Below are positions 1-64,000 of a stretch of DNA of 64,000 nt, one piece after another (positions within the stretch are counted from its first letter, which is position 1; each line of letters begins with the position of its first letter). The notes under the pieces are model-generated. The model had not been told where the DNA came from. It saw only the letters and a list, made by a program, of their open reading frames with translations, and searched no databases. Made by a program: the position numbers and the translations under genes. Source of the DNA: Acidobacteriota bacterium (GTDB lineage Bacteria > Acidobacteriota > Holophagae > Holophagales > Holophagaceae); NCBI GenBank assembly GCA_016192145.1, contig JACPUT010000003.1, positions 1-64,000 of the forward strand, given 5' to 3'.

Positions 1-1329
1 ACCACTAGTGTCCGGTTAAATCTCAAGCATTGTCAGTTGTTTAGGGATGTTGGCCTCCAGGACCCCCTCGCTGACCGATGCAAAGGCGCTTCCCAGCTCG
101 GTTTTCTCGAAAATGGAAACCGATAGCACCTGTAGCAATGTGTGTAGTGATGCTTCCAACCGGAACTCCTTCTTCACGATGGCGATCAGGACGTAGGTGG
201 CGATCGCGCACCAGATCTGGGTCTTGACCGCGTTCTCGCTGGTGCCCATGAACCGCTTGATCCTGAGGTGGTGTTTGATCCATTTGAAGAATAATTCGAC
301 GCGCCAGCGCTGCTTGTAGAGGGCGCAGATTGTCAGGGCCGGTAGGGTCATGTGGTTAGTGAGGAACACCAAATTCTTCCCCGTCTCAGGATCCACGTAG
401 CGAATGCGGCGTAGGTGCTCCGGGTATTTCCGGGAGATGTAGTACCCATTGAGAGCCACGCGCTGATCACAGCGGATGCCAAGGGCCCGGTCGCATGGCA
501 TCGAGCGAACCCGCCTCGAATCCATCGTGGATTTAGCCCGGGTGACAAAGAACCCGCCCCGCTGCCCAAGCGCATAGAGGCGCCCGAAATCGATGTACCC
601 ACGGTCCATCACATAGAAAGCTCCGGCCTCGATCGGCAGCAGGTCAAGTACTTCGACATCGCCCGTCTTTCCATTGGTGATGTGGATGAAGCTGGGGATG
701 GACCCCCTGAGATCCAGCAGGGTGTGAACCTTGATGGCCGCCTTGGTGCTTTTGTAGGGCGCCCATTCGAACAGGGATAGGCAAAGGTCAATGGTGGTGG
801 AATCGAGGGCGTAGACCGCATTGCGGAGGTCGAGGCCCAGATCCTCTCCGCCGTAGAGCACGCGGGCTCGGCGAATGAGCACTTCCGCGAGCTCAGCCCA
901 TATGCGCCAATCCCTGCGTTCGTTGGCATCCGCGAGGGTGGACCGCCTGACCGGCTGGCGAAACCCCATGCCGTAAAGGCGGGATGGATGCGCCGCGAGG
1001 CATGCTTCGACATCCCGCAAACTGTCGCGCCAAGTCAGCTGGGCGAAGGCCATGGCCCTGAATTGTTCAGTACAAGGAAAGGTGCGCACGCCGGAGTTGC
1101 CACTGTATCGATCGACGATCCGGCCGAAACTCGTCCATGGAACGCAGGCCATCACTTGCGCGAAGAGCGTTTTGCCCAGGTTCATGGAGTCTCCAGGGAG
1201 GGATTCCCCGAAAACTACTCCGAAAATCGACGCCGCCGTTCAAATCGACACCAACTTCTATGTCTCTTGAATGTGTACCACCACTGGGTTTCCCGTGATT
1301 GCTAGGGATATAAGCCGGACACTAGTGGT
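1..1329. mobile_element. IS4-family insertion sequence
   Basis: A complete insertion sequence bounded by a perfect 15-bp terminal inverted repeat (ACCACTAGTGTCCGG at 1-15 and its complement at 1315-1329; the next bases are also partly conserved). It holds one transposase gene on the minus strand whose stop codon follows the left repeat directly. The left flank is outside the window, so a target-site duplication cannot be tested. The element starting exactly at base 1 suggests, as inference only, that the window starts at a contig edge created by a multicopy IS. Confidence 0.9.
16..1185 (-). CDS. IS4-family transposase (DDE)
   Basis: 389-residue transposase that would cut and paste the surrounding element. 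The DDE triad is visible: Asp in YALDSTTIDL (about residue 128), Asp in YVMDRGYIDF (about 194), and Glu in the Y-(2)-R-(3)-E-(6)-K signature YKQRWRVELFFKWIK (about 293-307). The N-terminal part has the helical DNA-binding region typical of IS4 members that carry a DUF4372-like domain. The ATG at 1185 is preceded by GGAGACTCC. The frame is intact, so the element may be active. Confidence 0.92.
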   Translation of the reverse strand: MNLGKTLFAQVMACVPWTSFGRIVDRYSGNSGVRTFPCTEQFRAMAFAQLTWRDSLRDVEACLAAHPSRLYGMGFRQPVRRSTLADANERRDWRIWAELAEVLIRRARVLYGGEDLGLDLRNAVYALDSTTIDLCLSLFEWAPYKSTKAAIKVHTLLDLRGSIPSFIHITNGKTGDVEVLDLLPIEAGAFYVMDRGYIDFGRLYALGQRGGFFVTRAKSTMDSRRVRSMPCDRALGIRCDQRVALNGYYISRKYPEHLRRIRYVDPETGKNLVFLTNHMTLPALTICALYKQRWRVELFFKWIKHHLRIKRFMGTSENAVKTQIWCAIATYVLIAIVKKEFRLEASLHTLLQVLSVSIFEKTELGSAFASVSEGVLEANIPKQLTMLEI

Positions 1330-1642
1330 TCATCACCGGTTTTTCTTGTTCTTTTCAAGCCCATCGAGGCTCGCGGTATCGAACCCGCAGGGCGGTTGGA
1401 CCCATGGCCCGATGGGGGCCACCGACATCCTGAGGTGTGCATGCCCCGCCAAATCGCCCTTCACCCCATTTCGAGCCCCGCCCATTGCGGCGAGCACCCG
1501 CAGTGGACTCCGGATCCTCCCTCCCCCTTGGACGGGGATTCGGGTGCCTCACCCAGGGAGATGGGCCACTGACCGATCTCCCATGGGCAGCGCGGGTGGG
1601 AGCGCCCACACTGGCGCCACGACTTCCACCCGAGGTGCCGCC
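1330..1642. other. Intergenic region without recognisable gene
   Basis: 313 bases between the IS right end and the next gene. An open frame runs through it on the plus strand from inside the IS, but its composition and Pro/Arg-rich translation look like non-coding GC-rich DNA. I see no convincing promoter, hairpin or RNA gene. Confidence 0.5.
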
Positions 1643-2275
1643 ATGGCTCTGTCGAACCTCCTCACCTGGAATTGGAACCTCATCCTCCAGGGCCTCGCGG
1701 CCCTGGCGAACCTGGTGCTCGCCTACACCGCCTTCCGGGTGATCCGGGAGGCCCGCGCCACCCAGCAGCTGGCCCGCAGCGAAGCGGCCGAACAGCAGCA
1801 GCGGGCGATCCAGCTCAACCGCCCCCTGTTCGTCCTGGACCGGGTCTATCGGTTCTCATACTGGGAGGAGACCTCGGACGCCGAGCAGGGCATCAGCGTC
1901 ATCGTCCGCAATGCCCGGCCCCACCCCGCGCTGTCGCTCCGGTACCGGCTCAAGTATTTCCTGATCAGCCCCAGCCATGAGCCGGACCTGATCCGGGAGA
2001 CGACGGGGGTCCTCGCCCATCCGGTCCCGGAGGGGGAACCCGTCCACCTCCACTCCCCGAAGAATCCCTGGTTCGGCATGCCCGGCCTCCACTACCTCGG
2101 CGTGGAACTGGAGTACCGGGACCCGCTCTCGGCCGAGCCCTACCGCCAGGATTTCACCCTCTACCTGCGGCTGAGGGCCGGGGTATCGGAGATCGATTTC
2201 GAGCCCCTCTGCGACCTGCTCCTGGCGGACAAGCTCCGGGAGCTCCGCATGGCCAGCGCGAGCCCCGTGGCCTGA
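1643..2275 (+). CDS. Hypothetical membrane-anchored protein
   Basis: 210 residues. One hydrophobic segment (about residues 8-32, with the run LILQGLAALANLVLAYTAF) is followed by a short charged and Gln-rich stretch (about 33-60, likely coiled) and a globular domain with many aromatic residues and beta-strand-like spacing. I do not recognise a family; the arrangement resembles small N-terminally anchored cytosolic proteins. The ATG at 1643 has GAGGT seven bases upstream, whereas the longer open frame would start inside the IS. It stands alone, codirectional with the DUF2252 gene 58 bases downstream. Confidence 0.6.
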   Translation: MALSNLLTWNWNLILQGLAALANLVLAYTAFRVIREARATQQLARSEAAEQQQRAIQLNRPLFVLDRVYRFSYWEETSDAEQGISVIVRNARPHPALSLRYRLKYFLISPSHEPDLIRETTGVLAHPVPEGEPVHLHSPKNPWFGMPGLHYLGVELEYRDPLSAEPYRQDFTLYLRLRAGVSEIDFEPLCDLLLADKLRELRMASASPVA

Positions 2276-2333
2276 TCCCACTCAGGATCCTGGGAAATCA
2301 GGGCCCTGCCCGACAACTCCGATAGGCTTGGGC

Positions 2334-3635
2334 ATGCCGTTCCAGCCCCCCGCCACGCCTGAGAATCGCCGCGCCGCCGGCAAGGCGCTCCGGGAGCGGC
2401 TGCCGCGCCCGGAGCAGGCGATCTTCACCGCCCTTCCCCGCCCGGATCTCCTGACCCAGCTGCAGGCTGCCGTGAAGGACCGGGACGAGGCCCTCCTGCC
2501 CTACCGCTGGGCCCGCATGGCGGAATCCCCCTTCGGGTTCTACCGGGGCACCGCCGCCCTCATGGCGGAGGATCTCCAGGGGCTGCCCACGGCGGGCCTG
2601 TTCCTCACCCTCTGCGGGGACGCCCACCTGCTGAACCTCGGCGCCTACGCGGATCCCGATCGCCGATTGCTCTTCGATCTCAATGATTTCGATGAGGCCT
2701 GCACGGGGCCCTTCGAGTGGGATCTGAAGCGCCTCGCCGCCAGCTTCATGGTGGGTGGCCAAGTCGCCGGCTGCACTGAGGCGGAGTGCCTGGAGGCCGT
2801 GCGGGCCCTCGTTCGCACCTGGCGCGAGGCCCTCCACGAGTTCTCGGAGCTCGCCTTCGGCGAACTGGCCCGGGTGGAGGTGCGCCCCGAGGATGGCCAT
2901 GCGCCCCTGGCTTCGATCTTCGAAAAGGCCGCCCGGGATACGCCCGCGCGTTTGCTGGGCAAGGCCACCCGGCCGGGGCCCGATGGATGGCCCCGCTTCC
3001 TCGATGCCCCGCCGAACCTGCGCCCGCTCGGCGAAGCGGAAGCCGCACCCGCCTTAGGGGCGCTCGCCGCGTACGCCTCCAGCCTGCCCGCGCCCTGGCG
3101 CCATCTCCTCTCGGCCTACCGCCCCCTGGACGTGGCCCGCCGGGCCTCGGGATGCGGTTCCTTCGGGGTGTTCGACTGGGTGGTGCTCCTCGTGGGGCGC
3201 GATCCCCAGGACGCCCTCTTCCTGGAGCTGAAGGCCCAGGGCGGATCCTGCTGGCGGCCCACGCCGGGCCATCGGGGCCAGGTGGTGGCCCAGGCCGCCC
3301 AGGTGCTGCAGACCTGGAGCGATCCCTTCCTCGGGTGGTCCGAGGTGGATGGCAAGCCCGTGCTCGTGCGCCAGTGGTCCGATCACAAGGCCAGCCTGGA
3401 GCTAGAGGACCTCCGCGACATCCTGGTGGGCTACGCCTCCCTCTGCGGGCGGGTGCTGGCCAAAGCCCAGGCCCGCGCCGGCGATGCCGCCGCCCTGGCG
3501 GGGTATGCCGGCCACTCCGACAACCTCGATGGGGCCCTCGCGGATTTCGCCCGGAGCTATGCGATCCAGGTGGAGCTGGACTTCAGGGCCTTCCGGTCCC
3601 TGCTCAAGGAGGGCCGGTTGCCCCTGCCCCTGTGA
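2334..3635 (+). CDS. DUF2252 family protein
   Basis: 433 residues matching the DUF2252 family, whose fold and motifs resemble aminoglycoside-phosphotransferase/kinase-like proteins; the reaction is unknown. The hallmark LCGDAHLLNLG followed by LLFDLNDFDEA and GPFEWDLKRLAAS lies around residues 100-140, and the N-terminal half has the usual MAESPFGFYRG segment. Start choice is uncertain: a TTG at 2328 is in frame six bases earlier and neither has a clear ribosome-binding site. It has no operon partner; a repeat hairpin follows. Confidence 0.85.
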   Translation: MPFQPPATPENRRAAGKALRERLPRPEQAIFTALPRPDLLTQLQAAVKDRDEALLPYRWARMAESPFGFYRGTAALMAEDLQGLPTAGLFLTLCGDAHLLNLGAYADPDRRLLFDLNDFDEACTGPFEWDLKRLAASFMVGGQVAGCTEAECLEAVRALVRTWREALHEFSELAFGELARVEVRPEDGHAPLASIFEKAARDTPARLLGKATRPGPDGWPRFLDAPPNLRPLGEAEAAPALGALAAYASSLPAPWRHLLSAYRPLDVARRASGCGSFGVFDWVVLLVGRDPQDALFLELKAQGGSCWRPTPGHRGQVVAQAAQVLQTWSDPFLGWSEVDGKPVLVRQWSDHKASLELEDLRDILVGYASLCGRVLAKAQARAGDAAALAGYAGHSDNLDGALADFARSYAIQVELDFRAFRSLLKEGRLPLPL

Positions 3636-3710
3636 TTTGGGTTCTTCGCGGATTTGCGAGGTGGAGTCTAGGAGCCCTCCGTCCCAGGGGGCTCGAGGTG
3701 GATCCTACGA

Positions 3711-3874
3711 GGAAAAGCGGGACACAGAGGACACAGAAAGCGCTACGCGCCGGGGTCTGACCGTGGTGCCGAGCCGATGGCGCGGGTGGTGACACAAGCC
3801 GTGAGCACGTGCTGGGTCGGCGGCCCTCTGTGTCCTCTGTGCTCGCTCCATGTCCTCTGTGTCCAGCCTCTTTC
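3711..3874. repeat. Iterated-word hairpin 1 (ACACAGAGG words)
   Basis: Long interrupted inverted repeat in the 366-base gap between the DUF2252 and kinase genes. The left arm (3711-3742) repeats the word GACACAGAG; the right arm (3824-3874) carries its complement (TGTCCTCTGTG) in two blocks. GGAAA and its complement close both outer ends. The loop contains GCGCTACGCGCC (3740-3751), which recurs at 29929-29940. Otherwise nothing is seen in this gap apart from the kinase ribosome-binding site. Confidence 0.8.
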
Positions 3875-4001
3875 CTGTGAACTGGAGGAGAGCCTGAGAT
3901 GGCCCTACCTTTGTGGGCATTCCCCGGAATTCCGCGATGAACCGTAATTTTTCAGTACTTGGGTGCCCAGGCCCAGGACGAAGCATTAGGCTAAAGGCAC
4001 C

Positions 4002-7000
4002 GTGCCCCAGTCCACGCCTTCCCTTCAACGTCTGAGGTTCCTCCGGGCGGCCATGGACCGGGGCCTGCTCAATTTCGACACCATCTTCGGGCCCCGCCCC
4101 CAGGATGCGCCCACGCTCTCGGAAGCCGATTGGCTCATGCGATTCGAGGTGCTGAGGGCCCAGGGGCTCTTCGCGGAGGGCTACCTGGGGGAGCTTCTGA
4201 GGGAATTCTACCTCGACCACACGCCCACCTCCGCCCCCGATGACCTGGCCACTTTCCCCGAGCGCCTGAAAGACCGCTTCGAGCCCATCTCCAAGCTCGG
4301 CGAAGGCGGCATGGGCATCGTCTTCAAGGCCTACGACCGCCGGCTGGAACGCACCGTGGCGTTGAAGTTCCTCAAGCACCTGGAGCCCGAGACCTGGAAT
4401 CGGTTCCTCCGGGAAGCCCGCTCCCAGGCCCAGCTGAATCACCCGCACGTCGGCCGCGTCTTCGAGGTGGTCCAGGATGAGGAGCGTCCCCACCTGGTGC
4501 TCCAGTACATCGATGGCCCCACCCTGGCCCAGGCCCGGGAGCAGCTCAGCCTGCGGGAAACCGTGCTCCTGGTGGTGCAGGTGGCCGAGGCCCTCGAAGC
4601 CTGCCACCGAACCGGCATCCTCCACCGGGATCTCAAGCCCGGCAACATCCTGCTGGAGCGGAAAGGGGACGGCCCCTGGCACCCCTACCTGGTGGACTTC
4701 GGCCTGGCCCGGAACATGGAATCGACCGAGGCCACCCTGCCCGGCATCCTCATCGGCACTCCGGCCTTTTCCGCCCCCGAGGTGCTCCGGGGCGACGAGG
4801 CGGATCCCCGGGGCGACGTGTATGGCCTGGGAGCGACGCTGTATACGGCCCTCACGGGGCAACTGCCCTTCGAGGCCTCCAGCACCTGGATCCTGCTGCG
4901 CCGGGTGCAGGAGGAGGATCCGCCTCCGCCCCGATCGCTGCGGGCCGACATCCCGCCCGATCTCGAAGTCGTGATCCTCAAGGCCATGGAGAAGGATCCC
5001 GCGCGGCGCTACCCCACCATCCGCGCCTTCGGCGAGGATCTCCGGCGCTTCCTCGAAGGGGATCCCATCCACGCGCATCCCGCCAGCTGGGGATACCGCC
5101 TGGCGAAACGCGCGCGGAAGCAGGGGCCCCGGGCGCTCCTCCTCCTCGGCGCCTCCCTCGCCCTCCTGCTTCTGGCCACGGCGCTATGGAACTGGCGTCA
5201 GACCCGCCTCCAGGGCAGCCTCGCCCAATCCACCACCCAGGCCGTGGACCGCTTGGAGCTGGAGATCAACCGGGAGCTGGCCCTGCCGGTTCACGACGTG
5301 AGGCCCGCCCTGGATCGGGTGCGCCGGGATCTCGGGGCCCTTCGGGGCAAACTGGAGGGCCGTTCGGCCTGGGTGCAGGGCCCAGCCCGGGTGGCCCTGG
5401 GCCGGGGTTACGCGGCCCTGGGGCTCTGGGAGGAGGCCCGGGTGGAATTACTGGAGGCGTGGCAGGAAGGCCGGCAGCGGGATCCCGAGACGGCGGCCGT
5501 GCTGGGCACCACCCTCGCGCACCTCTACCAGCAATCCCTCGAGGGACTGAGAGGCAAGGCCCGGGAGGATCGCCAGAAGGAACTCGAGAAGGAACTGCGC
5601 CTGCCCGCGCTGAATTTCCTCCGGCAGGCCTCCGATCCCGACAGCCCCCAGATCAAGGCCCTGCTGGCCTCCGTGGCGGGCCACGCCGACGCGGCCCGGG
5701 ATTTCCTACGGATCCTCCAGGCGCAGCAGGCGTGGAACCCGGAAGGGTGGCTGCTCCAGGCCGAGCTGGACCGTTCCGAGGCCGGCGCCGCCATGGCCAA
5801 GGGCCGGTATGAGGAGGCGGAGACCGCCGCCAACCGGGCCATGGAAGCCCTCGCCCGCGCCGGGAACCTGCAACGGAGCAATCCCAGGGTGCTGTTGTCC
5901 CAGGCTCAGACCCGCCACCTGCAGCTGGCCATCACCATCGACCTCGCCCGGGAGGCCAAGCCCGCCTTCGACTCGGCCGTCGAAGCCTCCGATCGCGCCA
6001 TCGCCGTGGATTCCCGAAGCCCGCGGGCCTGGAGTTCCCGCTCGGCCCTCTTCCGCCTCTGGGGAATCCACCTGCTCCGCCAGGGCGCGGATCCCAGCGC
6101 CCCGTTGGAAGCCGCCGCCGAGGCGGCCGAGGTCGGGCTGAAGCTCCAACCGGAGGACAACGATCTCTGGAACAACCTCGGCACCCTGCTCCGCACGCGC
6201 GCCAACTGGGAGGCCGAGCGGGGCCAGGATCCCAGCCCGACCCTCACCCGGGCCATCGAAGGGCTCCGAAGCGCCCTCGTCCGACCCCAGATCAAGGATT
6301 TCCTCCTCAACAACCTCGGAAACTGCCTCACCTCCCAGGCGGAGTGGGTGCTCCACCACGGCGGGGATCCACGCCCCATCGTGGAGGAGGCCACCCGCTG
6401 CTTCAAGGAGGCCATGGCCCTGCGCCCCTGGGTGGGGCATCCCGCCAGCGAAGGAGGCAGCCTGATCGTCGCGGCGGTCTACGAGCGTTGGATGGGGGGC
6501 GATCCCAAGCCCTACCTCGATCGCTCCATCGCCGCCTATGGCGAGGCCCTGGCCATGAATCCCAACTCCTTCCTCACCCACCAGTGGCTGGCCGAGGCGC
6601 TGCTGCTCAGGGGCGAGTGGGCGCCCTCGGGCCGGATCCAGGATCTGAATCAAGCCCGGCACCATGTGGAAAAGGCCCTGAGCCTCAACCCCCGGAGCCG
6701 GGAAGCGCAGAGCCACCATGCCCTGCTCGCCATCCTGCAATCCAACTGGGGTGAGGCTGACCGGGCGCTCCGGGGCATCCAGGATTCCAATGAGGCCCTC
6801 ATCTTGCGCATCCGGCTCGCCCTGCTCCGGAAAAAGGGCCTCCCCCAGCTTCAGGCCGCCGTCGGGAAAGCCCGGCGATCCAGCCCTTGGAACTCCCAAC
6901 TGGCGCTGTGGCAGGGACGCCTGCTGGGAGGCCTGGGGAAGTCCCCCGCGGCGGAGGCGGCCTTGCTGGAGGCGCGCACCCTGAACCCCAACCTGGCCAA

Positions 7001-7022
7001 GGAGGCCCGGCGCTCCATCTAA
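4002..7022 (+). CDS. Ser/Thr protein kinase with TPR-like sensor domain
   Basis: 1006-residue Hanks-type kinase of the bacterial PknB class. Kinase domain about residues 90-360: glycine loop LGEGGMGIVFKAYD, ATP lysine K122 in VALKFL, catalytic D210 in HRDLKPGN, metal-binding D232 in DFGLA, then an activation segment ending in GTPAFSAPEVL. A single transmembrane segment (about 378-400, ALLLLGASLALLLLATALW) precedes about 600 residues of Ala/Leu-rich helical repeats consistent with TPRs, which lie on the other side of the membrane. Starts with GTG preceded by AAAGG. Eleven residues of Asn/Leu pairs such as LWNNLGTLL and FLLNNLGNCL mark individual repeats. Its substrate is not evident. Confidence 0.92.
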   Translation: MPQSTPSLQRLRFLRAAMDRGLLNFDTIFGPRPQDAPTLSEADWLMRFEVLRAQGLFAEGYLGELLREFYLDHTPTSAPDDLATFPERLKDRFEPISKLGEGGMGIVFKAYDRRLERTVALKFLKHLEPETWNRFLREARSQAQLNHPHVGRVFEVVQDEERPHLVLQYIDGPTLAQAREQLSLRETVLLVVQVAEALEACHRTGILHRDLKPGNILLERKGDGPWHPYLVDFGLARNMESTEATLPGILIGTPAFSAPEVLRGDEADPRGDVYGLGATLYTALTGQLPFEASSTWILLRRVQEEDPPPPRSLRADIPPDLEVVILKAMEKDPARRYPTIRAFGEDLRRFLEGDPIHAHPASWGYRLAKRARKQGPRALLLLGASLALLLLATALWNWRQTRLQGSLAQSTTQAVDRLELEINRELALPVHDVRPALDRVRRDLGALRGKLEGRSAWVQGPARVALGRGYAALGLWEEARVELLEAWQEGRQRDPETAAVLGTTLAHLYQQSLEGLRGKAREDRQKELEKELRLPALNFLRQASDPDSPQIKALLASVAGHADAARDFLRILQAQQAWNPEGWLLQAELDRSEAGAAMAKGRYEEAETAANRAMEALARAGNLQRSNPRVLLSQAQTRHLQLAITIDLAREAKPAFDSAVEASDRAIAVDSRSPRAWSSRSALFRLWGIHLLRQGADPSAPLEAAAEAAEVGLKLQPEDNDLWNNLGTLLRTRANWEAERGQDPSPTLTRAIEGLRSALVRPQIKDFLLNNLGNCLTSQAEWVLHHGGDPRPIVEEATRCFKEAMALRPWVGHPASEGGSLIVAAVYERWMGGDPKPYLDRSIAAYGEALAMNPNSFLTHQWLAEALLLRGEWAPSGRIQDLNQARHHVEKALSLNPRSREAQSHHALLAILQSNWGEADRALRGIQDSNEALILRIRLALLRKKGLPQLQAAVGKARRSSPWNSQLALWQGRLLGGLGKSPAAEAALLEARTLNPNLAKEARRSI

Positions 7023-7134
7023 GGCCCGATCGCGCATTTGAAGGTCCACGAGGCGATCTGGGCTCATCCTTGTTCGGGGCGCAGGGAGGGCCCTTGGATT
7101 CAGGCGATCCCCGGGAAGGGCCGAAAGGCCAGGC

Positions 7135-9777
7135 ATGCCAGAACCCCAGCGCGAAGCCGCTTCCGCCCAAGGTCTGCTCTTGCAGACGTGCTGGATCGCC
7201 TTGGCCTATGTCGCCCTGGGAAGGTTGGGGTTGCTCCTGGCGATCCCACCGGGCTATGCCACGGCGATCTTCCCTCCCGCAGGGTTGGCCCTGCATCAGG
7301 TGCTCCATCAAGGGATCCGGGCCACGCCCGGGATCCTGGTCGGCTCCTACCTCCTGAACCTATCCAACGCCTGGAACGGCCCGTTGGGGCACGGCTGGAA
7401 AATCCACCTGATCGCGGGAGCCGTGGCCGTGGCTTCCACCCTGCAGGCGCTCCTGAGTTCGCGGCTCGTCCTTCGCATCTCTCCGGATCCCCTCCGGATG
7501 GATACCCCCCGGGATCTCCTGGCCGTGCTCGGCATGGGCGGGCTCGTGGGCTGCCTGTTCGCGGCCACGCTGGCCACGACCCTCCTCTGGGGCTTGGGCA
7601 CGCTGCCACTCCAGGCCGTGCCCTACGCCTGGTGGACCTGGTGGGTGGGCGACGCCATCGGTGTGGTGCTGTTCCTCCCCGTGCTGCAGATGGCGACCTC
7701 CCCTGATCCCCTGTGGCGAGGGCGGCGCGTGACGGTGGGGCTTCCGCTCGGGCTCAGCCTACTGGCGGTGGTGCTCATCTTCGTGAGGGTGAGCCGAAGC
7801 GAGGAAGATGCCCTTCGTCGGAACCTCCACCTCCGGGCCGAGCGGGCCCGCGGCGAGCTCGCCGCCACCCTCGAAGCGCGGCAGGAGCTCCTCCAGGCCA
7901 TGAGTGGCCTGTTCAAGGCCTTCCCCTCGATCCAGCCCGAGGCCTTCAAGGCCTTCACCGAGCCCTACCTTCGCCGCTATCCGGATATCCACTCGGTGGA
8001 TTGGGTGCCCCGGATCCCCGGCCCCGAACGGAAGGCCTTCGAGGCCCGGATGACGAAGGCCCTCGGCGAACCCTACGAGGTCCGGGATCTGGATTCGGAT
8101 CAAAGGCCGGGTCGCGCAGGTGTCCGGAACGAATACTGGCCCGTGGCCTACAAGCACCCCCTCGCGCCCAACCGGGCCGCCCTGGGGCTGGACCTCAAGG
8201 AGCGGCCTTTCCAGGGGCCGCTCATGGTCCGTTCCCGGAACGAGGGCGTTCCTCAGCTGGTGATGCTGGAGCGATTGGCCCAGGATCCCTTCCCCCGCCC
8301 CGCCCTTGTGCTCACCCTGCCCGTCTACGACGGGGACCGCCTTCCCCCCCCGGAGGCCCGGCCCGAGGCCCTCCTGGGTTTCGTCTCCGTGCTCTTCCAC
8401 GCGGACCCCCTCTTGTCGGACGCCGCCTATCGCAGCCGCACCTGGGATGTGAACCTCACGCTCATGGGCGACCGCTCGGACGGAAAACGGATCGCGGCCG
8501 CGCGCACCCCAGTGGAAGCGACCAAGGAGGGATGGGTCGAGGAGGCCTCGCTGGCGATCTACGGTTCCACCCTGGCCGTGCAGGCCCGGCCCACGCCCGC
8601 CTTCCTCATGACCCGCCAGGGATGGCAGGTGTTCCTCGTCCTGGCCGGGGGCCTTGCCTTCACGGGGATGCTCGGAGCCCTCCTGCTGAGCATCAGCGGT
8701 CAGATCGCCGAAGCCAAGGGCCTCGCCGAAGATCGCGGTCGCGCCCTCGCCTCGGTGGAAGCCCGGGCGCGGGTCATCCTCGATCACGCCGTGGAACCCA
8801 TCCTCACGCTCAGGCCCTCCGGACAGATCGAAGGCGCCAACGGGGCCGCGCAGAGGCTGTTGGGCTGGGATCTGGAAGCCTTGCGGGGTCGGCCCATTTC
8901 CGAGCTGGTGCCGAGTCTCATGTCCCACCTGCGGGCCACGGGGGGGCCGGGATCCATCCGCGAGGCCTTGGCCTTCCCCCGGAGCGGCGATCCCATCCCG
9001 CTGGAGATCGGGCTCAATGCCGTGGAAGTCGATACCGGCGTCCTCTTCACCGCCTTCCTCCGGGATCTGCGGGATCGGCGGAAGCTGGAGAAGATCAAGA
9101 ACGAGCTCATCGCCGTGGTGAGCCATGAACTGCGCACGCCGCTCACGTCCATCCGCGGCACCCTGGGTCTGCTGGAGGGCGGCGTGGGCGGGGAGCTCCC
9201 GGAGAAGGCCCGCGACCTCGTCCGCATCGCCCATCAGAACGCCCGCCACCTAGGCACGCTGGTGGACGACATCCTCGATCTGGAAAAGCTGGAACAGGGC
9301 AAATTGAGGTTCGACCTCAAGCTGCACCCGCTGGACCCGCTCATCGACAAGGCCGTGGAGTTGAGCCAGGGTTTCTCCTCCAGGCTCGGCATCATCCTCG
9401 AGCACCAGGGCCAGCCCGTGCCGGAAGCCCAGGCCATGGCCGATGGAGGGCGCCTCGTCCAGGTGCTCAACAACCTCATCTCCAACGGCGTGAAGCACAG
9501 CCCCCAGGGAGCCACCGTCTCCCTCTCCCTGCACTCGGGACCCTCCACCTGGCGGATCGAAGTCCGGGATCGGGGCCCGGGCGTCCCCGAGGGATTCGGG
9601 GAGCTCCTCTTCGAGAAGTTCACCCAGGCCGACAGCTCCGAGATCCGGAAGATCCCGGGCACGGGGCTGGGCCTCTCCATCAGCCGGGCCCTCATCGAAG
9701 GCATGGGCGGCTCCATCGGCTTCCGCAATGAACCGGAAGGCGGCGCCAGTTTCTACGTGGAGCTGCCCAAGGTCTGA
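7135..9777 (+). CDS. MASE1-CHASE-PAS hybrid-input sensor histidine kinase
   Basis: 880 residues. Domains in order: MASE1 multi-helix membrane sensor (about 10-225, with ALGRLGLLLAIPPGYATAIF and WWVGDAIGVVLFLP); a CHASE extracellular sensor (about 245-480, LRRYPDIHSVDWVPRI); another membrane helix (about 500-525); a PAS domain (about 540-640); HisKA with phospho-acceptor H664 in VVSHELRTPLTS; HATPase with NNLISNGVKHS, DRGPGVP and GTGLGLSIS. No receiver domain follows, so the phosphate goes to a separate regulator not found next to it. MASE1 plus CHASE gives two potential input modules in one protein. The 3' end overlaps trpA tail to tail by 25 bases. Confidence 0.93.
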   Translation: MPEPQREAASAQGLLLQTCWIALAYVALGRLGLLLAIPPGYATAIFPPAGLALHQVLHQGIRATPGILVGSYLLNLSNAWNGPLGHGWKIHLIAGAVAVASTLQALLSSRLVLRISPDPLRMDTPRDLLAVLGMGGLVGCLFAATLATTLLWGLGTLPLQAVPYAWWTWWVGDAIGVVLFLPVLQMATSPDPLWRGRRVTVGLPLGLSLLAVVLIFVRVSRSEEDALRRNLHLRAERARGELAATLEARQELLQAMSGLFKAFPSIQPEAFKAFTEPYLRRYPDIHSVDWVPRIPGPERKAFEARMTKALGEPYEVRDLDSDQRPGRAGVRNEYWPVAYKHPLAPNRAALGLDLKERPFQGPLMVRSRNEGVPQLVMLERLAQDPFPRPALVLTLPVYDGDRLPPPEARPEALLGFVSVLFHADPLLSDAAYRSRTWDVNLTLMGDRSDGKRIAAARTPVEATKEGWVEEASLAIYGSTLAVQARPTPAFLMTRQGWQVFLVLAGGLAFTGMLGALLLSISGQIAEAKGLAEDRGRALASVEARARVILDHAVEPILTLRPSGQIEGANGAAQRLLGWDLEALRGRPISELVPSLMSHLRATGGPGSIREALAFPRSGDPIPLEIGLNAVEVDTGVLFTAFLRDLRDRRKLEKIKNELIAVVSHELRTPLTSIRGTLGLLEGGVGGELPEKARDLVRIAHQNARHLGTLVDDILDLEKLEQGKLRFDLKLHPLDPLIDKAVELSQGFSSRLGIILEHQGQPVPEAQAMADGGRLVQVLNNLISNGVKHSPQGATVSLSLHSGPSTWRIEVRDRGPGVPEGFGELLFEKFTQADSSEIRKIPGTGLGLSISRALIEGMGGSIGFRNEPEGGASFYVELPKV

Positions 9778-10604
9778 GGCAGGCGCATTTCCAATGCGCG
9801 TCGCAGGCTCCCGCCTTCGGCGAGCTCTGCCACGAGCGCGCTGCCGACCACGGGGGTGGCGCCCCGATCCCGGATGGCCTGGAGGCTCCGCCCATCCGAT
9901 AGCCCGAAGCCCACCGCCAAGGGGCGGGCGGTGAGGGCACGCAGATCCGTCAGGCGGACCTCCACCGCCCCCAGATCCGAGGAGGATGCCCCGCCCGTGA
10001 CGCCAAGTCGGGCCACCACGTAGGCGAAGCGCTGCGCGAAGGGGGCGGCGGGACCGGGATCTGGACGCTCCCGGAGCAGTTGCCCGGCGCGAGACGGCCC
10101 CGTGGTGGGTGCGAGCAAGGGGATGATGGGATAGCCTGCGGCGCGCAGGGCCGCCTCGAACTCCGGCTCCTCCCCGAAGGGCAGATCCACCACGAGCAGG
10201 CTGCGGACTGGGGTGGGGGCCAGCAGTGCGATGAGCCGCTCCGCCCCGATCTGGAGGAGCGGGTTCAGATAGGTGAACAGCACGAGGTCGGGGCTGTCCT
10301 GGAGGCCCTGAAGCGATTCAAGCACCCGGACCGGCGTCGCGCCCTGGCCGATGGCGCGCTGCGCGGCCGCCTGGAGCACGGGGCCATCGGCGATGGGATC
10401 CGAGTGCGGCAGACCCAGCTCCAGGGCCTCGATTCCCAGGGCCCTGGCCTCGGAAAGCAGCTTAGGGAGCACCTCGAGCGAAGGGTCGCCCGCCATCAGG
10501 AAGGGGAGCAGGGAGGGAGGGACGAGGTCCTGGGTACTGGACGCTGGGCCCTTGGTCCCTGGTCCTTGGTCCTTTGACTGCGTTCGGAGGGAAGGGAAGG
10601 TCAT
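9753..10604 (-). CDS. trpA: Tryptophan synthase alpha subunit
   Basis: Converts indole-3-glycerol phosphate to indole and glyceraldehyde-3-phosphate, passing indole to TrpB. 283 residues from the ATG at 10604. Signature ALELGLPHSDPIADGP contains the catalytic Glu and Asp; LPFLMAGDPS and the C-terminal phosphate-binding GFGLSDG are intact. The N-terminus is odd: residues about 10-24 (SKDQGPGTKGPASST) are encoded by one arm of an iterated-word hairpin and lengthen the segment before AGDP compared with E. coli TrpA. A TTG at 10637 is an alternative start. Last gene of the trp operon, 88 bases after trpB. Confidence 0.93.
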   Translation of the reverse strand: MTFPSLRTQSKDQGPGTKGPASSTQDLVPPSLLPFLMAGDPSLEVLPKLLSEARALGIEALELGLPHSDPIADGPVLQAAAQRAIGQGATPVRVLESLQGLQDSPDLVLFTYLNPLLQIGAERLIALLAPTPVRSLLVVDLPFGEEPEFEAALRAAGYPIIPLLAPTTGPSRAGQLLRERPDPGPAAPFAQRFAYVVARLGVTGGASSSDLGAVEVRLTDLRALTARPLAVGFGLSDGRSLQAIRDRGATPVVGSALVAELAEGGSLRRALEMRLPQTLGSST

Positions 10605-10700
10605 GGGCGATCCGAAGTGCAAGGGGGTTTCAGACAATCAGGAACAGAAGACGAGCTGGGTCGGCGCCCGCCAAGGACTAAGGACCCAAGGACTATGGGC
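10546..10700. repeat. Iterated-word hairpin 2 (AAGGACC words), trpB-trpA junction
   Basis: The left arm (10546-10574) is built of repeated GGTCC(T/C)TGGTCC words inside the trpA coding sequence. The right arm (10671-10700) repeats CCAAGGACTAAGGACC and contains the trpB stop codon (10693-10695). The arms are inexact complements about 95 bases apart. Same architecture as the other ten intergenic hairpins but with an unrelated word. Confidence 0.7.
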
Positions 10701-11880
10701 TCAAGCCCCGCTCGGCAAAGGTCCCGAGATCCTTGTCCCCCCGGCCGCTGAGGCCCAGCAGGACGGAGCGGGCGCCTTCCGCCGCCAGCCGGGGGAGGGC
10801 CGCGAGCGCGTGGCTGCTCTCCAGGGCCGGGAGGATGCCCTCCAACTCACAGAGCAGCCGGGCCGCCGCGAGCGCTTCTTCGTCGGAGGCACGCCACACC
10901 TCGATGCGGCCCTCCAGCGCCAGGGCGGCCAATTCCGGCCCCAGGGCCGGATAGTCGAGGCCCGCGCTCACCGAGGCGGTCTCGGCCGTGTGTCCGTGAG
11001 CATCCTGGAGCACCAGCGTCTTGCACCCGTGGAGCACGCCCAGGCGCCCGCCCTCCAATCGGGCCGCGTGCTCGCCCAGGGCCTTCCCGTGGCCGCCGGC
11101 CTCCACCGCGACGCGGCGGGTGGGCTGATCCAGGAAGGGGATCAACAGCCCCGAGGCGTTGGAGCCGCCGCCCGCGCAGGCGATCACCGCATCCGGCAGG
11201 GGCACGCCCAGCTCCGTCACCTGGGCCCTTGCTTCCTCGCCGATGACCTGGTGGAAGCTCCGCACGATCGTGGGGAAGGGGTGTGGCCCCAGCGCGGAAC
11301 CGAGGATGTAGTGGGCCCTGTCGCAGCGGCCGGCCCAGGCACGCAGGGCTTCGTTCACCGCCTCCTTGAGGGTGCCCTGCCCCGCCGCCACACCCACCAC
11401 CTCGGCGCCGAAGAGCCGCATGCGGGCCACGTTGGGGGCCTGCCGGGCCATGTCGGTGACGCCCATGTAGACGGTGCAGGCGAGGCCCAGGCGCGCACAG
11501 GCGGTGGCCGTGGCCACGCCGTGCTGCCCAGCCCCGGTCTCCGCGATCACCTCGCGCTTGCCCATGCGCCGCGCCAGCAGGGCCTGCCCGATGGCGTTGT
11601 TGATCTTGTGGGCGCCGGTATGGGTGAGATCCTCCCGCTTGAGGAAGAGGGCCTCCAGCCCCAGGTGCGACGCCAGGCGTGGACAGGGGGTGAGGGCCGT
11701 AGGCCGGCCCACGAAGTCGCGGAGCTGAGCCTGCAGTTCCGCCTGGAAGGCGGGATCGGCCTGGGCCGCGCAGAAGGCCGCTTCCAGATCCAGGAGGGGC
11801 TGCATGAGGGTCTCGGGCGCATAACACCCGCCGAGGCCCTGGGTGCCGAAGCGAGTCGGCAATTCAAAGGTGGAATTCAT
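10693..11880 (-). CDS. trpB: Tryptophan synthase beta subunit
   Basis: PLP enzyme that condenses indole with serine to give tryptophan. 395 residues from the ATG at 11880. The PLP lysine sits in HTGAHKINNA, the PLP-phosphate loop is CAGGGSNA, and RPTALTPCPRL near residue 60 matches the family's substrate region; length is normal. It begins 7 bases after trpF. A much longer open frame upstream of this ATG is out of register with TrpB homology and only shadows trpF. Confidence 0.97.
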   Translation of the reverse strand: MNSTFELPTRFGTQGLGGCYAPETLMQPLLDLEAAFCAAQADPAFQAELQAQLRDFVGRPTALTPCPRLASHLGLEALFLKREDLTHTGAHKINNAIGQALLARRMGKREVIAETGAGQHGVATATACARLGLACTVYMGVTDMARQAPNVARMRLFGAEVVGVAAGQGTLKEAVNEALRAWAGRCDRAHYILGSALGPHPFPTIVRSFHQVIGEEARAQVTELGVPLPDAVIACAGGGSNASGLLIPFLDQPTRRVAVEAGGHGKALGEHAARLEGGRLGVLHGCKTLVLQDAHGHTAETASVSAGLDYPALGPELAALALEGRIEVWRASDEEALAAARLLCELEGILPALESSHALAALPRLAAEGARSVLLGLSGRGDKDLGTFAERGLSP

Positions 11881-11887
11881 CGGAGTC

Positions 11888-12526
11888 TCAGACTGAGGCC
11901 GCTTGGGCCGCCTCGAAGGAACGGAGGACCTGCAGGAAGCGCCGTACTTTGGCGGGATCCTTTCGCCCGGGAGTGCGCTCCAGGCGGCTAGCGGCGTCGA
12001 CGCCGCGGAGCCGGTGCAGGATGGCGGCGGGGATGGCGGCCAGGCGCTCGCCGAGGTTGTCCCCATCGAGGCCGCCCGCGAGCAGGAAGGGGCGCGGGGG
12101 AGGGTGCAGCATGGCGTGGGTGAGGCCAGACCCCCCGGCCACGCCCGTGTGGCGGGGGCTCGGCTCCCAGAGCAGCAGGCCCATCTCGGGATCCCGTTGG
12201 CCGGATTCATCGGCCCAGGGGATCACCAGCTCCAAGCCTTCGGCACCGAGGCGCCCGAGTACGTCGGCCCGGCGCGCCGCCGGCACGTGGGGTTGCACCC
12301 GCCGCAGCCCCGAAGCGGCTGCGGCCCGCAGGATCGGTTCCGCCGACAGGGACACCATGACGAGCACGCCGCGCTCCGGCGCGAGGGCTGCCGCGGCGCG
12401 AACATCGGGGCAGTGACGGGGGCTATCGGCGTGCACCACGAAACCCAGGAGGTCCGCCCCGGCCTCCAGGGCCATCGCGGCGTCTTCCTCGCAGGTGAGG
12501 CCACAGACCTTGGCCAGCAGGCTCAT
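11888..12526 (-). CDS. trpF: Phosphoribosylanthranilate isomerase
   Basis: Amadori isomerisation of phosphoribosyl-anthranilate to CdRP in tryptophan synthesis. 212 residues with the N-terminal KVCGLTCEEDA signature (catalytic Cys), GFVVHADSPRHC, and the phosphate-binding FLLAGGLDGDN near the C-terminus. The start overlaps the trpC stop by 4 bases (ATGA), suggesting translational coupling. C-terminal residues VDAASRLE match the family's conserved Asp region. Confidence 0.95.
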   Translation of the reverse strand: MSLLAKVCGLTCEEDAAMALEAGADLLGFVVHADSPRHCPDVRAAAALAPERGVLVMVSLSAEPILRAAAASGLRRVQPHVPAARRADVLGRLGAEGLELVIPWADESGQRDPEMGLLLWEPSPRHTGVAGGSGLTHAMLHPPPRPFLLAGGLDGDNLGERLAAIPAAILHRLRGVDAASRLERTPGRKDPAKVRRFLQVLRSFEAAQAASV

Positions 12527-13365
12527 ACCGCCTCCCGCTCGATGGAACTGAAGAGGCGATCCAGGAAGTTGCGGGGGTTGAGGCTGCGCATCAGCGCCTC
12601 TCCGATAAGCACGGCATCGAAGCCCGCTTCCAGCGCCCGCCGGGCGTCCTCGGGCGTGGCGAGGCCGCTCTCGCGGATGAGCACCGCTTCGGGGAAGGCC
12701 GCGCGCAGGGGCGCCGCGCTTGGCGCGCCCAACGTGAACGTGGCCAAGTCCCGGGCATTGATGCCCACCAAGCGGGCCTGTGCCGCTTGGGCCAGGGGGA
12801 TCTCGGTGAGGTCATGCAGCTCAACCAGCGGCTCCAGGCCGTAGGCCCGGGCCGCTTCGGCGAAGGCCGCCGTATGGCCCTTGAGCACGCGGGCGATGAG
12901 CAGCACCGCCTCCGCCCCCGTGGCCGCGGCCTCCCGCAGCTGGACTTCGGAAACCACAAACCCCTTGTAGAGGCGGGGGACGCCCAGGCTGGACGCATCC
13001 TCCAGGTGGGCCGTCTCGCCGTAGAACCAGGCGGGTTCCGTGAGGATGGAGAAGCAGGCGGCCCCGCCGTCCTTGTAGAAGCGCAATTGCCGCTGCAGGG
13101 GCGTGCCCAAGGCGAAGGGCCCCAGGGAGGGCGAGCCCTGCTTGTACTCGGCGATGACGGCCGCGCCGCGCTGGCGAAGGCTGGTGCGCAGGGCGGCTTC
13201 GAAGGGGCCCGCCTCCGCGGCGGAGCGAGGGCGTCGATCCGCCAGTGGCATCACCTGGAGTTGAAGCGCCCGCACCAGCTCCGAGGCCACCACCCGCTGT
13301 AAGTGGCTGCCGACCGGCAGCTCCGCGTCCTTGACGAGTTGGATTGGATCCGGGAGCAGGATCAT
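12523..13365 (-). CDS. trpC: Indole-3-glycerol phosphate synthase
   Basis: Closes the indole ring from CdRP. 280 residues, (beta/alpha)8 barrel. Visible motifs: VIAEYKQGSPSLG (catalytic Lys and substrate loop), FSILTEPAWFYG, LVGINARDLATF and LIRESGLATPEDA followed by AVLIGEALM. It overlaps both neighbours by 4-base ATGA junctions. Not fused to trpF, unlike in enterics. Confidence 0.96.
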   Translation of the reverse strand: MILLPDPIQLVKDAELPVGSHLQRVVASELVRALQLQVMPLADRRPRSAAEAGPFEAALRTSLRQRGAAVIAEYKQGSPSLGPFALGTPLQRQLRFYKDGGAACFSILTEPAWFYGETAHLEDASSLGVPRLYKGFVVSEVQLREAAATGAEAVLLIARVLKGHTAAFAEAARAYGLEPLVELHDLTEIPLAQAAQARLVGINARDLATFTLGAPSAAPLRAAFPEAVLIRESGLATPEDARRALEAGFDAVLIGEALMRSLNPRNFLDRLFSSIEREAV

Positions 13366-14399
13366 GAGCGCACCGCTTCAAGGGAGGGGACGAGGGGCGC
13401 CTGGAATCCGGCGGCGAGTTCTGTTCGGAGGATCCGATAAGTGGAAGCCATGGCGTGAAGCTCCCTGCCCTCCACCAGCAATAGGCCAAGGGCCGCCTGC
13501 AGGGCCACGGCATCGGCCACGGCGGGGCGGAAGGCGGAGTCCCCCTCACCTGCCATGAGGCCCTTGGCCACGGCCACGGCTTCCGCGCGATCCCGTACCA
13601 CCAGGGCATCGCGCCCGGGCATGGGAATTCCCAGCTCCCGGGGGACGAGCACCGCTTGGGGCAACACGCGCCCCTCTTTCACGGGCACCACCTTCGTGGG
13701 CCCCTCGAGGCTGGCCTCGTCGAGCCCCCGGCCTTCCGCATCGCGGCCATGCAGCACGAAGGCCCGCTTCACACCCCGGGCGGCGAGGGCGCCGGCCATG
13801 GGTGCCAGTAACTCCTCCCGGGCCACGCCCAGCACCTGGAAGGCGGGGCGGGCGGGATTCAGCAGGGGTCCCAGCAGGTTGAAGATCGTGGGGATGCCCA
13901 GCCGCTTGCGGATCTCCTTCACCCGGCCCAACAACGGGTGGAAGGCGGGCGCGAAAAGGAAGGCGAAGCGGCGCTCCCGAAGGTCCGTGAGCAAGTCCGC
14001 TTCGGTGCGTTCCAGTGGGTGGCCCAGGGACTCCAGCAGGTCGGCGCTGCCGCAGGTGGAAGTGGCCGCGCGGTTGCCGTGTTTGACGACTGCGATGCCC
14101 CGGCTGGCCAGGAAGAGGGCGGCCAGGGTGCTGAGGTTCGCCGTGGAGGCGCCATCACCGCCCGTGCCGCAGGTGTCGAGGGCGTCTTCACCGGCAGCGG
14201 GAAACCTGCGAGCTACCGACGAAAGCGCACCAGCGAAGGCCGTGAGCTCCTCGGAAGTGGGGGTTCGTTGGGCCAGCAGCGCCAGGCAGGCGCCCACCAG
14301 CAGTGGATCCGTGTCCTGGTCGATGAAGCGCTCCATCAGCTCCCGAGCGACTTCGATGGGGAGCGGTTGAATGGGGTTGTGGGTGCGGAGGAGGGTCAT
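13362..14399 (-). CDS. trpD: Anthranilate phosphoribosyltransferase
   Basis: Transfers phosphoribosyl from PRPP to anthranilate. 345 residues from the ATG at 14399. The PRPP site DTCGTGGDGASTANLST, VKHGNRAATSTCGSAD and the family pattern FLFAPAFHPLLGRVKEIRKRLGIPT are all present. Stand-alone enzyme, not fused to TrpG. 4-base ATGA overlaps on both sides. The longer open frame to 14567 is not used because it would run through trpG. Confidence 0.96.
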   Translation of the reverse strand: MTLLRTHNPIQPLPIEVARELMERFIDQDTDPLLVGACLALLAQRTPTSEELTAFAGALSSVARRFPAAGEDALDTCGTGGDGASTANLSTLAALFLASRGIAVVKHGNRAATSTCGSADLLESLGHPLERTEADLLTDLRERRFAFLFAPAFHPLLGRVKEIRKRLGIPTIFNLLGPLLNPARPAFQVLGVAREELLAPMAGALAARGVKRAFVLHGRDAEGRGLDEASLEGPTKVVPVKEGRVLPQAVLVPRELGIPMPGRDALVVRDRAEAVAVAKGLMAGEGDSAFRPAVADAVALQAALGLLLVEGRELHAMASTYRILRTELAAGFQAPLVPSLEAVRS

Positions 14400-14983
14400 G
14401 GGAGGACTCGGGGTATCAGACCGGCGATGCGGAGGAAGTTGGCGAGGAGATGGGGGCCCTGGGGCGTGAGGATGCTTTCGGGATGGAACTGCACGCCCCA
14501 GCGGGGGAGGGTTCGATGGGCGATGGCCTGGATGACCCCGTCGCCGCTGCGGCCCGTGATCCGCCAACAGGCGGGGAGGCTCTGGGGATCCGCCGCAAGG
14601 CTGTGATAGCGACCTACCGATAGCCCCTGGGGCAGCCCCTCGAAGAGCTCCGCGCCCTCATGGGTCAGCTCACTGGCTTCGCCGTGCAGGGGCTCCGGCG
14701 CGTGGCCCACGGTGCCGCCCGAGGCCGCCACCAGGGCCTGATGCCCCAGGCAGACGCCGAGCATGGGCACTGCCCACTCGGAACCCGCGATGGCCATGTG
14801 GGCAGCGCATTCGGTGGGGTGGCCGGGACCTGGGGAGAGCACGATCGCCGAGGGGTTCAGGGCCTTCGCCCCCGCAAGATCGATCTCGTCGAAACGGCGC
14901 ACGACGACATCGGCTCCCAGGGTCTCGAAGGCCTGCACGAGGTTGTAGGTAAAGGAGTCCAGAGCGTCAATCAGCAGGATCAT
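14396..14983 (-). CDS. trpG: Anthranilate synthase glutaminase component
   Basis: Class I glutamine amidotransferase supplying ammonia to TrpE. 195 residues. Nucleophilic Cys in MLGVCLGHQAL, His/Glu pair in WGVQFHPESIL, oxyanion loop VLSPGPGHP. Translationally coupled to trpE and trpD by ATGA overlaps. In many bacteria this subunit is shared with p-aminobenzoate synthase; position in the trp operon favours TrpG as its main role. Confidence 0.95.
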   Translation of the reverse strand: MILLIDALDSFTYNLVQAFETLGADVVVRRFDEIDLAGAKALNPSAIVLSPGPGHPTECAAHMAIAGSEWAVPMLGVCLGHQALVAASGGTVGHAPEPLHGEASELTHEGAELFEGLPQGLSVGRYHSLAADPQSLPACWRITGRSGDGVIQAIAHRTLPRWGVQFHPESILTPQGPHLLANFLRIAGLIPRVLP

Positions 14984-16377
14984 CGGATCACCTCGAGCAC
15001 TTCGGGCGTGGGCAGGGCGACACCCAGGGCCTGGGCGGGGGCGCCCATCTTGTGCAGCGTTTCCAGGTATTCCCGCGTGGGATCCGAGGCCTTCACGACG
15101 CCCGCCCCAGCCTGGAGATAGGCGCGATCACCGACGAAAGTGACGGTGCGCAAGATGAGGGCGGAGTCGAGTACGCCGTCGGCGCCCAGGCGGATCAACG
15201 CGCCGCCGTAAGGACCGCGGGCCTCGCCCTCCAGCTCCGCGATGCGCTGGGCGGCCCGCAGTTTGGGGGCGCCGCTCACGGTGCCCGCGGGGAAGGCGCT
15301 GGCAAGGACATCCAAGGCATCCAGGCCGGGCTTCAGCGTGGCCTTCACGGTGGTGGTGAGGTGGAGCACATGGCTCGTGCGCTGGAGGGCCAGGGGCCGC
15401 TCTACCCGCACGCCCCCGGGGATGGCCACGCGGCCCAGATCGTTGCGGGCGAGGTCCACGAGCATCTGGTGCTCGGCGCGCTCCTTGGGGTCCGCCTTCA
15501 GGGCCTCGAAGCGGATCGCGTCCTCCTCCTCGCTGGAACCCCGCACCACGGTGCCCGCGATGGGCAGCGTTTCCGCCTCACCGTCGGCCACGCGCACGAG
15601 CATCTCGGGGCTCGCGCCCGCCAGGGCGAAGCCGGGCTGCTCCAGGAGGAAACCATAGGGACTGGGGTTCAGGCGGCGGAGGCGGCGGTAGGTCTCCAGG
15701 GGCGTCGGCGGGTCGAGCACTTCCATGCGTTGGCTGGGCACCAGCTGGTAGACGTCGCCATCGTGGATGTAGGCCTGCACCCGGCGCACCGTCGCTTCAA
15801 AGGATTCCTGGGTCTGCAAGGATCGCAAGCGGGGCGCGGGGTTTGGTGCCTCGACCGGCAGCACCACCCTCCGGAGCTGCGCGAGGAGGGCCGAGAGCCG
15901 CTTCGAGGCGGTGGCTTCATCCCGGTCCAGCACCTGAAGCTCCGCCACCTGGTGCAGGTGGTCGAAGACGAGGGCGGAGTCGTACACCTGGGCCCAGACC
16001 GCGGGGAGCCCCAGGCTGTTCCGCTTCGGCAGCGGCAGCGTGGCTTCCAGCCCCGCCAGGGCCTCGAAGCCCACGTACCCCGCGAGGCCCACGCCCACGG
16101 GCAGCGGATCCCGGCCCGTGGGAAGCCCCGCCGGGTCGTGGGTTCCGGCACCCTCCACGGTGGGGGCCAGGGCCCGGAGGGATTCCACCCAACCCCGGGC
16201 CGGTGCCTCCAGGCTCACGGAGGCGCCACCTTCCAGCAGCACGAAGCTGTAACGGCCCACCCGTTCGCCCTGATCCGCGCTCTCCAGGAGCAGGCTCGCC
16301 CCGGCCGGACGCAGCGCCAGGTAGGCGGCCAGGGGCGTCAGCAGGTCGGCTGGAAGCGTGTGTCGGAGGAGGTGCAT
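14980..16377 (-). CDS. trpE: Anthranilate synthase component I
   Basis: Converts chorismate to anthranilate using TrpG-derived ammonia; usually feedback-inhibited by tryptophan. 465 residues from the ATG at 16377, which has AGGAA six bases upstream. A TTG 18 bases earlier is in frame but lies inside the attenuator terminator, so it is rejected. C-terminal chorismate-binding domain: LPIAGTVVRGSSEEED, HQMLVDLARNDLGRVA, PAGTVSGAPKLRA and GPYGGALI. The N-terminal LLESADQGERVGRYSF resembles the Trp-binding LLES region. First structural gene of the operon, directly after the attenuator. Confidence 0.97.
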   Translation of the reverse strand: MHLLRHTLPADLLTPLAAYLALRPAGASLLLESADQGERVGRYSFVLLEGGASVSLEAPARGWVESLRALAPTVEGAGTHDPAGLPTGRDPLPVGVGLAGYVGFEALAGLEATLPLPKRNSLGLPAVWAQVYDSALVFDHLHQVAELQVLDRDEATASKRLSALLAQLRRVVLPVEAPNPAPRLRSLQTQESFEATVRRVQAYIHDGDVYQLVPSQRMEVLDPPTPLETYRRLRRLNPSPYGFLLEQPGFALAGASPEMLVRVADGEAETLPIAGTVVRGSSEEEDAIRFEALKADPKERAEHQMLVDLARNDLGRVAIPGGVRVERPLALQRTSHVLHLTTTVKATLKPGLDALDVLASAFPAGTVSGAPKLRAAQRIAELEGEARGPYGGALIRLGADGVLDSALILRTVTFVGDRAYLQAGAGVVKASDPTREYLETLHKMGAPAQALGVALPTPEVLEVIR

Positions 16378-16392
16378 GGGATTCCTGAACAG

Positions 16393-16476
16393 CAAAAAGC
16401 CCGATCGTGGGATCGGGCTCGGAGGAAGCGGGGACCTTGGATCTAAGGTCTAGGTGTCCGCGGAAGCCTCCGAGCC
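16393..16476 (-). terminator. trp attenuator (terminator/antiterminator)
   Basis: Reading the minus strand: segment 2 (16476-16467, GGCTCGGAGG) is a perfect 10-base complement of segment 3 (16425-16416, CCTCCGAGCC). Segment 3 overlaps the terminator stem AGCCCGATC-CCAC-GATCGGGCT (16419-16398), which is followed by a T run. The two structures are mutually exclusive, as in classical trp attenuation. Segment 2 starts three codons after the second Trp codon of the leader peptide, so a ribosome stalled there would leave it free to form the antiterminator. Confidence 0.93.
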
Positions 16477-16542
16477 GGCATGCCAAAACATGCACCAGCA
16501 GGTGCAGTTCATGGAATGGCACATGGCCGGGGAGGTACGCAT
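16450..16542 (-). CDS. trpL: trp operon leader peptide
   Basis: 30-codon reading frame with two Trp codons at positions 16 and 20 (TCWCMFWHAG), rich in Cys and Met. It ends 31 bases before antiterminator segment 3 and its last codons contain segment 2. Ribosome stalling at the Trp codons when charged tRNA-Trp is scarce should allow trpE read-through. ATG 16542 has no Shine-Dalgarno sequence; internal ATGs at 16524 and 16512 are alternatives and also lack one. Confidence 0.85.
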   Translation of the reverse strand: MRTSPAMCHSMNCTCWCMFWHAGSEASADT

Positions 16543-16551
16543 GATCTGAAA

Positions 16552-16581
16552 AGTGAACCCAGAGGTGGTCGCTCCTGTCAA
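16552..16581 (-). promoter_or_regulatory. Putative trp operon promoter
   Basis: Perfect -35 TTGACA (16581-16576), 18-base spacer, weak -10 TTCACT (16557-16552). Predicted transcription start falls only a few bases before the leader ATG at 16542. The -35 to ATG distance (39 nt) equals that of the asparagine leader at 53016. The -10 match is poor, so this rests mainly on the -35 and position. Confidence 0.55.
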
Positions 16582-16631
16582 TGGGATTCATCCAGGATCC
16601 ACGCATCGCTGGATCGAAGGGGCGGGTTAGC

Positions 16632-17591
16632 ATGGAGCCTCTCACCGGACACCGCATGGAACTCGCCCCCCCGCCCTCCCCTCTCGACACCGACGAGACG
16701 CTGACCCCGAAAGGGCCCTGGTCCTTCCTGCGGGCCTCGTTGCCGGGCGGATTCAGCGGCTCGGGACTGGGCCTGCTCATCGGCTGGCTGCTCGCGGGCC
16801 TGCCCCCCGCCTTTTTACTGGCCCGGCACCTCGTGGGCCTCATGGGCCACAGCGCCATGGCCGCCCACTGGGGCGAGCGCCTCAATGTCCGGGAGTTGCT
16901 GGAGCTCTGGTGGAACGGGAACTGGCAGCATCAGCCGATGCCCGCCTGGGCCCTCGTCTTCCTCCTCCTGGGCCTCGGCATCTCCCTCTGGAGCGGTTGG
17001 AAGATGCAAGCGGAGCAGCTGGGCCGCGAGGCCACCTTCGCCCCCTGGTTCCTGGGAGGCCTCGAGGCCATCCTCCTCGGCCCGCTGCCCCTCTACCTGC
17101 CCCTCTTCCTGGGGGTGTTCCTGCTCAAGGCCTTTGGCGAGCGCGGGATCGATTCCTTCGCCTGGCTGTTGTTCATCTTCAAGCCCCTCTTCTGGCTCGC
17201 CTGGAGCGGCGCCTGTTTCCTCCAGTGGTCCCTGTTGCGGGTGGGGCGGCTCGATCAAGACCGCGGTGGCTGGCTCCGGCACCTTCGGGACAGCTTCCTC
17301 CGCCTTTGGCTTCATCCCATCCAGTGGGGTGGGCTGATCCTCGGCGGGGTCGCGCTGCGCGTGGTGCTCCATGGCGGCGCCCTCGCCCTCGGCTGGCGGA
17401 TGGGGGGCGCGGCCCTGGGCCGGGTGTGGCTGCTCGTGCTTCTGCAGGCGCTCGCCACCCTCATCGGCGCGTGGACGCTGGGGCTCGTGATGCGGGTGGC
17501 TGCCCGGTTCACCGCGCACGATGCCCACATCCGCCGGGAGCGCGCGGCCCTCGAGGCCACTGCCAAGGAGGGCATGGCCCTTGAAGCGTAG
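16632..17591 (+). CDS. Multi-pass membrane protein of unknown function
   Basis: 319 residues, divergent from the trp operon. A Pro-rich cytosolic N-terminus is followed by about six hydrophobic segments (for example GLGLLIGWLLAGLPPAFLLA, AWALVFLLLGLGISLW, FLGGLEAILLGPLPLYLPLF, FAWLLFIFKPLFWLAW, VWLLVLLQALATLIGAW). I recognise no family. ATG 16632 is chosen because GGGGCGGG precedes it; in-frame ATGs at 16581 and 16656 are possible. The 3' end overlaps the next lipoprotein gene by 11 bases, implying cotranscription with the nucleotidase pair. Confidence 0.65.
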   Translation: MEPLTGHRMELAPPPSPLDTDETLTPKGPWSFLRASLPGGFSGSGLGLLIGWLLAGLPPAFLLARHLVGLMGHSAMAAHWGERLNVRELLELWWNGNWQHQPMPAWALVFLLLGLGISLWSGWKMQAEQLGREATFAPWFLGGLEAILLGPLPLYLPLFLGVFLLKAFGERGIDSFAWLLFIFKPLFWLAWSGACFLQWSLLRVGRLDQDRGGWLRHLRDSFLRLWLHPIQWGGLILGGVALRVVLHGGALALGWRMGGAALGRVWLLVLLQALATLIGAWTLGLVMRVAARFTAHDAHIRRERAALEATAKEGMALEA

Positions 17592-18438
17592 CTTCGTATT
17601 CCTCCTCGCCCTCCTCGGCGCCTGCCGACCTCCCGCCACGGCCCCCGCCCCGGCGCCGAAGGCGGTCCAAGCCACCCAGCCTACCCCCCCCCGCCTGGAT
17701 GCTCCGGGATCCATCCAGGTCGCTCCAGCCATCGAGGAGGATCCGGAGCTCAAGGCCTTCATCGCGCCCCGGACCGCGGAAGTCAGGGCCCTGGCCGAGC
17801 TGCCGCTCGTGGAGGCACCCCAGGGCCTCTTCCGGGGGAGAAGTGGCGAAGAGCACCTCCTCGGCTATTGGATTTGTGATGCGGTGCGGACCCGCGCGGC
17901 GCTTCTCGCCGGCACCGACGTCGCTTTCGCCATCGCGAACCGCGGCGGCATCCGGGCGAACCTCAAGCCCGGGATGCTGAAGGTCGGCGACATCTTCGAA
18001 GTGATGCCCTTCGAGAATGAGGTCATCCTCGTGGACCTCACGGGCGCCGAGCTGATCCAGGTCCTGCGGGAGGGGCTCCAGTCCCGCGGCGGCGAACCCA
18101 TCTCGGGCGTGAAGGTCACCGTGGCGGGGACACCGGACCAGGGGATCCTGAGCGTGACCTGGGCCGATGGCCGACCCATCGATCCGAAAGCCACCGTCCG
18201 CGTGGCCACCAGCGACTACCTCTACGGCAGCGGGGATTCCATGCCCACCCTCCGGAAGGGCCGGAATCCCTTCACGACCGGACTCACCATCCGGCAGGTG
18301 CTCCTGGATGCTTGCAAGGGGCTGAAAGAACGTCAACAGCCTCTCCTTCCTCCCCCGGGCGGCCGATATGTCTTCTCGGCGCCCATCCAAGACGCCATCG
18401 CCAAGCGCCAGCCGCTTCGGATTTCCGAGGGTCTGTAA
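17581..18438 (+). CDS. 5'-nucleotidase C-terminal-domain lipoprotein
   Basis: 285 residues from a TTG start with AAGGAGG nine bases upstream. N-terminus KRSFVFLLALLGAC is a lipoprotein signal with lipobox LGAC. The body is the substrate-binding C-terminal domain of UshA/NT5E-type 5'-nucleotidases: AIANRGGIRANLKPG, LKVGDIFEVMPFENEVILVDLTGAEL, VATSDYLYGSGDSMP. It lacks the metallophosphatase domain, which is encoded by the next gene directly (no gap). Two halves of one usual protein, in reversed order. Probably contributes nucleotide binding in the periplasm or outer-membrane inner leaflet. Confidence 0.85.
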   Translation: MKRSFVFLLALLGACRPPATAPAPAPKAVQATQPTPPRLDAPGSIQVAPAIEEDPELKAFIAPRTAEVRALAELPLVEAPQGLFRGRSGEEHLLGYWICDAVRTRAALLAGTDVAFAIANRGGIRANLKPGMLKVGDIFEVMPFENEVILVDLTGAELIQVLREGLQSRGGEPISGVKVTVAGTPDQGILSVTWADGRPIDPKATVRVATSDYLYGSGDSMPTLRKGRNPFTTGLTIRQVLLDACKGLKERQQPLLPPPGGRYVFSAPIQDAIAKRQPLRISEGL

Positions 18439-19359
18439 ATGGAACGCCGCACCTTCCTGGCCTCCCTCGCCGCCGCGGGCGCCCTCGGCACCGCCAAGGC
18501 CGAAGCCCCCGCCGCCGGCCGGATCACCCTCCTGCACACCAACGACACCCACAGCCGGGTGGAGCCCTTCGGGCCCGGCAATGGCAACCTCTCGGGCCTG
18601 GGCGGCATGGCCCGTCGCGCCACGCTGGTGAAGCGCCTCCGGGCCGAGCTGGGCCCCGTGCTGCTCCTGGATGCCGGCGACACCTTCCAGGGAACCCCCT
18701 ACTTCAACCTCTGGCGAGGACGGCTGGATTACCAGCTCATGCGCATGGTGGGCTATGACATCGGCACCCTGGGCAACCATGACTTCGATAACGGCGTGGC
18801 TCCCCTGGTGGAGGCCATCGAAGGCATGCGCGGCATGGCCCACCGGAACGCCCCCTTCGAGTTCGTGAATTGCAACTTCGACTGCCAGGGCGCGCCCGAA
18901 CTTGGCAAATACCTGAGTCCCTTCCTCGTCAGGGAATTCCCCGGGATCCGCGTGGGATTGACGGGCGTAGGGGTGGCCTTCCAGGGGCTGGTTGCACCTT
19001 CCAACCACAAGGGCCTGCGCTGGCTCGAGCCCGATCAGGCCCTCAGGCCCATCGTGGACCGGCTCCGCGTCCAGGAGCGGTGCGATGTCGTCGTGGTGCT
19101 GAGCCACCTGGGCTTCGACGCCCAGGGCCATGCATGGGACGACGTCCAGCTGGCCAAGGCCGTGCCTGGCATCGACGTCATCATCGGAGGCCACAGCCAC
19201 ACCTTCCTGGAAGCCCCCGTGAAGATCACCCGCGAGGGGGGTGAGACGCACATCAACCAGGTGGGCTTCGCCGGGGTGAACCTCGGCCGCATGGATCTCA
19301 CCGTGGCCAAGGGCCAGCTGCGCGCGGCCTCGGGCCTCGCCCTCCCCATCCGGGGCTGA
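18439..19359 (+). CDS. 5'-nucleotidase metallophosphatase half, Tat-exported
   Basis: 306 residues. N-terminus ERRTFLASLAAAGALGTAKAEA is a twin-arginine signal. Calcineurin-like metallophosphatase motifs of the 5'-nucleotidase family follow: LLHTNDTHSRVEP, LLLDAGDTFQGTPYF, IGTLGNHDFDNG, VVVLSHLGFDAQG, IIGGHSHTFLE. The family's C-terminal substrate domain is absent and supplied by the upstream gene. The metal centre is complete, so catalytic activity is expected. Tat export suggests folding with metal in the cytoplasm, while its partner uses the lipoprotein route. Confidence 0.88.
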   Translation: MERRTFLASLAAAGALGTAKAEAPAAGRITLLHTNDTHSRVEPFGPGNGNLSGLGGMARRATLVKRLRAELGPVLLLDAGDTFQGTPYFNLWRGRLDYQLMRMVGYDIGTLGNHDFDNGVAPLVEAIEGMRGMAHRNAPFEFVNCNFDCQGAPELGKYLSPFLVREFPGIRVGLTGVGVAFQGLVAPSNHKGLRWLEPDQALRPIVDRLRVQERCDVVVVLSHLGFDAQGHAWDDVQLAKAVPGIDVIIGGHSHTFLEAPVKITREGGETHINQVGFAGVNLGRMDLTVAKGQLRAASGLALPIRG

Positions 19360-19369
19360 GGGCCTGTTC

Positions 19370-19579
19370 ATGGGGGGCAGCCACGAACCCGACTACTACC
19401 TGGAGCGGGGCTTCCGGGTTTCGACCCCCGCCTGCCACCTGCGGCGGGGCCACTGCTGCGGCTGCGGTTGCCGCCACTGCCCCTTCGATCCAGGGGGGGT
19501 GCACGGCACCACGCGCGTTCGCGCGGAGTACCGGCAGCTGGCCCAGGAGGTCCGGGAGTCCTCGCAACCCGAAGCCTGA
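19370..19579 (+). CDS. Small Cys-rich DUF5522 protein
   Basis: 69 residues with the DUF5522 core: YYLERGFRVSTPACHLRRGHCCGCGCRHCPF, cited here in parts as YYLERGF, HLRRGHCCGCGC and RHCPF. The clustered Cys/His residues suggest a metal site (zinc or iron-sulphur), function unknown. Starts 11 bases after the nucleotidase gene, so it may be cotranscribed, then faces mtgA tail to tail. Confidence 0.8.
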   Translation: MGGSHEPDYYLERGFRVSTPACHLRRGHCCGCGCRHCPFDPGGVHGTTRVRAEYRQLAQEVRESSQPEA

Positions 19580-19584
19580 ACGGG

Positions 19585-20328
19585 CTACTTACCGAGCCCC
19601 TTCACCACCTGGGTTCCGCCCAGCTGCTCCATCTGCCTCAGGATCCAGCCCTGCCGCCCCCGGATGTAGTCGCTGGGGGCATCCACCCTGAACCGGTGGG
19701 GATTGGGCAGCACCGCCGCCAGCAGGGCAGCCTCGGCATTCGTGAGCCGTTTCGCGGGCTTGTGGAAGTAGGCCTGGCTGGCGGCTTCCACGCCATAGAG
19801 GCCATCCCCGAACTCCACGATGTTCAGGTACACCTCCAGGATCCGCCGCTTGGACCAGCCCGCCTCCAAGGCCAAGGTGAACCATGCCTCGAAGCCCTTC
19901 CGCGCCCAGGAGCGCGATGACCATAGGAAGAGGTTCTTGGCCGTCTGCTGCGTGAGGGTCGATGCCCCCCGCTTCCGTCGGCTGCGCTCGTTGTGATTCA
20001 CCGCCTTCTCGATGGCGTTCCAGTCGAAGCCGAAGTGCTCCACGAACAGCTGATCTTCCGAGGCGATCACCGCCACGCCCATGGCGGGGCTGATTTCCTC
20101 CAACGGAACCCAAGCGTGCCGGCTCGCATAGGGTTCCTTGGAGAACCAGGACCCGATGCGGCGTTCCACCATCAGGGCCGATACGGGCACGGGGACGAAG
20201 CGGAAGAGCAGGACCAGGAGGAGCGTGAGGACGGTGAATCCCAGCGCTGCCCTCACCACCCAACCTCCCATGCGGCGGAGGAACCCCCTTGGGCCCTGCT
20301 TGCCTGATGCCTTCTTGGAACTTCCCAC
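19585..20328 (-). CDS. mtgA: Monofunctional peptidoglycan glycosyltransferase
   Basis: 247 residues. Polymerises lipid II into glycan strands without a transpeptidase domain. A basic N-terminus and one membrane anchor (about 24-45, [15 protein letters not shown]) precede the GT51 domain: [17 protein letters not shown] (catalytic Glu), [42 protein letters not shown] and [13 protein letters not shown]. All five GT51 motifs are present. ATG 20328 is chosen over a longer frame in another register. Confidence 0.95.
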
Positions 20329-20484
20329 CCTGGCCGATCCTCCTCCCCGGTGTTGCGGTCCGAAGGGTGGGGAAAGAAGCCCAGCCGGATGACTCCATTC
20401 TGCCCCAGACCGGGTCCCGGAATGGGTTCCAGCCCTCCCCGCGGACGCTAACCTACCTCAGCCCCGCCTCGTACCCCTCCTACG

Positions 20485-21318
20485 ATGCGCGCCTCAGGAT
20501 CCTCCACCCGACCCTGGCCAGGCTGGGCCCATGCCCTCCTGGGAGCCCTGGTCGTCGGTGCCAGCCTCGTGGTGGCCATGCTCCTCCAACAGCAGGCCAC
20601 GGCCCGGAAAGCCTGGCCGCTCATGCAAGCCACGCTCCATCGGCTGGCCACGGACGAAGGCGCCCGGGATTTCTGGATCAGCAATCCTGGCATCCATGGC
20701 GACTACGCAGAGGACGCCGAGGCCTTCCTGAGCGAGGTGCGCGTTTGGCGAACCCGCATCGGCGAACTGCCCTCAAGCGAACCCCCCTCGCAGCCCCGAT
20801 CCGCCTGGTTCAGATCCACGAGCCCTTGGCACATCTGGGCCGTGGCCCAGGGTGCTCAAGGAGGTTGGATGCAATTCCAGCTGCAACGGCCCGGCCCCTT
20901 CGAGAGCCCCGAGGGGGAGGGGTTCACCATGGTCCACTTCGCCTCCGATTGGGAGGCGCTCCGGGAGGTCCGCATCGCTCGCAGGGGACGGCGGTTTGGT
21001 GCCCATTGGCAGAAGGTCCGCCGAGTCGCCGATCAACTGGCTAGCCCCACCGGGGCCCGCCAGCTCTGGCATGCGGAGGGGGCGCTCCACCAGGCCTTTC
21101 CCACCCTGGAGGCCTTCGAGCACGAGGCGGCCCGGGCCCGCCCGGTGCTCAGGCAATTACCAATGCAAGCCCTGGAAGCCTCCGAGGGTCTGGCCCTGAA
21201 GCGGGTCAGGAACCCCTTCATGGACCGGCTGAATGTGAGTTGGAGGGACCCGGAGGGCCATGCCGTCGAGTTCGTCTGGGAGAATGGCGCCCTGGTAGGG
21301 TTCAAGCGCCTGGGGTAG
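20485..21318 (+). CDS. Hypothetical single-pass membrane protein
   Basis: 277 residues. One N-terminal membrane segment (about 14-36, AHALLGALVVGASLVVAMLL), then a soluble extracytoplasmic region with many Trp, Arg and Glu. No family recognised. Divergent from mtgA with about 157 bases between, convergent on rsmE. No conserved motif visible beyond the anchor. Confidence 0.6.
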   Translation: MRASGSSTRPWPGWAHALLGALVVGASLVVAMLLQQQATARKAWPLMQATLHRLATDEGARDFWISNPGIHGDYAEDAEAFLSEVRVWRTRIGELPSSEPPSQPRSAWFRSTSPWHIWAVAQGAQGGWMQFQLQRPGPFESPEGEGFTMVHFASDWEALREVRIARRGRRFGAHWQKVRRVADQLASPTGARQLWHAEGALHQAFPTLEAFEHEAARARPVLRQLPMQALEASEGLALKRVRNPFMDRLNVSWRDPEGHAVEFVWENGALVGFKRLG

Positions 21319-21326
21319 CACCGGAT

Positions 21327-22034
21327 TCACCCCAGCCTCCCGATGAGGGCCGCCAGCGCGGTTTCCGTCCGGAGGATCCGGGGCCCCAGGTGGACGCTCC
21401 GCAGCCCGGCCAGGCGGAGGGACACCAGCTCCGCCGGAATCCATCCCCCTTCAGGGCCCACCGCCAGCACCGTAGGGCCGGAGAGCTTCCGGGGGCAGGC
21501 TTCCACCCCGGAAGGATCAGCCACCAGCCCTTCGGCCCCGTGCAGCAGGGCCGGCAAGCGGTCCTCCACGAAGGGCTTGAACAGGCGTTCCACTTGCAGG
21601 TCCGGCAGCACCGTATCCCGCGCCTGCTCCAAGCCGAGGATCAACTGCTCCCGCAGATTGCCGGGCTCCATCCGCGGGCTCTTCCAGTAGGCCTTCTCCA
21701 CCTTCCAGGCGTTGAGGAGGATGATGCGCGCCACACCCATGTTCGAAGCGGAGGCGAGCACCCGGTTGAGCGCCTTGGGACGCGGCAACGCGAGCAGGAG
21801 CGTGAGGGGGAGCTTGGCGGGGGGCGCTTCATCGAAGGTGAGTTCCAGTTCCAGGGCATCTTCGCCGAGCGTCAGCACACGGGCCTTGCCCATGGCCCCG
21901 TCCAAGAGCCCGGCCCGGAGCGTCGAGCCCCCTTGGGCTTTCAAGATCTCGCGGGCATGCACGAGGCGCCGGCCCGTGACCCGGGCGCGATCCGGGGCGA
22001 TCAGATCGCCGGCTTCGAGGATCAGCAAGTTCAT
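21327..22034 (-). CDS. rsmE: 16S rRNA m3U1498 methyltransferase
   Basis: 235 residues, SPOUT-class SAM methyltransferase acting on U1498 in the 30S decoding region. C-terminal knot signature VGPEGGWIPAEL followed by VHLGPRILRTETA is diagnostic; mid-protein KALNRVLASASNMGVARIIL matches RsmE. The N-terminal PUA-like domain contains VTGRRLVHAREILKAQGG-like motif (VRVLR in others). Stand-alone gene. Confidence 0.94.
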   Translation of the reverse strand: MNLLILEAGDLIAPDRARVTGRRLVHAREILKAQGGSTLRAGLLDGAMGKARVLTLGEDALELELTFDEAPPAKLPLTLLLALPRPKALNRVLASASNMGVARIILLNAWKVEKAYWKSPRMEPGNLREQLILGLEQARDTVLPDLQVERLFKPFVEDRLPALLHGAEGLVADPSGVEACPRKLSGPTVLAVGPEGGWIPAELVSLRLAGLRSVHLGPRILRTETALAALIGRLG

Positions 22035-22177
22035 CCATCCATTCTGACGGACGGGCGGTCGGGGCCCCTTCTGAATTCAGCGCCCCTGGCCCTTGGCGAC
22101 CGGGATGTGATTTCGACCGCCCCGGCCCGTGATCTACGTCAAGCCATCTCGGACTAGGCTGTCCGTTGGAGGCCACC

Positions 22178-23449
22178 ATGCGCCACGCCACCGCCCTTGA
22201 AGCTGTCGCCTGTATCCACAGCGGCCAGCGGATCTTCGTCCACGGAGGCGCGATGACGCCCCACCGCCTCATCGAGGCCCTGATGCTGCGGGCTCCGGAG
22301 CTGCGGGATGTGGAGCTCATGCACATCCACACCGGCGGCACGGCCCCCTACGCGGATCGCGAGTTCATCGACCACTTCCGCGTGGCCAACTTCTTCGTGG
22401 GCCACAACCTCCGCGACCGCATCGGCTCCGACCGCGTGGACTTCATCCCCTGCTTCCTCCACGAGATCCCCAAAGTGTTCCGGGCCGGCCACCGCCAGCC
22501 CGACGTGGCCTTCCTCCACCTGAGCCCGCCGGATGCCCACGGTTTCTGCACCCTGGGCACCTCCGTGGATATCGCCAAGGCCGCCCTCGATAGCGCCAAG
22601 ATCATCATCGCCCAGGTGAATCCCAAGGTGCCCCGCGTCCACGGCGATGGCTTCGTGCACATCTCCCAGGTCCACCACTGGGTGGAGGTGGATGAGGAAC
22701 TGGATCTCTCCCCCATCCCCGCCCTCTCCCAGGCCGAGCGCGCCATCGGCGCCCACATCGCGGGCCTCGTGGAGGACGGCGCCACCCTGCAAATGGGCAT
22801 CGGCGCCATTCCCGACGCCGCGCTGGAAGCCCTGCGCCACCACCGACACCTGGGCATCCACACGGAGATGTGGACGGATGGCCTCGTGCCGCTGCTCGAG
22901 ACCGGCGTGGTGGACAACAGCCTCAAGAAGATCCACCCGGGCAAGACCGTGAGCGGCTTCGTGGTGGGCACCCGCAAGAGCTTCGACATGCTCAACGACA
23001 ACCCCTCTTGCGTGCTCCTCGACATCGCCTACGTGAACAACCCCAGCGTCATCGCCCGCAACCCCAAGGTCACCGCCATCAACTCCGCCGTGGAGGTGGA
23101 CATCACCGGCCAGGTCTGCAGCGACAGCGTGGGCAGCCGCATCATCAGCGGCGTCGGCGGCCAGATGGACTTCATCCGCGCCGCGGCCATTAGCGAGGGC
23201 GGCAAGCCCATCATCGCCCTGCCCAGCCGCACCAAGAAGGGCGAAAGCCGCATCGTCTCGACGCTCAAAGCCGGCGCCGGCGTGGTGACCACCCGCTTCC
23301 ACGTCCACTACATCGTCACGGAATTCGGCACCGCCTACCTTTTCGGCAAGACCCTGGGCGAGCGGGCCAAGGCGCTCATCTCCATCGCCCATCCGGATGA
23401 TCGCGAAGGCCTCGAGCGGGCCTGGTTCGACATCCGGAAGCACGACTAG
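22178..23449 (+). CDS. Acetyl-CoA hydrolase/4-hydroxybutyrate CoA-transferase family
   Basis: 423 residues from ATG 22178 with TTGGAGG upstream. Family I CoA-transferase of the AbfT/Cat1 type: a glutamyl-CoA thioester forms on the Glu of GIHTEMWTDGLVPLLE (about residue 230), with QMGIGAIPDAALEAL and the C-terminal VTEFGTAYLFGKTLGERAKALI. Substrate (acetate, 4-hydroxybutyrate, succinate) cannot be told from sequence. Alone in its transcript; its stop overlaps that of the convergent DUF523 gene. Confidence 0.9.
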   Translation: MRHATALEAVACIHSGQRIFVHGGAMTPHRLIEALMLRAPELRDVELMHIHTGGTAPYADREFIDHFRVANFFVGHNLRDRIGSDRVDFIPCFLHEIPKVFRAGHRQPDVAFLHLSPPDAHGFCTLGTSVDIAKAALDSAKIIIAQVNPKVPRVHGDGFVHISQVHHWVEVDEELDLSPIPALSQAERAIGAHIAGLVEDGATLQMGIGAIPDAALEALRHHRHLGIHTEMWTDGLVPLLETGVVDNSLKKIHPGKTVSGFVVGTRKSFDMLNDNPSCVLLDIAYVNNPSVIARNPKVTAINSAVEVDITGQVCSDSVGSRIISGVGGQMDFIRAAAISEGGKPIIALPSRTKKGESRIVSTLKAGAGVVTTRFHVHYIVTEFGTAYLFGKTLGERAKALISIAHPDDREGLERAWFDIRKHD

Positions 23450-23925
23450 GCTTCGGCCGCCATCCGCTCCAGCACCTCCACCAAGCGGGCCGCATCGCCC
23501 AGCTCCCCTTCGCTGAACACCGCGATGCCTTCCGCCTTCAGCCGCTCCGTCGTCAGCCCCTGGCCCGCCAGGGGCTGCTTCGTGAAGGTCCCGTCATAGA
23601 TCCTCGCCACGCCGCAAGAGGGGCTCCCCTCCTTGAGGATGGCCAGGGCGCAGCCGTGGGCTTGCGCCGCGTCCACGGCCCGCTGCGCGCCCAGCTGGAA
23701 CGCCGCCGTTCGGTCCATGCCCTGGTCATCCACCACCCGCCCATCGGGCTGCCGCTCCGCGGGCGGCCGGGGCACGGGCAGTCCGCCTGCCACCTCGGGG
23801 CAGAGGGGCACCAGGCGACCTTCCGCCGCCCAGCGACCCCATCGGGGGTCGCTCAGCGTCTTCGCACGACCATCAAAGCGGACAGGGTCGCCCAGCAGGC
23901 AGGCGCTCACGAGGATGCGGATCAC
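23446..23925 (-). CDS. DUF523 family protein
   Basis: 159 residues from a GTG start that overlaps the TfoX-like stop (GTGA). DUF523 signature: RILVSACLLGDPVRFDGRAK, LVPLCPEVAGGLPVPRPPAE, LKEGSPSCGVARIYDGTF, GIAVFSEGEL. The conserved Cys pairs (ACLLG, CPEV, PSCG) suggest metal binding; function unknown, sometimes linked to thiol or sulphur metabolism. Coupled translation with the upstream gene. Confidence 0.9.
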   Translation of the reverse strand: MIRILVSACLLGDPVRFDGRAKTLSDPRWGRWAAEGRLVPLCPEVAGGLPVPRPPAERQPDGRVVDDQGMDRTAAFQLGAQRAVDAAQAHGCALAILKEGSPSCGVARIYDGTFTKQPLAGQGLTTERLKAEGIAVFSEGELGDAARLVEVLERMAAEA

Positions 23926-24278
23926 CGCTTCACCGCCTTGGCCTTCTTCGGCTTCTTGGCCCGGGCCGCCACGGCGAGGGCGCGATCCATCCACACCGAC
24001 AGCACGAACTCATCCTCCAACACCTCGCCGGGCACTTCGTAATAGGCCTCCATGGTGCGGCCGTCCTTGAAGGGATCGAAGGCACCCATGCCCGCCTCCA
24101 CGAAGCCCGGCCGGGAGGCGTCATCCACCTTGAAGTAAAGCCGATCATCGTCGGCCAAGGCGAAGAAGAGGCCATCGGCGTAGATGCCCAACCCACCAAA
24201 CATGGATTTCCCTTGAACTGGTTGGATCTGCCCAAGTTGTTCCAGAACCCAGGCCCGATAGCTCGCGGAAACCGCCAT
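23922..24278 (-). CDS. TfoX N-terminal domain protein
   Basis: 118 residues from ATG 24278, which has a strong GGAGGTGA six bases upstream. It matches the TfoX N-terminal domain (MFGGLGIYADGLFFALADDDRLYFK, shown here in part; AYYEVPGEVLED). It lacks the C-terminal helical domain of competence regulator TfoX, so a role in competence is not implied. C-terminus is Lys/Ala-rich (AKKPKKAKAVKR), possibly nucleic-acid binding. Confidence 0.88.
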   Translation of the reverse strand: MAVSASYRAWVLEQLGQIQPVQGKSMFGGLGIYADGLFFALADDDRLYFKVDDASRPGFVEAGMGAFDPFKDGRTMEAYYEVPGEVLEDEFVLSVWMDRALAVAARAKKPKKAKAVKR

Positions 24279-24329
24279 GAAATCACCTCCGGCTGTGATG
24301 ACCATCATCACGGATAAGCACCCCTTCGA

Positions 24330-24357
24330 TTGACTTCCCGGGGGCTGTTCCTATGAT
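24330..24357 (+). promoter_or_regulatory. Putative promoter of the SPFH gene
   Basis: TTGACT (24330-24335), 16-base spacer, TATGAT (24352-24357): one mismatch to each sigma-70 hexamer. It lies 185 bases before the SPFH start; the 263-base gap holds no gene or hairpin that I can see. Confidence 0.55.
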
Positions 24358-24541
24358 CCGTCCGTTCGATGTTCTTTGGTTCCCTCAAAAAGTCGCTCCC
24401 ACGTGATCTCAACCGCACCTGGCGGAGCTTCCAAGAGGCAACCCCCTGCAGCCCGAACGGCCCCTCCATCACCGTGCGAGGGCCGCCCTGACCTGGCGCT
24501 CCCTGGTACCGTTTCCCTTCCCACCACCTTCTGGAGACTTC

Positions 24542-26569
24542 ATGTCCCTTCTCGAATGGGCCGCCTCAAACCCGATGCTCATCATCCTCGGCGCCCTCGT
24601 ACTGTTCACCCTCGCCAAGACCCTCCGCTACATCCCGAACAACCGGGTCGGCATCCTGGAAAAGCTCTGGAGCGGCGCCGGCTCCGTGAAGAGCGGCCTC
24701 ATCGCCCTCAACGGCGAAGCCGGCTTCCAGCCCCACGTCCTCCGCGGCGGCTGGCATGTGCTCATGCCCTTCATCTACCGCATCCACAAGGCCCCCCTCG
24801 TCACCATCCCCCAGGGCAAGATCGGCTATGTGTTCGCCCGTGACGGCCGCGACCTACCCGCCACCCAGGCCCTCGCCTCCAACGAGAAGGCCAAGGACTT
24901 CCAGGATGTGGTGGGCTTCCTCCAGGCCGGTGGCCAGAAGGGCCCCCAGCGGCAGATCCTCCGGGAAGGCACCTACGCCATCAACCTCGCCGAGTTCATC
25001 GTGCTCACGGAAGACCAGCAGTACTACCTGCCCCTGGATCGCAGCGAGCTGGAGACCTTCACCAAGATGAGCGCCATCATCGCCGAGCGTGGCGGCTACC
25101 GCCCCGTGATCATCAAGGGCACGGACGACGTCATCGGCATCATCACCGTCCACGACGGCCCCAGCCTCCAGGCGGGCGAGATCATCGCTCCCGCGGTGGG
25201 TAACGATCCTGCGGACGTCCCGACCTACCACAACAACTTCCAGGACGCGGACAAGTTCCTCCGCGCCAACGGCCGCCGCGGCCGCCAGCTGCAGGTGCTG
25301 GTCGAAGGCACCTACTACATCAACCGCCTCTTCGCCACGGCCGAAGCCGTGCCCAAGACGGTGGTGGAAGTGGGCACCGTGGGCGTCGTCGTGAGCTACA
25401 CCGGCGAGCTGGGCAAGGACATCAGCGGCAGCGACTACCGCCACGGCGAGCTCGTGGCCACCGGCGAGCGGGGTGTCTGGGCCGAGCCCATGCTGCCTGG
25501 CAAGTACGCCTTCAATACCTACGCCGGGAAGATGGTGATGGTGCCCACCACCAACTTCATCCTGAAGTGGAGCAAGGCCGAGGTGGGCAGCCACAAGCTG
25601 GATGAGAACCTCTCCGAGGTGAGCCTCATCACCAAGGATGCCTTCGAGCCCAGCCTGCCCCTCTCCGTCGTCGTCCACATCGACTACCGCAAGGCCCCCC
25701 TCGTCATCCAGCGCTTCGGCGATATCAAGCGCCTCGTGGAGCAGACCCTCGACCCCATGGTCAGCGCCTACTTCAAGAACATCGGCCAGACCCGCACCCT
25801 CATCCAGCTCATCCAGGACCGCTCCGCCATCCAGGATCAATCCAGCGGCCAGATGAAGGAGAAGTTCGCGGGTTACAACCTGGACCTCCAGGAAGTGCTC
25901 ATCGGCACGCCCACCAGCGGCGTGGCCGGCGGTCAGATCGAGCAGATCCTCACCCAGCTCCGCAGCCGCCAGATCGCTGAAGAGCAGGTGGAAACCTACA
26001 CCCGCCAGGAGAAGGCCGCCGTGCAGGAGCGGGAGCTGCGCGAAGCCGAGGCCCGGGCCAAGCAGCAGACCATGCTGACGGAATCCGAGATCGCCATCAC
26101 CGTGCAGAGCAACCAGGGTAAGGCGGACTTCGCCCGCGCCCAGCAGGAGGCCAACCGCATCCAGACCCTCGCCACGGCGGAAGCCGAGCGTAACCGCATC
26201 ACCGCCGAAGGCGAAGCCAAGAAGATCAAGGCCATCGCCGAAGCCGACGCCGAACGTGCCGCCCGCGTGGGCGTGGCCCAGGCCCTCGCCGTGGAGGAAC
26301 AGGTCCGTGCCTACGGCGGCCCTCAGTTCCAGCTCGTGCAGCAGGTCATGGCCCGCTTCGCCGAGGCCGTCGAAACCTCCAAGGTGGACCTGGTGCCCAA
26401 GATCCAGATGGGCTCCCAGGAGGGCAAGGGCAACTTCATCGAGAGCCTGCTCACCCTCATGCTCAGCGAGAAGGTGGGCAACCTCGCCGGCGTCGCCCCC
26501 ATCGCGCCCCGGGATCCCGAGGCCGAGCGCATCCGTCAGGACCTCATGAAGGGCATGAATAAGTCCTGA
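24542..26569 (+). CDS. SPFH/band 7 (flotillin-like) membrane protein
   Basis: 675 residues. An N-terminal membrane helix (about 8-28, NPMLIILGALVLFTLAKTL), then a long SPFH/band 7 region (about 30-430) with VTIPQGKIGYVFARDG and a second similar block around VVEVGTVGVVVSYTGELG, then a charged Ala/Glu/Gln/Arg coiled coil (about 470-590, EAEARAKQQTMLTESEIA, TAEAERNRITAEGEAKKI) and a C-terminal tail. Flotillin-type proteins oligomerise at the membrane and organise lipid microdomains. Single-gene transcript with candidate promoter and strong terminator; no NfeD partner follows. Confidence 0.9.
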   Translation: MSLLEWAASNPMLIILGALVLFTLAKTLRYIPNNRVGILEKLWSGAGSVKSGLIALNGEAGFQPHVLRGGWHVLMPFIYRIHKAPLVTIPQGKIGYVFARDGRDLPATQALASNEKAKDFQDVVGFLQAGGQKGPQRQILREGTYAINLAEFIVLTEDQQYYLPLDRSELETFTKMSAIIAERGGYRPVIIKGTDDVIGIITVHDGPSLQAGEIIAPAVGNDPADVPTYHNNFQDADKFLRANGRRGRQLQVLVEGTYYINRLFATAEAVPKTVVEVGTVGVVVSYTGELGKDISGSDYRHGELVATGERGVWAEPMLPGKYAFNTYAGKMVMVPTTNFILKWSKAEVGSHKLDENLSEVSLITKDAFEPSLPLSVVVHIDYRKAPLVIQRFGDIKRLVEQTLDPMVSAYFKNIGQTRTLIQLIQDRSAIQDQSSGQMKEKFAGYNLDLQEVLIGTPTSGVAGGQIEQILTQLRSRQIAEEQVETYTRQEKAAVQERELREAEARAKQQTMLTESEIAITVQSNQGKADFARAQQEANRIQTLATAEAERNRITAEGEAKKIKAIAEADAERAARVGVAQALAVEEQVRAYGGPQFQLVQQVMARFAEAVETSKVDLVPKIQMGSQEGKGNFIESLLTLMLSEKVGNLAGVAPIAPRDPEAERIRQDLMKGMNKS

Positions 26570-26587
26570 GCCGGGCCATTCATGTGC

Positions 26588-26618
26588 GGGGGCGGCCCTC
26601 AGGCCGCCCCCTATTTTT
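26588..26618 (+). terminator. Rho-independent terminator after SPFH gene
   Basis: Perfect 10-bp stem GGGGGCGGCC/GGCCGCCCCC (26588-26597 and 26602-26611) with loop CTCA, followed by TATTTTT. Confidence 0.92.
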
Positions 26619-26640
26619 AAAACGAAAAACTGAAAGCCGT

Positions 26641-26705
26641 TGATGAACAGTGATGAACGGTGATAAAGACCGCGCTTCCATCACTGTTCATCACTGTTCA
26701 TCACC
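26641..26705. repeat. Iterated-word hairpin 3 (TGATGAACAG words)
   Basis: The left arm (26641-26664) repeats TGATGAACAG/TGATGAACGG; the right arm (26680-26705) carries the complement ATCACTGTTC twice, then ATCACC. About 15 bases of loop. It follows a separate terminator, so termination is not its obvious job. Confidence 0.82.
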
Positions 26706-26803
26706 GGTTGGTATTTTTCTTTGGCCGCCATTCTCAGGTTTGTGGCCCCCATCATCGAGTTTCCAGGTGGCCATGCCGACACTGGAGCTAGGCACGAGGC
26801 CCC

Positions 26804-27556
26804 ATGGACCTTTCCAAGCTCGACATCCCCCCCGGCAAGGTGATCGCCTCGATCTACCTGCTGCCGCACTGCAACATGAGCTGCCGCTTCTGCGGCAGCG
26901 AGCTGGATTTTTCAGCCATCTCGTTCGAACAGGCCTTCGAACTGCTGGCCCACCTCAGGGCCCTGGGGTTCACCCAGGTGGTGCTCGGGGGTGGCGAGCC
27001 CTTCTTGTGGCCCCATGACCTCGTGGCGCTCTGCCGCAAGGCGAAGGCCATGGGCTTCCTCGTCCAGGTCTGCACCAACGGCACCCTCATGCCCATCGGC
27101 ATCGAGGACGAGCCCTCCATCGATCGCTTCATCCTCCCCCTGGAGTCGGCCACCCCGGAACGCCACGACCGCCTGCGCCGCCACTCGAAAGGGCACCACG
27201 CCCAGGTGCTGGAACAGCTGGCGCGGCTCGCCGACGCGGGCTGTTCCATCACCCTCTCCACCGTCGTCACCCGGGAGAACCTGACCGAACTGCCCGCCCT
27301 CGCGGACCACCTTCAGGATCTCAAGGCCGCCGGTGCCAACCTGCACGCCTGGCACCTCTACCGTTTCCTGCCCACCGGCCGTCAAGGCCGGGACCACAGC
27401 GCCGAGTTGCTCACCTCCACCCAGGCCTACCGGGCCGCCGTGGACGGCGTACGCGCCCAGAATCGGGGCTTCACCATCTACCGCCGGAGCGACATGCTGC
27501 GCTCCAGCACGGTGGCCTATTTCTGGGCCGATGGCGGATTGATCAGGACGGCCTGA
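26804..27556 (+). CDS. Radical SAM protein
   Basis: 250 residues. The [4Fe-4S] motif is C-x3-C-x2-C in LLPHCNMSCRFCGSE (about residues 22-30), with GGGEPFLW as the SAM-binding GGE motif and VCTNGTL following. The C-terminal third lacks obvious auxiliary-cluster Cys motifs (no SPASM). It looks like a short MoaA/PqqE-like core enzyme; substrate unknown. Its 3' end overlaps the convergent methyltransferase gene by 14 bases. Confidence 0.85.
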   Translation: MDLSKLDIPPGKVIASIYLLPHCNMSCRFCGSELDFSAISFEQAFELLAHLRALGFTQVVLGGGEPFLWPHDLVALCRKAKAMGFLVQVCTNGTLMPIGIEDEPSIDRFILPLESATPERHDRLRRHSKGHHAQVLEQLARLADAGCSITLSTVVTRENLTELPALADHLQDLKAAGANLHAWHLYRFLPTGRQGRDHSAELLTSTQAYRAAVDGVRAQNRGFTIYRRSDMLRSSTVAYFWADGGLIRTA

Positions 27557-28208
27557 AGAGCAACACCGCTCCGTGCGTCAGCTCCGCGCTCGGTCGCCCG
27601 GCCAGGGCCCGGCGAACCTCCTCGCCGCACAGGGCACCCAGGATCCGCTTGGCCTCCCCCGGGGATTCGAAGGCCAGTCGGATGGGCACCTCCTCGACTT
27701 GGCGGAACCCGAATTCATCCACCAAACGGCGAGCGCCGGGCTCCAGGCCCTCGAAGCCCCGCAGCGTCTGGAAATCGCCACGGCCCGCGTTCTCGACGGC
27801 CCAGATGCCCCCGCCGGGAGCGGGGTCCAAGACGCGATCGACTTCGGCGAGGATCCCCGCCACCACCTTCCGGCCCAGGTACCCAAGCACCCAGGCGGCA
27901 ATCGCACGATGCACCGAGCGTGGCTTCAAGGGAAGGCGCTGACCCAAGGCCTGCAACCGCAGGGGCCCCGGGGCTATCCGAGCCAGCAGCGCTGCCTCCG
28001 GCTCCAGGGCGACCCACTCGGAACAGCGCGGTCCCAGGCGAGCGGCCAGCTGCCCGGTTCCCGCACCGATTTCCAGCACCCGCTGGCCTTCGAATGCGCC
28101 GTGCCTCGCCAAGGCCGCCATCACCCGACCTTCGGGATCCTCCGCCCGTGCGAAGGCCTCGAAGACCTCCGGAGCCTCCCCGTAAATGCGCCGCCAGTGC
28201 TCAGCCAT
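27543..28208 (-). CDS. Class I SAM-dependent methyltransferase
   Basis: 221 residues from ATG 28208. Motif I VLEIGAGTGQLAARLG (about 44-59), acidic motif II WVALEPEAALL, and post-I ALGQRLPLKPRSVHRAIAAW of the Methyltransf_11 type. Substrate unknown. Convergent with the radical SAM gene. Confidence 0.85.
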   Translation of the reverse strand: MAEHWRRIYGEAPEVFEAFARAEDPEGRVMAALARHGAFEGQRVLEIGAGTGQLAARLGPRCSEWVALEPEAALLARIAPGPLRLQALGQRLPLKPRSVHRAIAAWVLGYLGRKVVAGILAEVDRVLDPAPGGGIWAVENAGRGDFQTLRGFEGLEPGARRLVDEFGFRQVEEVPIRLAFESPGEAKRILGALCGEEVRRALAGRPSAELTHGAVLLFRPS

Positions 28209-28241
28209 GCTGAATCTTGACCGAAGGGCTACCCTGCATCC

Positions 28242-28604
28242 ATGACCTTGACGCGCACCATCACCGCCCTTCGCAAGGCCGCCCTCGCCTACCCCGAGAC
28301 CCGGGAGGATCACCCCTGGGGCGAGTGCGCCTTCAAGGTGAAGGAGAAGGTCTTCCTTTTCCTAGGCAGGGATGAGGACGAGCTCCGCATCACGTTCAAG
28401 CTCCCGGCCTCTCGGGACTTCGCCTTGCTCCTGCCCTTCGCGAAGCCCACGGCCTATGGCCTCGGCAAGAGCGGTTGGGTCACCTGTGCCTTCAAGACCG
28501 GGGAACCCGTTCCACTGCCCATGATGCTGGACTGGCTGGACGAGAGCTTCCGGGCCGTGGCGCCGAAGAAGCTATCGGCCACCGTGCCCCCCCGCCGGGG
28601 ATAA
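28242..28604 (+). CDS. MmcQ/YjbR family DNA-binding-like protein
   Basis: 120 residues with the family pattern: ALAYPETREDHPWGECAFKVKEK (partial: YPETREDHPWG) near the N-terminus, then LFLGRDEDELRITFKLP and a C-terminal WLDESFRAVAPKK. The CyaY-like fold of YjbR proteins is often described as DNA binding; role unclear. It starts 34 bases from the divergent methyltransferase start and runs into the aldolase gene 7 bases later. Confidence 0.85.
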   Translation: MTLTRTITALRKAALAYPETREDHPWGECAFKVKEKVFLFLGRDEDELRITFKLPASRDFALLLPFAKPTAYGLGKSGWVTCAFKTGEPVPLPMMLDWLDESFRAVAPKKLSATVPPRRG

Positions 28605-28611
28605 TGGCCCC

Positions 28612-29262
28612 ATGGGCACCCAGGCCATCCTCCAGCAGATCCTCGACGGCTGCCGCCGCCTGCACGCCCAGGGCCTCCTGGCGGCGGCGGATGGCAACGT
28701 GTCCGCGCGCCTGCCCGACGGCCGCATCGCCATCACGCCCCGGGGCGTGCCCAAGGCGGAGCTCGCCCTCCAGGACTTCGCCTTCCTGGATCTCGATGGC
28801 CGCATCTTGCGTGGCGATCCGAGCAGCGAGCGGGCCATGCACCTGGAGGTGTACCGCCGGGTGCCCGAGGCCCGGGCCGTGGTCCACGCCCATCCGGTCA
28901 CCGCCATCGCCTGGAGCCTCGCGCGCCCTGAATGGCAGGAGCTTCCTGGCGATTCGCTGCCGGAGGTGATCCTGGCCACCGGTCGAATTCCCATCGTGCC
29001 CATGGCCATCCCGGGCACGGAGGCCATGGGCACGAACCTCCACCCCTTCCTCCCCGCGCACCGCGTGATGATCCTCGCCCGCCACGGCGGCCTGTGCTGG
29101 GGGGAGAGCCTTGGCGAGGCGCTCGGCGGCCTGGAACGCCTGGAGCAGGTGGCGAAGATCCTCCTGGCGGCGGAACAGCTGGGCGGCGCCAAGCCCATGG
29201 AACCTGCGGATCTGGCTCAGATCCGCGCCCTGCGCGCGCAACTCGGCCCCAGGATCATCTGA
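28612..29262 (+). CDS. Class II aldolase/adducin family protein
   Basis: 216 residues. Zinc-dependent aldolase or epimerase fold: GNVSARLPDGRIAITP, GVPKAELALQDFAFLDLDG, metal His pair in VVHAHPVTAIA, third His in ARHGGLCWGE. Resembles L-fuculose-phosphate aldolase and the 5-methylthioribulose-1-phosphate aldolase (Ald2) subgroup more than MtnB dehydratase. With mtnA 0.7 kb away, a methylthio-sugar aldolase is plausible (inference). Probably cotranscribed with the MmcQ-like gene. Confidence 0.85.
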   Translation: MGTQAILQQILDGCRRLHAQGLLAAADGNVSARLPDGRIAITPRGVPKAELALQDFAFLDLDGRILRGDPSSERAMHLEVYRRVPEARAVVHAHPVTAIAWSLARPEWQELPGDSLPEVILATGRIPIVPMAIPGTEAMGTNLHPFLPAHRVMILARHGGLCWGESLGEALGGLERLEQVAKILLAAEQLGGAKPMEPADLAQIRALRAQLGPRII

Positions 29263-29268
29263 TCCCGT

Positions 29269-29856
29269 TCAAGCCTTCCAGTCCACGCGGTAGCGGTGCA
29301 TCCAGGAGGGCTCGCCGGAGCCCGGAGGCTCATAGGCGACGGTGGGATCCTCCGCGCCCAGGCGGCGCAGCATCTCACGGGCGTAGGCCGGAACCACCTT
29401 CGCCACGAAGATGGAGGAGGGATAGTCGGCCCACAGGGTGAGGGTGGCCTCCGTCTCGCCCAGGTGATCCAGGTGCAGCACCCCCCCCTGATTGAATCGG
29501 CTCCAGACCCGGGGCAGGATCCGCAGGAAGGCCCGGTGGCCCATCCAGCTGAGCAGCAGGCCCTCCAGGCGGCCATCCAGCATCCGCTGCGCCATGAGGA
29601 TGCCGTGGGAGGGAAAGGGGTCGATCTCGGCGAGGGCGAGAAAGGCCGCTTCCACTTCGAAGACCACGGGCAGGGGCACCCATTCGGATTCGGCCACGGG
29701 GGCTGCCATGAAGGCCAGGGCCTCCGGGGAAAGCCGCGCCCGCAGCTCCGCCTGCTTCGCCTCGGAGAGGGTGGCGAGCATCGTGGCGCGCAACAACGGC
29801 ATGCCCGGACCCCGGATGTGGGAGACCTGGGCTTCTTCATGGGTGACGCTCTTCAT
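29269..29856 (-). CDS. Hypothetical protein, possibly TIGR02265-like
   Basis: 195 residues, no signal or membrane segment. LLRATMLATLSEAKQAELRARLSPEAL at the N-terminus (given in part: LLRATMLATL) and RMLDGRLEGLLLSWMGHRAFLRILPRVWSRF in the middle (part: GHRAFLRILPRVW) resemble the TIGR02265/DUF2378 proteins common in myxobacteria; this is a resemblance from memory, not a search. Its start is divergent from mtnA. Confidence 0.6.
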   Translation of the reverse strand: MKSVTHEEAQVSHIRGPGMPLLRATMLATLSEAKQAELRARLSPEALAFMAAPVAESEWVPLPVVFEVEAAFLALAEIDPFPSHGILMAQRMLDGRLEGLLLSWMGHRAFLRILPRVWSRFNQGGVLHLDHLGETEATLTLWADYPSSIFVAKVVPAYAREMLRRLGAEDPTVAYEPPGSGEPSWMHRYRVDWKA

Positions 29857-29884
29857 CCCACCAAAGTAGCCGTGACGCTAGCCT

Positions 29885-29957
29885 GGTTCCAGCTATCCAG
29901 CGCTCCCCGGGAGCGCTGTCCCATTCAGGCGCTACGCGCCCTCATGGAACTGGAACC
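29885..29957 (+). promoter_or_regulatory. Nested hairpins over the mtnA ribosome-binding region
   Basis: Outer arms GGTTCCAG (29885-29892) and CTGGAACC (29950-29957) pair perfectly and would cover the GGAA just before the mtnA ATG at 29961. Inside is a perfect palindrome AGCGCTCCC/GGGAGCGCT (29899-29907, 29909-29917) and GCGCTACGCGCC (29929-29940), which recurs at 3740-3751. Could modulate mtnA translation; no known riboswitch consensus seen. Confidence 0.45.
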
Positions 29958-29960
29958 TTC

Positions 29961-30965
29961 ATGCGCATCTTCGAATCCCTCGCCCTGCGGTACGACGGCC
30001 GACGCCTGCTCGTGCTGGATCAGACCGCCCTGCCCTTTCGCGAAGACTGGCTGGAGGGCAACGATCCCGCGGCCATGGTGGGCCACATCCAGCGCCTCTC
30101 CGTGCGCGGCGCGCCCCTCATCGGCGTGGCCGCGGCTTGCAGCCTGGCCTGCCACGCGATGGCCGGATCGGGCCAGGCGGAGCTCGCGGCCGCCTGGTCG
30201 GCCCTGCGCGCCGCCCGCCCCACCGCGGTGAATCTCATGTGGGCCATGGACCGGCTGAGGCCACTCCTACCGCGGCCGGAGGCCCTCATCGCCGAAGCCC
30301 AGTCCATCCTCGACGAGGATGTGCGGCTTTGCGAAGGCATGGCCGAGCACGGCGCAGCCCTCGTCCAGGATGGCGAAGGCCTCATCACCCACTGCAATAC
30401 GGGGGGGCTCGCCACCGTGGGCATCGGCACGGCCCTGGGGGTGATCCGGCGGGCCCACGAACAGGGCAAGCGGATCCACGTCTACGTCGATGAAACCCGC
30501 CCTCTCCTGCAGGGCGGGCGCCTCACCACCTGGGAGCTGCAGCGCCTGGGGATCCCCTGCACCCTCATCACCGACAGCATGGCCGCCCTCATCCTCCGGG
30601 ATGGCAGGGCCCAGCGGGCCCTCGTGGGCTCGGATCGCGTGGCGGCCAACGGCGACTTCGCCAACAAGGTGGGTACCTATGGCCTGGCGGTGCAGGCCCG
30701 GCATCATGGCGCGGCCTTCCATCCCGTGGCGCCCTTCAGCACGGTGGATCTCGCCTGTCCCGATGGCGCGGCCATCCCCATCGAGGAGCGCGCTCCGGAA
30801 GAAGTGCGCGGGGCCCAGGGCCGCCCCTGGGCTCCCGAAGTGCCGGTGTGGAACCCCTCCTTCGATGTGACGCCCGTGGCCTACGTCACCAGCCTCGTCC
30901 TGGATCGGGCGGTACTAACCTGTCAGCAACTCCAGGCCGGAAACTTGGCTACGCTTCTGGGATGA
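29961..30965 (+). CDS. mtnA: S-methyl-5-thioribose-1-phosphate isomerase
   Basis: 334 residues of the eIF2B-like MtnA family, which isomerises methylthioribose-1-phosphate to methylthioribulose-1-phosphate in methionine or MTA salvage. Motifs: LDQTALPF, VRGAPLIGVAAA (substrate loop), ITHCNTGGLATVGIGTALG (catalytic Cys), YVDETRPLLQGGRLTTWEL, GSDRVAANGDFANKVGTYGLA (catalytic Asp). Normal length. No mtnBCD/K/P genes nearby except the class II aldolase upstream. Confidence 0.95.
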   Translation: MRIFESLALRYDGRRLLVLDQTALPFREDWLEGNDPAAMVGHIQRLSVRGAPLIGVAAACSLACHAMAGSGQAELAAAWSALRAARPTAVNLMWAMDRLRPLLPRPEALIAEAQSILDEDVRLCEGMAEHGAALVQDGEGLITHCNTGGLATVGIGTALGVIRRAHEQGKRIHVYVDETRPLLQGGRLTTWELQRLGIPCTLITDSMAALILRDGRAQRALVGSDRVAANGDFANKVGTYGLAVQARHHGAAFHPVAPFSTVDLACPDGAAIPIEERAPEEVRGAQGRPWAPEVPVWNPSFDVTPVAYVTSLVLDRAVLTCQQLQAGNLATLLG

Positions 30966-31025
30966 CCGAAGGGGAGAAGTGGAATCGCCCGCGAGCCACA
31001 GCGGCCCTCTCGTTATGATGGATCC

Positions 31026-32144
31026 ATGGATCGATTGAAGGTTCAACAACTTGCGGATCAGCTGGTAGCCACAGGCCAGCTTCCGCAGGCGTTGGTGGAG
31101 TATCAGAAGCTCCGGCGGGCCTTCCCCGAGGATCAGGGCATCATGAACCGGCTCGGGGACCTGCTGGTGCAAGCCGGCGCCACCAAGGAAGCCCTCGCCA
31201 TCTTCAAGGTGTTGGCCCTCAACCTCCAGCGCGATGGATATGACAAGAAGGCCATCGCCCTGCTGCGCAAGGCCCTGCGCCTCGCCCCGGAGGACCCGGA
31301 AGCCGTCGGCCAACTGAGCGAACTGCTCATGGCTTCCGGCCTGACCAAGGAAGCCGCCAAGCTCCAGATCGATCTCGCCCACACCTTTGAAAAGCTGGGC
31401 CGCGCGGAGGATGCGCTGGCCGCCCTCATCCGGGCGGCCAACGCCGATCCCTTCGATGCGAACCTCCGCTTCCGGCTCGCTCAGGCCTACGTGGCCACCG
31501 GCCAGAAGGAACGCGCCGCCGGCCTCTACGCCGAGGCCGCCGAGGAGCTCATGACCGCCGGCCGGCAGGAGGAGGCCCAGGATGCCCTCCAGATCGCCAC
31601 GGACCTCGTCAAGAGCGCCAAACTCTACCTGCTCCAGGCCAAGCTCTTCCACCACATGGGCCAGCAGCCCAAATCCGTGCACATCCTGAAGGAGGCCCTC
31701 AAGGCCTTCCCCCTCAATCCAATCCTCCAGGAAGCCCTCGCGGGCGCCCAAATGGAAGCGGGGCATGCGCGTCAGTGCCTGGAGGTGCTGGGGCAGCTCC
31801 GCCAGATCCACAGCCGGATCCTCCCTTTGTGCGAGCGGGCGCTGCGCCCCCTCATCCAGGAACGGCACCTACCCACCGCTCTCAACCTCTATCGCCCCAT
31901 CGCCGAAGCCCTGGCCGCCAAGGGTTCCTCCATGGAGGTCTGCCAGACCCTCTTAAGGGCGGCTGAAGGCTACGAGCACCCGACGGTCCACATCTTCGTG
32001 GGTGAAATCCAGAGCCAGGGTGAGCGCAAGGAGGCCGCCATCGACGCCCTCAATCACGCCCTCGAGCTGGCCGCCCAGCAGAAGACGAGCACCCTGCGGA
32101 ACAAGATCCGGCACCTCATCGACGCGCTGGTCCAAGCGGGCTGA
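31026..32144 (+). CDS. TPR-repeat protein
   Basis: 372 residues, helical throughout, without signal peptide. Repeats such as GQLPQALVEYQKLRRAFPED (20 residues), GATKEALAIFKVLALN, LGRAEDALAALIRAANADP and GRQEEAQDALQIATDL have TPR spacing (about 34 residues). Likely a cytosolic scaffold, partner unknown. It follows mtnA by 60 bases. Confidence 0.8.
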   Translation: MDRLKVQQLADQLVATGQLPQALVEYQKLRRAFPEDQGIMNRLGDLLVQAGATKEALAIFKVLALNLQRDGYDKKAIALLRKALRLAPEDPEAVGQLSELLMASGLTKEAAKLQIDLAHTFEKLGRAEDALAALIRAANADPFDANLRFRLAQAYVATGQKERAAGLYAEAAEELMTAGRQEEAQDALQIATDLVKSAKLYLLQAKLFHHMGQQPKSVHILKEALKAFPLNPILQEALAGAQMEAGHARQCLEVLGQLRQIHSRILPLCERALRPLIQERHLPTALNLYRPIAEALAAKGSSMEVCQTLLRAAEGYEHPTVHIFVGEIQSQGERKEAAIDALNHALELAAQQKTSTLRNKIRHLIDALVQAG

Positions 32145-32331
32145 GGGATCGGGGCCCGGCGGGGCCCGGTCTTCGCCGGAATTCGCAACACTTCACAAGA
32201 ATTAACCGCCGGTATGCGTGGGCATGCGGAGAGTGGGAACACGCTCTTCCCCCAACCTGCGGTCTTCGCTACCGATGGCGCAACTGGCGCCTCCGGTCGT
32301 GGATATCGCCCATCTCCTGAAGGAGACGTCC

Positions 32332-33495
32332 ATGCGCATTCCCGCAATGCTCGCCCTGGGTCTGGCCCTCGTGCCCCTCCCAGCCCTCGCCGCCCCACCC
32401 CAGGGGGCCCCGGAGGATCGCCGCTTCATCCGCGACACGGAGATCGAACGCCGAAACCAGCGGGTCACCGCCCAACCCCTCGAAGTGCGGCTCGACGCGC
32501 CCGCCTGGTACGCCGAGGGCGATGCCCCCAGCGTGCGGTTCACGATCTCGAACCCCAATTCCCACTCGGTATGGGTGCTGCGCTGGGAGCTTCCCACGAC
32601 GGAGCGAGCCGAGCGCGACCTTTTCCAGATGCACCGGAATGGCGTCGAGGTCACCTATGAGGGCCGCCTCACCAAGCGCGTGGAACCACGCGCCATCGAT
32701 TACGTCGAGATCAAGGCCCACGATTCCTACAGCGTGGTGGTGGATCTCTCCGCGGATTACGATTTGGATTCAGCGGGTGATTACCGCATCCAGTTCCGCC
32801 AGCCCCAGCTCCCGGTGCGCACCGCCCTCGCAGCGGCCACTCCCTCGATGATTGCTCCGGATGGCGAAGGCAAGCTGCCTTCCGTCCTGCCCACCCACGT
32901 GGCGGAAGTGCGCGAAGCGGTGTCGGCCCAGTTCTTCTTCCCCGGCGTCCCCGCCGAGCTCGCCCGCAAGGAGCAGGCCCCCGATCAGTCCCTGGTGGGC
33001 AGCTACAGCGGTTGCACCACCACCCAGAAGAGCCAGCTCTCCACCGCCCACGCCAACGCCAAGACCATGACCTCCAAGGCCCTGACCTGGCTCAACGGGC
33101 ACACGTCCGGCGGCGGCCTCTACCTCACCTGGTTCGGCGCCTACAACAGCTCGCGCTTCAGCACCGTGAAATCCCACTACACGAAGATCCTCGACGAATT
33201 CAACACGAAGACCGTCAACTTCGATTGCAACTGCACCGACAGCGGAACCTACGCCTACGTGTATCCCTCGTCCCCCTACAAGATCTACCTCTGCGGCGCC
33301 TTCTGGAGAGCACCCTCCACCGGCACGGATTCCAAGGCCGGCACCCTGGTGCATGAGTCCAGCCACTTCACCGTGAATGGCGGAACCCAGGATTACGTCT
33401 ATGGCACTTCCGGTGCCAAATCACTGGCGATCAGCAATCCCTCCAAGGCCGTCATGAACGCGGACAACCACGAGTACTTCGCCGAGTACCAGTAA
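32332..33495 (+). CDS. Secreted M35-type (aspzincin) metallopeptidase
   Basis: 387 residues from ATG 32332 with AAGGAGA seven bases upstream; the open frame extends further but the signal peptide MRIPAMLALGLALVPLPALA starts here. An N-terminal beta-rich domain (about 30-170, resembling the BsuPI inhibitor-like domain) precedes the peptidase: HESSH zinc site at about 345-349 followed by GTQDYVYG, which supplies the Asp ligand of the aspzincin GTxDxxYG motif. Cys-rich region CNCTDSGTY and YSGCTTTQ suggest disulphides. Related to peptidyl-Lys metalloendopeptidases; acts outside the cytoplasm. Confidence 0.9.
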   Translation: MRIPAMLALGLALVPLPALAAPPQGAPEDRRFIRDTEIERRNQRVTAQPLEVRLDAPAWYAEGDAPSVRFTISNPNSHSVWVLRWELPTTERAERDLFQMHRNGVEVTYEGRLTKRVEPRAIDYVEIKAHDSYSVVVDLSADYDLDSAGDYRIQFRQPQLPVRTALAAATPSMIAPDGEGKLPSVLPTHVAEVREAVSAQFFFPGVPAELARKEQAPDQSLVGSYSGCTTTQKSQLSTAHANAKTMTSKALTWLNGHTSGGGLYLTWFGAYNSSRFSTVKSHYTKILDEFNTKTVNFDCNCTDSGTYAYVYPSSPYKIYLCGAFWRAPSTGTDSKAGTLVHESSHFTVNGGTQDYVYGTSGAKSLAISNPSKAVMNADNHEYFAEYQ

Positions 33496-33508
33496 TCCCT
33501 GGAGCCTT

Positions 33509-33552
33509 GATGGGGGCGGCGCCGCGGCGCCTGCCGCGGATCCGCCCCCATC
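33509..33552 (+). terminator. GC-rich hairpin after peptidase gene
   Basis: 11-bp perfect outer stem GATGGGGGCGG/CCGCCCCCATC enclosing the palindrome GGCGCCGCGGCGCC. Very stable but without a T run, so a terminator function is likely yet unproven. Confidence 0.5.
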
Positions 33553-33583
33553 CTTTCCACCTGCCCGCCCCGGATCCCGAATC

Positions 33584-34648
33584 ATGCTCCGTACCTGGCC
33601 CCTGTGTTTCCTCCTCTGGTTCAGCGCCTCCGCCCAGCCGGCACCGGTGCCATCGCTCCGATGCGAAGCGGCCGTATGGACCTTCGGCACCATTCCAAAG
33701 GGCACGCGGGCTAGCCATACCTTCATCCTGGAAAACGCCGGCACCGCGCCGCTGACCATCTCCTCCGTGCAGCCGAGTTGCTCTTGCACCACGGCGCAGC
33801 TCTCCCGGCAAATCCTTCTCCCCGGCCAGACCGCCGAAGTCGACACCCAGATGGATTCGACGGATTTCGAAGGGCCCCTGGAAAAGCTCGTTTTCGTCCA
33901 CAGCGACGATCCCTCCCACCCCACGCTGCCGCTCACGCTTCGCGCCGAGGTGGAGCACCCCTACCTCCTTTCCCCGAAGGCGATCCGCGTGCAATCCATG
34001 GGTCGGCATGCAGTCATCGAGCTTCCGATTCGAGTGACGCGCAAGGATGGGCGCCCCATCCCGATCCGAGAGGCCACGCTGGAGGGCCTGCCGGGCTTCC
34101 GGCTCTTGTCCCTGCCCGGCCCCACTTCCTCCGAGCGGGCCTACACCCTCCGATACGAGGGCGGCGCGGAGCCCGGCCTGATCTCGGGCCGCGCCCTGTT
34201 CAAAGTGGAGGATCCCCTCCTGCCCACCTTCCAGATCCCGGTTCAAGTCCGCGTACTTGAAGATGTCTCCGTCTACCCCGGCCGCCTGGACCTGGGTGAC
34301 TTCCAGGCCGGCGAGGCCGTGGTCCAGCCCATCCTCGTGAGCCTGCGCAGCCCCTCGGTGGGGCTCCACTCCGTGGTCTGCGAGCCCGACCTCTTCAGCG
34401 CCACCCTGACGACCCGGGTGCCCCTCCAGGCCAGCCCCTTCCTCCTGCAGAACGGGGTGCTCCAGGTGAACTACTCCAACGGCGTGGAGGTGAAACTCCG
34501 GGCTCGGCCGGGCGCCCCGGCGGGCGCCTTCGAGGGTCGGATCATCCTGCTCACGTCGAGCCCCGGCCAGGCCCGCATCGTGTTGCCCATCTCGGGCAGG
34601 ATCACCCCTACTTCGCCCAGGCCTGAAGCGCCACACCACACACGATGA
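33584..34648 (+). CDS. DUF1573 domain secreted protein
   Basis: 354 residues. Signal peptide MLRTWPLCFLLWFSASAQ, then a DUF1573 Ig-like domain (about 28-115): WTFGTIPKGTRASHTFILEN, GTAPLTISSVQPSCSCTTAQL, with the conserved CSC. Further beta-rich repeats of similar type follow to the C-terminus. Presumed periplasmic or surface; function unknown. Its last 41 bases overlap the convergent EamA-like gene. Confidence 0.85.
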   Translation: MLRTWPLCFLLWFSASAQPAPVPSLRCEAAVWTFGTIPKGTRASHTFILENAGTAPLTISSVQPSCSCTTAQLSRQILLPGQTAEVDTQMDSTDFEGPLEKLVFVHSDDPSHPTLPLTLRAEVEHPYLLSPKAIRVQSMGRHAVIELPIRVTRKDGRPIPIREATLEGLPGFRLLSLPGPTSSERAYTLRYEGGAEPGLISGRALFKVEDPLLPTFQIPVQVRVLEDVSVYPGRLDLGDFQAGEAVVQPILVSLRSPSVGLHSVVCEPDLFSATLTTRVPLQASPFLLQNGVLQVNYSNGVEVKLRARPGAPAGAFEGRIILLTSSPGQARIVLPISGRITPTSPRPEAPHHTR

Positions 34649-34970
34649 TGGCGAGGGCCGCCCAACGCAGCGGCGGAATCGCTTCGCCCAGGATGGCCTT
34701 GGCGAGCAGCGCGTTCACGAGGAAGCCGAGGGCGAGGAAGGGGTAGGCGTAGCTGGCGTCCACCAGCGACAAGGCCTTCATCCACACGAGCACGCTCACC
34801 GCGTAGCAGGCGAGGCCCGCGAGGATCCAGGGCGTGAACACCAGGCGGAGGAGGGCCATGGGATCCCAGCTCATGCCATGCACCAGGCCCTTCTTCAGGC
34901 AGATCTGGGCGAAGGCGTTGAGCAGCACGCCGGCGATGATGAGGGGGATGGCCTTGAGCTGGGGGGTCAT
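34608..34970 (-). CDS. Small EamA/SMR-like (ArnE/F-type) membrane protein
   Basis: 120 residues from ATG 34970, four hydrophobic helices. LNAFAQICLKKGL, SYAYPFLALGFLVNALLAKAILGE and LRWAALAIIVCGVALQAW match small multidrug-resistance/EamA proteins and the undecaprenyl-phosphate-aminoarabinose flippase subunits. Downstream of GT9 and GT83-like genes with ATGA overlaps, so a role in moving a lipid-linked sugar is likely (inference). Confidence 0.82.
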   Translation of the reverse strand: MTPQLKAIPLIIAGVLLNAFAQICLKKGLVHGMSWDPMALLRLVFTPWILAGLACYAVSVLVWMKALSLVDASYAYPFLALGFLVNALLAKAILGEAIPPLRWAALAIIVCGVALQAWAK

Positions 34971-35971
34971 GGGTACTCCGCGAGCATGGCTTCGAGCGAA
35001 TGGATGAGGATGGGCACGGACAGTTCCTCCATACAGGGAACCCGGGGGGCAAAGGGGCAGGCGTCCAGGAAGCAGCCTAGGCACGGAAGGGATTCGTGGC
35101 GGATGACCTGCACGCGGGGGCCGGGCGGCGTGCTCAGCTCCGGGCGCGTCGGCCCGAAGGCGACGAGGGTCGGCACGGCCCCGGCGGCGGCCAGGAAGCT
35201 GAGGCCGCTATCCGGCCCGAAGGCGAGCTTGGCGCCGATGGCCCAGGCGGCGGACTCCGCGAGGGGGCGGGGCGAGGTCAGATCCAGGGCCTCGGGCACC
35301 CTCTCCCGGATCTTCCCGGCAGCGGCCTGATCGTGGATTCCCCCGCCCAACAGGACCACCCCGAGGTTCCGTTCCCGGGCCCATTCGGCGAGCCCGATGA
35401 GCACACTGGGGGGGATCCGCTTCAGGTGGTGATTGCCCCCGGCGATGAGCGCGACATAATCGCCCAGCCGATGTTCCGCCCGCGCCGCGGCCACGGCCTC
35501 CAGCGCGGCGGCGCGGGGGCGGAAGGGTTTGAAGGGGGCCTCCGGCAGCGAAGGGAAGGCCATCCGGAACACCTTCGAATAGCGCTCCGTGAAACTGCCG
35601 GGCTGCCCCTCGAAGGGCATCGCATGGGTGGCCATGAGGCGCACGCCCAGATCCCCGCACCCGAGGCGCAGGGGCACCCGCGCCAGGAAGGCGGCGATCA
35701 GGGGACGAGCGCTCCGGGGGAAGGCGATCAGCGAGGCCGGGCGGTGGGCGCGCAGCAGGGCCGCCGCCTCGCGGGTGCCGTACTTGCGCGCCGTCTCCGG
35801 CACCACGGCCGCGTAGCCCTCCGCGCCTTCGAACAGGTCCACCACCCAGTCGGGCCCCCAAACCACGATGGGCGCCCCCGTCGCCCGCAGGGGCGCCAGG
35901 GCGGCGTGGATCATCATGGCGTCGCCGAAGAAGCGGGGCACACGGACCCAATGCGCTCCCTGGGGAATCAT
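34967..35971 (-). CDS. Glycosyltransferase family 9 (heptosyltransferase-like)
   Basis: 334 residues from ATG 35971. GT9 pattern: WVRVPRFFGDAMMIHAALAPLR at the N-terminus (part: RVPRFFGDAMM), IAGGNHHLKRIPPSVL and FGPDSGLSFLAAAGAVPTLVAFGPT (part: GPDSGLSFLAAAG) near the nucleotide-sugar site. Ends with a Cys-rich CLGCFLDACPF. Transfers a heptose or other sugar onto lipid A core or related glycolipid. Middle gene of a coupled three-gene operon. Confidence 0.88.
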   Translation of the reverse strand: MIPQGAHWVRVPRFFGDAMMIHAALAPLRATGAPIVVWGPDWVVDLFEGAEGYAAVVPETARKYGTREAAALLRAHRPASLIAFPRSARPLIAAFLARVPLRLGCGDLGVRLMATHAMPFEGQPGSFTERYSKVFRMAFPSLPEAPFKPFRPRAAALEAVAAARAEHRLGDYVALIAGGNHHLKRIPPSVLIGLAEWARERNLGVVLLGGGIHDQAAAGKIRERVPEALDLTSPRPLAESAAWAIGAKLAFGPDSGLSFLAAAGAVPTLVAFGPTRPELSTPPGPRVQVIRHESLPCLGCFLDACPFAPRVPCMEELSVPILIHSLEAMLAEYP

Positions 35972-37692
35972 CGGGCCTTCCGCTTGAGCAGGAGCAGTTC
36001 CCCCCCGCCCGTGGGCTGACTCAGGAGCACTTCGAAGGAATCCCGGATCGTGGGGGTCATGCCCCCCATGTCCTGATCCCATTCGCGGCGCATGGAGACG
36101 AGGCGATCCTCCGGGCCCAGCTTCTCCAATTCCGCGGCCACGCGCACTTCCGGCATCAGGGAATCCGTATAGACCATGGCCCCGCTCCGGATCGTCTGCC
36201 AGTAGACGACCTTGCGGCCCTGGAGGTGGGGTTGCACCAGCCTGGACCACTCGAAGAAGTTCTTCTGCGGATCCAGCTTCCGGAAGCCCCAAGTGCCTCC
36301 CACCAGGTACACGAGCCCCAGGGTGAGGGCCGTTTCGCTCACCAGATGCTGGCCTCCGCCCGAGAGCGCCCGCCCGGTGAGGGAGAGGGCACCCAGGGTC
36401 GCGATGGCGCCGAGGGTGCCGGCCAACCCACGGAATGGCGCCACCTGCTCCTGCAGGGGGGCGCCACCGGCCCCGAAGGTCACCGCCAGCAGCGCGAGGC
36501 CCAGCAGGCCCAGCCCCAGGGCCAGCAACCCGCCCAACCGGCGGATCCGCGCCTCGCTCACGCCTTCGACGCTGAGGGGCTGGAGCATGCTGGCGAGCAG
36601 CAGGGCGAGGAAGGGATAGGAAGGCAGCAGGTACTTGCCCTGCTTGCTCTGCACCCAGGAGAGGAAGAGGAAGGGCACGACGAAGGCCACCATGAGGAAG
36701 CGCGCGGTGACATTGCGCGTGGCCCCGCTCCCCCGCAGGAAGAACCCCAGGGCGGGAAGCAGCAGCACCCAGGGGAAGAAATCCCCCAGGAGGTATTCCA
36801 GGTAGCGCCACCAGGGCTGGATGTGATCCCAGGCCTTGGTGGCCCGTTCGAAATTCTGATGGATCACCAGCTGATAGACGTAGTGGCCGCCCCCCTGGAT
36901 CCCGGCCGCCACATACCAGGGCAGCACCACCGCGAGGAAGAGCAGCGCCCCCGTCCCCAGCTTCATCCGCAGGAGGATCCGGAGGTCCCGCTGCCAGGCC
37001 AGGAAGGCCGCGAGCACGAGGAAGCTCAGGACGCCCGCCAGGGGCCCCTTCGCGAGGAAGGCCAGGGCGAGCCAGAAATAGCTCTTGTGGAACCACCGCC
37101 CCGCCTCACCCGCATGGAGTTCGGCCTGCAGGCCCCGCTCTAGCAGATACCCGCCCAGCCAGCAGAACCAGGCCCAGGAGAGCAGCACGCTGAACAGCAG
37201 ATCGATCTGGATGAACTGGCTCTGCCAGAACCACAGGGGGCTCGTGGCCAGGATCATCAGCGCCAGCCGGGCCACGCCCGCCTGGAGGAAGCGCTTGGCC
37301 CACTTCTGGTAGGCGTGGAGGAAGGCCAGGCTGGCCAAGACGGAGGGCAGGCGGAGGGCCCAGGCCGCGACGCCGTGGGAGAACCCGAGCCCGCCCGTGA
37401 GGAAGTTCATGGCGCCGTTGGAGGCCTTCATCACCCAGTAGTAGAGGATCGGCTTCTCGTCGTAGGGCACGCCGTTCAGCCAGGGCATCAACCAGGTGCC
37501 GCGGAGCTGCATTTCCTTCACGCACTGGGCGAAGTCCGGTTCATCCGGAGCCCAAATATCCCGCATCGGAAGCACGATCAGGAGCAGCGCCGCGAAAAGC
37601 ACCAGGGCCGCGTGCTCGCGGACCCAGGCACCGGCCCGTTCACCGGGAAGCGGGGCGGATCCCCCAGGAGAAGGCTGAAGATCTTCGGACAT
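35968..37692 (-). CDS. ArnT-like lipid-linked sugar transferase (GT83/GT39)
   Basis: 574 residues with about twelve transmembrane helices. The first periplasmic loop has the catalytic acidic pattern RDIWAPDEPDFAQCVKEM followed by GVPYDEKPILYYWVMKA (part: DEKPILYYW), as in ArnT, which moves aminoarabinose from undecaprenyl phosphate to lipid A. Long C-terminal periplasmic tail. Operon with GT9 and an ArnE/F-like protein supports envelope glycolipid modification; the actual sugar is unknown. Confidence 0.88.
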   Translation of the reverse strand: MSEDLQPSPGGSAPLPGERAGAWVREHAALVLFAALLLIVLPMRDIWAPDEPDFAQCVKEMQLRGTWLMPWLNGVPYDEKPILYYWVMKASNGAMNFLTGGLGFSHGVAAWALRLPSVLASLAFLHAYQKWAKRFLQAGVARLALMILATSPLWFWQSQFIQIDLLFSVLLSWAWFCWLGGYLLERGLQAELHAGEAGRWFHKSYFWLALAFLAKGPLAGVLSFLVLAAFLAWQRDLRILLRMKLGTGALLFLAVVLPWYVAAGIQGGGHYVYQLVIHQNFERATKAWDHIQPWWRYLEYLLGDFFPWVLLLPALGFFLRGSGATRNVTARFLMVAFVVPFLFLSWVQSKQGKYLLPSYPFLALLLASMLQPLSVEGVSEARIRRLGGLLALGLGLLGLALLAVTFGAGGAPLQEQVAPFRGLAGTLGAIATLGALSLTGRALSGGGQHLVSETALTLGLVYLVGGTWGFRKLDPQKNFFEWSRLVQPHLQGRKVVYWQTIRSGAMVYTDSLMPEVRVAAELEKLGPEDRLVSMRREWDQDMGGMTPTIRDSFEVLLSQPTGGGELLLLKRKAR

Positions 37693-37773
37693 CCCTTAAC
37701 TATCGCATCCCGGGCGCCTCGCTTCTCCCTGTTCCGACGGCCGGGAAGGCCTAAAATGGAACCTGGAGCTTCC

Positions 37774-38052
37774 ATGCGCCTCGCCCTCACCATCCTCCTG
37801 GTTTCCGCCTCCCTGGCGGCCGGGGGCGATTTTAAACAGGACATGAAGGCCGCCGGCAAGCAGATCGGCCAGGGATTCAAGAAGGGCGGCCAAGCTGTGG
37901 GCAAGACCGCCAAACAGGGCGGCAAAGCCGTCGGCAAGGGGGCCAAGACCGGCGGCAAAGCCGTGGGTCAAGGCGCCAAGACCGCCGGCAAGGGCATCGC
38001 CGAGGGCGCCAAAGAGGCCGGCAAGGGAATCAAAAAGGCCTTCAAAGACTAA
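37774..38052 (+). CDS. Secreted Lys/Gly-repeat protein
   Basis: 92 residues from ATG 37774. A signal peptide (MRLALTILLVSASLAAGG) is followed by a wholly repetitive mature part of about 11-residue units: GKQIGQGFKKG, GQAVGKTAKQG, GKAVGKGAKTG, GKAVGQGAKTA, GKGIAEGAKEA, GKGIKKAFKD. Very basic, with Gly and Ala alternating so that helix formation would be amphipathic. No family recognised; resembles LEA or apolipoprotein-like repeats. Divergent from the ArnT-like operon. Confidence 0.78.
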   Translation: MRLALTILLVSASLAAGGDFKQDMKAAGKQIGQGFKKGGQAVGKTAKQGGKAVGKGAKTGGKAVGQGAKTAGKGIAEGAKEAGKGIKKAFKD

Positions 38053-38079
38053 GTGTTGGGCCACCCCCCATTGCTTTTC

Positions 38080-38225
38080 TCTGCGCCTCCGCGCCTCTGC
38101 GCCTCTGCGTCATGCTTTTCCATTCGCACCGAGGTCAACGAATCTCATGGATCAAGCCCCCACAAAGGCAAAGGACTAACGCGGAGGCGCGGAGGCGCAG
38201 AGGCGCGGAGGCGCAGAGACGCAGA
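38080..38225. repeat. Iterated-word hairpin 4 (GCGGAGGCGCAGA words)
   Basis: Left arm (38080-38121) repeats TGCGCCTC(C/T)GCGCCTC and ends GCGTCATGCTTTTCC; the right arm (38170-38225) repeats GCGGAGGCGCAGA. The left-arm end and the loop-side part of the right arm (AAAGGACTAACGC) are shared, in inverted orientation, with hairpin 6 at 42227-42348. Confidence 0.85.
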
Positions 38226-38314
38226 CGGGGCTGGGCCACTCCACCAGGGCGATCGGCAGAGGCCTTGGGGGCTCAACCCGGAGTAGACTTCGGGATCCCA
38301 GCCCCGGAGCACCC

Positions 38315-39562
38315 ATGCGCGCCCTGCCCTGCCTGCTGCTGCCCTTCCTCCTCCAAGGGCCCCTTCCGGCGCAGACGCCTCCAGGGACCTATGGGCAACC
38401 GCCGGATGCGGCCCTGACCCGCGCCAAGGCGCTGCTCACCAAGGTGCCCCTCGTGGACGGTCACAACGACCTGCCCTGGGAGATCCGCGAGTCCAAGACC
38501 GCGCCCATGGATGTGGAGGCCTACGACCTTCGCAAGCCCACGCCGGACGAGACGGATCTCGCCCGCCTGAAAGCCGGAAGGGTGAGCGCCCAGTTCTGGA
38601 GCGTCTACGTGCCCGGCGAGCTGGGCTCGGGCTTCGCCAAGGTGCAGCTGGAGCAGCTGGACATCGCCCGCCGCATGATCGCCCGGTACCCCGAGGCCCT
38701 CCTGTTCGCCACCCGCAGCAGCGACATCGCCAAAGCGCGGAAGGCGGGCAAGGTGGCCAGTTTCATCGGCATGGAGGGCGGCCACGTCATCGAGAATTCG
38801 CTCGGCGCCCTGCGCATGTACTACGACCTCGGCGCCCGCTACATGACCCTCACCCACAACGTCACCCTGGATTGGGCCGATGCCGCCCTGGGCGAGCGCA
38901 AGCACGGTGGCCTCACCCCCTTCGGCAAGGAGGTGGTCCGCGAGATGAACCGCCTCGGGATGATGGTGGACATCAGCCACGTGAGCCCTGAGGTGATGCG
39001 CGACGTGCTGGACACCAGCGAAGCCCCCGTGATCTTCAGCCACAGCTGCGCCCGGGCCCTGGTGGACCACCCCCGCAACGTGCCCGACGCCATCCTCGCC
39101 CGCATGGCCCGAAACGGCGGCGTCGTCATGGTCACCTTCATCCCCCCCTTCGTGAATCGCGCCTCCAAGGCCTGGTACGACGGCCTCGAAGCCGCCACCA
39201 AGGGCCTGAAGGACGACACTGCGAAGCAGGCCGAAGCCGCCTACCGCGACGCCCACCCCCAACCCCGCGCCACCACCCAGGACGTGGCCGACCACATCGA
39301 CCACGTGGCCAAGGTCGCCGGCAAGGACCACGTCGGCATCGCCTGCGACTTCGCCGGCATGCAAGGCCCCGTCGGCCTTGAAGACGCCAGCACCTACCCC
39401 AACCTCTTCGCCGAACTGATGCGCCGCGGATGGACTGACGAGGACCTCACCAAGCTCGCGGGCGGGAACATGATCCGCACCTTCGCGGCGGCAGAGAAGG
39501 TGTCGGAGCGACTGCGGAAGGAACGGAAGCCGAGTTTGGCGCAGGTTTCTGGGATACGGTAA
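38315..39562 (+). CDS. Membrane dipeptidase (peptidase M19)
   Basis: 415 residues. Signal peptide MRALPCLLLPFLLQGPLPAQ, then the renal-dipeptidase TIM barrel: VPLVDGHNDLPWEIRES (first His and Asp metal ligands), ASFIGMEGGHVIENS (bridging Glu), YMTLTHNVTLDWADAA, VDISHVSPEVM, IFSHSCARAL and HVGIACDFAG. All binuclear zinc ligands are present. Exported dipeptide hydrolase, probably for peptide scavenging or peptidoglycan turnover. Confidence 0.94.
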   Translation: MRALPCLLLPFLLQGPLPAQTPPGTYGQPPDAALTRAKALLTKVPLVDGHNDLPWEIRESKTAPMDVEAYDLRKPTPDETDLARLKAGRVSAQFWSVYVPGELGSGFAKVQLEQLDIARRMIARYPEALLFATRSSDIAKARKAGKVASFIGMEGGHVIENSLGALRMYYDLGARYMTLTHNVTLDWADAALGERKHGGLTPFGKEVVREMNRLGMMVDISHVSPEVMRDVLDTSEAPVIFSHSCARALVDHPRNVPDAILARMARNGGVVMVTFIPPFVNRASKAWYDGLEAATKGLKDDTAKQAEAAYRDAHPQPRATTQDVADHIDHVAKVAGKDHVGIACDFAGMQGPVGLEDASTYPNLFAELMRRGWTDEDLTKLAGGNMIRTFAAAEKVSERLRKERKPSLAQVSGIR

Positions 39563-39583
39563 TTACAAAGTTAGGGCTTCTCA

Positions 39584-40387
39584 ATGAAGAACGGAAATGC
39601 CATCAGACTTAGCCTGATTGTTGGAGTTCTATCTGTTCCATCTATTTGCCGGTCTGGAATGCAAGGGGCATCATTGAGTCAATTGCAAGCCACCCAGAAA
39701 GCCCAATGCGAACGAGATATGGCCTTGGTTGATTCAGGGATTGTGAGCCTGCAATCAGAAATTTCATCGAAGCGGCTTTCGGAAGGTTTGAAAGCTGATG
39801 TGAAGTTGCTTCTGAAGTACCTCTACGACCTCGATCAATGGGTCCGAAAATGCCGAAACCTCCCCTTCGATCACGGGTATGGAGGTACAAAAGCAGCGAA
39901 TGAGTTCAAGGAGACTCTTGTTCAAAAGGCGAATCGACTGGATGAGGAGAATAAAATACTTCTTCAATCCCTCATTTCGCGATGGGGATGGTTCACAAAA
40001 TCGGAATGGGGCTCCGAGTCAGATAATTATGCTTGGCACCTAGTACAACACTCTGATCACGACCTCCCATTTCAAAAAAAGATTCTGGCCTTGCTGGAGC
40101 CGCTAGTTACCTCTGGGGAGACCGACCGTTCACACTATGCATTGTTGTTTGATCGTGTGTCCGTGAACGAAGGTCGCTTCCAACGATTCGGAACCCAGGG
40201 ATTCTGCATTGGAAAAGGGAAGTGGATACCCCGTCCAATTGAAGATCCAGCGAATGTTGATGCAAGGCGAAAGGCAATGGGCCTTCTTCCTATGGCAGAT
40301 TACATCCATACATTTCGGGAGATTTGCCAAGAGGATGAGACGGAAAGAGCGTTGAAAACCCAGGGGCTTCCGTCCCAGAAACCCTAA
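39584..40387 (+). CDS. AT-richer orphan protein
   Basis: 267 residues with a weak N-terminal hydrophobic segment (LSLIVGVLSVPSICRSG, signal-like). The rest is mixed helical, with WFTKSEWGSESDNYAWHL and repeated Trp. No family recognised. Base and codon use differ sharply from its neighbours: G+C is close to one half by eye and third positions are often A or T. This suggests recent acquisition. Starts 21 bases after the dipeptidase stop. Confidence 0.72.
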   Translation: MKNGNAIRLSLIVGVLSVPSICRSGMQGASLSQLQATQKAQCERDMALVDSGIVSLQSEISSKRLSEGLKADVKLLLKYLYDLDQWVRKCRNLPFDHGYGGTKAANEFKETLVQKANRLDEENKILLQSLISRWGWFTKSEWGSESDNYAWHLVQHSDHDLPFQKKILALLEPLVTSGETDRSHYALLFDRVSVNEGRFQRFGTQGFCIGKGKWIPRPIEDPANVDARRKAMGLLPMADYIHTFREICQEDETERALKTQGLPSQKP

Positions 40388-40450
40388 CTAATCAATGCAC
40401 CAGACGCTACCGCTACGCTGCAACGCCGGAGATTCCGGAAGCTAAGGTCC

Positions 40451-41446
40451 CTACTTCGTCCGATCCAACAAGATCGTCGGAATCCCCATGAGCAGCTTCT
40501 TGGTGGAGGCATCCCCCTCCACCTTGCTGAGCGCGGCCATGGCGCGATCCGAGGCGCCTTGGGCGAGGTCGCGGGTTTCCTTCAGGGCGTCGTGGCGATC
40601 GATGAGGGCGCGGAGGGCCTTCTCCTCGTCGGCGGGGATGGGCACTTCCTCTCCGCGATCCCAGATGCGGCGGATGAAGGGATTCACTTCGTCGTGGGCC
40701 TTCTCGAGCAGGGTCAGCATGGGCAGGGTGAGCTTGCCTTCGCGGAGGTCGCTGAAGGCGGGTTTGCCCAGCTGCTCGCTGGTGGCGGTGTAGTCCAGCA
40801 GGTCATCCACCAGCTGGAAGGCGCGGCCGATCTCGAGCCCGTAGGCGCGCATGGCGGCGCAATCCTCGGGGCTGCGGCCCGTGAGCACGGCGCCGGTCTC
40901 GGTGCAGCCGCCGAAGAGCAGAGCCGTCTTCCGTTCCTGGATATCGAAGTAGTCCTTGCGGCTGGTATCCAGCTTGAAGAGCACATCGTTCTGGATGAGC
41001 TCGCCCTCGGTCATGCGGCGGGTCACCTCCGCGAGGATCTCCATCATCCGCCAGCTGCGGCCCTGGATGGCCTCGTCCATGGCCACGAGGTAGAGCAGAT
41101 CGCCGAAGAGCACCGTGAGGGTGTTGCCCCAGAGGCGGTTGAGAGTGGGCTTGCCGCGGCGCAGCTGGGCGTGGTCGATGACGTCGTCGTGCACCAGCGT
41201 GGCCGTGTGGATCAGCTCGAACACCGCGCCGAAGCGCACGTCCTCCTTGCCCTGGTGGCCCGCGAACTTGGCGCCGAGCAGCACGAGGGCCGGCCTGAGC
41301 CGCTTGCCCTGCCCGCCCCGCACATGGGTGGCGAGCTTGTCCACCACGGGCACTTCCGACCGCAGGATGCGCTGCAGCTCATCCTCCACATCCGAGAGCT
41401 TGCCCTGGATGGGGAGGAAGTAGCGGAGGAGGTCGAGGCGTGACAT
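40451..41446 (-). CDS. ispB: Polyprenyl diphosphate synthase
   Basis: 331 residues. Makes the long prenyl chain of quinones. First Asp-rich motif DDVIDHAQLRRGKPT (about 80-95), second in FQLVDDLLDYTAT (about 207-219), plus GKRLRPALVLL near residue 50. Chain length cannot be set with certainty; small residues before the first motif favour octaprenyl or longer. Gene symbol by family analogy. Confidence 0.92.
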   Translation of the reverse strand: MSRLDLLRYFLPIQGKLSDVEDELQRILRSEVPVVDKLATHVRGGQGKRLRPALVLLGAKFAGHQGKEDVRFGAVFELIHTATLVHDDVIDHAQLRRGKPTLNRLWGNTLTVLFGDLLYLVAMDEAIQGRSWRMMEILAEVTRRMTEGELIQNDVLFKLDTSRKDYFDIQERKTALLFGGCTETGAVLTGRSPEDCAAMRAYGLEIGRAFQLVDDLLDYTATSEQLGKPAFSDLREGKLTLPMLTLLEKAHDEVNPFIRRIWDRGEEVPIPADEEKALRALIDRHDALKETRDLAQGASDRAMAALSKVEGDASTKKLLMGIPTILLDRTK

Positions 41447-41460
41447 AGGAAGTTAAATTC

Positions 41461-41556
41461 TCACCACCAAGACACCAAGACACCAAGAACCGATTTGAAG
41501 GACCGACCTACTAGGAAGGTCAATTCCTTGCTTTTCCTTGGTGCCTTGGTGGTGGA
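41461..41556. repeat. Iterated-word hairpin 5 (ACACCAAG words)
   Basis: The left arm (41461-41487) is ACCACCAAG then ACACCAAG twice; the right arm (41531-41556) has CCTTGGTG and CCTTGGTGG. Between yajQ and ispB, both minus strand. About 43-base loop. Confidence 0.82.
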
Positions 41557-41560
41557 TTTT

Positions 41561-42064
41561 CTAGCCGCGGTAGTTCGTGAACTGCAGATCGATGGCGAGC
41601 TTCTCTTGCTCCTTCTTGAAGACCGCCATGGCCTCCTGGAGGTCATCCTTGCTCTTGCCGGTGATGCGGAGTTGATCGCCCTGGATGGCGCCCTGCACCT
41701 TGAGCTTGGCGTTCTTGATGGAGGCGATGAGGGACTTGGCCTTGTCGCCGGGGATGCCCTGGTTGATCTTCACCTCCTGGCGGGCGCTGCCCTTGGAACC
41801 GGCTTCGATCTTGCCGAACTCCATGGCGAGGATGCTCACGCCGCGCTTGTGGAGCTTGCTCTGGAGCACGTCGATCACGGCCTTGAGCTTGATCTCGTCA
41901 TCGCTCGTGAGGATGAGGGCCGAGGCCTCCTTGATCTCGATCTTGGAGATGGAGCCCTTGAAGTCGTAGCGCTGCCCGATCTCCTTCATGGCCTGGTCCA
42001 CCGCGTTGCGGACCTCGGACATGTCGACCTTGGACACCACGTCAAAGCTGTATTCGCTGGCCAT
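41561..42064 (-). CDS. yajQ: YajQ family nucleotide-binding protein
   Basis: 167 residues from ATG 42064. Family motifs: SFDVVSKVDMSEVRNAVDQA (20 residues), QRYDFKGSISKIEI, GVSILAMEFGKIE, and C-terminal RITGKSKDDLQEAMA plus LQFTNYRG. YajQ/DUF520 proteins bind nucleotides, including cyclic di-GMP in Xanthomonas. Cytosolic. Flanked on both sides by iterated-word hairpins. Confidence 0.96.
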   Translation of the reverse strand: MASEYSFDVVSKVDMSEVRNAVDQAMKEIGQRYDFKGSISKIEIKEASALILTSDDEIKLKAVIDVLQSKLHKRGVSILAMEFGKIEAGSKGSARQEVKINQGIPGDKAKSLIASIKNAKLKVQGAIQGDQLRITGKSKDDLQEAMAVFKKEQEKLAIDLQFTNYRG

Positions 42065-42226
42065 CGGCTCGCCTCCAACCCTCTTAATGTACCGGAGTTG
42101 GAAGCTGGGCGCAGGGGTGCGGGCTGCTCCCCACGGGGAGGGATCCCCAAGCGGGACCCCCTCAAAGGCCGTGGGCGGTCGACGGGGCCATTCCAGATGA
42201 GGCCCCATTTCGGGTTTGGAGCACCA

Positions 42227-42348
42227 CCCTCCGCGCCTCTGCGTTACGCCTTTCTTCCTTCTCTCGCCCAAGCTGAGGCTAAGAACGGATCAAGTGGAAA
42301 AGCATGACGCAGAGGCGCAGAGGCGCGGAGACGCGGAGGCGCAGAGGA
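42227..42348. repeat. Iterated-word hairpin 6, homolog of hairpin 4
   Basis: In the 336-base gap before yajQ. The left arm (42227-42253) has CCGCGCCTCTGCGTTACGCCTTT; the right arm (42297-42348) starts GGAAAAGCATGACGC and repeats AGAGGCGC. Read on the minus strand it matches hairpin 4 in both arm words and both loop-side flanks, while the loop centre differs. The rest of the gap shows no other feature. Confidence 0.85.
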
Positions 42349-42400
42349 ATGGATGGCCAATCCGCTTCATTGCCTATCCCGTCTGAAGCCCGAAGCCCCC

Positions 42401-43492
42401 CTACTCCCCGCCCTTGCCCGAGCCCAGGCTACGGAAGAAAGCCACGGTGCTGAGGCGGATGCCGACGATGAGCACGGCCTCATCCCGGCCGCTGCGCCCC
42501 TTGGAGACATACCCCTCGGTGTAGAAATCCCCGCTGGCCCCTTCGCTCCCGAATTGGGTGAGCACCACCCGGCCCCGGATGAAGAGGCGATCCTTGGCCA
42601 GGAAGAGGGGATCCCGCACGTAGGCCACCTCGGCGAAGGAACCCCGGAGGGCCCCCACCTCCTGGCGGACGGTGGCGCCGGCGCGCCAGCGGCTCTTGAA
42701 GGAGTCCTGCTCCTGGGTCGAGCCATCGGGCCCCACCGCCGGGGCGCTGTAGCCCACCATGCCCACGGCCCCCACGAGGCCCCAGCTCACGCGATCGTTC
42801 AGGGACTTCATCCACCAGCCGCCGATCTCGGCCCGCACCTGCCCCGTGGTGGTGATGATGTTCACGGCCTCGCTCTGCTCGAGGCTGCTGCTCTGGAAGC
42901 TCAGCGTGCCGAAGGTCTCCACCCACTCATCGGACTCCTGTTTCCGGAAGGTCTGGCGGATGTCCAGGGCCACGTAGGGCCGGCTCTTGCTGAAGAAGCC
43001 GCCGTTGGTGCCCTGCTCCCGGAAGAGGCTGCTGAACTGGAAGCCGCCGTAGAGATCCACCTTCAGCTCGTCGGCATCCACCCGCTGCGGATCATGCTTG
43101 GCGCGGAGGCGGGCGATGATGCGGTCCAGGCTGCGCAGGCCATCCAGGATGCGGATCTGGGCGTCCGTCACCGCTTCCATGTCCCTGGCGATGGGGCTGC
43201 GCTCCTGGCTGAGTCCCTTGAGCAGGGCCCGGGCATCGATGAGATCCCGCTCCGCCGCGTCGACCTGGCGTTTCAGGCTGCGCTGCTGCTCCCGCAGGCG
43301 CCGGAAGAAGGGCTGGACATGCTCGGGGCCGAGGGCCTGGATGCGGGCCAGGAGCTCCTCCCCGTACCGGGGATTGGGGCGTGCGCCTGCCCAGATGGAA
43401 GGCGGCTGCGGCACCCCGGCTTCGGGATCCAGGGCCTGGCCCAACAAGGGCGCGGCAAGACAGAACAGGGCTGCAATCGGTCGCATGGTCAT
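42401..43492 (-). CDS. Hypothetical exported beta-rich protein
   Basis: 363 residues. A signal peptide (MTMRPIAALFCLAAPLLGQ) is followed by a long helical/coiled region (about 45-140, FFRRLREQQRSLKRQVDAAERD in part) and then alternating polar/hydrophobic strands with Gly and aromatic residues (DLYGGFQFSSLF, RPYVALDIRQTF, RWRAGATVRQEVG) ending in VLIVGIRLSTVAFFRS. This layout suggests an outer-membrane beta-barrel with periplasmic coiled coil. Family not recognised. Confidence 0.65.
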   Translation of the reverse strand: MTMRPIAALFCLAAPLLGQALDPEAGVPQPPSIWAGARPNPRYGEELLARIQALGPEHVQPFFRRLREQQRSLKRQVDAAERDLIDARALLKGLSQERSPIARDMEAVTDAQIRILDGLRSLDRIIARLRAKHDPQRVDADELKVDLYGGFQFSSLFREQGTNGGFFSKSRPYVALDIRQTFRKQESDEWVETFGTLSFQSSSLEQSEAVNIITTTGQVRAEIGGWWMKSLNDRVSWGLVGAVGMVGYSAPAVGPDGSTQEQDSFKSRWRAGATVRQEVGALRGSFAEVAYVRDPLFLAKDRLFIRGRVVLTQFGSEGASGDFYTEGYVSKGRSGRDEAVLIVGIRLSTVAFFRSLGSGKGGE

Positions 43493-43514
43493 CCGGAGGG
43501 GAAGGCTCAGTTTC

Positions 43515-44423
43515 TCACACCGGCAGCGCGTCGAGGTTGCCCCCGCACACCACGGCGCCGATGGGCCCGCCACCCGGGCAGGCACCCCGCATGAGCGCCG
43601 CCACCGCCACGGCGCCGCCGGGCTCCGCACCGAGGCGCAGCTCACGCCACAGCCAAGCCTGGGCCTCGGCGATGGCCACCTCATCCACGAGGAGCGTGGG
43701 TTCCGCCCCCTCCCGGAGGATCGACCAGGCCAGCTGCCCCACGCTGGGCGCCCCCAGGCTCGTGCGGGCGGCCCCCTCGGCCTTCACCGGCACGGGATGC
43801 CCCGCCCGTTGGGCTTCGAACAGGCCTGGACAGCCTTCGGGCTCCACGGGGATCACCCGGGCCTGATCGCCCAGGGCCAGAGCCACGCCCGCTGGAAAAC
43901 CGCCGCCGCCCACGGCCAGGAGCCAGCGGGTCACCTGGGGCGCCTGCTCCAGCAATTCGAGCCCCAGGGTCCCTTGCCCGGCCACCGTGGGTTCCTGGTC
44001 GTAGGGATGGACGAGGGGCCAGCCCGTGGCGGCGGCCCGTGATTCGGCCGCCGCGAAGGCATCCCCGGGCACGGTGCCGACCAGGTGGAGATCCACCCCC
44101 AGGGCTCTCATCGCAGCGATCTTCGCTTGGGCCGCCGTGGTCGGCACGTAGATGTGGGCCCGCTTGCCCAGCCGCGCCGCCGCCCAGGCCACAGCGAGCC
44201 CATGGTTCCCCCCGCTGCAGGCGAGGATGTCCGCCTCGTCCAATTGCAGGAGGCTGTTCACGGCCCCGCGGGGCTTGAAGGACCCCGTGATCTGCAGGGA
44301 TTCCAGTTTGAGGGTCACCGTGCGCGGCCCCAGGGGCGTCGGCAGCTCCACTTCCACCACCGGCGTGAGACGGAGGTGCCCTTCGATCCTCGCCCGGGCT
44401 TCCAGGATCAGGCGGCGGTCCAT
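43515..44423 (-). CDS. PLP-dependent threonine/serine dehydratase-like enzyme
   Basis: 302 residues from ATG 44423. Fold-type II PLP enzyme: lysine in GSFKPRGAVNSLLQL (about residue 50), CSGGNHGLAVAWAA as PLP-phosphate site and VGGGGFPAGVA as Gly-rich loop, GAVVCGGN at the C-terminus. It lacks the regulatory ACT domain of biosynthetic IlvA and is short, fitting catabolic threonine/serine dehydratases or serine racemases. Start overlaps the NUDIX stop by one base (TGATG). Confidence 0.88.
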   Translation of the reverse strand: MDRRLILEARARIEGHLRLTPVVEVELPTPLGPRTVTLKLESLQITGSFKPRGAVNSLLQLDEADILACSGGNHGLAVAWAAARLGKRAHIYVPTTAAQAKIAAMRALGVDLHLVGTVPGDAFAAAESRAAATGWPLVHPYDQEPTVAGQGTLGLELLEQAPQVTRWLLAVGGGGFPAGVALALGDQARVIPVEPEGCPGLFEAQRAGHPVPVKAEGAARTSLGAPSVGQLAWSILREGAEPTLLVDEVAIAEAQAWLWRELRLGAEPGGAVAVAALMRGACPGGGPIGAVVCGGNLDALPV

Positions 44424-45028
44424 CAGAACCCCAGCCTGGAGCGGAACGCGGGCCAGCCCTCCCATTGCAGAAGTTTCAGGATCGCCGTGAGCACGAGGGC
44501 GTGGTGGATGCGGCCCTCCCGCATCATCCTTTCCCACTCCGGCCAGGCGCAGGCCCACACCCGCAGCTCCTCCGCCGCGTCCAGCTCCAGTTCGCCCACG
44601 GGACGGCAATCCAGGGCCAGGAAGGTATGGCACCGGTTGGTGAGGGTGGCGGGATTGGGCGTGCAGGAGCCCAGTGCGATCAGGGTTCCCGCTTCATGGC
44701 CCGTCTCCTCCCGCAACTCCCGGGCGGCGCTCGCCATGGGGGATTCCCCTTCGTCGCAGGAACCGCCGGGAACCTCCAGCGTGGCCTCGTCGATGCCGTG
44801 CCGGAATTGCTCCACCACGAGCAGCTCCCCCTCCGGAGTGAAGGCCACCACGTTCACCCAATCCGGGCCCTGCAGGCGGTAGAAGGAGTGCCGGTGTTCC
44901 GTATGCGGGCTCCGCCGTCGGGCCACGATCTGCTTGAACAGGCGGCTGTCCTGCCGGATGTCCTCACTCTCTTGGATCCAGGGCTGGGCGGGATCGAAGC
45001 CCTCGGAGTGGGATCGGAGCAGGCGCAT
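44423..45028 (-). CDS. NUDIX hydrolase (ADP-ribose pyrophosphatase-like)
   Basis: 201 residues. Complete NUDIX box GGSCDEGESPMASAARELREETGHE (part: GGSCDEGES and REETG) at about 115-137. Upstream VVAFTPEGELLVVEQFRHGIDEATLEVPGG resembles ADP-sugar pyrophosphatases (the RQYR/EVPAG region). Cytosolic housekeeping of nucleotide sugars is probable. Confidence 0.9.
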   Translation of the reverse strand: MRLLRSHSEGFDPAQPWIQESEDIRQDSRLFKQIVARRRSPHTEHRHSFYRLQGPDWVNVVAFTPEGELLVVEQFRHGIDEATLEVPGGSCDEGESPMASAARELREETGHEAGTLIALGSCTPNPATLTNRCHTFLALDCRPVGELELDAAEELRVWACAWPEWERMMREGRIHHALVLTAILKLLQWEGWPAFRSRLGF

Positions 45029-45059
45029 GGCTCAATTATGGGGTATGCGTCGGAAAGCG

Positions 45060-45142
45060 GATCGCGAATGACGCGAATGGGGCGAATAAATAAATCAGTT
45101 ATTCGCGTCATTCGCGCCTTCATTCGCGTCATTCGCGATCCA
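45060..45142. repeat. Iterated-word hairpin 7 (GCGAATGAC words)
   Basis: GGATCGCGAATGACGCGAAT (45060-45079) plus GGGGCGAATAA, facing TTATTCGCGTCATTCGCG, a CTTC spacer, and ATTCGCGTCATTCGCGATCC. Arm words are CGCGAATGA. Between the NUDIX start and the uridine kinase stop. Confidence 0.88.
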
Positions 45143-45146
45143 GATT

Positions 45147-45791
45147 TCAGTGCGCCTCGCCACGCTCCAGTTTGCCGAGGATGTGGTGCAGCAGCATGTC
45201 CAGGGCGGTCTTATTCTCGACGCCGGTGGGCACGATGATGTCCGCCCAGCGCTTGCTCGGCTCCACGAACTCCATGTGCATGGGCCGCACCGTGCCCAGG
45301 TACTGCTTCACCACGCTCTCGAGGCTGCGCCCGCGCTCGGACATGTCGCGCTCGATGCGGCGGAGGATGCGGATGTCGGCATCGGTATCCACGAAGACCT
45401 TCACATCCAGCTGCTCACGGATTTCCGGGAGGGCGAAGAGCACGAGGCCTTCCAGGATCACCACGGGACCCGGGGCCATGGATGCTTCCCAGCCCGTGCG
45501 ATCCGACACCGTGAAATCGTAGATGGGCTTGCAGATCTCCTCGCCCCGCTTGAGGGCCTCCAGGTGCCCGGCCATGAGCTCCACGTCCCAGGCCTTGGGG
45601 TGGTCATAGTTGATGGGGTTGGGCGCGAAGCGGGCCTTGTTGATCTCCTTCGGAGCGTAGTAGGCGTCCATATCCAGGAGGGTGGCCTCCACCTTCCGGC
45701 GCTTCAGGCGGCGGATGAGCTCCCGCGCCACGGAGGTCTTTCCACTGCCCGATCCCCCGACGATTCCCACCAGCCATGGCTTGTCCGACAC
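45147..45791 (-). CDS. udk: Uridine kinase
   Basis: 214 residues from the GTG at 45791, chosen because AGGAGG lies five bases upstream; the ATG at 45809 has none. Pyrimidine salvage: phosphorylates uridine and cytidine. P-loop VGGSGSGKTS, then LDMDAYYAPKE, INYDHPKAWD (substrate site), VVILEGLVLF and RRIERDMSERGRS. Normal length for Udk. Confidence 0.92.
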   Translation of the reverse strand: MSDKPWLVGIVGGSGSGKTSVARELIRRLKRRKVEATLLDMDAYYAPKEINKARFAPNPINYDHPKAWDVELMAGHLEALKRGEEICKPIYDFTVSDRTGWEASMAPGPVVILEGLVLFALPEIREQLDVKVFVDTDADIRILRRIERDMSERGRSLESVVKQYLGTVRPMHMEFVEPSKRWADIIVPTGVENKTALDMLLHHILGKLERGEAH

Positions 45792-45893
45792 ACCGACCTC
45801 CTGGACCATTGTGCCCTGCCCCCTGGCGCCCATCCGCGCACTTGTCATTCAATCTGCCCTGGAAATCTTGGGTGGCAGGGCCTCCAGCGAGCA

Positions 45894-45968
45894 CCCATCC
45901 CCTCCATCCCCTTTATCCAGGCGAGAACAAATTTTAAAAGCCTGGATAAGGGGGATGGAGGGGATGGG
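45894..45968. repeat. Iterated-word hairpin 8 (CATCCCCTC words)
   Basis: 29-base arms (45894-45922 and 45940-45968) complementary at 28 of 29 positions. Each arm repeats CCATCCCCT and ends at TTATCCAGGC. 17-base AT-rich loop. Located in the 268-base divergent gap between udk and the next plus-strand gene, where nothing else stands out. Confidence 0.9.
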
Positions 45969-46059
45969 TATTTGAAAGCGGCAAACCCGTTTTGAACCGA
46001 TTCCGGGCATTCAAGACGCGGGTTTCCTTGCCCAATGGGGTCCGTGATAACGTTCCCCC

Positions 46060-46680
46060 ATGCGCCCCCTCCTTTTGCCCGCCCTCGCGCTCCTGGCCTT
46101 GGGAATCGGCTGTGATTCCGAGGATCCCAAGCTACCCGCCCAGCTCTACGAGGAGGCCCGCGTCGCCAACCTCCAGGGGAAGGGACTCGAGGCCCGGGTG
46201 ATGATGAAGAACCTCATCTCCGCCTACCCGGACAGCCCCGCCGCCCAACAGGCCAAGGGCGATCTGATGATCATCGACACCCTGATCAAGCGGGAGCAGG
46301 ATCAGCAGCTCCAGCGGGTGCGGGGCGACCTCCGCCGCCTCAACGATGCCCTGGGCCGCCACCGGTCCAAGAAGGGCGAGTATCCCGCCAACCTCTCCGA
46401 CCTCGTACCCGAATACCTGGATCGCGTACCCGAGACCCCTTGGGGCCATCCCTACCTCTATCGGCCTTTCGTCTCCAGGCCCATCCAGGATGTCCAGGTC
46501 AAGCGCGGCCCCGTGCGGCAGGTCTTCAACACCAAGTTCGACGCCTACTACCTGACCTGCCTCGGCAAGGACATGACCCCCGGCGGTGAAGGCCTCGCCC
46601 AGGACACCCTCATCAACACCGGTGACACCATCAAGGAAGCCTGGCTCCCCGTGATCCCGCAGCCGCAGCCGGTCCGGTAG
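46060..46680 (+). CDS. Lipoprotein with pseudopilin GspG-like domain
   Basis: 206 residues. Lipoprotein signal MRPLLLPALALLALGIGC. Residues about 28-65 look like a TPR-type helical hairpin (VMMKNLISAYPDSPAAQQAKGD). The C-terminal half has the type II pseudopilin pattern without its N-terminal methylated helix: LNDALGRHRSKKGEYPANLSDL (part: KGEYPANLSDL), YLDRVPETPWGHPYLYRP. Function unknown; likely periplasmic, anchored to a membrane. Confidence 0.78.
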   Translation: MRPLLLPALALLALGIGCDSEDPKLPAQLYEEARVANLQGKGLEARVMMKNLISAYPDSPAAQQAKGDLMIIDTLIKREQDQQLQRVRGDLRRLNDALGRHRSKKGEYPANLSDLVPEYLDRVPETPWGHPYLYRPFVSRPIQDVQVKRGPVRQVFNTKFDAYYLTCLGKDMTPGGEGLAQDTLINTGDTIKEAWLPVIPQPQPVR

Positions 46681-46704
46681 ATCCCCAAATGCCACGGATA
46701 CCAG

Positions 46705-47466
46705 ATGTTCGCTGTCCTGCTCGTACCTTGCCAATCCGCCCCAGCTCCGGTGCTCCGGGATTTCCAGGTGGAGGGCCTGGACCTGGCCCGCGCCGCACGT
46801 TGGGCCGAATTGAAATCCCTCTGCGCAGAGCGGATCTCCTCGACCCCCGCTGACCCAGTCGCGGAAGTCCTCATGGCGTACGCGGAGCTTGGCCTGGGGA
46901 GCCCCGAGACCGCGCTGTCGCGGCTGACTCCCATCCTTGCCTCGAAAGCCGCCAGCCCCCTTGCATGGTGGGTTTCCGGGCTGTGCCACATCCACCAGGG
47001 CACCTTCGAACTGGCAGTGGAAGATGCCCGCCGCCTGAGTGACTTCCACCCAGACCTGGCCTTCGAACTCCTCCAGAGACCGGCCCTGTTAAAGCACCTC
47101 GGATGCGAAGGCCCCCTCCCACGCCGCGTGATTCCGAATGCCACGCGCCTGGACCAACCGTCCGCCCCAACCTATCCCGCCGGAGCCCGCAACCTGGGCA
47201 TCCACGGGGATGTGGTGATGGATCTCATCCTGGATGCCCAGGGCAAGCCCATCGCGGCCAAGGCGATCTGGGGTCCGCCGCTCCTGGTCCCCACGGCGGT
47301 GGACTACGCGAAGACCTTCACCTTCAAGCCGATCCTTCCCACCGGAGGACCGGTGATGCTGAGGATCTCCGTGCCGTTTCGGCTCGTGAGGGGAGCCAAC
47401 TATCAGGCGGCACCCAAGCAACTTCTTGCCTCGGACGCATTGGAAAGGCCCTCGGATTCCAAATGA
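46705..47466 (+). CDS. TonB C-terminal domain protein
   Basis: 253 residues. Short hydrophobic N-terminus (MFAVLLVPCQSAPA, possible signal), helical middle with TPR-like spacing (about 20-135), and a TonB C-terminal domain (about 150-235): PTYPAGARNLGIHGDVVMDLILDAQGKP (part: GIHGDVVMDLILD), TFKPILPTGGPVMLRISVPF. It lacks the usual long Pro/Lys spacer and strong TM anchor of TonB, so a role other than energy transduction is possible. 24 bases after the preceding lipoprotein gene. Confidence 0.8.
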   Translation: MFAVLLVPCQSAPAPVLRDFQVEGLDLARAARWAELKSLCAERISSTPADPVAEVLMAYAELGLGSPETALSRLTPILASKAASPLAWWVSGLCHIHQGTFELAVEDARRLSDFHPDLAFELLQRPALLKHLGCEGPLPRRVIPNATRLDQPSAPTYPAGARNLGIHGDVVMDLILDAQGKPIAAKAIWGPPLLVPTAVDYAKTFTFKPILPTGGPVMLRISVPFRLVRGANYQAAPKQLLASDALERPSDSK

Positions 47467-47496
47467 GAAGCGGGCCGTCATGGCCCGCTTCTCATT
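47462..47496. terminator. Bidirectional terminator
   Basis: Perfect 15-bp stem AATGAGAAGCGGGCC/GGCCCGCTTCTCATT with loop GTCAT, between convergent genes; it includes the stop codon of the TonB-domain gene. Only short T/A runs flank it. Confidence 0.85.
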
Positions 47497-47511
47497 CGGA
47501 ATTGGCAGGGA

Positions 47512-48549
47512 TCAGCCCTTCACGCCCCAATCCAGCACGACCTTCCCGCTCTGCCCACTGCGCATGGCGTCGAAGCCCTTCTGGAAGTCGTCGATGCCGT
47601 AGCGGTGGGTGATGATGGGGCTGAGGTCCAGGCCGCTCTGGAGCATGGCGACCATCTTGTACCAGGTCTCGAACATCTCGCGGCCGTAGATGCCCTTGAT
47701 GATGAGCCCCTTGAAGATCACCTGGCTCCAATCGATGGCCTGCTCGCCGGGCATGATGCCCAGCATGGCGATCTTGCCACCGTGGTTCATGGTGTCGAGC
47801 ATCTGGCGGAAGGCGCGGGCATTGCCGCTCATCTCCAGGCCCACGTCGAAGCCCTCGGTCATGCCCAGGTTCTGCATCACCTGCTTGAGGTCGTCCTTGG
47901 CCACGTTCACGGCGGCCGTGGCGCCCATCTTCTTGGCCAGGTCCAGGCGGTAGTCGTTCACGTCGGTGATCACGACGTGGCGCGCGCCCACGTGTTTGGC
48001 GATGGCGGCGGCCATGATGCCGATGGGGCCGGCGCCGGTGATGAGCACGTCCTCGCCCACGAGGTCGAAGCTCAGGGCCGTGTGGGCGGCGTTGCCATAG
48101 GGATCGAAGATGGCGGCGAGGTCATCGGGGATGTTGTCCGGAATGGCGTAGACGTTCTCGGCGGGGATCACCAGGTACTCCGCGAAGGAACCGGGGCGGT
48201 TCACGCCCACGCCCACGGTGTTCCGGCAGAGGTGGCGCTTGCCGGCGCGGCAATTGCGGCAGAAGTGGCAGGTGAGGTGCCCTTCCCCGCTCACGCGATC
48301 GCCGGGCTTGAAGGCCTCCACCTCGGAGCCCACCTTCTCCACGATGCCGAAATACTCGTGACCTACGACCATGGGCACGGGGATGGTCTTCTGGCTCCAC
48401 TCGTCCCAGTTGTAGATGTGCACGTCGGTGCCGCAGATGGCCGTCTTGTGGATGCGGATCATGACGTCACGTACGCCCATCTCGGGCTTGGGGGCGTCCT
48501 GGGTGATCCAGATGCCTTCCTCGGACTTGGACTTGATGAGGGCTTTCAT
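47512..48549 (-). CDS. tdh: L-threonine 3-dehydrogenase
   Basis: 345 residues from ATG 48549 (GGAG eight bases upstream). NAD-dependent oxidation of threonine to 2-amino-3-ketobutyrate. Zinc MDR family: catalytic-zinc Cys in [27 protein letters not shown], structural-zinc [15 protein letters not shown], Rossmann [14 protein letters not shown], and [13 protein letters not shown] typical of Tdh. Works with Kbl, 3 kb away on the same strand, to give glycine and acetyl-CoA. Confidence 0.95.
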
Positions 48550-48597
48550 ACGCAACTCCAGCCTCCCATTTCAACACCAAGCCGCCGGAAGGCCAAC

Positions 48598-50238
48598 TTA
48601 GCGCCGTGCCGCCGGCAAAAGCAGCCGGAAGCCCGCGCCGTCCTTCACGCTCCGGTCCAGCTCCAGATCCCCGCCCAGGCTCCGCGCCAGGCGGCGGCAG
48701 AGGGCCAGGCCCAAGCCCACGCCCGGGGCGGTGCGCGCCGAAGCATGGCGGCTCTTGTGGAAGGGATCGAAGAGGTCGCGCTGCTCCCCAGGGGGGATGC
48801 CCGGGCCGTGATCCCGCAGCTGCAATACCACACCGCGTCGGCCGGGCAACGCGTCGAGTTCCAGATCCCCGGCCCCGTACTTGCACGCGTTGTCCACGAG
48901 GTTGTACAGGATCTGCTCCACCACCAGGGCATCCACCCGCACCACGGCTTCCACCAGCGCGGAGTCCACGCTCAGGTGCAGGGGCATCCCGGCTTGATCC
49001 GCCCGGGCGCGGAGCCGGGGCAGCACCTGATCGAGCAGTCCATCCAGGGGCAACGCCACCAGGTTCCCCTCGCGGCGCGCCTCCAGCCGGGCGTAGGCCA
49101 GCATGTTTTTCACGAGGTGATCCAACCGGTCCGCCTCCACGGCGAGGCTCTGCACGAGCTCCTGCCGGGCTTCGGGATCGGGCACCATGTCCTTCGCTAG
49201 GAGTTCGGTGTAAAGGCGAAACGTGGTCAGCGGTGTGCGCAGCTCATGGGTGACGGAGGCCGCCAGGGCCCCACGCCGCTCCCCTTGGATCACCGCCCGG
49301 TAGAGGGCGAAGGCGCCGGCCGCGGTCCCCGTCAGCACGCAAGCCCAGCCGAAAGCCAGGCCGAGCCGCGTGGCCCTGCGCGCCCGCCAGGAACCCGCGG
49401 GCCCTTCCCCGGGCACCAGCTCATAGGGGAGGGTTCCCAGGCGGGGGCGATCGGAGCTGAGGCCACCGTGGGCCGGTCGGAGCTCCGCCTTCGGAAGCTC
49501 CCCCCGGATCGTGCTCAGCAACACTTCCCGCATCCCCTCGGCATCCATCCAGGATCCCTGGATCCGCTCGGCCTCTCCCACCCAGATCTGCCGGGCGAGG
49601 AAGAGATCCCCTCCCTCCCAGAACGGCACCCACCCCCCCTGATGCAGGAACCCCTGCCGGGGCGTGCCGTTGCCACGCCGCTGCTCGTACTCCACCACCT
49701 GCTCCCGGCTGATCAGCACCGCACCCTGCCGGGCCATGGCCGCTTTCAGGGAGCCAAGCGTGAATCGGCCGGCCAGCGCCGCCAGCCCGGAGGAGGCCAC
49801 CTGGAGGCGTTGAGGATCGAGGGCCAGGCCGCGAGCCCGCGCCCGATCCGCCCCTTCCGGCACCTGCGGAGAGGTGAAACGGCCCAGCGCATCCACCTGG
49901 AAGCGAACCTTCACCAAGGGGTCATCCCCCAGGAGCAATGGCGACGGGACCCAAGGGCCGGCTTGGGGCACCGGTTGATCCGTATGGGCCTGCCCCAGGG
50001 GACTGAAGGGTGCGTAGTGGGACCAGGGGCGGGCACTCTCCGGGGCCAGGAAGAGCCCCATGGTGGCGTCCATGCGCGCCAGGGCTTGCCGCACCTTGGA
50101 TTCTGAAGCCACCCTGGCCTGGGCGGCCTGCTCGCCCCGATCCGAGCGGAGGGCCTCCAGGGTCACCCAGGCCATGGCACCGAGGCCCAGGATCAGGCCC
50201 AGGCCAAAGCCCAGAGCGACCGGCCGCCGCAGCCTCAC
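48598..50238 (-). CDS. Sensor histidine kinase
   Basis: 546 residues from a GTG start overlapping the regulator stop (GTGA). Transmembrane helices at about 8-26 and about 290-310 enclose a periplasmic sensor of some 260 residues without recognised domain. HisKA: AASVTHELRTPLTTFRLY; HATPase: NLVDNACKYGAG, LRDHGPGIPPGEQRDLFDPF, GVGLGLALCRRLA. Partner of the adjacent OmpR-type regulator. Placed between tdh and kbl. Confidence 0.92.
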   Translation of the reverse strand: MRLRRPVALGFGLGLILGLGAMAWVTLEALRSDRGEQAAQARVASESKVRQALARMDATMGLFLAPESARPWSHYAPFSPLGQAHTDQPVPQAGPWVPSPLLLGDDPLVKVRFQVDALGRFTSPQVPEGADRARARGLALDPQRLQVASSGLAALAGRFTLGSLKAAMARQGAVLISREQVVEYEQRRGNGTPRQGFLHQGGWVPFWEGGDLFLARQIWVGEAERIQGSWMDAEGMREVLLSTIRGELPKAELRPAHGGLSSDRPRLGTLPYELVPGEGPAGSWRARRATRLGLAFGWACVLTGTAAGAFALYRAVIQGERRGALAASVTHELRTPLTTFRLYTELLAKDMVPDPEARQELVQSLAVEADRLDHLVKNMLAYARLEARREGNLVALPLDGLLDQVLPRLRARADQAGMPLHLSVDSALVEAVVRVDALVVEQILYNLVDNACKYGAGDLELDALPGRRGVVLQLRDHGPGIPPGEQRDLFDPFHKSRHASARTAPGVGLGLALCRRLARSLGGDLELDRSVKDGAGFRLLLPAARR

Positions 50239-50936
50239 GGCTGCGCTCCCACGAACTGATATCCCCGCCCCCTCAGGGTGAGGATGATGCGCGGTGCGGC
50301 AGCGTCGTCCCGCAGCTTCTCCCGGAGCCGGGCGATGTGCATATCCACCGTGCGCGTCTCCACCGCATCCGGATTGAGCCGCCAGACCTGGGCGAGGATG
50401 TCATCCCGCCCCACGACGCGCCCCGCATGGCTCACCAGGAAGAGCAGCAACTCCGCCTCCCGCTCGGAGAGCGGCGTGGAGGTGCCATCGGCGAAGCGGA
50501 GCTCCCGGTGCCCAAGATCCAGAACTCCACCCGGTACGGGCACCTCCCGGGGCGCCTCTGGCCGGGCCGGGGATCGACGCAGCACCGCCTCTACCCGGGC
50601 TGCCAGCTCCAGGGCTCCAAAGGGCTTCACCATGTAGTCGTCCGCGCCGAGCTTCAAGCCCCTGACGCGATCCTCCTCATCCCCCCGGGCGGTGAGGATG
50701 ATGACCGGCAGCGCGGAGCGGCGACCCCGCACGGCGCGAAGGATATCCAAGCCATCCCCGCCCGGGAGATTCAAATCCAGGAGCAGCAGGTCGAAGTCGT
50801 CGGCCTCGGCCTTCACCTGGCCCGAAACGGCGTCCTCGGCCTCGATCACCTCGAACCCATGGAAGCGCAGGCTGTGCAGGATGCCGCGCCGGATGGCGGA
50901 ATCGTCCTCGATGACCAGGATTCGCTGCTTGGACAT
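50235..50936 (-). CDS. OmpR-family response regulator
   Basis: 233 residues. Receiver domain (about 1-118): acidic pair VIEDD, phospho-acceptor Asp in LLLLDLNLPGGDG (about 53), Lys in VKPFG. Winged-helix DNA-binding domain (about 135-230): LSEREAELLLFLVSHAGRVV, VDMHIARLREKL, ILTLRGRGYQF. Cotranscribed and coupled with the histidine kinase. Confidence 0.95.
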   Translation of the reverse strand: MSKQRILVIEDDSAIRRGILHSLRFHGFEVIEAEDAVSGQVKAEADDFDLLLLDLNLPGGDGLDILRAVRGRRSALPVIILTARGDEEDRVRGLKLGADDYMVKPFGALELAARVEAVLRRSPARPEAPREVPVPGGVLDLGHRELRFADGTSTPLSEREAELLLFLVSHAGRVVGRDDILAQVWRLNPDAVETRTVDMHIARLREKLRDDAAAPRIILTLRGRGYQFVGAQP

Positions 50937-51077
50937 GGGTAGCCGTGGGAGTTGAAGCCCCAGGATGGCAGACCGCGCAGCGCCCGCCAGCCCTCCCACC
51001 CCCTTGTGACGGAGCTTTTACAATGGGCGGCCCATGGACACCGCACCTTGGAGGGAGGAAATCCACCCGAGGCTCCC

Positions 51078-51425
51078 ATGCGCTCCCCCTTCCTTCTCCT
51101 CCCCGCGATCCCGGGGATCGCCCTGCCCCTGGCGGGACAGGCGGCCACGGGCTCCATCCAGGGCCGCGTGGTGCAGTTGGCCAGCGGCGAACCCGTACCC
51201 GGCGCCTTGGTGCGGATCCACCAGCCGCGCCTCGGCGTGGAACGCACGGCCATCACCGACGCCCTGGGCTACTTCAGGATGCAGCTGCTGCCGCCGGAGA
51301 CCTACACCCTGGAAGTGAACCATCCGGGCTTCCAGGGGCTACCCCGCCAAGTGCCCATCAGCACCGATCGGCCCGCCAAGGTGGTGGTGTGGGTGAAGCG
51401 GGAGGGTGTACCCCCCAAGGAGTGA
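51078..51425 (+). CDS. Secreted carboxypeptidase-regulatory-like domain protein
   Basis: 115 residues from ATG 51078 (GAGG upstream). Signal peptide MRSPFLLLPAIPGIALPLAG, then one CarboxypepD_reg-like Ig fold: GSIQGRVVQLASGEPVPGALV, TDALGYFRMQLLPPETYTLEV (parts), ending WVKREGVPPKE. Such domains usually sit at the N-terminus of TonB receptors; here it stands alone as a small exported protein. Confidence 0.82.
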   Translation: MRSPFLLLPAIPGIALPLAGQAATGSIQGRVVQLASGEPVPGALVRIHQPRLGVERTAITDALGYFRMQLLPPETYTLEVNHPGFQGLPRQVPISTDRPAKVVVWVKREGVPPKE

Positions 51426-51435
51426 GGGGAAACCT

Positions 51436-51616
51436 GCTTGAAGCCGGATCGTGCAATTGGGTTTGCATGGAGCGGGCTTTGGGCTATCGGCTCTAGGCTC
51501 TTGCCGATTCCGGCCTTGCATTGGTCCGACCAATGGTGAATCGACCGGAATTGCCGTGCCCAGCTAGAGCCTAGAGCCGGAAGCCCAGAGCCAATCGCAC
51601 GATCCGGGTTGAAGCC
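51436..51616. repeat. Iterated-word hairpin 9 (GGCTCTAGGCTCT words)
   Basis: Outer arms GGATCGTGCAATTGG and CCAATCGCACGATCC, middle arms CGGCTCTAGGCTCT and AGAGCCTAGAGCCG, inner TTCCGGCC/ GACCGGAA. Words such as GGGCTTTGGGCTA and GGCTCTAGGCTC repeat within the arms. The largest of the set (about 180 bases), between convergent genes. Confidence 0.78.
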
Positions 51617-51640
51617 TTGGCGATGCTCGCCTCTGAGCCC

Positions 51641-52834
51641 CTACTGGATCACGCCCAATTCCCGCCCCACCTTGGCGAAGGCGGCCACGGCGGTGTCGAT
51701 GTCGGCGATGGTGTGGGCGGCGCTCATCTGGGTGCGGATGCGGGCCTGGCCCTTGGGGACGACGGGGAAGAAGAAGCCGATGACGTAGACGCCCTCGTCC
51801 AGCAGGCGCTTGGCGAACTCCTGGGCCAGGGGGGCTTCGTAGAGCATCACGGGGATGATGGGGTGCTCGCCGGGCAGGAGTTTGAAGCCGAGCTTCGTCA
51901 TCTCGGTGCGGAAGTGGAGGGCGTTGGCGCGGAGCTGCTGGCGGAGGGCGTCGCCCTGGTCGAGCATGTCCAGCACCTTGAGGCTCACCGCGGTGATGAC
52001 GGGGGCGAGGGTGTTGGAAAAGAGGTAGGGGCGGGCCTTCTGGCGGAGCATGTCCACCATGGCCTTGGAGCCGCTCACGTAGCCACCGGAGGCGCCGCCC
52101 AGGGCCTTGCCGAGGGTGCCCGTCATAAGGTCCACACGGCCCATGACGTGGTGGTGCTCGTGGGTGCCGCGGCCCTGCTCGCCGATGAAGCCCACGGCGT
52201 GGCTGTCGTCCACCATGACCATGGCGTGGTACTTCTCGGCCAGATCGCACACGGCGGGCAGGTTGGCGATGTAGCCGTCCATGGAGAACACGCCGTCCGT
52301 GACCACCAGCTTGAAGCGGGCCCCGGCGGCGTCGGCCTCCTGCAGCTTGGCCTCAAGGTCCGCCATGTCGGAATTGGCGTAGCGGAAGCGCTTGGCCTTG
52401 CAGAGACGGATGCCATCGATGATGGAGGCGTGGTTCAAGGCATCGCTGATGATGGCGTCCTCCTCACCCAGCAGCGCCTCGAAGACGCCGCCGTTGGCGT
52501 CGAAGCAGGAGCCGAAAAGGATGGTGTCCTCGAAGCCGAGGAACTTCGAGAGCTTGGCCTCCAGTTCCTTGTGGATGTCCTGGGTGCCGCAGATGAAGCG
52601 CACGGAGGAGAGCCCGAAGCCGTGCTTGGGCAGGGCCTCCTGGGCGGCCTTGATCAGGTCCTCGCGGCCCGACAGGCCCAGGTAGTTATTCGCGCACATG
52701 TTGATCACGCGCTTGCCGTTCGCCTCCACCCAGGCCCCCTGGGGGCTCGTCATCACCCGTTCCCGCTTGAAGAGGCCCTCGGCCTCCAGCTGGCCGAGCT
52801 GCTTGAGAAGGTGGTCGTTGAAGGCGGCGTGCAC
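51641..52834 (-). CDS. kbl: 2-amino-3-ketobutyrate CoA ligase (glycine C-acetyltransferase)
   Basis: 397 residues, alpha-oxoamine synthase family. Cleaves the Tdh product with CoA to glycine and acetyl-CoA. [16 protein letters not shown] near residue 55, [21 protein letters not shown] lysine region [31 protein letters not shown]. Normal length. Same strand as tdh but separated by a two-component system and a small divergent gene. Confidence 0.95.
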
Positions 52835-52866
52835 GGGAACCTCGAATCAAAGGTTTAGTGTAGAGA

Positions 52867-52964
52867 GGGAACGCGAATGGCGCGAATGAAGAGCAAATGG
52901 CGCAAATGGGAGCTTTGAATTTATTTGCGCTATTCGCTCCCTGTTCGCGCCATTCGCGTTCCCC
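52867..52964. repeat. Iterated-word hairpin 10 (GCGAATGG words)
   Basis: Left arm (52867-52907): GGGAACGCGAATGGCGCGAA followed by AGCAAATGGCGCAAAT. Right arm (52923-52964): ATTTGCGCTATTCGCTCCC then GTTCGCGCCATTCGCGTTCC. Long near-perfect complement with 15-base loop. It ends 12 bases before the -35 box of the asparagine leader promoter, between divergent kbl and asnA-like genes. Confidence 0.9.
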
Positions 52965-52976
52965 TTCCCCTTTTCC

Positions 52977-53005
52977 TTGACAACTCTTGTCCCCAATCAC
53001 AATCT
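52977..53005 (+). promoter_or_regulatory. Putative promoter of the asparagine leader
   Basis: Perfect -35 TTGACA (52977-52982), 17-base spacer, weak -10 CAATCT (53000-53005). Predicted start lies about four bases before the leader ATG at 53016. Same -35-to-ATG distance (39 nt) as in the trp leader. Confidence 0.55.
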
Positions 53006-53015
53006 CGTATCCACG

Positions 53016-53105
53016 ATGCTCAAGACCTCCCTGACGCGGCAGAACAACCGCAATAACGCCAACCCCAGCACGGATCGTGCGTGGGGCGGCGAGGCTCTGG
53101 TCTAG
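53016..53105 (+). CDS. Asparagine leader peptide
   Basis: 29-codon frame with Asn at positions 10, 11, 13, 14 and 16 (QNNRNNAN), encoded by AAC and AAT codons at 53043-53063. It is followed by an antiterminator/terminator pair and then a synthetase-like gene. The clustering of one amino acid just before the antiterminator is the defining feature of ribosome-mediated attenuation. No Shine-Dalgarno sequence precedes the ATG. I know of no name for this leader. Confidence 0.85.
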   Translation: MLKTSLTRQNNRNNANPSTDRAWGGEALV

Positions 53106-53159
53106 ACAGAACCCCTTCCGCTTTCTCCCACCCCCGATCCGAAAGGCTCGGGGGTTTTT
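53071..53159 (+). terminator. Asparagine-responsive attenuator
   Basis: Antiterminator: CGGATCG (53071-53077) pairs with CGATCCG (53135-53141) and GTGGG (53081-53085) with CCCAC (53127-53131), separated by a symmetric 3x3 internal loop. Terminator: ACCCCCGATCC (53130-53140), GAAA loop, GGCTCGGGGGT (53145-53155), then TTTTTC. The terminator uses 53130-53141, so the structures exclude each other. The antiterminator 5' arm starts 8 bases after the last Asn codon. Confidence 0.9.
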
Positions 53160-53187
53160 CTTTATCCCCATTTATACGGAGGACATC

Positions 53188-54441
53188 ATGTCCAACCTCA
53201 ACGCCCCCGCCACCCTGCCCTTCGCCACCCCCTATGCCGCCGTGGGTTCGCGGCTCGGCCGCCACCAGGAGGCCCTCCGCGACCGGGGCTCCTCCCTGCG
53301 GGAGGAGGTGGAATCCCGCTACCTCGCCAAGTGGGAGGGCGAGGCGCTCGTTCACGTGCTGAAGGTGCGCACCGCCCTCGTCTCCGGCATGACGGACTAC
53401 CTCATCGAGCAGGGACTGCTGAACCTCGAGCGCGTCCAGATGAGCCTCGTGACGGATCCCCTGGCCCACGACGTGGAGCACCTGCCGGGGATTCCCTACC
53501 GCGGCGCGCCCTACGTGGCGACGCACAGCATGATCTACGCGAAGTTCCTGGCCTGCCATGCCCCGCTCAAGGGGATCTTCGTGGACAGTCCCAACTTGCG
53601 CCTGGAACTGCCCTCGGATGCCCAGCGGGGCCGTTACCTCCTCGATTTCAGCCAGCTCGACGTGGAAGTGAAGCGGGAGCGCCGCGTGGACCTGGACGCC
53701 TACCTCCACCGTCCCCATGAAGTGGAGGCAATCCTCCAGGAGGACCTGCGCCGGGCCCTCGCCTTCTTCGAGGGCATGACACGCGCGGGGCTCGCTCGCG
53801 TCCAGGACCGGGCCTGGCAGAGCCTGGAGGCCTTGGGCGTGCGGATCGACCTGCCCCGGGGGCCCTTCCCCGTTTTCCACCTGGACGAAGCCCCCGTGCC
53901 CAAGGCCCAGGCCGAGGGCTGGTTCGGGGAGCGGACCGAGGCCCAGGCCTTCTTCGTGGTGGGGCTCATGCGCGAGAACTACGACCTCATCTACCCCTAC
54001 CTGCGCCCCGACGGCACCCGCCGTTCCATCCAGGACTTCACCAGCCGGCAGATCTTCAACTACGACCTCGTGGTGAAGGGCCGCCGCTCCGATGGCACCG
54101 AACTCCCCGCGATCGAAGTGCTGAGCGGCGCCCTCCGCGAGTGGTTGCCCGAGGCCATCACCGCCCGCCTTCTGGACAATGGCGTGATCCCCGAAGCCCC
54201 TCGCCTCGATGAAGACGGCGAGATCACCAACCTCGCCGCCCTCGGCGGATACGGGCCCTTCCTCCAGGTCGCGTGTCGCCGGAATGCCGATGGCCAGCCC
54301 ACCTTCCCGGATACCTTCGGCGGCGGCATCGGCATCGAGCGCCTCCTCTGGTCCCTCCTCCGCGGTCCCCACGTGGGCCCCATCGACGACGTCACCTACT
54401 TTGGCAAGAACCCGGATAGCGCCGACCTGTTCTTGTTCTAG
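53188..54441 (+). CDS. Class II aaRS-like asparagine synthetase (AS-AR type)
   Basis: 417 residues; GGAGG six bases before the ATG. Class II aminoacyl-tRNA synthetase catalytic core related to Asp/AsnRS: helix VLKVRTALVSGMTDYLIEQG, then THSMIYAKFLACHAPLKGIF and VDSPNLRLELP (motif 2 region), LLDFSQLDVEV, and motif 3 FGGGIGIERLLWSLLRGPHV (20 residues). No OB-fold anticodon-binding domain is present at the N-terminus, as in the archaeal asparagine synthetase related to AsnRS, which makes free asparagine from aspartate. The Asn leader upstream supports this. Alternative: a truncated AsnRS-like paralog with another amino acid. Confidence 0.85.
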   Translation: MSNLNAPATLPFATPYAAVGSRLGRHQEALRDRGSSLREEVESRYLAKWEGEALVHVLKVRTALVSGMTDYLIEQGLLNLERVQMSLVTDPLAHDVEHLPGIPYRGAPYVATHSMIYAKFLACHAPLKGIFVDSPNLRLELPSDAQRGRYLLDFSQLDVEVKRERRVDLDAYLHRPHEVEAILQEDLRRALAFFEGMTRAGLARVQDRAWQSLEALGVRIDLPRGPFPVFHLDEAPVPKAQAEGWFGERTEAQAFFVVGLMRENYDLIYPYLRPDGTRRSIQDFTSRQIFNYDLVVKGRRSDGTELPAIEVLSGALREWLPEAITARLLDNGVIPEAPRLDEDGEITNLAALGGYGPFLQVACRRNADGQPTFPDTFGGGIGIERLLWSLLRGPHVGPIDDVTYFGKNPDSADLFLF

Positions 54442-54444
54442 TTG

Positions 54445-54542
54445 GGAACGCGAAGAGCGCGAAGAAAAGCGCGAAGGGCGCCAAGGAAATTGGAAGTTCT
54501 TCTTCGCGCTCTTTGCGCTTTTCTTAGCGCTCTTCGCGTTCC
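54445..54542. repeat. Iterated-word hairpin 11 (GCGAAGAGC words)
   Basis: Left arm (54445-54480): GGGAACGCGAAGAGCGCGAA plus GAAAAGCGCGAAG; right arm (54499-54542): CTTCGCGCTCTTTGCGCTTT and AGCGCTCTTCGCGTTCC. It lies between convergent genes, starts 4 bases after the asnA-like stop, and its right arm contains the last codons and stop of larB. Confidence 0.9.
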
Positions 54543-55174
54543 GATTTCTGCATCCGGTTCATCATTTTGATCGCCATGCACGCGGCTCCGAAGCCGTTAC
54601 CGATGTTGACGACGGCGATGCCGGGGCTGCAGGAGGCGAGCATGCCATGGAGGGCGACGGTGCCGCCCTCGCTGATGCCCGCGCCGATGGGGGTGGGGAC
54701 GGCGATGAGGGGGGAATCCACGAGGCCGGCGAGCACGGAGGGCAGCGCGCCTTCCATCCCGGCGCAGACGATGAGCACGGGGCACTCATGGAGCTCGGGA
54801 AGGATGGACTGAAGGCGGTGCAGGCCCGCCACGCCCACGTCGAAGAAGGCCTTCACGGGATGGCCCATGGCTTCGAGCACGGCCTTGGCCTCGGCGGCCC
54901 AGGGGATATCGCCGGTGCCCGCGGTGACCACGGCCACGGGGGCCTGTCGGCGCAGGGGCCGGGGCTCCTTCACGGCGGTGCGGGAGATGGGATCCACCGC
55001 GGCCAGGCCTTCCAGGGCGGCCATCTGGTCTTCGCTCAGGCGGGTGGCGAAGCGGAAGCCCTCGGCCTCCTGGAAGAGGGTGACCACCTGGGCCACGGAT
55101 TTGCCGGGACCAAAGATGACCTCGGGGATGCCGGTACGACCTTCACGGGAATGGTCCCAACGCACTTCAACCAT
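54524..55174 (-). CDS. larB: LarB, nickel-pincer cofactor carboxylase/hydrolase
   Basis: 216 residues from ATG 55174. LarB carboxylates and hydrolyses nicotinic acid adenine dinucleotide, first step of the nickel-pincer nucleotide cofactor of lactate racemase and relatives. PurE-like core: RTGIPEVIFGPGKS, AVVTAGTGDIPWAAEA, FFDVGVAGLHRL, VCAGMEGALPSVLAGL, VPTPIGAG, NIGNGFGAA. The final residues SEREER come from the arm of hairpin 11. Codirectional with larE 105 bases upstream. Confidence 0.92.
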   Translation of the reverse strand: MVEVRWDHSREGRTGIPEVIFGPGKSVAQVVTLFQEAEGFRFATRLSEDQMAALEGLAAVDPISRTAVKEPRPLRRQAPVAVVTAGTGDIPWAAEAKAVLEAMGHPVKAFFDVGVAGLHRLQSILPELHECPVLIVCAGMEGALPSVLAGLVDSPLIAVPTPIGAGISEGGTVALHGMLASCSPGIAVVNIGNGFGAACMAIKMMNRMQKSEREER

Positions 55175-55274
55175 GATTCTCACCTGCTGTCTCGCGTATC
55201 GGCGAAGCCGATACCGAGAAGATGACCTCGGGGATGCCGGTACGCCCTTCACGGGAATGGTCCCAACGCACTTC
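55114..55274. repeat. 55-bp direct repeat of the larB 5' end
   Basis: 55114-55168 (codons 3-20 of larB) is copied at 55220-55274 in the larE-larB gap with a single mismatch (period 106, so out of frame). Between the copies lies a small hairpin TATCGGC-GAA-GCCGATA (55199-55215). The upstream copy ends 5 bases after the larE stop codon. Confidence 0.93.
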
Positions 55275-55279
55275 CGCGC

Positions 55280-56110
55280 TCAAGCGATCACCTCGTTCAG
55301 GGCCTTGGAGAGCGAACCACTCTGGATGCCGCCCAGATCCACGGCGGCGAAGCGGAAGCCGGCCCGCCAGGCGGCCCGCTCAAGCTCGGAGCGCAGGGGC
55401 TCCTGCAGGGCCAGGGCCATGGACTCGGGCTCCAGCTCCAGGCGTACGACGGACTCGTGCCAGCGGGCCCGGGCGGGCCAGAGGCCCTTGGCGCGCATGA
55501 ACTCCTCCATGGCCTCCACCTGCTTGAGCCGTTCGGGCGTGACCTCCGTGCCCACGGGGAAGCGGCTGGCCAGGCAGGGCGATGCTTCCTTCTCGGCGTT
55601 CGGGAGGCCCCAGGCCCGAGCCAGGGCGCGGATGTCGGCCTTGCGGAAGGCGGCCTCCACCAGGGGGCTCTTCACGGCGTGTTCCTGGGCGGCCTTGAGA
55701 CCGGGGCGGTGGTCCCCGAGGTCTTCCACCTGCGTGCCATTCAACAGGACACCCGCCAGGCCGTGCTTGGCCGCCAGGGCTTCGGTCACCCCATAGAGGC
55801 TGGACTTGCAGAAGTAGCAGCGGTCGCCCTGGTTGGCGCGGTAGCCGGCCACCTCGGCCTCGCCGGCCTCCAGTTCGATGACCTCCACGCCCAGGTGCCC
55901 CGCCAGGGCGTGGGCCTCGGCCTGCTCGCTGCGGGCGAGGCTGGGCCCCACGGCCAGCACGGCGGTGGTGGGCAAGCCCGCCTTCAGGCTGGCCGCCAGC
56001 ACCAGGGTGCTGTCGATGCCTCCGGAAAAACAGACGTAGGCGTGCGCCCCGCCCACGGCGTTTCGCACGGCCTTCAGAAGGCGGGATTCCAGATCCAGGA
56101 TCTCGACCAT
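55280..56110 (-). CDS. larE: LarE, ATP-dependent sacrificial sulfur transferase
   Basis: 276 residues from ATG 56110, the family's usual length. PP-loop ATPase CFSGGIDSTLVLAASL; GDRCYFCKSSLYGV; LLNGTQVEDLGDHRPG; sacrificial Cys in EKEASPCLASRFPVG (about residue 175), so this is the single-Cys sacrificial type. It adds sulphur to the LarB product. LarC (nickel insertion) and LarA are not in the window. Confidence 0.93.
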   Translation of the reverse strand: MVEILDLESRLLKAVRNAVGGAHAYVCFSGGIDSTLVLAASLKAGLPTTAVLAVGPSLARSEQAEAHALAGHLGVEVIELEAGEAEVAGYRANQGDRCYFCKSSLYGVTEALAAKHGLAGVLLNGTQVEDLGDHRPGLKAAQEHAVKSPLVEAAFRKADIRALARAWGLPNAEKEASPCLASRFPVGTEVTPERLKQVEAMEEFMRAKGLWPARARWHESVVRLELEPESMALALQEPLRSELERAAWRAGFRFAAVDLGGIQSGSLSKALNEVIA

Positions 56111-56196
56111 CCTCCAACTATCGCATTCTCCCCCGGAGAATGCTCCCCCTCGCTTCGCTCCGGGAGTCGGAGCCTCGATTGTGGCATCCTTCCGCC

Positions 56197-56760
56197 ATGC
56201 GCCCAACCATGAAGAACCTAGCCGCCCCCTCGCTTCTGGCCCTCTCCCTGGCCTGCGGGAGCCCGAAGCTCGAGAAGGCCGAAGCCGAAGCCCAACTGCG
56301 CAAGCTCTACCCGGTCACCGTGATGCTCAGGGTGCCTGAACAGGCCGGTGCCGCCACGGGCAGCGCCGAAGGCCTTCGCCTCAAGGGCCTCGCCGACGCC
56401 CTCAGCGCCAGCGGTTGGTTCGAGGCCTCGGCCCCAGACCTGAAGGGCCGGGTCACCTTCACCGCCAAGCTCAAGCCCGGCGCCCCTGCCACCATCCAGG
56501 CCCTGCCCCAGGCCTTCCGGGTGCCCGTGGCCAAGGCGGCCTTCGACCGGGCCCAGCGGAACGATGCCCGCGAGGCCGAGACCCGGGTCACCTATCAGAT
56601 CCGCCTGGAAGCTCCCACGGCCCTCTTCCCCGCCTTCCAGCTCCGTTACCCCGACGCCAAGGTGGGGGCCACCCGGCAGCGTCATGCCCGCTTCACGAAG
56701 GATGGCCGCAGTTGGAAGCTGGCTGAGACGGACGAAAAGTTCGGCAAGTCCGAGGAATAG
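56197..56760 (+). CDS. Hypothetical lipoprotein
   Basis: 187 residues. Signal ending LLALSLAC with lipobox LSLAC. Mature part is Ala/Lys/Arg-rich with mixed strands (PVTVMLRVPEQAG, GRVTFTAKLKPG, TRVTYQIRLEA, FTKDGRSWKLAE), resembling a single small alpha/beta domain of the periplasm. Family not recognised. ATG 56209 is an alternative start. Divergent from larE. Confidence 0.7.
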   Translation: MRPTMKNLAAPSLLALSLACGSPKLEKAEAEAQLRKLYPVTVMLRVPEQAGAATGSAEGLRLKGLADALSASGWFEASAPDLKGRVTFTAKLKPGAPATIQALPQAFRVPVAKAAFDRAQRNDAREAETRVTYQIRLEAPTALFPAFQLRYPDAKVGATRQRHARFTKDGRSWKLAETDEKFGKSEE

Positions 56761-56865
56761 GGGAAGCCGACCCGTTCCCCGAGGGCCGGAAAGGCCGAAG
56801 CTGGCCGCGTGCCCATCCAAAAGCCTTCCCCGATCCGGGCCGATGGGGTGCAGAAGGAGAATTCC

Positions 56866-57174
56866 ATGAACTTCCAAACCTCCAAGGAAGGCGATACCGT
56901 CACGGTCCGGATGGAGGGGCGCCTCACGTTCGAGCATCACCAGACCTTCAAAAACACCGTGTACCCCTTCCTCGAGGAGGAAGGGGTCAAGCAGGTGGTG
57001 ATCGATCTGGGTGGCGTCACTTACATGGACAGCAGCTCCCTGGGCATGCTCCTGCTCCTCCGCGAACGGGCCGAGGCCAAGAGCATCAAGGTGGCCCTGC
57101 GCCGCCCCAGCCCCAGCGTGCAGACGATCCTGAAGGTGGTGCAGTTCGACCGCCTCTTCGAAATCCGCCACTAG
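56866..57174 (+). CDS. STAS-domain anti-sigma-factor antagonist
   Basis: 102 residues from ATG 56866 with AGAAGGAGA upstream. STAS domain of the SpoIIAA/RsbV type; the phosphorylatable Ser lies in VTYMDSSSLGMLLLL (about 55-58). Binds an anti-sigma or kinase partner when dephosphorylated. 16 bases before the REC-PP2C-kinase gene, evidently its partner. Confidence 0.92.
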   Translation: MNFQTSKEGDTVTVRMEGRLTFEHHQTFKNTVYPFLEEEGVKQVVIDLGGVTYMDSSSLGMLLLLRERAEAKSIKVALRRPSPSVQTILKVVQFDRLFEIRH

Positions 57175-57190
57175 TCGCCAGGTTCAGCCC

Positions 57191-58858
57191 ATGCCTGCCT
57201 TGAAGGTCCTCCTCGCGGAGGACGATTTCCTCCTGCAGGCCCTGGCCTCCGCAGTCCTCCAGCAAGAGGGTTTCGAAGTCATCCAGGCCATGGACGGAGG
57301 CCAGGCCCTGGCCCTCTTCAACCAGGAGCGCCCGGATCTGGTCCTCACGGATTACGACATGCCCGTCATGAACGGCCTGGAACTGATCCGGGCCATCCGG
57401 GCGAAGGGCCTTCATACCTACGTTCCCCTCGTGATGTTCACGGGGGGGGGGAAAGCCGGATTGCTCCAGGAGAGCCTGGAAGCCGGGGCCATCGAGTTCA
57501 TCACCAAGCCCTTCGAGCCCGACGAGCTGCGCTGCCGGGTCAATGCCATCGCCGACCTCGTTTCGCTGCACCGGGGGTTGGCGGAGGCGAAGGCCCGGGA
57601 CGACGAGGAGCTGAGCATCGCCAAACACGTGCTGGGGCGCTTGTTGGAGCCCGGGATCAAGGGCATGCCGCCCTCGTTCTGCATGGAGACGTTGCCCACG
57701 CGCCGCATCAACGGGGATGCCTGCACCTGGAAGCAGGGGCTGCCCGACGTTCACTACGGGCTCATCTGCGACGCCACGGGCCACGGCCTCACGGCCGGCA
57801 TCAGCACGATCCCCGTGGTGGAGGCCTTCCTCACCATGGCCGGCCGGAACATCCCCCTGGAGAGCATCTACCGCGAGACGAACCAGAAACTGCGCCGGAT
57901 GCTCCCTACGGGTCGCTTCGTGTGCCTGGGCCTCGTCCGATTGGATACGGTCAATGGCCAGCTCTCCATCCTGAACGCGGGCATGCCCGATACCTACCTC
58001 TGGCGCCGCAAGGATGGGAGCATCCGGGAATTCACGTCGCGGAGCCTGCCGGCCGGAGTGATGGTGAGCGCGGGTCCCGTGCCGGTGGAAGAAGTCGAAG
58101 TCCAGGTCGGTGATCGGGTCTTCTTTTACAGCGACGGCCTCCTGGAATTGTGGGATTCCGAAGAGGAGATCCAGCGCCTTCTGCGGGCAGGCGCCGATCT
58201 CACCGTGGAGGCCCACCGGGATTTCATCCGCGCGGCCATCCTTCAAAAGGTAGGTGACGCGGCCGAGCAGCTGGATGATGTCACTTGGTGCCTCTGGGAG
58301 GTCCCCGAGCCCAGCCTCTCCCTGCCCACGTCCTCGGATCCATCAACCGAAGCAGCCCAGGACCTGGATACCGGGCTCGTGCTCAGCACCGAAATCCACC
58401 CGGTCCTCCACAGTTTGGGCGACCTCATTCCCGACCTGATGACCTTCGTGGCCCACAACCACCTGGGCTCCGGAGACACGGCCACCCTGGCCCTCCTGAT
58501 CACGGAGGCCCTCACCAACGCCCTGGATCACGGGGTCCTCGGATTGGATTCCAAATTGAAGGACAGCGGGTTCGAAGCCTACGAAGCCGAAAAGCGGATC
58601 CGCATGGCCGCCCTGAAGGAAGGGCGAATCCGGATCGAACTCCAGATGTGGCACACCCCGCTGACCCGCCGGATCCAGGAGGTGAAGGTCGCCGTCGAAG
58701 ATAGCGGCGAGGGCTTCCCCTGGCGGGCTTGGCTTGAAGGGCATAGCGCGGGGAATCGCCCCAGCGGCCGGGGCCTGAGCCTCATCCAAGCCCTCACGCA
58801 GGACTTGGAATTCAATGCATCCGGAAGCCGGCTTTCGTTCCGGTTCCGGTGCAGCTGA
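57191..58858 (+). CDS. Response regulator with PP2C phosphatase and HATPase domains
   Basis: 555 residues. Receiver (about 4-122): EDDFLLQ, phospho-acceptor D54 in LTDYDMPVMNG, Lys in FITKPFEPDE. SpoIIE-type PP2C (about 165-365): GDACTWKQGL, DATGHGLTAGIS, LNAGMPDTYLW, FFYSDGLLELWD. C-terminal HATPase_c_2 serine-kinase-like domain (about 400-552): LLITEALTNALDHGVLG, VEDSGEGFPW, GRGLSLIQALTQ. It combines the RsbU phosphatase and RsbW kinase roles in one protein; the STAS protein upstream is the likely substrate. Confidence 0.92.
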   Translation: MPALKVLLAEDDFLLQALASAVLQQEGFEVIQAMDGGQALALFNQERPDLVLTDYDMPVMNGLELIRAIRAKGLHTYVPLVMFTGGGKAGLLQESLEAGAIEFITKPFEPDELRCRVNAIADLVSLHRGLAEAKARDDEELSIAKHVLGRLLEPGIKGMPPSFCMETLPTRRINGDACTWKQGLPDVHYGLICDATGHGLTAGISTIPVVEAFLTMAGRNIPLESIYRETNQKLRRMLPTGRFVCLGLVRLDTVNGQLSILNAGMPDTYLWRRKDGSIREFTSRSLPAGVMVSAGPVPVEEVEVQVGDRVFFYSDGLLELWDSEEEIQRLLRAGADLTVEAHRDFIRAAILQKVGDAAEQLDDVTWCLWEVPEPSLSLPTSSDPSTEAAQDLDTGLVLSTEIHPVLHSLGDLIPDLMTFVAHNHLGSGDTATLALLITEALTNALDHGVLGLDSKLKDSGFEAYEAEKRIRMAALKEGRIRIELQMWHTPLTRRIQEVKVAVEDSGEGFPWRAWLEGHSAGNRPSGRGLSLIQALTQDLEFNASGSRLSFRFRCS

Positions 58859-58877
58859 TCGAGGAGCGAGTCCCAGC

Positions 58878-59543
58878 TCAGGAAAGCCCCAGCTTCCCCT
58901 TGACCCACATGCCGGCGAGCTCAAGCATCCCGGGCCGCTTGGGCTTGCGGGGCTTCACGGGGTCCGCGCTCCAGGTGGACCAGGCGCCGCGCAGCAGGGC
59001 CATGTCCCCCGCGAAGGCCAGCTGCCCGCCAAGCAGCGCCGGGCCGGGCTCCACGCGCCCCTCCACGAGGCCCCGCACGGCGGCCTCATCCCCCTTCAAC
59101 TCCGGGCCCGCGCCCCAGGCCTGTTCACCCACGACCACCTTGAAGGCCTGGGAGAGCTTGGCGAGCTGGTGGGGTACGAGCTCCGCGAGGGGAATGCCGG
59201 ATCCGGCCGTATTGGCGGGGCGCTTGAACAGCTTGGGGAATTTCATCAGCAGGTTCTGATCCCCCGTGGCCTTGAGCTTGCCACCCATGTAAGCGGCCAT
59301 GGGATCCAGGCGGCCTTCGTTCAGAGCGATCCAATCCTCGGCGGAGATGGTCACCGTGGCCTGGGCATCCGTCTTCGCCTCGCCCTTCACGAGGGTGAAG
59401 GTTCCGTTTTCGACCAGGCAGGTGAAGTTACCTCCCCCCTCTCCCGTGACCTTGTAGGCCACCGAGGCCTTCACCCCCGCGGCCCGATCAGCCAGGAAGA
59501 GTCCGTTCATGCGGTCAAAGATGGCGTCGACGGTGAGAGACAT
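58878..59543 (-). CDS. SCP2 sterol-binding domain protein
   Basis: 221 residues. N-terminal SCP2 domain (about 5-108): VAYKVTGEGGGNFTCLVENG (20 residues), KTDAQATVTISAEDWIALNEG, MAAYMGGKLKATGDQNLLMK (20). A less conserved C-terminal half has a second similar lobe (VVGEQAWGAGPEL, LLGGQLAFAGDMALL), suggesting an internal duplication. Binds lipid-like ligands; role unknown. GAGGTT precedes the ATG. Confidence 0.85.
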   Translation of the reverse strand: MSLTVDAIFDRMNGLFLADRAAGVKASVAYKVTGEGGGNFTCLVENGTFTLVKGEAKTDAQATVTISAEDWIALNEGRLDPMAAYMGGKLKATGDQNLLMKFPKLFKRPANTAGSGIPLAELVPHQLAKLSQAFKVVVGEQAWGAGPELKGDEAAVRGLVEGRVEPGPALLGGQLAFAGDMALLRGAWSTWSADPVKPRKPKRPGMLELAGMWVKGKLGLS

Positions 59544-59731
59544 GGGGCAACCTCGGGGTTTCTAGCAGTGTGGAAAGGGTGCATCACCCTTCGCAACGCT
59601 TACCAGCGGTCAATCGGCAGTTTCATTCGTTCGGTTGAAGGATCCTGCCATTGCCGTTTTCCAACCACCTTGAGGCGACGGGTTCAACTCTTTCCCGCAG
59701 CATCCGATAAGCTCGGGTCGGCGGAGGTGCC

Positions 59732-60568
59732 ATGGACCACCCTTCGGGAGATCCCTCGAAGACCCAGCCCCGGATGGCCAGGCCCAGCCTGGAGGCCCCG
59801 CTGCGCGGCAAGGTCGAGCCCTCCGCCCGGGATACCGCCGAATTCACCCTGGAGGAGATCCAGAGCCGGCTTGAGATGGGCCGCCTCCAGGTGATGGCGA
59901 CTGAAGAGGGCAGCCGCCTCCAAATCACCCATGTGGCGGCGCCCACGCAGGATCGCCGGCACGAAGGTGGCACCGCGCCGGAAGCGGGCGATCGCCGCCG
60001 CTTCAATCCCGTGGCCATCCCCACCCTCTTCCCCGAGCAGGGGCCCATCCTGCTGCTGGTCATCGGCGGCCTCGCGGATGAAGTGACCCTCCGGGCCCCC
60101 GTGCCCTTCTGGCATGACGACAACGGCGGCGCCCTCATCTGGGTGGCCCTCGCCAAGGCCGGGCTCATCCACCGCAAGGATGCCGCGGCCTTCGCCTTGG
60201 GCCAGGGCGGCTTCTGGGAGCTGGATCCCCCCCGCACCCAGGGTGTGGCCATGACTTACGCGGGCTTTTCCCGGCGGGGCGACGTCGTGGATTTCGACGT
60301 CATGATCAAGGCCTGGAATCAGAACCGCCTGCAGACCCTCGTGCAGGAGGCCACGGCCCGCAGCATGGGCCGCCTCAAGGTCGTCACCCTGGGAGAAGCC
60401 GCGCGTTTCATGATGAGCGCCATCATGTACGGCATGGATGGGATCCCCATCCTCAGCCTCCCGGAGCCCAGCCGGGACCACCTCAGCAAGGTGAAGGGGG
60501 GCCATCAGACCAGTGAGGAGTATTGGGTGGAATGGGCGGCGGACGTCTTCGCCGTCGGCCGGAGCTGA
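59732..60568 (+). CDS. Tandem paralog A, unknown function
   Basis: 278 residues, soluble; GGAGG before the ATG. Shares with the next gene: DTAEFTLEEIQSRLEMGRLQ, FPEQGPILLLVIGGLADE, LGQGGFWELDPPRTQGVAMTYAG, WNQNRLQTL, GRLKVVTLGEAARFMM, SLPEPSRDHL. Basic Ser/Pro/Arg-rich first 35 residues are unique to this copy. The layout (glycine-rich strand, ADE/ADD, later LGE-A) is faintly like uracil-DNA glycosylases, but catalytic motifs are missing. Confidence 0.72.
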   Translation: MDHPSGDPSKTQPRMARPSLEAPLRGKVEPSARDTAEFTLEEIQSRLEMGRLQVMATEEGSRLQITHVAAPTQDRRHEGGTAPEAGDRRRFNPVAIPTLFPEQGPILLLVIGGLADEVTLRAPVPFWHDDNGGALIWVALAKAGLIHRKDAAAFALGQGGFWELDPPRTQGVAMTYAGFSRRGDVVDFDVMIKAWNQNRLQTLVQEATARSMGRLKVVTLGEAARFMMSAIMYGMDGIPILSLPEPSRDHLSKVKGGHQTSEEYWVEWAADVFAVGRS

Positions 60569-60572
60569 GGGA

Positions 60573-61340
60573 ATGGAACCCCGACGCCCCAGGGAACCCA
60601 ATTCCCTCGATACCGCCGAATTCACCTATGAGGAGATCCTCGAGCGGCTTGAACTGGGCCGCCTCATCGTGCAAGCCACCGAGCATGGATCCCGCCTCGC
60701 CACGGTGCACTCCGCCACCCCCGAGGAGGAGCGCCGGGCCTCCGCGATGGAACCTCCCGGCTCCGAGCGGCGGACCTTCCGCCCCATCGATCTGCCCACC
60801 CGCTTCCCGGAGTCCGGCCCCATCCACCTGCTGCTGGTGGGTGGTTTCGCCGACGACTCGGCCCTGCGCCGCCCCGTGCCCTACTGGGAGGATGACCAAG
60901 GCGGCGCCAGCCTGGTGTGGCAGTCCCTCTATCGCTCCGGGTTCATCCACACCGATGATCGGGACTTCGCCATGGGCCTGGGCGGCTTCTGGGACGACCG
61001 CCCGCCCCGCACCCAGGATCTGGCCATGACCTACGCCGGCTACCGGCGCCGCCACGAGCTGGCGGACGTGGACCGCGTGCTGCACCCCTGGAACCAGCAG
61101 CGGCTTCAAACCCTCGCCCTCGCCTGCCACGAGCGTTCCCGCGGCCGCCTCAAGATCATCGCGTTGGGCGAGGTGGCCCGGCACCTCATGTGCACCGCCG
61201 CCTATGGCGTGCCCGGCATCGCCGTGCTCTCCCTTCCCGAACCCACGAAGGAAGAGCTGGCGGAGATGCACACCCAGGGCCCGGCGGCGGAGAAATGGGT
61301 CGATTGGGCCGCGAGCCTCCTGGCGGTGGGAAGGGGCTGA
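60573..61340 (+). CDS. Tandem paralog B, unknown function
   Basis: 255 residues from ATG 60573 (GAGG upstream), four bases after paralog A stops. Same motif order: DTAEFTYEEILERLELGRLI, FPESGPIHLLLVGGFADD, GLGGFWDDRPPRTQDLAMTY (20), WNQQRLQTL, GRLKIIALGEVARHLM, SLPEPTKEEL. Roughly half the residues are identical to paralog A by eye. The pair probably forms a heteromer and is translated from one mRNA. Confidence 0.72.
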   Translation: MEPRRPREPNSLDTAEFTYEEILERLELGRLIVQATEHGSRLATVHSATPEEERRASAMEPPGSERRTFRPIDLPTRFPESGPIHLLLVGGFADDSALRRPVPYWEDDQGGASLVWQSLYRSGFIHTDDRDFAMGLGGFWDDRPPRTQDLAMTYAGYRRRHELADVDRVLHPWNQQRLQTLALACHERSRGRLKIIALGEVARHLMCTAAYGVPGIAVLSLPEPTKEELAEMHTQGPAAEKWVDWAASLLAVGRG

Positions 61341-61437
61341 TGGCCCACGGGAAGCCCCGCTTCACGCCGGCTTCACGGGGCTTCGCCGGGAACCCATCCA
61401 CCTGCCCTACACTTTCGCCATCCCTTGAAGAGGTGCT

Positions 61438-62550
61438 ATGCGCGCGTTTGGGCGAATCGCCGTGATCGGATTCGGGGCCGTGGCTTGTCTCATGGCCCAG
61501 GGAAGATCCCAGAGCCTAACCCCGACGGCGGGCACTACAAGCTCCTTCGCCTTCTGGTTGTCGGCGGCGGGAGCCCGTGAGGCCGCCTCGGTCCGACGGG
61601 AGGATCCGTCAGGCCTCTCCGACGCTTGGACCCATCCCGAGCGACATCGAGATCGCATGGGCCAGGGTAGGCTTACCCTGCATGCCGTTCGAACCGAGGG
61701 CACCCGCGAACGCAGGGTGGTGGAGGTGGATTTCACCGTCCTCCTGGAGTGGGAGGATCCGGCCATCGAGGAGGAGGTGGCCCTGAAGGCGCTCTACGGC
61801 CCTTCCGATGAAACGGGCCTGCGGGCCTGGCGCCACCCCGCCCTGGGAGACGGGCATGGCCCCGTGAAGGCCCATATACTCCAGATCCTTCCCTTCGATC
61901 GAATGGGCCAACGCCAAGCCCTCGTCCTCACCCAGGTCAACGAGCCGGCGAACGGATGCCATTCCTGCGTGCCAGGCCTAGGCGCCGCCATCTTCACCCT
62001 GAATGAGGGGAGTTGGGGGCTGACCCGGGCCATCCCCTTCATCACATCCCTCGGGCACAGCGGGTGGGTGCCCCAGGCTCGGCTGCTTTTCCTGGAGTCG
62101 GGGCGCCTGGGCCTCCTCTTCCGCGTGTCCGACGACCACCAAGGCGTGAGCCACGAACACGCGATCCTGCTGGCCGAACAAGGAGGATCCTTCACGCCCG
62201 TGCTCACCGTCATGCCCTCGGCGGCCGCATCGGACGTCACCTGCTACTCCTCCCGCGCCGAACGGACGGAGGCCCTGCGCGCCGCGAGGCGCGAAAAGAA
62301 CCCGAAGGAGCGCTCCGACGAACTTGCCTTCGCCAACCGAAGGCCGGACTGCTGGAGCTTCGATTCCACGTTCACCCTCCGCGCCGGCCCTGGGGGCGGG
62401 TCGCCCGAATTGGAGGTCCTCACCGCAGGAACCAAATCCCGAACCTGGAACCTGGCGGAGAAGGCCGAGTGGGACGAGGGGCCGATCGCGCCGTTCCGGA
62501 TGGTGCGCCGATACCAATTCAGGCAGGGAGCTTTCCACGACGTCCGTTGA
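61438..62550 (+). CDS. Hypothetical exported protein
   Basis: 370 residues. Signal-like N-terminus (MRAFGRIAVIGFGAVACLMAQ). The mature part has many charged residues and beta-type segments, one CHSC (about 180) and single Cys later; no family recognised. AAGAGGT precedes the ATG. 97 bases after paralog B, possibly the same transcript. Confidence 0.65.
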   Translation: MRAFGRIAVIGFGAVACLMAQGRSQSLTPTAGTTSSFAFWLSAAGAREAASVRREDPSGLSDAWTHPERHRDRMGQGRLTLHAVRTEGTRERRVVEVDFTVLLEWEDPAIEEEVALKALYGPSDETGLRAWRHPALGDGHGPVKAHILQILPFDRMGQRQALVLTQVNEPANGCHSCVPGLGAAIFTLNEGSWGLTRAIPFITSLGHSGWVPQARLLFLESGRLGLLFRVSDDHQGVSHEHAILLAEQGGSFTPVLTVMPSAAASDVTCYSSRAERTEALRAARREKNPKERSDELAFANRRPDCWSFDSTFTLRAGPGGGSPELEVLTAGTKSRTWNLAEKAEWDEGPIAPFRMVRRYQFRQGAFHDVR

Positions 62551-62579
62551 GGGCCCTTTCGTGGGCACCACCCGGAGCC

Positions 62580-62852
62580 TCATCGCGGGCGGAGTCCAAG
62601 CCGGCCCCGCCAGCGCGCCCCATCGTGCATCACGGCGGGATGAATGATCTGTTGGCCGACGGTTTTCCCCGCAAGGGTCACGGGGTTCTCGCCGCGGTAG
62701 AGGCCCAGCACGAGGGGCTGTGGGGTTTGGGCCCAGGCGCGCGCCCCCAGCGCGAGCAGGAGCAAAGCGCGATTCCATTCCTTAGACCCGGGGAAGCTCA
62801 CAGTCCATGATTCTGGCACCGGAGTACCGTTCCCGAATCCCGTTCGCCCCAC
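62580..62852 (-). pseudogene. Possible remnant or small secreted protein
   Basis: A 90-residue frame whose middle looks like a signal peptide (ALLLLALGARAWAQ) followed by VLGLYRGENPVTLAGKTVGQ, and which then ends abruptly in Arg-rich residues that overlap the neighbouring plus-strand gene region. No good start codon with ribosome-binding site. Either a decayed 5' gene fragment or a short exported peptide. The 304-base gap holds nothing else that I can see. Confidence 0.3.
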
Positions 62853-62855
62853 CCC

Positions 62856-63776
62856 CTACACCGCCGCGTAGATCTCCATCACCTGATGCAGCAGCGCGAT
62901 GGCCTCGTGCTTCGGTCGCTGGAAAGCGTTGCGGCCCATGATGCTGCCGAAGGCGCCACCCCGGGCCAGTTCGCCTACCTCCTCCAGCACGGCGCTGGCC
63001 TCCTTCGCCTCGCCGCCGCTAAAGATCACGATGCGCCGCCCATTGAAAGCGGAGCGCACCACCTCCCGGGCCCGATCCGCCAGGGTGCCGATGGGGATCT
63101 CCGCCTTCTCGAAGGCTGTAGCGGCCTCCTTCACCTCCAGGTGCTTTTTCGGGGGCTTCACCTTGATGACGTGGGCGCCCAGCTGGGCCGCGATCTGAGC
63201 CGCGTAACCGGCCACGTCCACCGCCGTCTCCCCTTCCTTGCTGAGCCCGGAGCCGCGTGGATAGCTCCACACCACCGTGGGAAGCCCCACGGCCTTGGCT
63301 TCCAGAATGAGCTCCCGAAGGTTCTCGTACTGGATGTTGCGGTCGCCGGAGCCCGGATAGATGGTGTAGCCGATGGCCGTGCAGCCCAGGCGCAGCGCAT
63401 CCTCCACGCTGCCGGTGATGGCTGAACAGGGCTCGTGCCCCTTGCTCAGCACATCCGAGTTGTTGAGCTTGAGGATGAGGGGGATCTCCCCCGCGTAATC
63501 CGAGGCCACATGCTCGATGAACCCCAGCGGCGCAGCGTAGGCGTTGCAGCCGGATTCGATGGCCAGCTCGATGTGGTAGCGCGGATCGTAGCCCGCGGGG
63601 TTGGGCGCGAAGCTGCGCGCGGGCCCGTGTTCGAAGCCCTGGTCCACGGGCAGGATCACGAACTTTCCCGTGCCCGCCAGCCGACCATGGTTCATCATCC
63701 GGGCCAGGTTCGCCTTCACGCCCGGGTTCTCCGAGGCGTACCAGGAGAGGATCTCGTTCACGCGCGCAGTGGCCAT
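62856..63776 (-). CDS. fbaB: Class I fructose-bisphosphate aldolase (FbaB/DhnA type)
   Basis: 306 residues from ATG 63776. DeoC/FbaB-type Schiff-base aldolase: FVILPVDQGFEHGPARSF, IELAIESGCNAYAAPLGF, ILKLNNSDVLSKG, VVWSYPRGSGLSKEGET, Schiff-base lysine in GAHVIKVKPPKKHL, IVIFSGGEAKEAS and SIMGRNAFQRP. Cleaves fructose-1,6-bisphosphate in glycolysis or gluconeogenesis. Confidence 0.95.
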   Translation of the reverse strand: MATARVNEILSWYASENPGVKANLARMMNHGRLAGTGKFVILPVDQGFEHGPARSFAPNPAGYDPRYHIELAIESGCNAYAAPLGFIEHVASDYAGEIPLILKLNNSDVLSKGHEPCSAITGSVEDALRLGCTAIGYTIYPGSGDRNIQYENLRELILEAKAVGLPTVVWSYPRGSGLSKEGETAVDVAGYAAQIAAQLGAHVIKVKPPKKHLEVKEAATAFEKAEIPIGTLADRAREVVRSAFNGRRIVIFSGGEAKEASAVLEEVGELARGGAFGSIMGRNAFQRPKHEAIALLHQVMEIYAAV

Positions 63777-64000
63777 CGGGTGGGCTCCGGAGGATTCCCA
63801 CCATGAGACTGCGGCCCCCGTCCGTACGCAAGCCCGTCGCGGCCACCCCAGGAAGAAGTCCGCGTCCCTTCTGTAAGGTACAAGGTTCCCTTTACCCGAC
63901 ATTCAGCGAACCGGGTCCCACCTGCCGATACGTCCGGGGTGCGGGTCTCCCTATTCCATCCCAAGTACCTCGGCCTGTCGGCCCTGGGTATCCTCTGCGC
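63777..64000. other. Upstream region of fbaB; possible partial gene at right edge
   Basis: The region upstream of fbaB contains no strong promoter that I can identify. From GTG at 63939 a plus-strand frame reads VRVSLFHPKYLGLSALGILC to the edge, signal-peptide-like, and may be the start of a gene cut by the window. Confidence 0.3.

Follow-up and report, generated by a model that had tools for sequence, protein, structure and literature searches.

A predicted asparagine-responsive attenuator upstream of asnB and of a bacterial relative of archaeal asparagine synthetase A

The attenuators of the classical amino acid operons are of the trp, his, leu, ilv, thr and phe type. The element described here resembles them in that a leader ORF carries codons for the product of the pathway and precedes a gene for that amino acid, and in that a protector, an antiterminator and an intrinsic terminator compete for one strand; it differs from them in its Asn codons and in the asparagine synthetase genes, established or probable, that it precedes. 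No ribosome-mediated attenuator appears to have been described for asparagine. A 2010 survey predicted attenuators in Acidobacteria, almost all of which had no associated function (PMC2965389), and Asn leaders are named neither there nor in a survey of Actinobacteria (PMC1262725). The original prediction for this locus was unaware of any described Asn leader, and in keeping with this an Asn attenuator was found neither in Rfam 15 nor in the open-access literature searched. Although its mechanism is of a classical type, the element is new to the sources searched in three respects: its amino acid, its genes and the taxa in which it occurs, namely Holophagaceae, a Thermoanaerobaculum MAG and Gemmatimonadetes MAGs.

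The closest described enzyme is archaeal asparagine synthetase A (AS-A or AS-AR; P. abyssi 3p8t/3reu, P. furiosus 1nnh), which arose by duplication of an AspRS ancestor (PMC3532385, PMC9437257). Like this enzyme, the protein encoded downstream of the leader has a class II core without an anticodon domain. However, it is bacterial and longer (417 vs. 294 aa), and an attenuator accompanies one subclade of its family. We refer to its gene as the AS gene, and to the whole stretch of DNA analysed (64,000 nucleotides) as the window. The features of the locus are collected in Table 1.

Table 1. Features of the leader–gene unit (positions in the window) and loci of the sister leader
Feature	Position	Strand	Remarks
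Tentative candidate promoter, TTGACA-N17-CAATCT	52977-53005	+	Read from sequence
Leader peptide ORF, MLKTSLTRQNNRNNANPSTDRAWGGEALV*	53016-53105	+	29-codon frame; orthologous leaders L009, L016, L012; homologous ones before asnB
Putative regulatory Asn codons 10, 11, 13, 14, 16	53043-53063	+	Run kept in relatives
Protector/pause hairpin, segments 1:2, CCCCAGCACG-GAT-CGTGCGTGGGG	53063-53086	+	-15.5 kcal/mol
Segment 2, 5' arm of antiterminator (CGGATCG...GTGGG)	53071-53085	+	Pairing with segment 3
Segment 3, 3' arm of antiterminator (CCCAC...CGATCCG), common to terminator	53127-53141	+	2:3 duplex -19.7 kcal/mol
Intrinsic terminator, segments 3:4, GAAA loop and T run	53130-53163	+	-18.6 kcal/mol (53130-53155)
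Class II synthetase-like protein, 417 aa, relative of archaeal-type asparagine synthetase A	53188-54441	+	ATG start 53188
Sister leaders before DAHP synthase, neighbouring genus			L132, L135, L136, L139, L141, L145, L147, L150, L152, L157, L161, L168, L170, L181

As expected of an attenuator, the leader ORF is short and contains a cluster of codons for the amino acid of the pathway, and the frame with Asn at five of the seven positions 10–16 is present as the original prediction had claimed. Among the 114,788 stop-free 7-codon stretches in the six frames of the window, the leader is the sole site with at least four Asn per seven codons, and one stretch has five. The leader ATG has no evident Shine–Dalgarno sequence upstream. 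The second hexamer of the candidate promoter is a poor match to the consensus, and a sigma-70 consensus scan reported no promoter, this one included; a similar spacing can be seen by eye in L009 and L010. Transcription from this tentative promoter would begin almost at the leader ATG, a few bases from it at most, giving a near-leaderless leader.

Three stems, namely the protector, the antiterminator and the intrinsic terminator, overlap the leader. In the antiterminator, CGGATCG (53071–53077) pairs with CGATCCG (53135–53141), and GTGGG (53081–53085) pairs with CCCAC (53127–53131). Because segment 3 is common to both, the antiterminator and the terminator are mutually exclusive. The original prediction had proposed this exclusion, which the pairing and the folding energies bear out; the protector was absent from it and completes the classical set. 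The terminator region has a z-score of −3.4 relative to shuffles. An RNA that stops before the 3' arm of the terminator takes the antiterminator fold (−34.5 kcal/mol), whereas the full-length RNA takes the protector-plus-terminator fold, and this folding order fits that expected of an attenuator.

Both the overlap of these mutually exclusive structures with the leader and the structures themselves are kept between species. Over 45 aligned leaders, 95.3% of the cells are paired in the protector, 95.7% in the antiterminator and 96.9% in the terminator, compared with maxima of 75%, 45% and 61%, respectively, in slid controls. Among the antiterminator pairs, the one that varies most is G-U in 18 leaders, A-U in 14 and G-C in 13, and is never mispaired; in the protector, two pairs have changed on both sides. 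Such two-sided changes are few since the leaders are highly conserved and related rather than independent, so that pairing of 95–97% comes with only modest covariation. The conservation of pairing supports the stems without proving them alone.

The arrangement suggests the following mechanism. With ample Asn-tRNA, the ribosome would pass the Asn codons and cover or release segment 2; segment 3 would then be available to pair with segment 4 as the terminator, ending transcription before the gene. With scarce Asn-tRNA, the ribosome would stall at codons 10–16, masking segment 1 and freeing segment 2, which would pair with segment 3 to form the antiterminator, and the synthetase gene would be transcribed. 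Stalling and the control of termination are steps that we infer. On the comparative evidence, the element is very probably an Asn-sensing ribosome-mediated attenuator; that it is a classical one, sensing the charging of Asn-tRNA(Asn) and controlling an ammonia-type asparagine synthetase, is held with a good deal of confidence, if not quite as firmly.

Among 93 genomes of the class, the AS gene is found in four, i.e., its own genome (G000), a congener (G061), G069 and G078; a fifth genome, G076, has a remnant only, consisting of the last 20 codons. The leader peptides are MVLAPLMRRNNRNNASPSANRAWGGEALT in G061, MSLSHLMRQNNRNNNGLRANGVVVGEGMS in G078 and MATLSLVRQSNRNNNTNPRADRAWDGEGMS* in G076; the contig of G069 ends at the AS gene, so that the upstream leader region lies outside the data. 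The orthologous loci retain both the Asn codons and the competing stems. At L012 (1366–1560; also L187), the Asn leader runs straight into the final 20 codons of the AS gene, and the terminator is missing its 3' arm, reflecting either an internal deletion or an assembly error.

Among the 84,980 species of the genome_contigs collection, 36 loci with relatives of the AS gene were identified, and the family is rare, with one member among 396 sampled Acidobacteriota and two among 395 genomes of the Gemmatimonadetes group. Asn leaders precede the AS gene in five further genomes (L009/L015, L016, L018, L019 and L020). A Thermoanaerobaculum MAG (L018) and Gemmatimonadetes MAGs (L019, MTPAVCIRNSNSNRNNPCARRGREGIGV; L020, MSAYPLARNNSGNLPCAPRAWDGIAV) have an Asn-rich leader followed by a strong terminator before the gene, and the 2:3 stem of L018, CCTGCGGGTCG/CGATCCGCAGG, can be read from the sequence as 11 pairs, one of which is G-U. 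The family members in Deltaproteobacteria and Spirochaetes are without a leader. Several of the leaderless Deltaproteobacteria copies lie on the same strand after glnA (three loci) or purF (five loci) (L023, L025, L028, L026, L027, L031, L034 and L038). A leader-like frame between glnA and the AS gene at L025, where no terminator was detected, was taken as chance.

The same switch is found before a second synthetase gene. A first search pattern, GCGTGGGRCGGYGAGG with one mismatch allowed, matched in 65 of the 93 genomes, similar to its control, and was too permissive; it nevertheless pointed to leaders of asnB. A tighter segment-2 pattern was far commoner in the 93 genomes than its reversed control. 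Directly upstream of canonical asnB, a homologous Asn leader with a terminator is present at about 43 Holophagaceae loci (40 in an automatic tally, plus L158, L159 and L182, which the start-codon rule had missed), in the majority of the genomes of the neighbouring genus g3 and in several others; these tallied leaders are related rather than independent. The AsnB encoded behind the leader is the canonical equivalog (NF006949), scoring 804 bits against the asparagine synthase B cut-off of 499. AsnB consists of a glutamine amidotransferase and a synthase domain and is unrelated to the 417-aa protein, whereas the upstream attenuator architecture and, in part, the leader sequence are shared. Thus, the Asn leader reported before the AsnRS-like gene is real but not peculiar to that gene, and the gene behind it belongs to the metabolism of the same amino acid in the case of asnB and, by our assignment, of the AS-A-like gene. 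Because the same attenuator type stands before asnB in Holophagaceae, one Asn-sensing switch would serve two non-homologous synthetases. For the same reason, the leader provides evidence on the function of the divergent synthetase-like protein that is independent of protein similarity, and on this basis the members of a rare bacterial protein family would be expected to make asparagine. A different Asn leader with its own terminator precedes asnB in five genomes of g9 (L205–L209); this type (MTFASVNFANNNPPPGWSW, also MTFASVNFANINPPPGWSW and similar) hardly resembles the main type in sequence. The asnB genes of g4, G043 and G076 are without a leader.

The RNA core also occurs with other codons. 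A sister leader, MTPRFHRYYWSPRADRAWHGEGPA*, carries Tyr/Trp codons and precedes a DAHP synthase gene (TIGR00034); such leaders often have His codons too, and they have the same segment-2 core and a terminator. The mean number of Asn codons per leader is 3.8 before asnB and 0.3 before the DAHP synthase gene, and that of aromatic codons is 1.9 and 5.4, respectively. Across the sequences compared, the RNA core is constant while the codons track the gene, and this swap between Asn and Tyr/Trp within one conserved core amounts to a natural experiment on the change of attenuator specificity. The asnB leaders use AAT 99 times and AAC 53 times, whereas ten asnB genes use AAT 7 times and AAC 92 times; it seems that the less used codon, or the avoidance of structure, is selected in the leader, although the p value is no more than indicative because the leaders are not independent. 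At L189 and L192, a leader-like frame, MSLVHPQIKRNTNLPRVDRAWAG*, and a terminator precede a 605-aa ORF, which is without a Pfam or NCBIfam match.

The 417-aa protein has a sub-threshold Pfam match to tRNA-synt_2. It matches NCBIfam NF005054 (asparagine synthetase A) with E 8e-28 and 97.4 bits vs. a cut-off of 309, and NF005052 with 56.8 bits vs. a cut-off of 368; since both cut-offs are missed, we call it AS-A-like, i.e., a member of a related bacterial clade outside the equivalog. NF005054 matches all 35 family members. However, it also matches AsnRS, and the AsnRS of the same genome (L003) scores 148 bits, above the 417-aa protein; we rejected this match as functional proof because AsnRS proteins outscore the family. 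A tree was therefore built with archaeal AS-A, AsnRS, AspRS and LysRS. The bacterial family and archaeal AS-A, the latter represented only by relatives of one Lokiarchaeota MAG, form one group (100/100) outside all AsnRS. Within this group, the family is one separate clade on a long stem (2.43), and its leader-bearing members form one subclade (97/100). A copy from a MAG labelled 'Lokiarchaeota' (L050) was rejected as an archaeal member, as the tree places it with Spirochaete-type copies; it may be a binning error. The motifs THSMI and SG..REW are common to the 417-aa protein and Pyrococcus AS-A, whereas Thermococcus AspRS has SGGQREH. Both motifs are kept in the bacterial family, many residues of which are invariant across the 35 members; the last position of REW varies in the archaeal AS-A of the tree.

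The best PDB matches by sequence are 1nnh/3p8t. In the predicted structure (pLDDT 83), residues 35–417 span only the AspRS/AsnRS catalytic domain, and the model contains no OB-fold anticodon domain of AsnRS, which upholds, at the level of a model, the original prediction of a class II core lacking that domain. Structural alignment gives the highest identity with archaeal AS-A (24–28%). However, the structural Z-scores give no basis for choosing between AspRS, AsnRS and AS-A, and the placement rests on the tree and the motifs for this reason. The protein has no Pfam match to AsnA (E. coli type, PF03590) and matches TIGR00669 only at E 0.1. Instead of being AsnRS-derived, as in the original description, the protein is better described as belonging to a bacterial clade on the branch of archaeal asparagine synthetase A.

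The own genome encodes a complete AsnRS (L003), which exceeds its cut-offs, and neither AsnA (by Pfam) nor canonical AsnB was found in it. An AsnB homologue (L004) is present, which is nearest to an exopolysaccharide amidotransferase and passes the broad asn_synth_AEB cut-off, so this genome may have a source of asparagine besides the AS gene. Canonical AsnB is absent from three of the four genomes with the AS gene (G000, G061 and G069), although its absence is uncertain in G061 and G069, both of which are about 76% complete. G078 has both enzymes, each behind an Asn leader (asnB at L188, the AS gene at L010/L016). In these genomes, one asparagine synthetase seems to have taken the place of another, in whichever direction, while the switch in front was retained.

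On the combined evidence, the 417-aa protein is most probably an asparagine synthetase, for which we infer catalytic activity and ammonia as the nitrogen donor. The alternative that survives best is that the attenuator is genuine and Asn-sensing, but that the enzyme, rather than making free asparagine, activates Asp or Asn for some other ligation, a role known from other synthetase paralogues. The length of the stem between the family and the known archaeal enzymes, the missed NF005054 cut-off and the AsnB homologue L004 would be compatible with such a role; however, a bona fide asnB lies behind the same leader type, canonical AsnB is missing from most genomes that have the AS gene, other family members neighbour glnA and purF, and the signatures THSMI and REW are those of AS-A, which together make this alternative improbable.

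That the Asn codons are incidental, i.e., that an ordinary terminator follows a chance ORF or that another sensor such as a T-box operates, is very improbable. Although layouts of a terminator and a short ORF do arise by chance and the promoter match is weak, the Asn codons recur before asnB and, in three bacterial groups, before the AS gene, and they become Tyr/Trp codons before DAHP synthase; a match to an Rfam leader or T-box is absent, the T-box model giving none at E up to 1 within 52800–53300. Least credible of all is that the gene is a truncated AsnRS, functional or decaying, behind an aaRS-type attenuator: asnS could equally be under an Asn-responsive attenuator and the fold class is the same, but a complete AsnRS is encoded elsewhere in the genome, the anticodon domain is absent, the tree separates AsnRS from the family, and the many invariant residues speak against decay.

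Returning to the preferred reading of an Asn-sensing attenuator before an asparagine synthetase gene, a broader account can be given even chances. According to this account, an attenuator with a swappable cassette (Asn or Tyr/Trp) was kept or recruited before two non-homologous synthetases, accompanied the exchange of AsnB for the archaeal-type enzyme in Holophagaceae, travelled between phyla together with this enzyme, is the first of Asn specificity, and marks a bacterial clade of archaeal-type asparagine synthetases.

Several features of the neighbourhood were also observed. On either side of the leader–gene unit, at 52867–52963 and 54445–54542, lies an imperfect inverted repeat whose arms are 41 nt long (GGGAACGCGAATGGCGCGAA type). 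Rfam matches at 52840–52982 are to plant and animal microRNA models, lie on a 41-nt inverted repeat and were taken as chance. The genes larB and larE (54524–56206 of the window, minus strand) adjoin the AS gene, as they do by sequence in the congener (L009), and a glycine C-acetyltransferase is kept on the other side.
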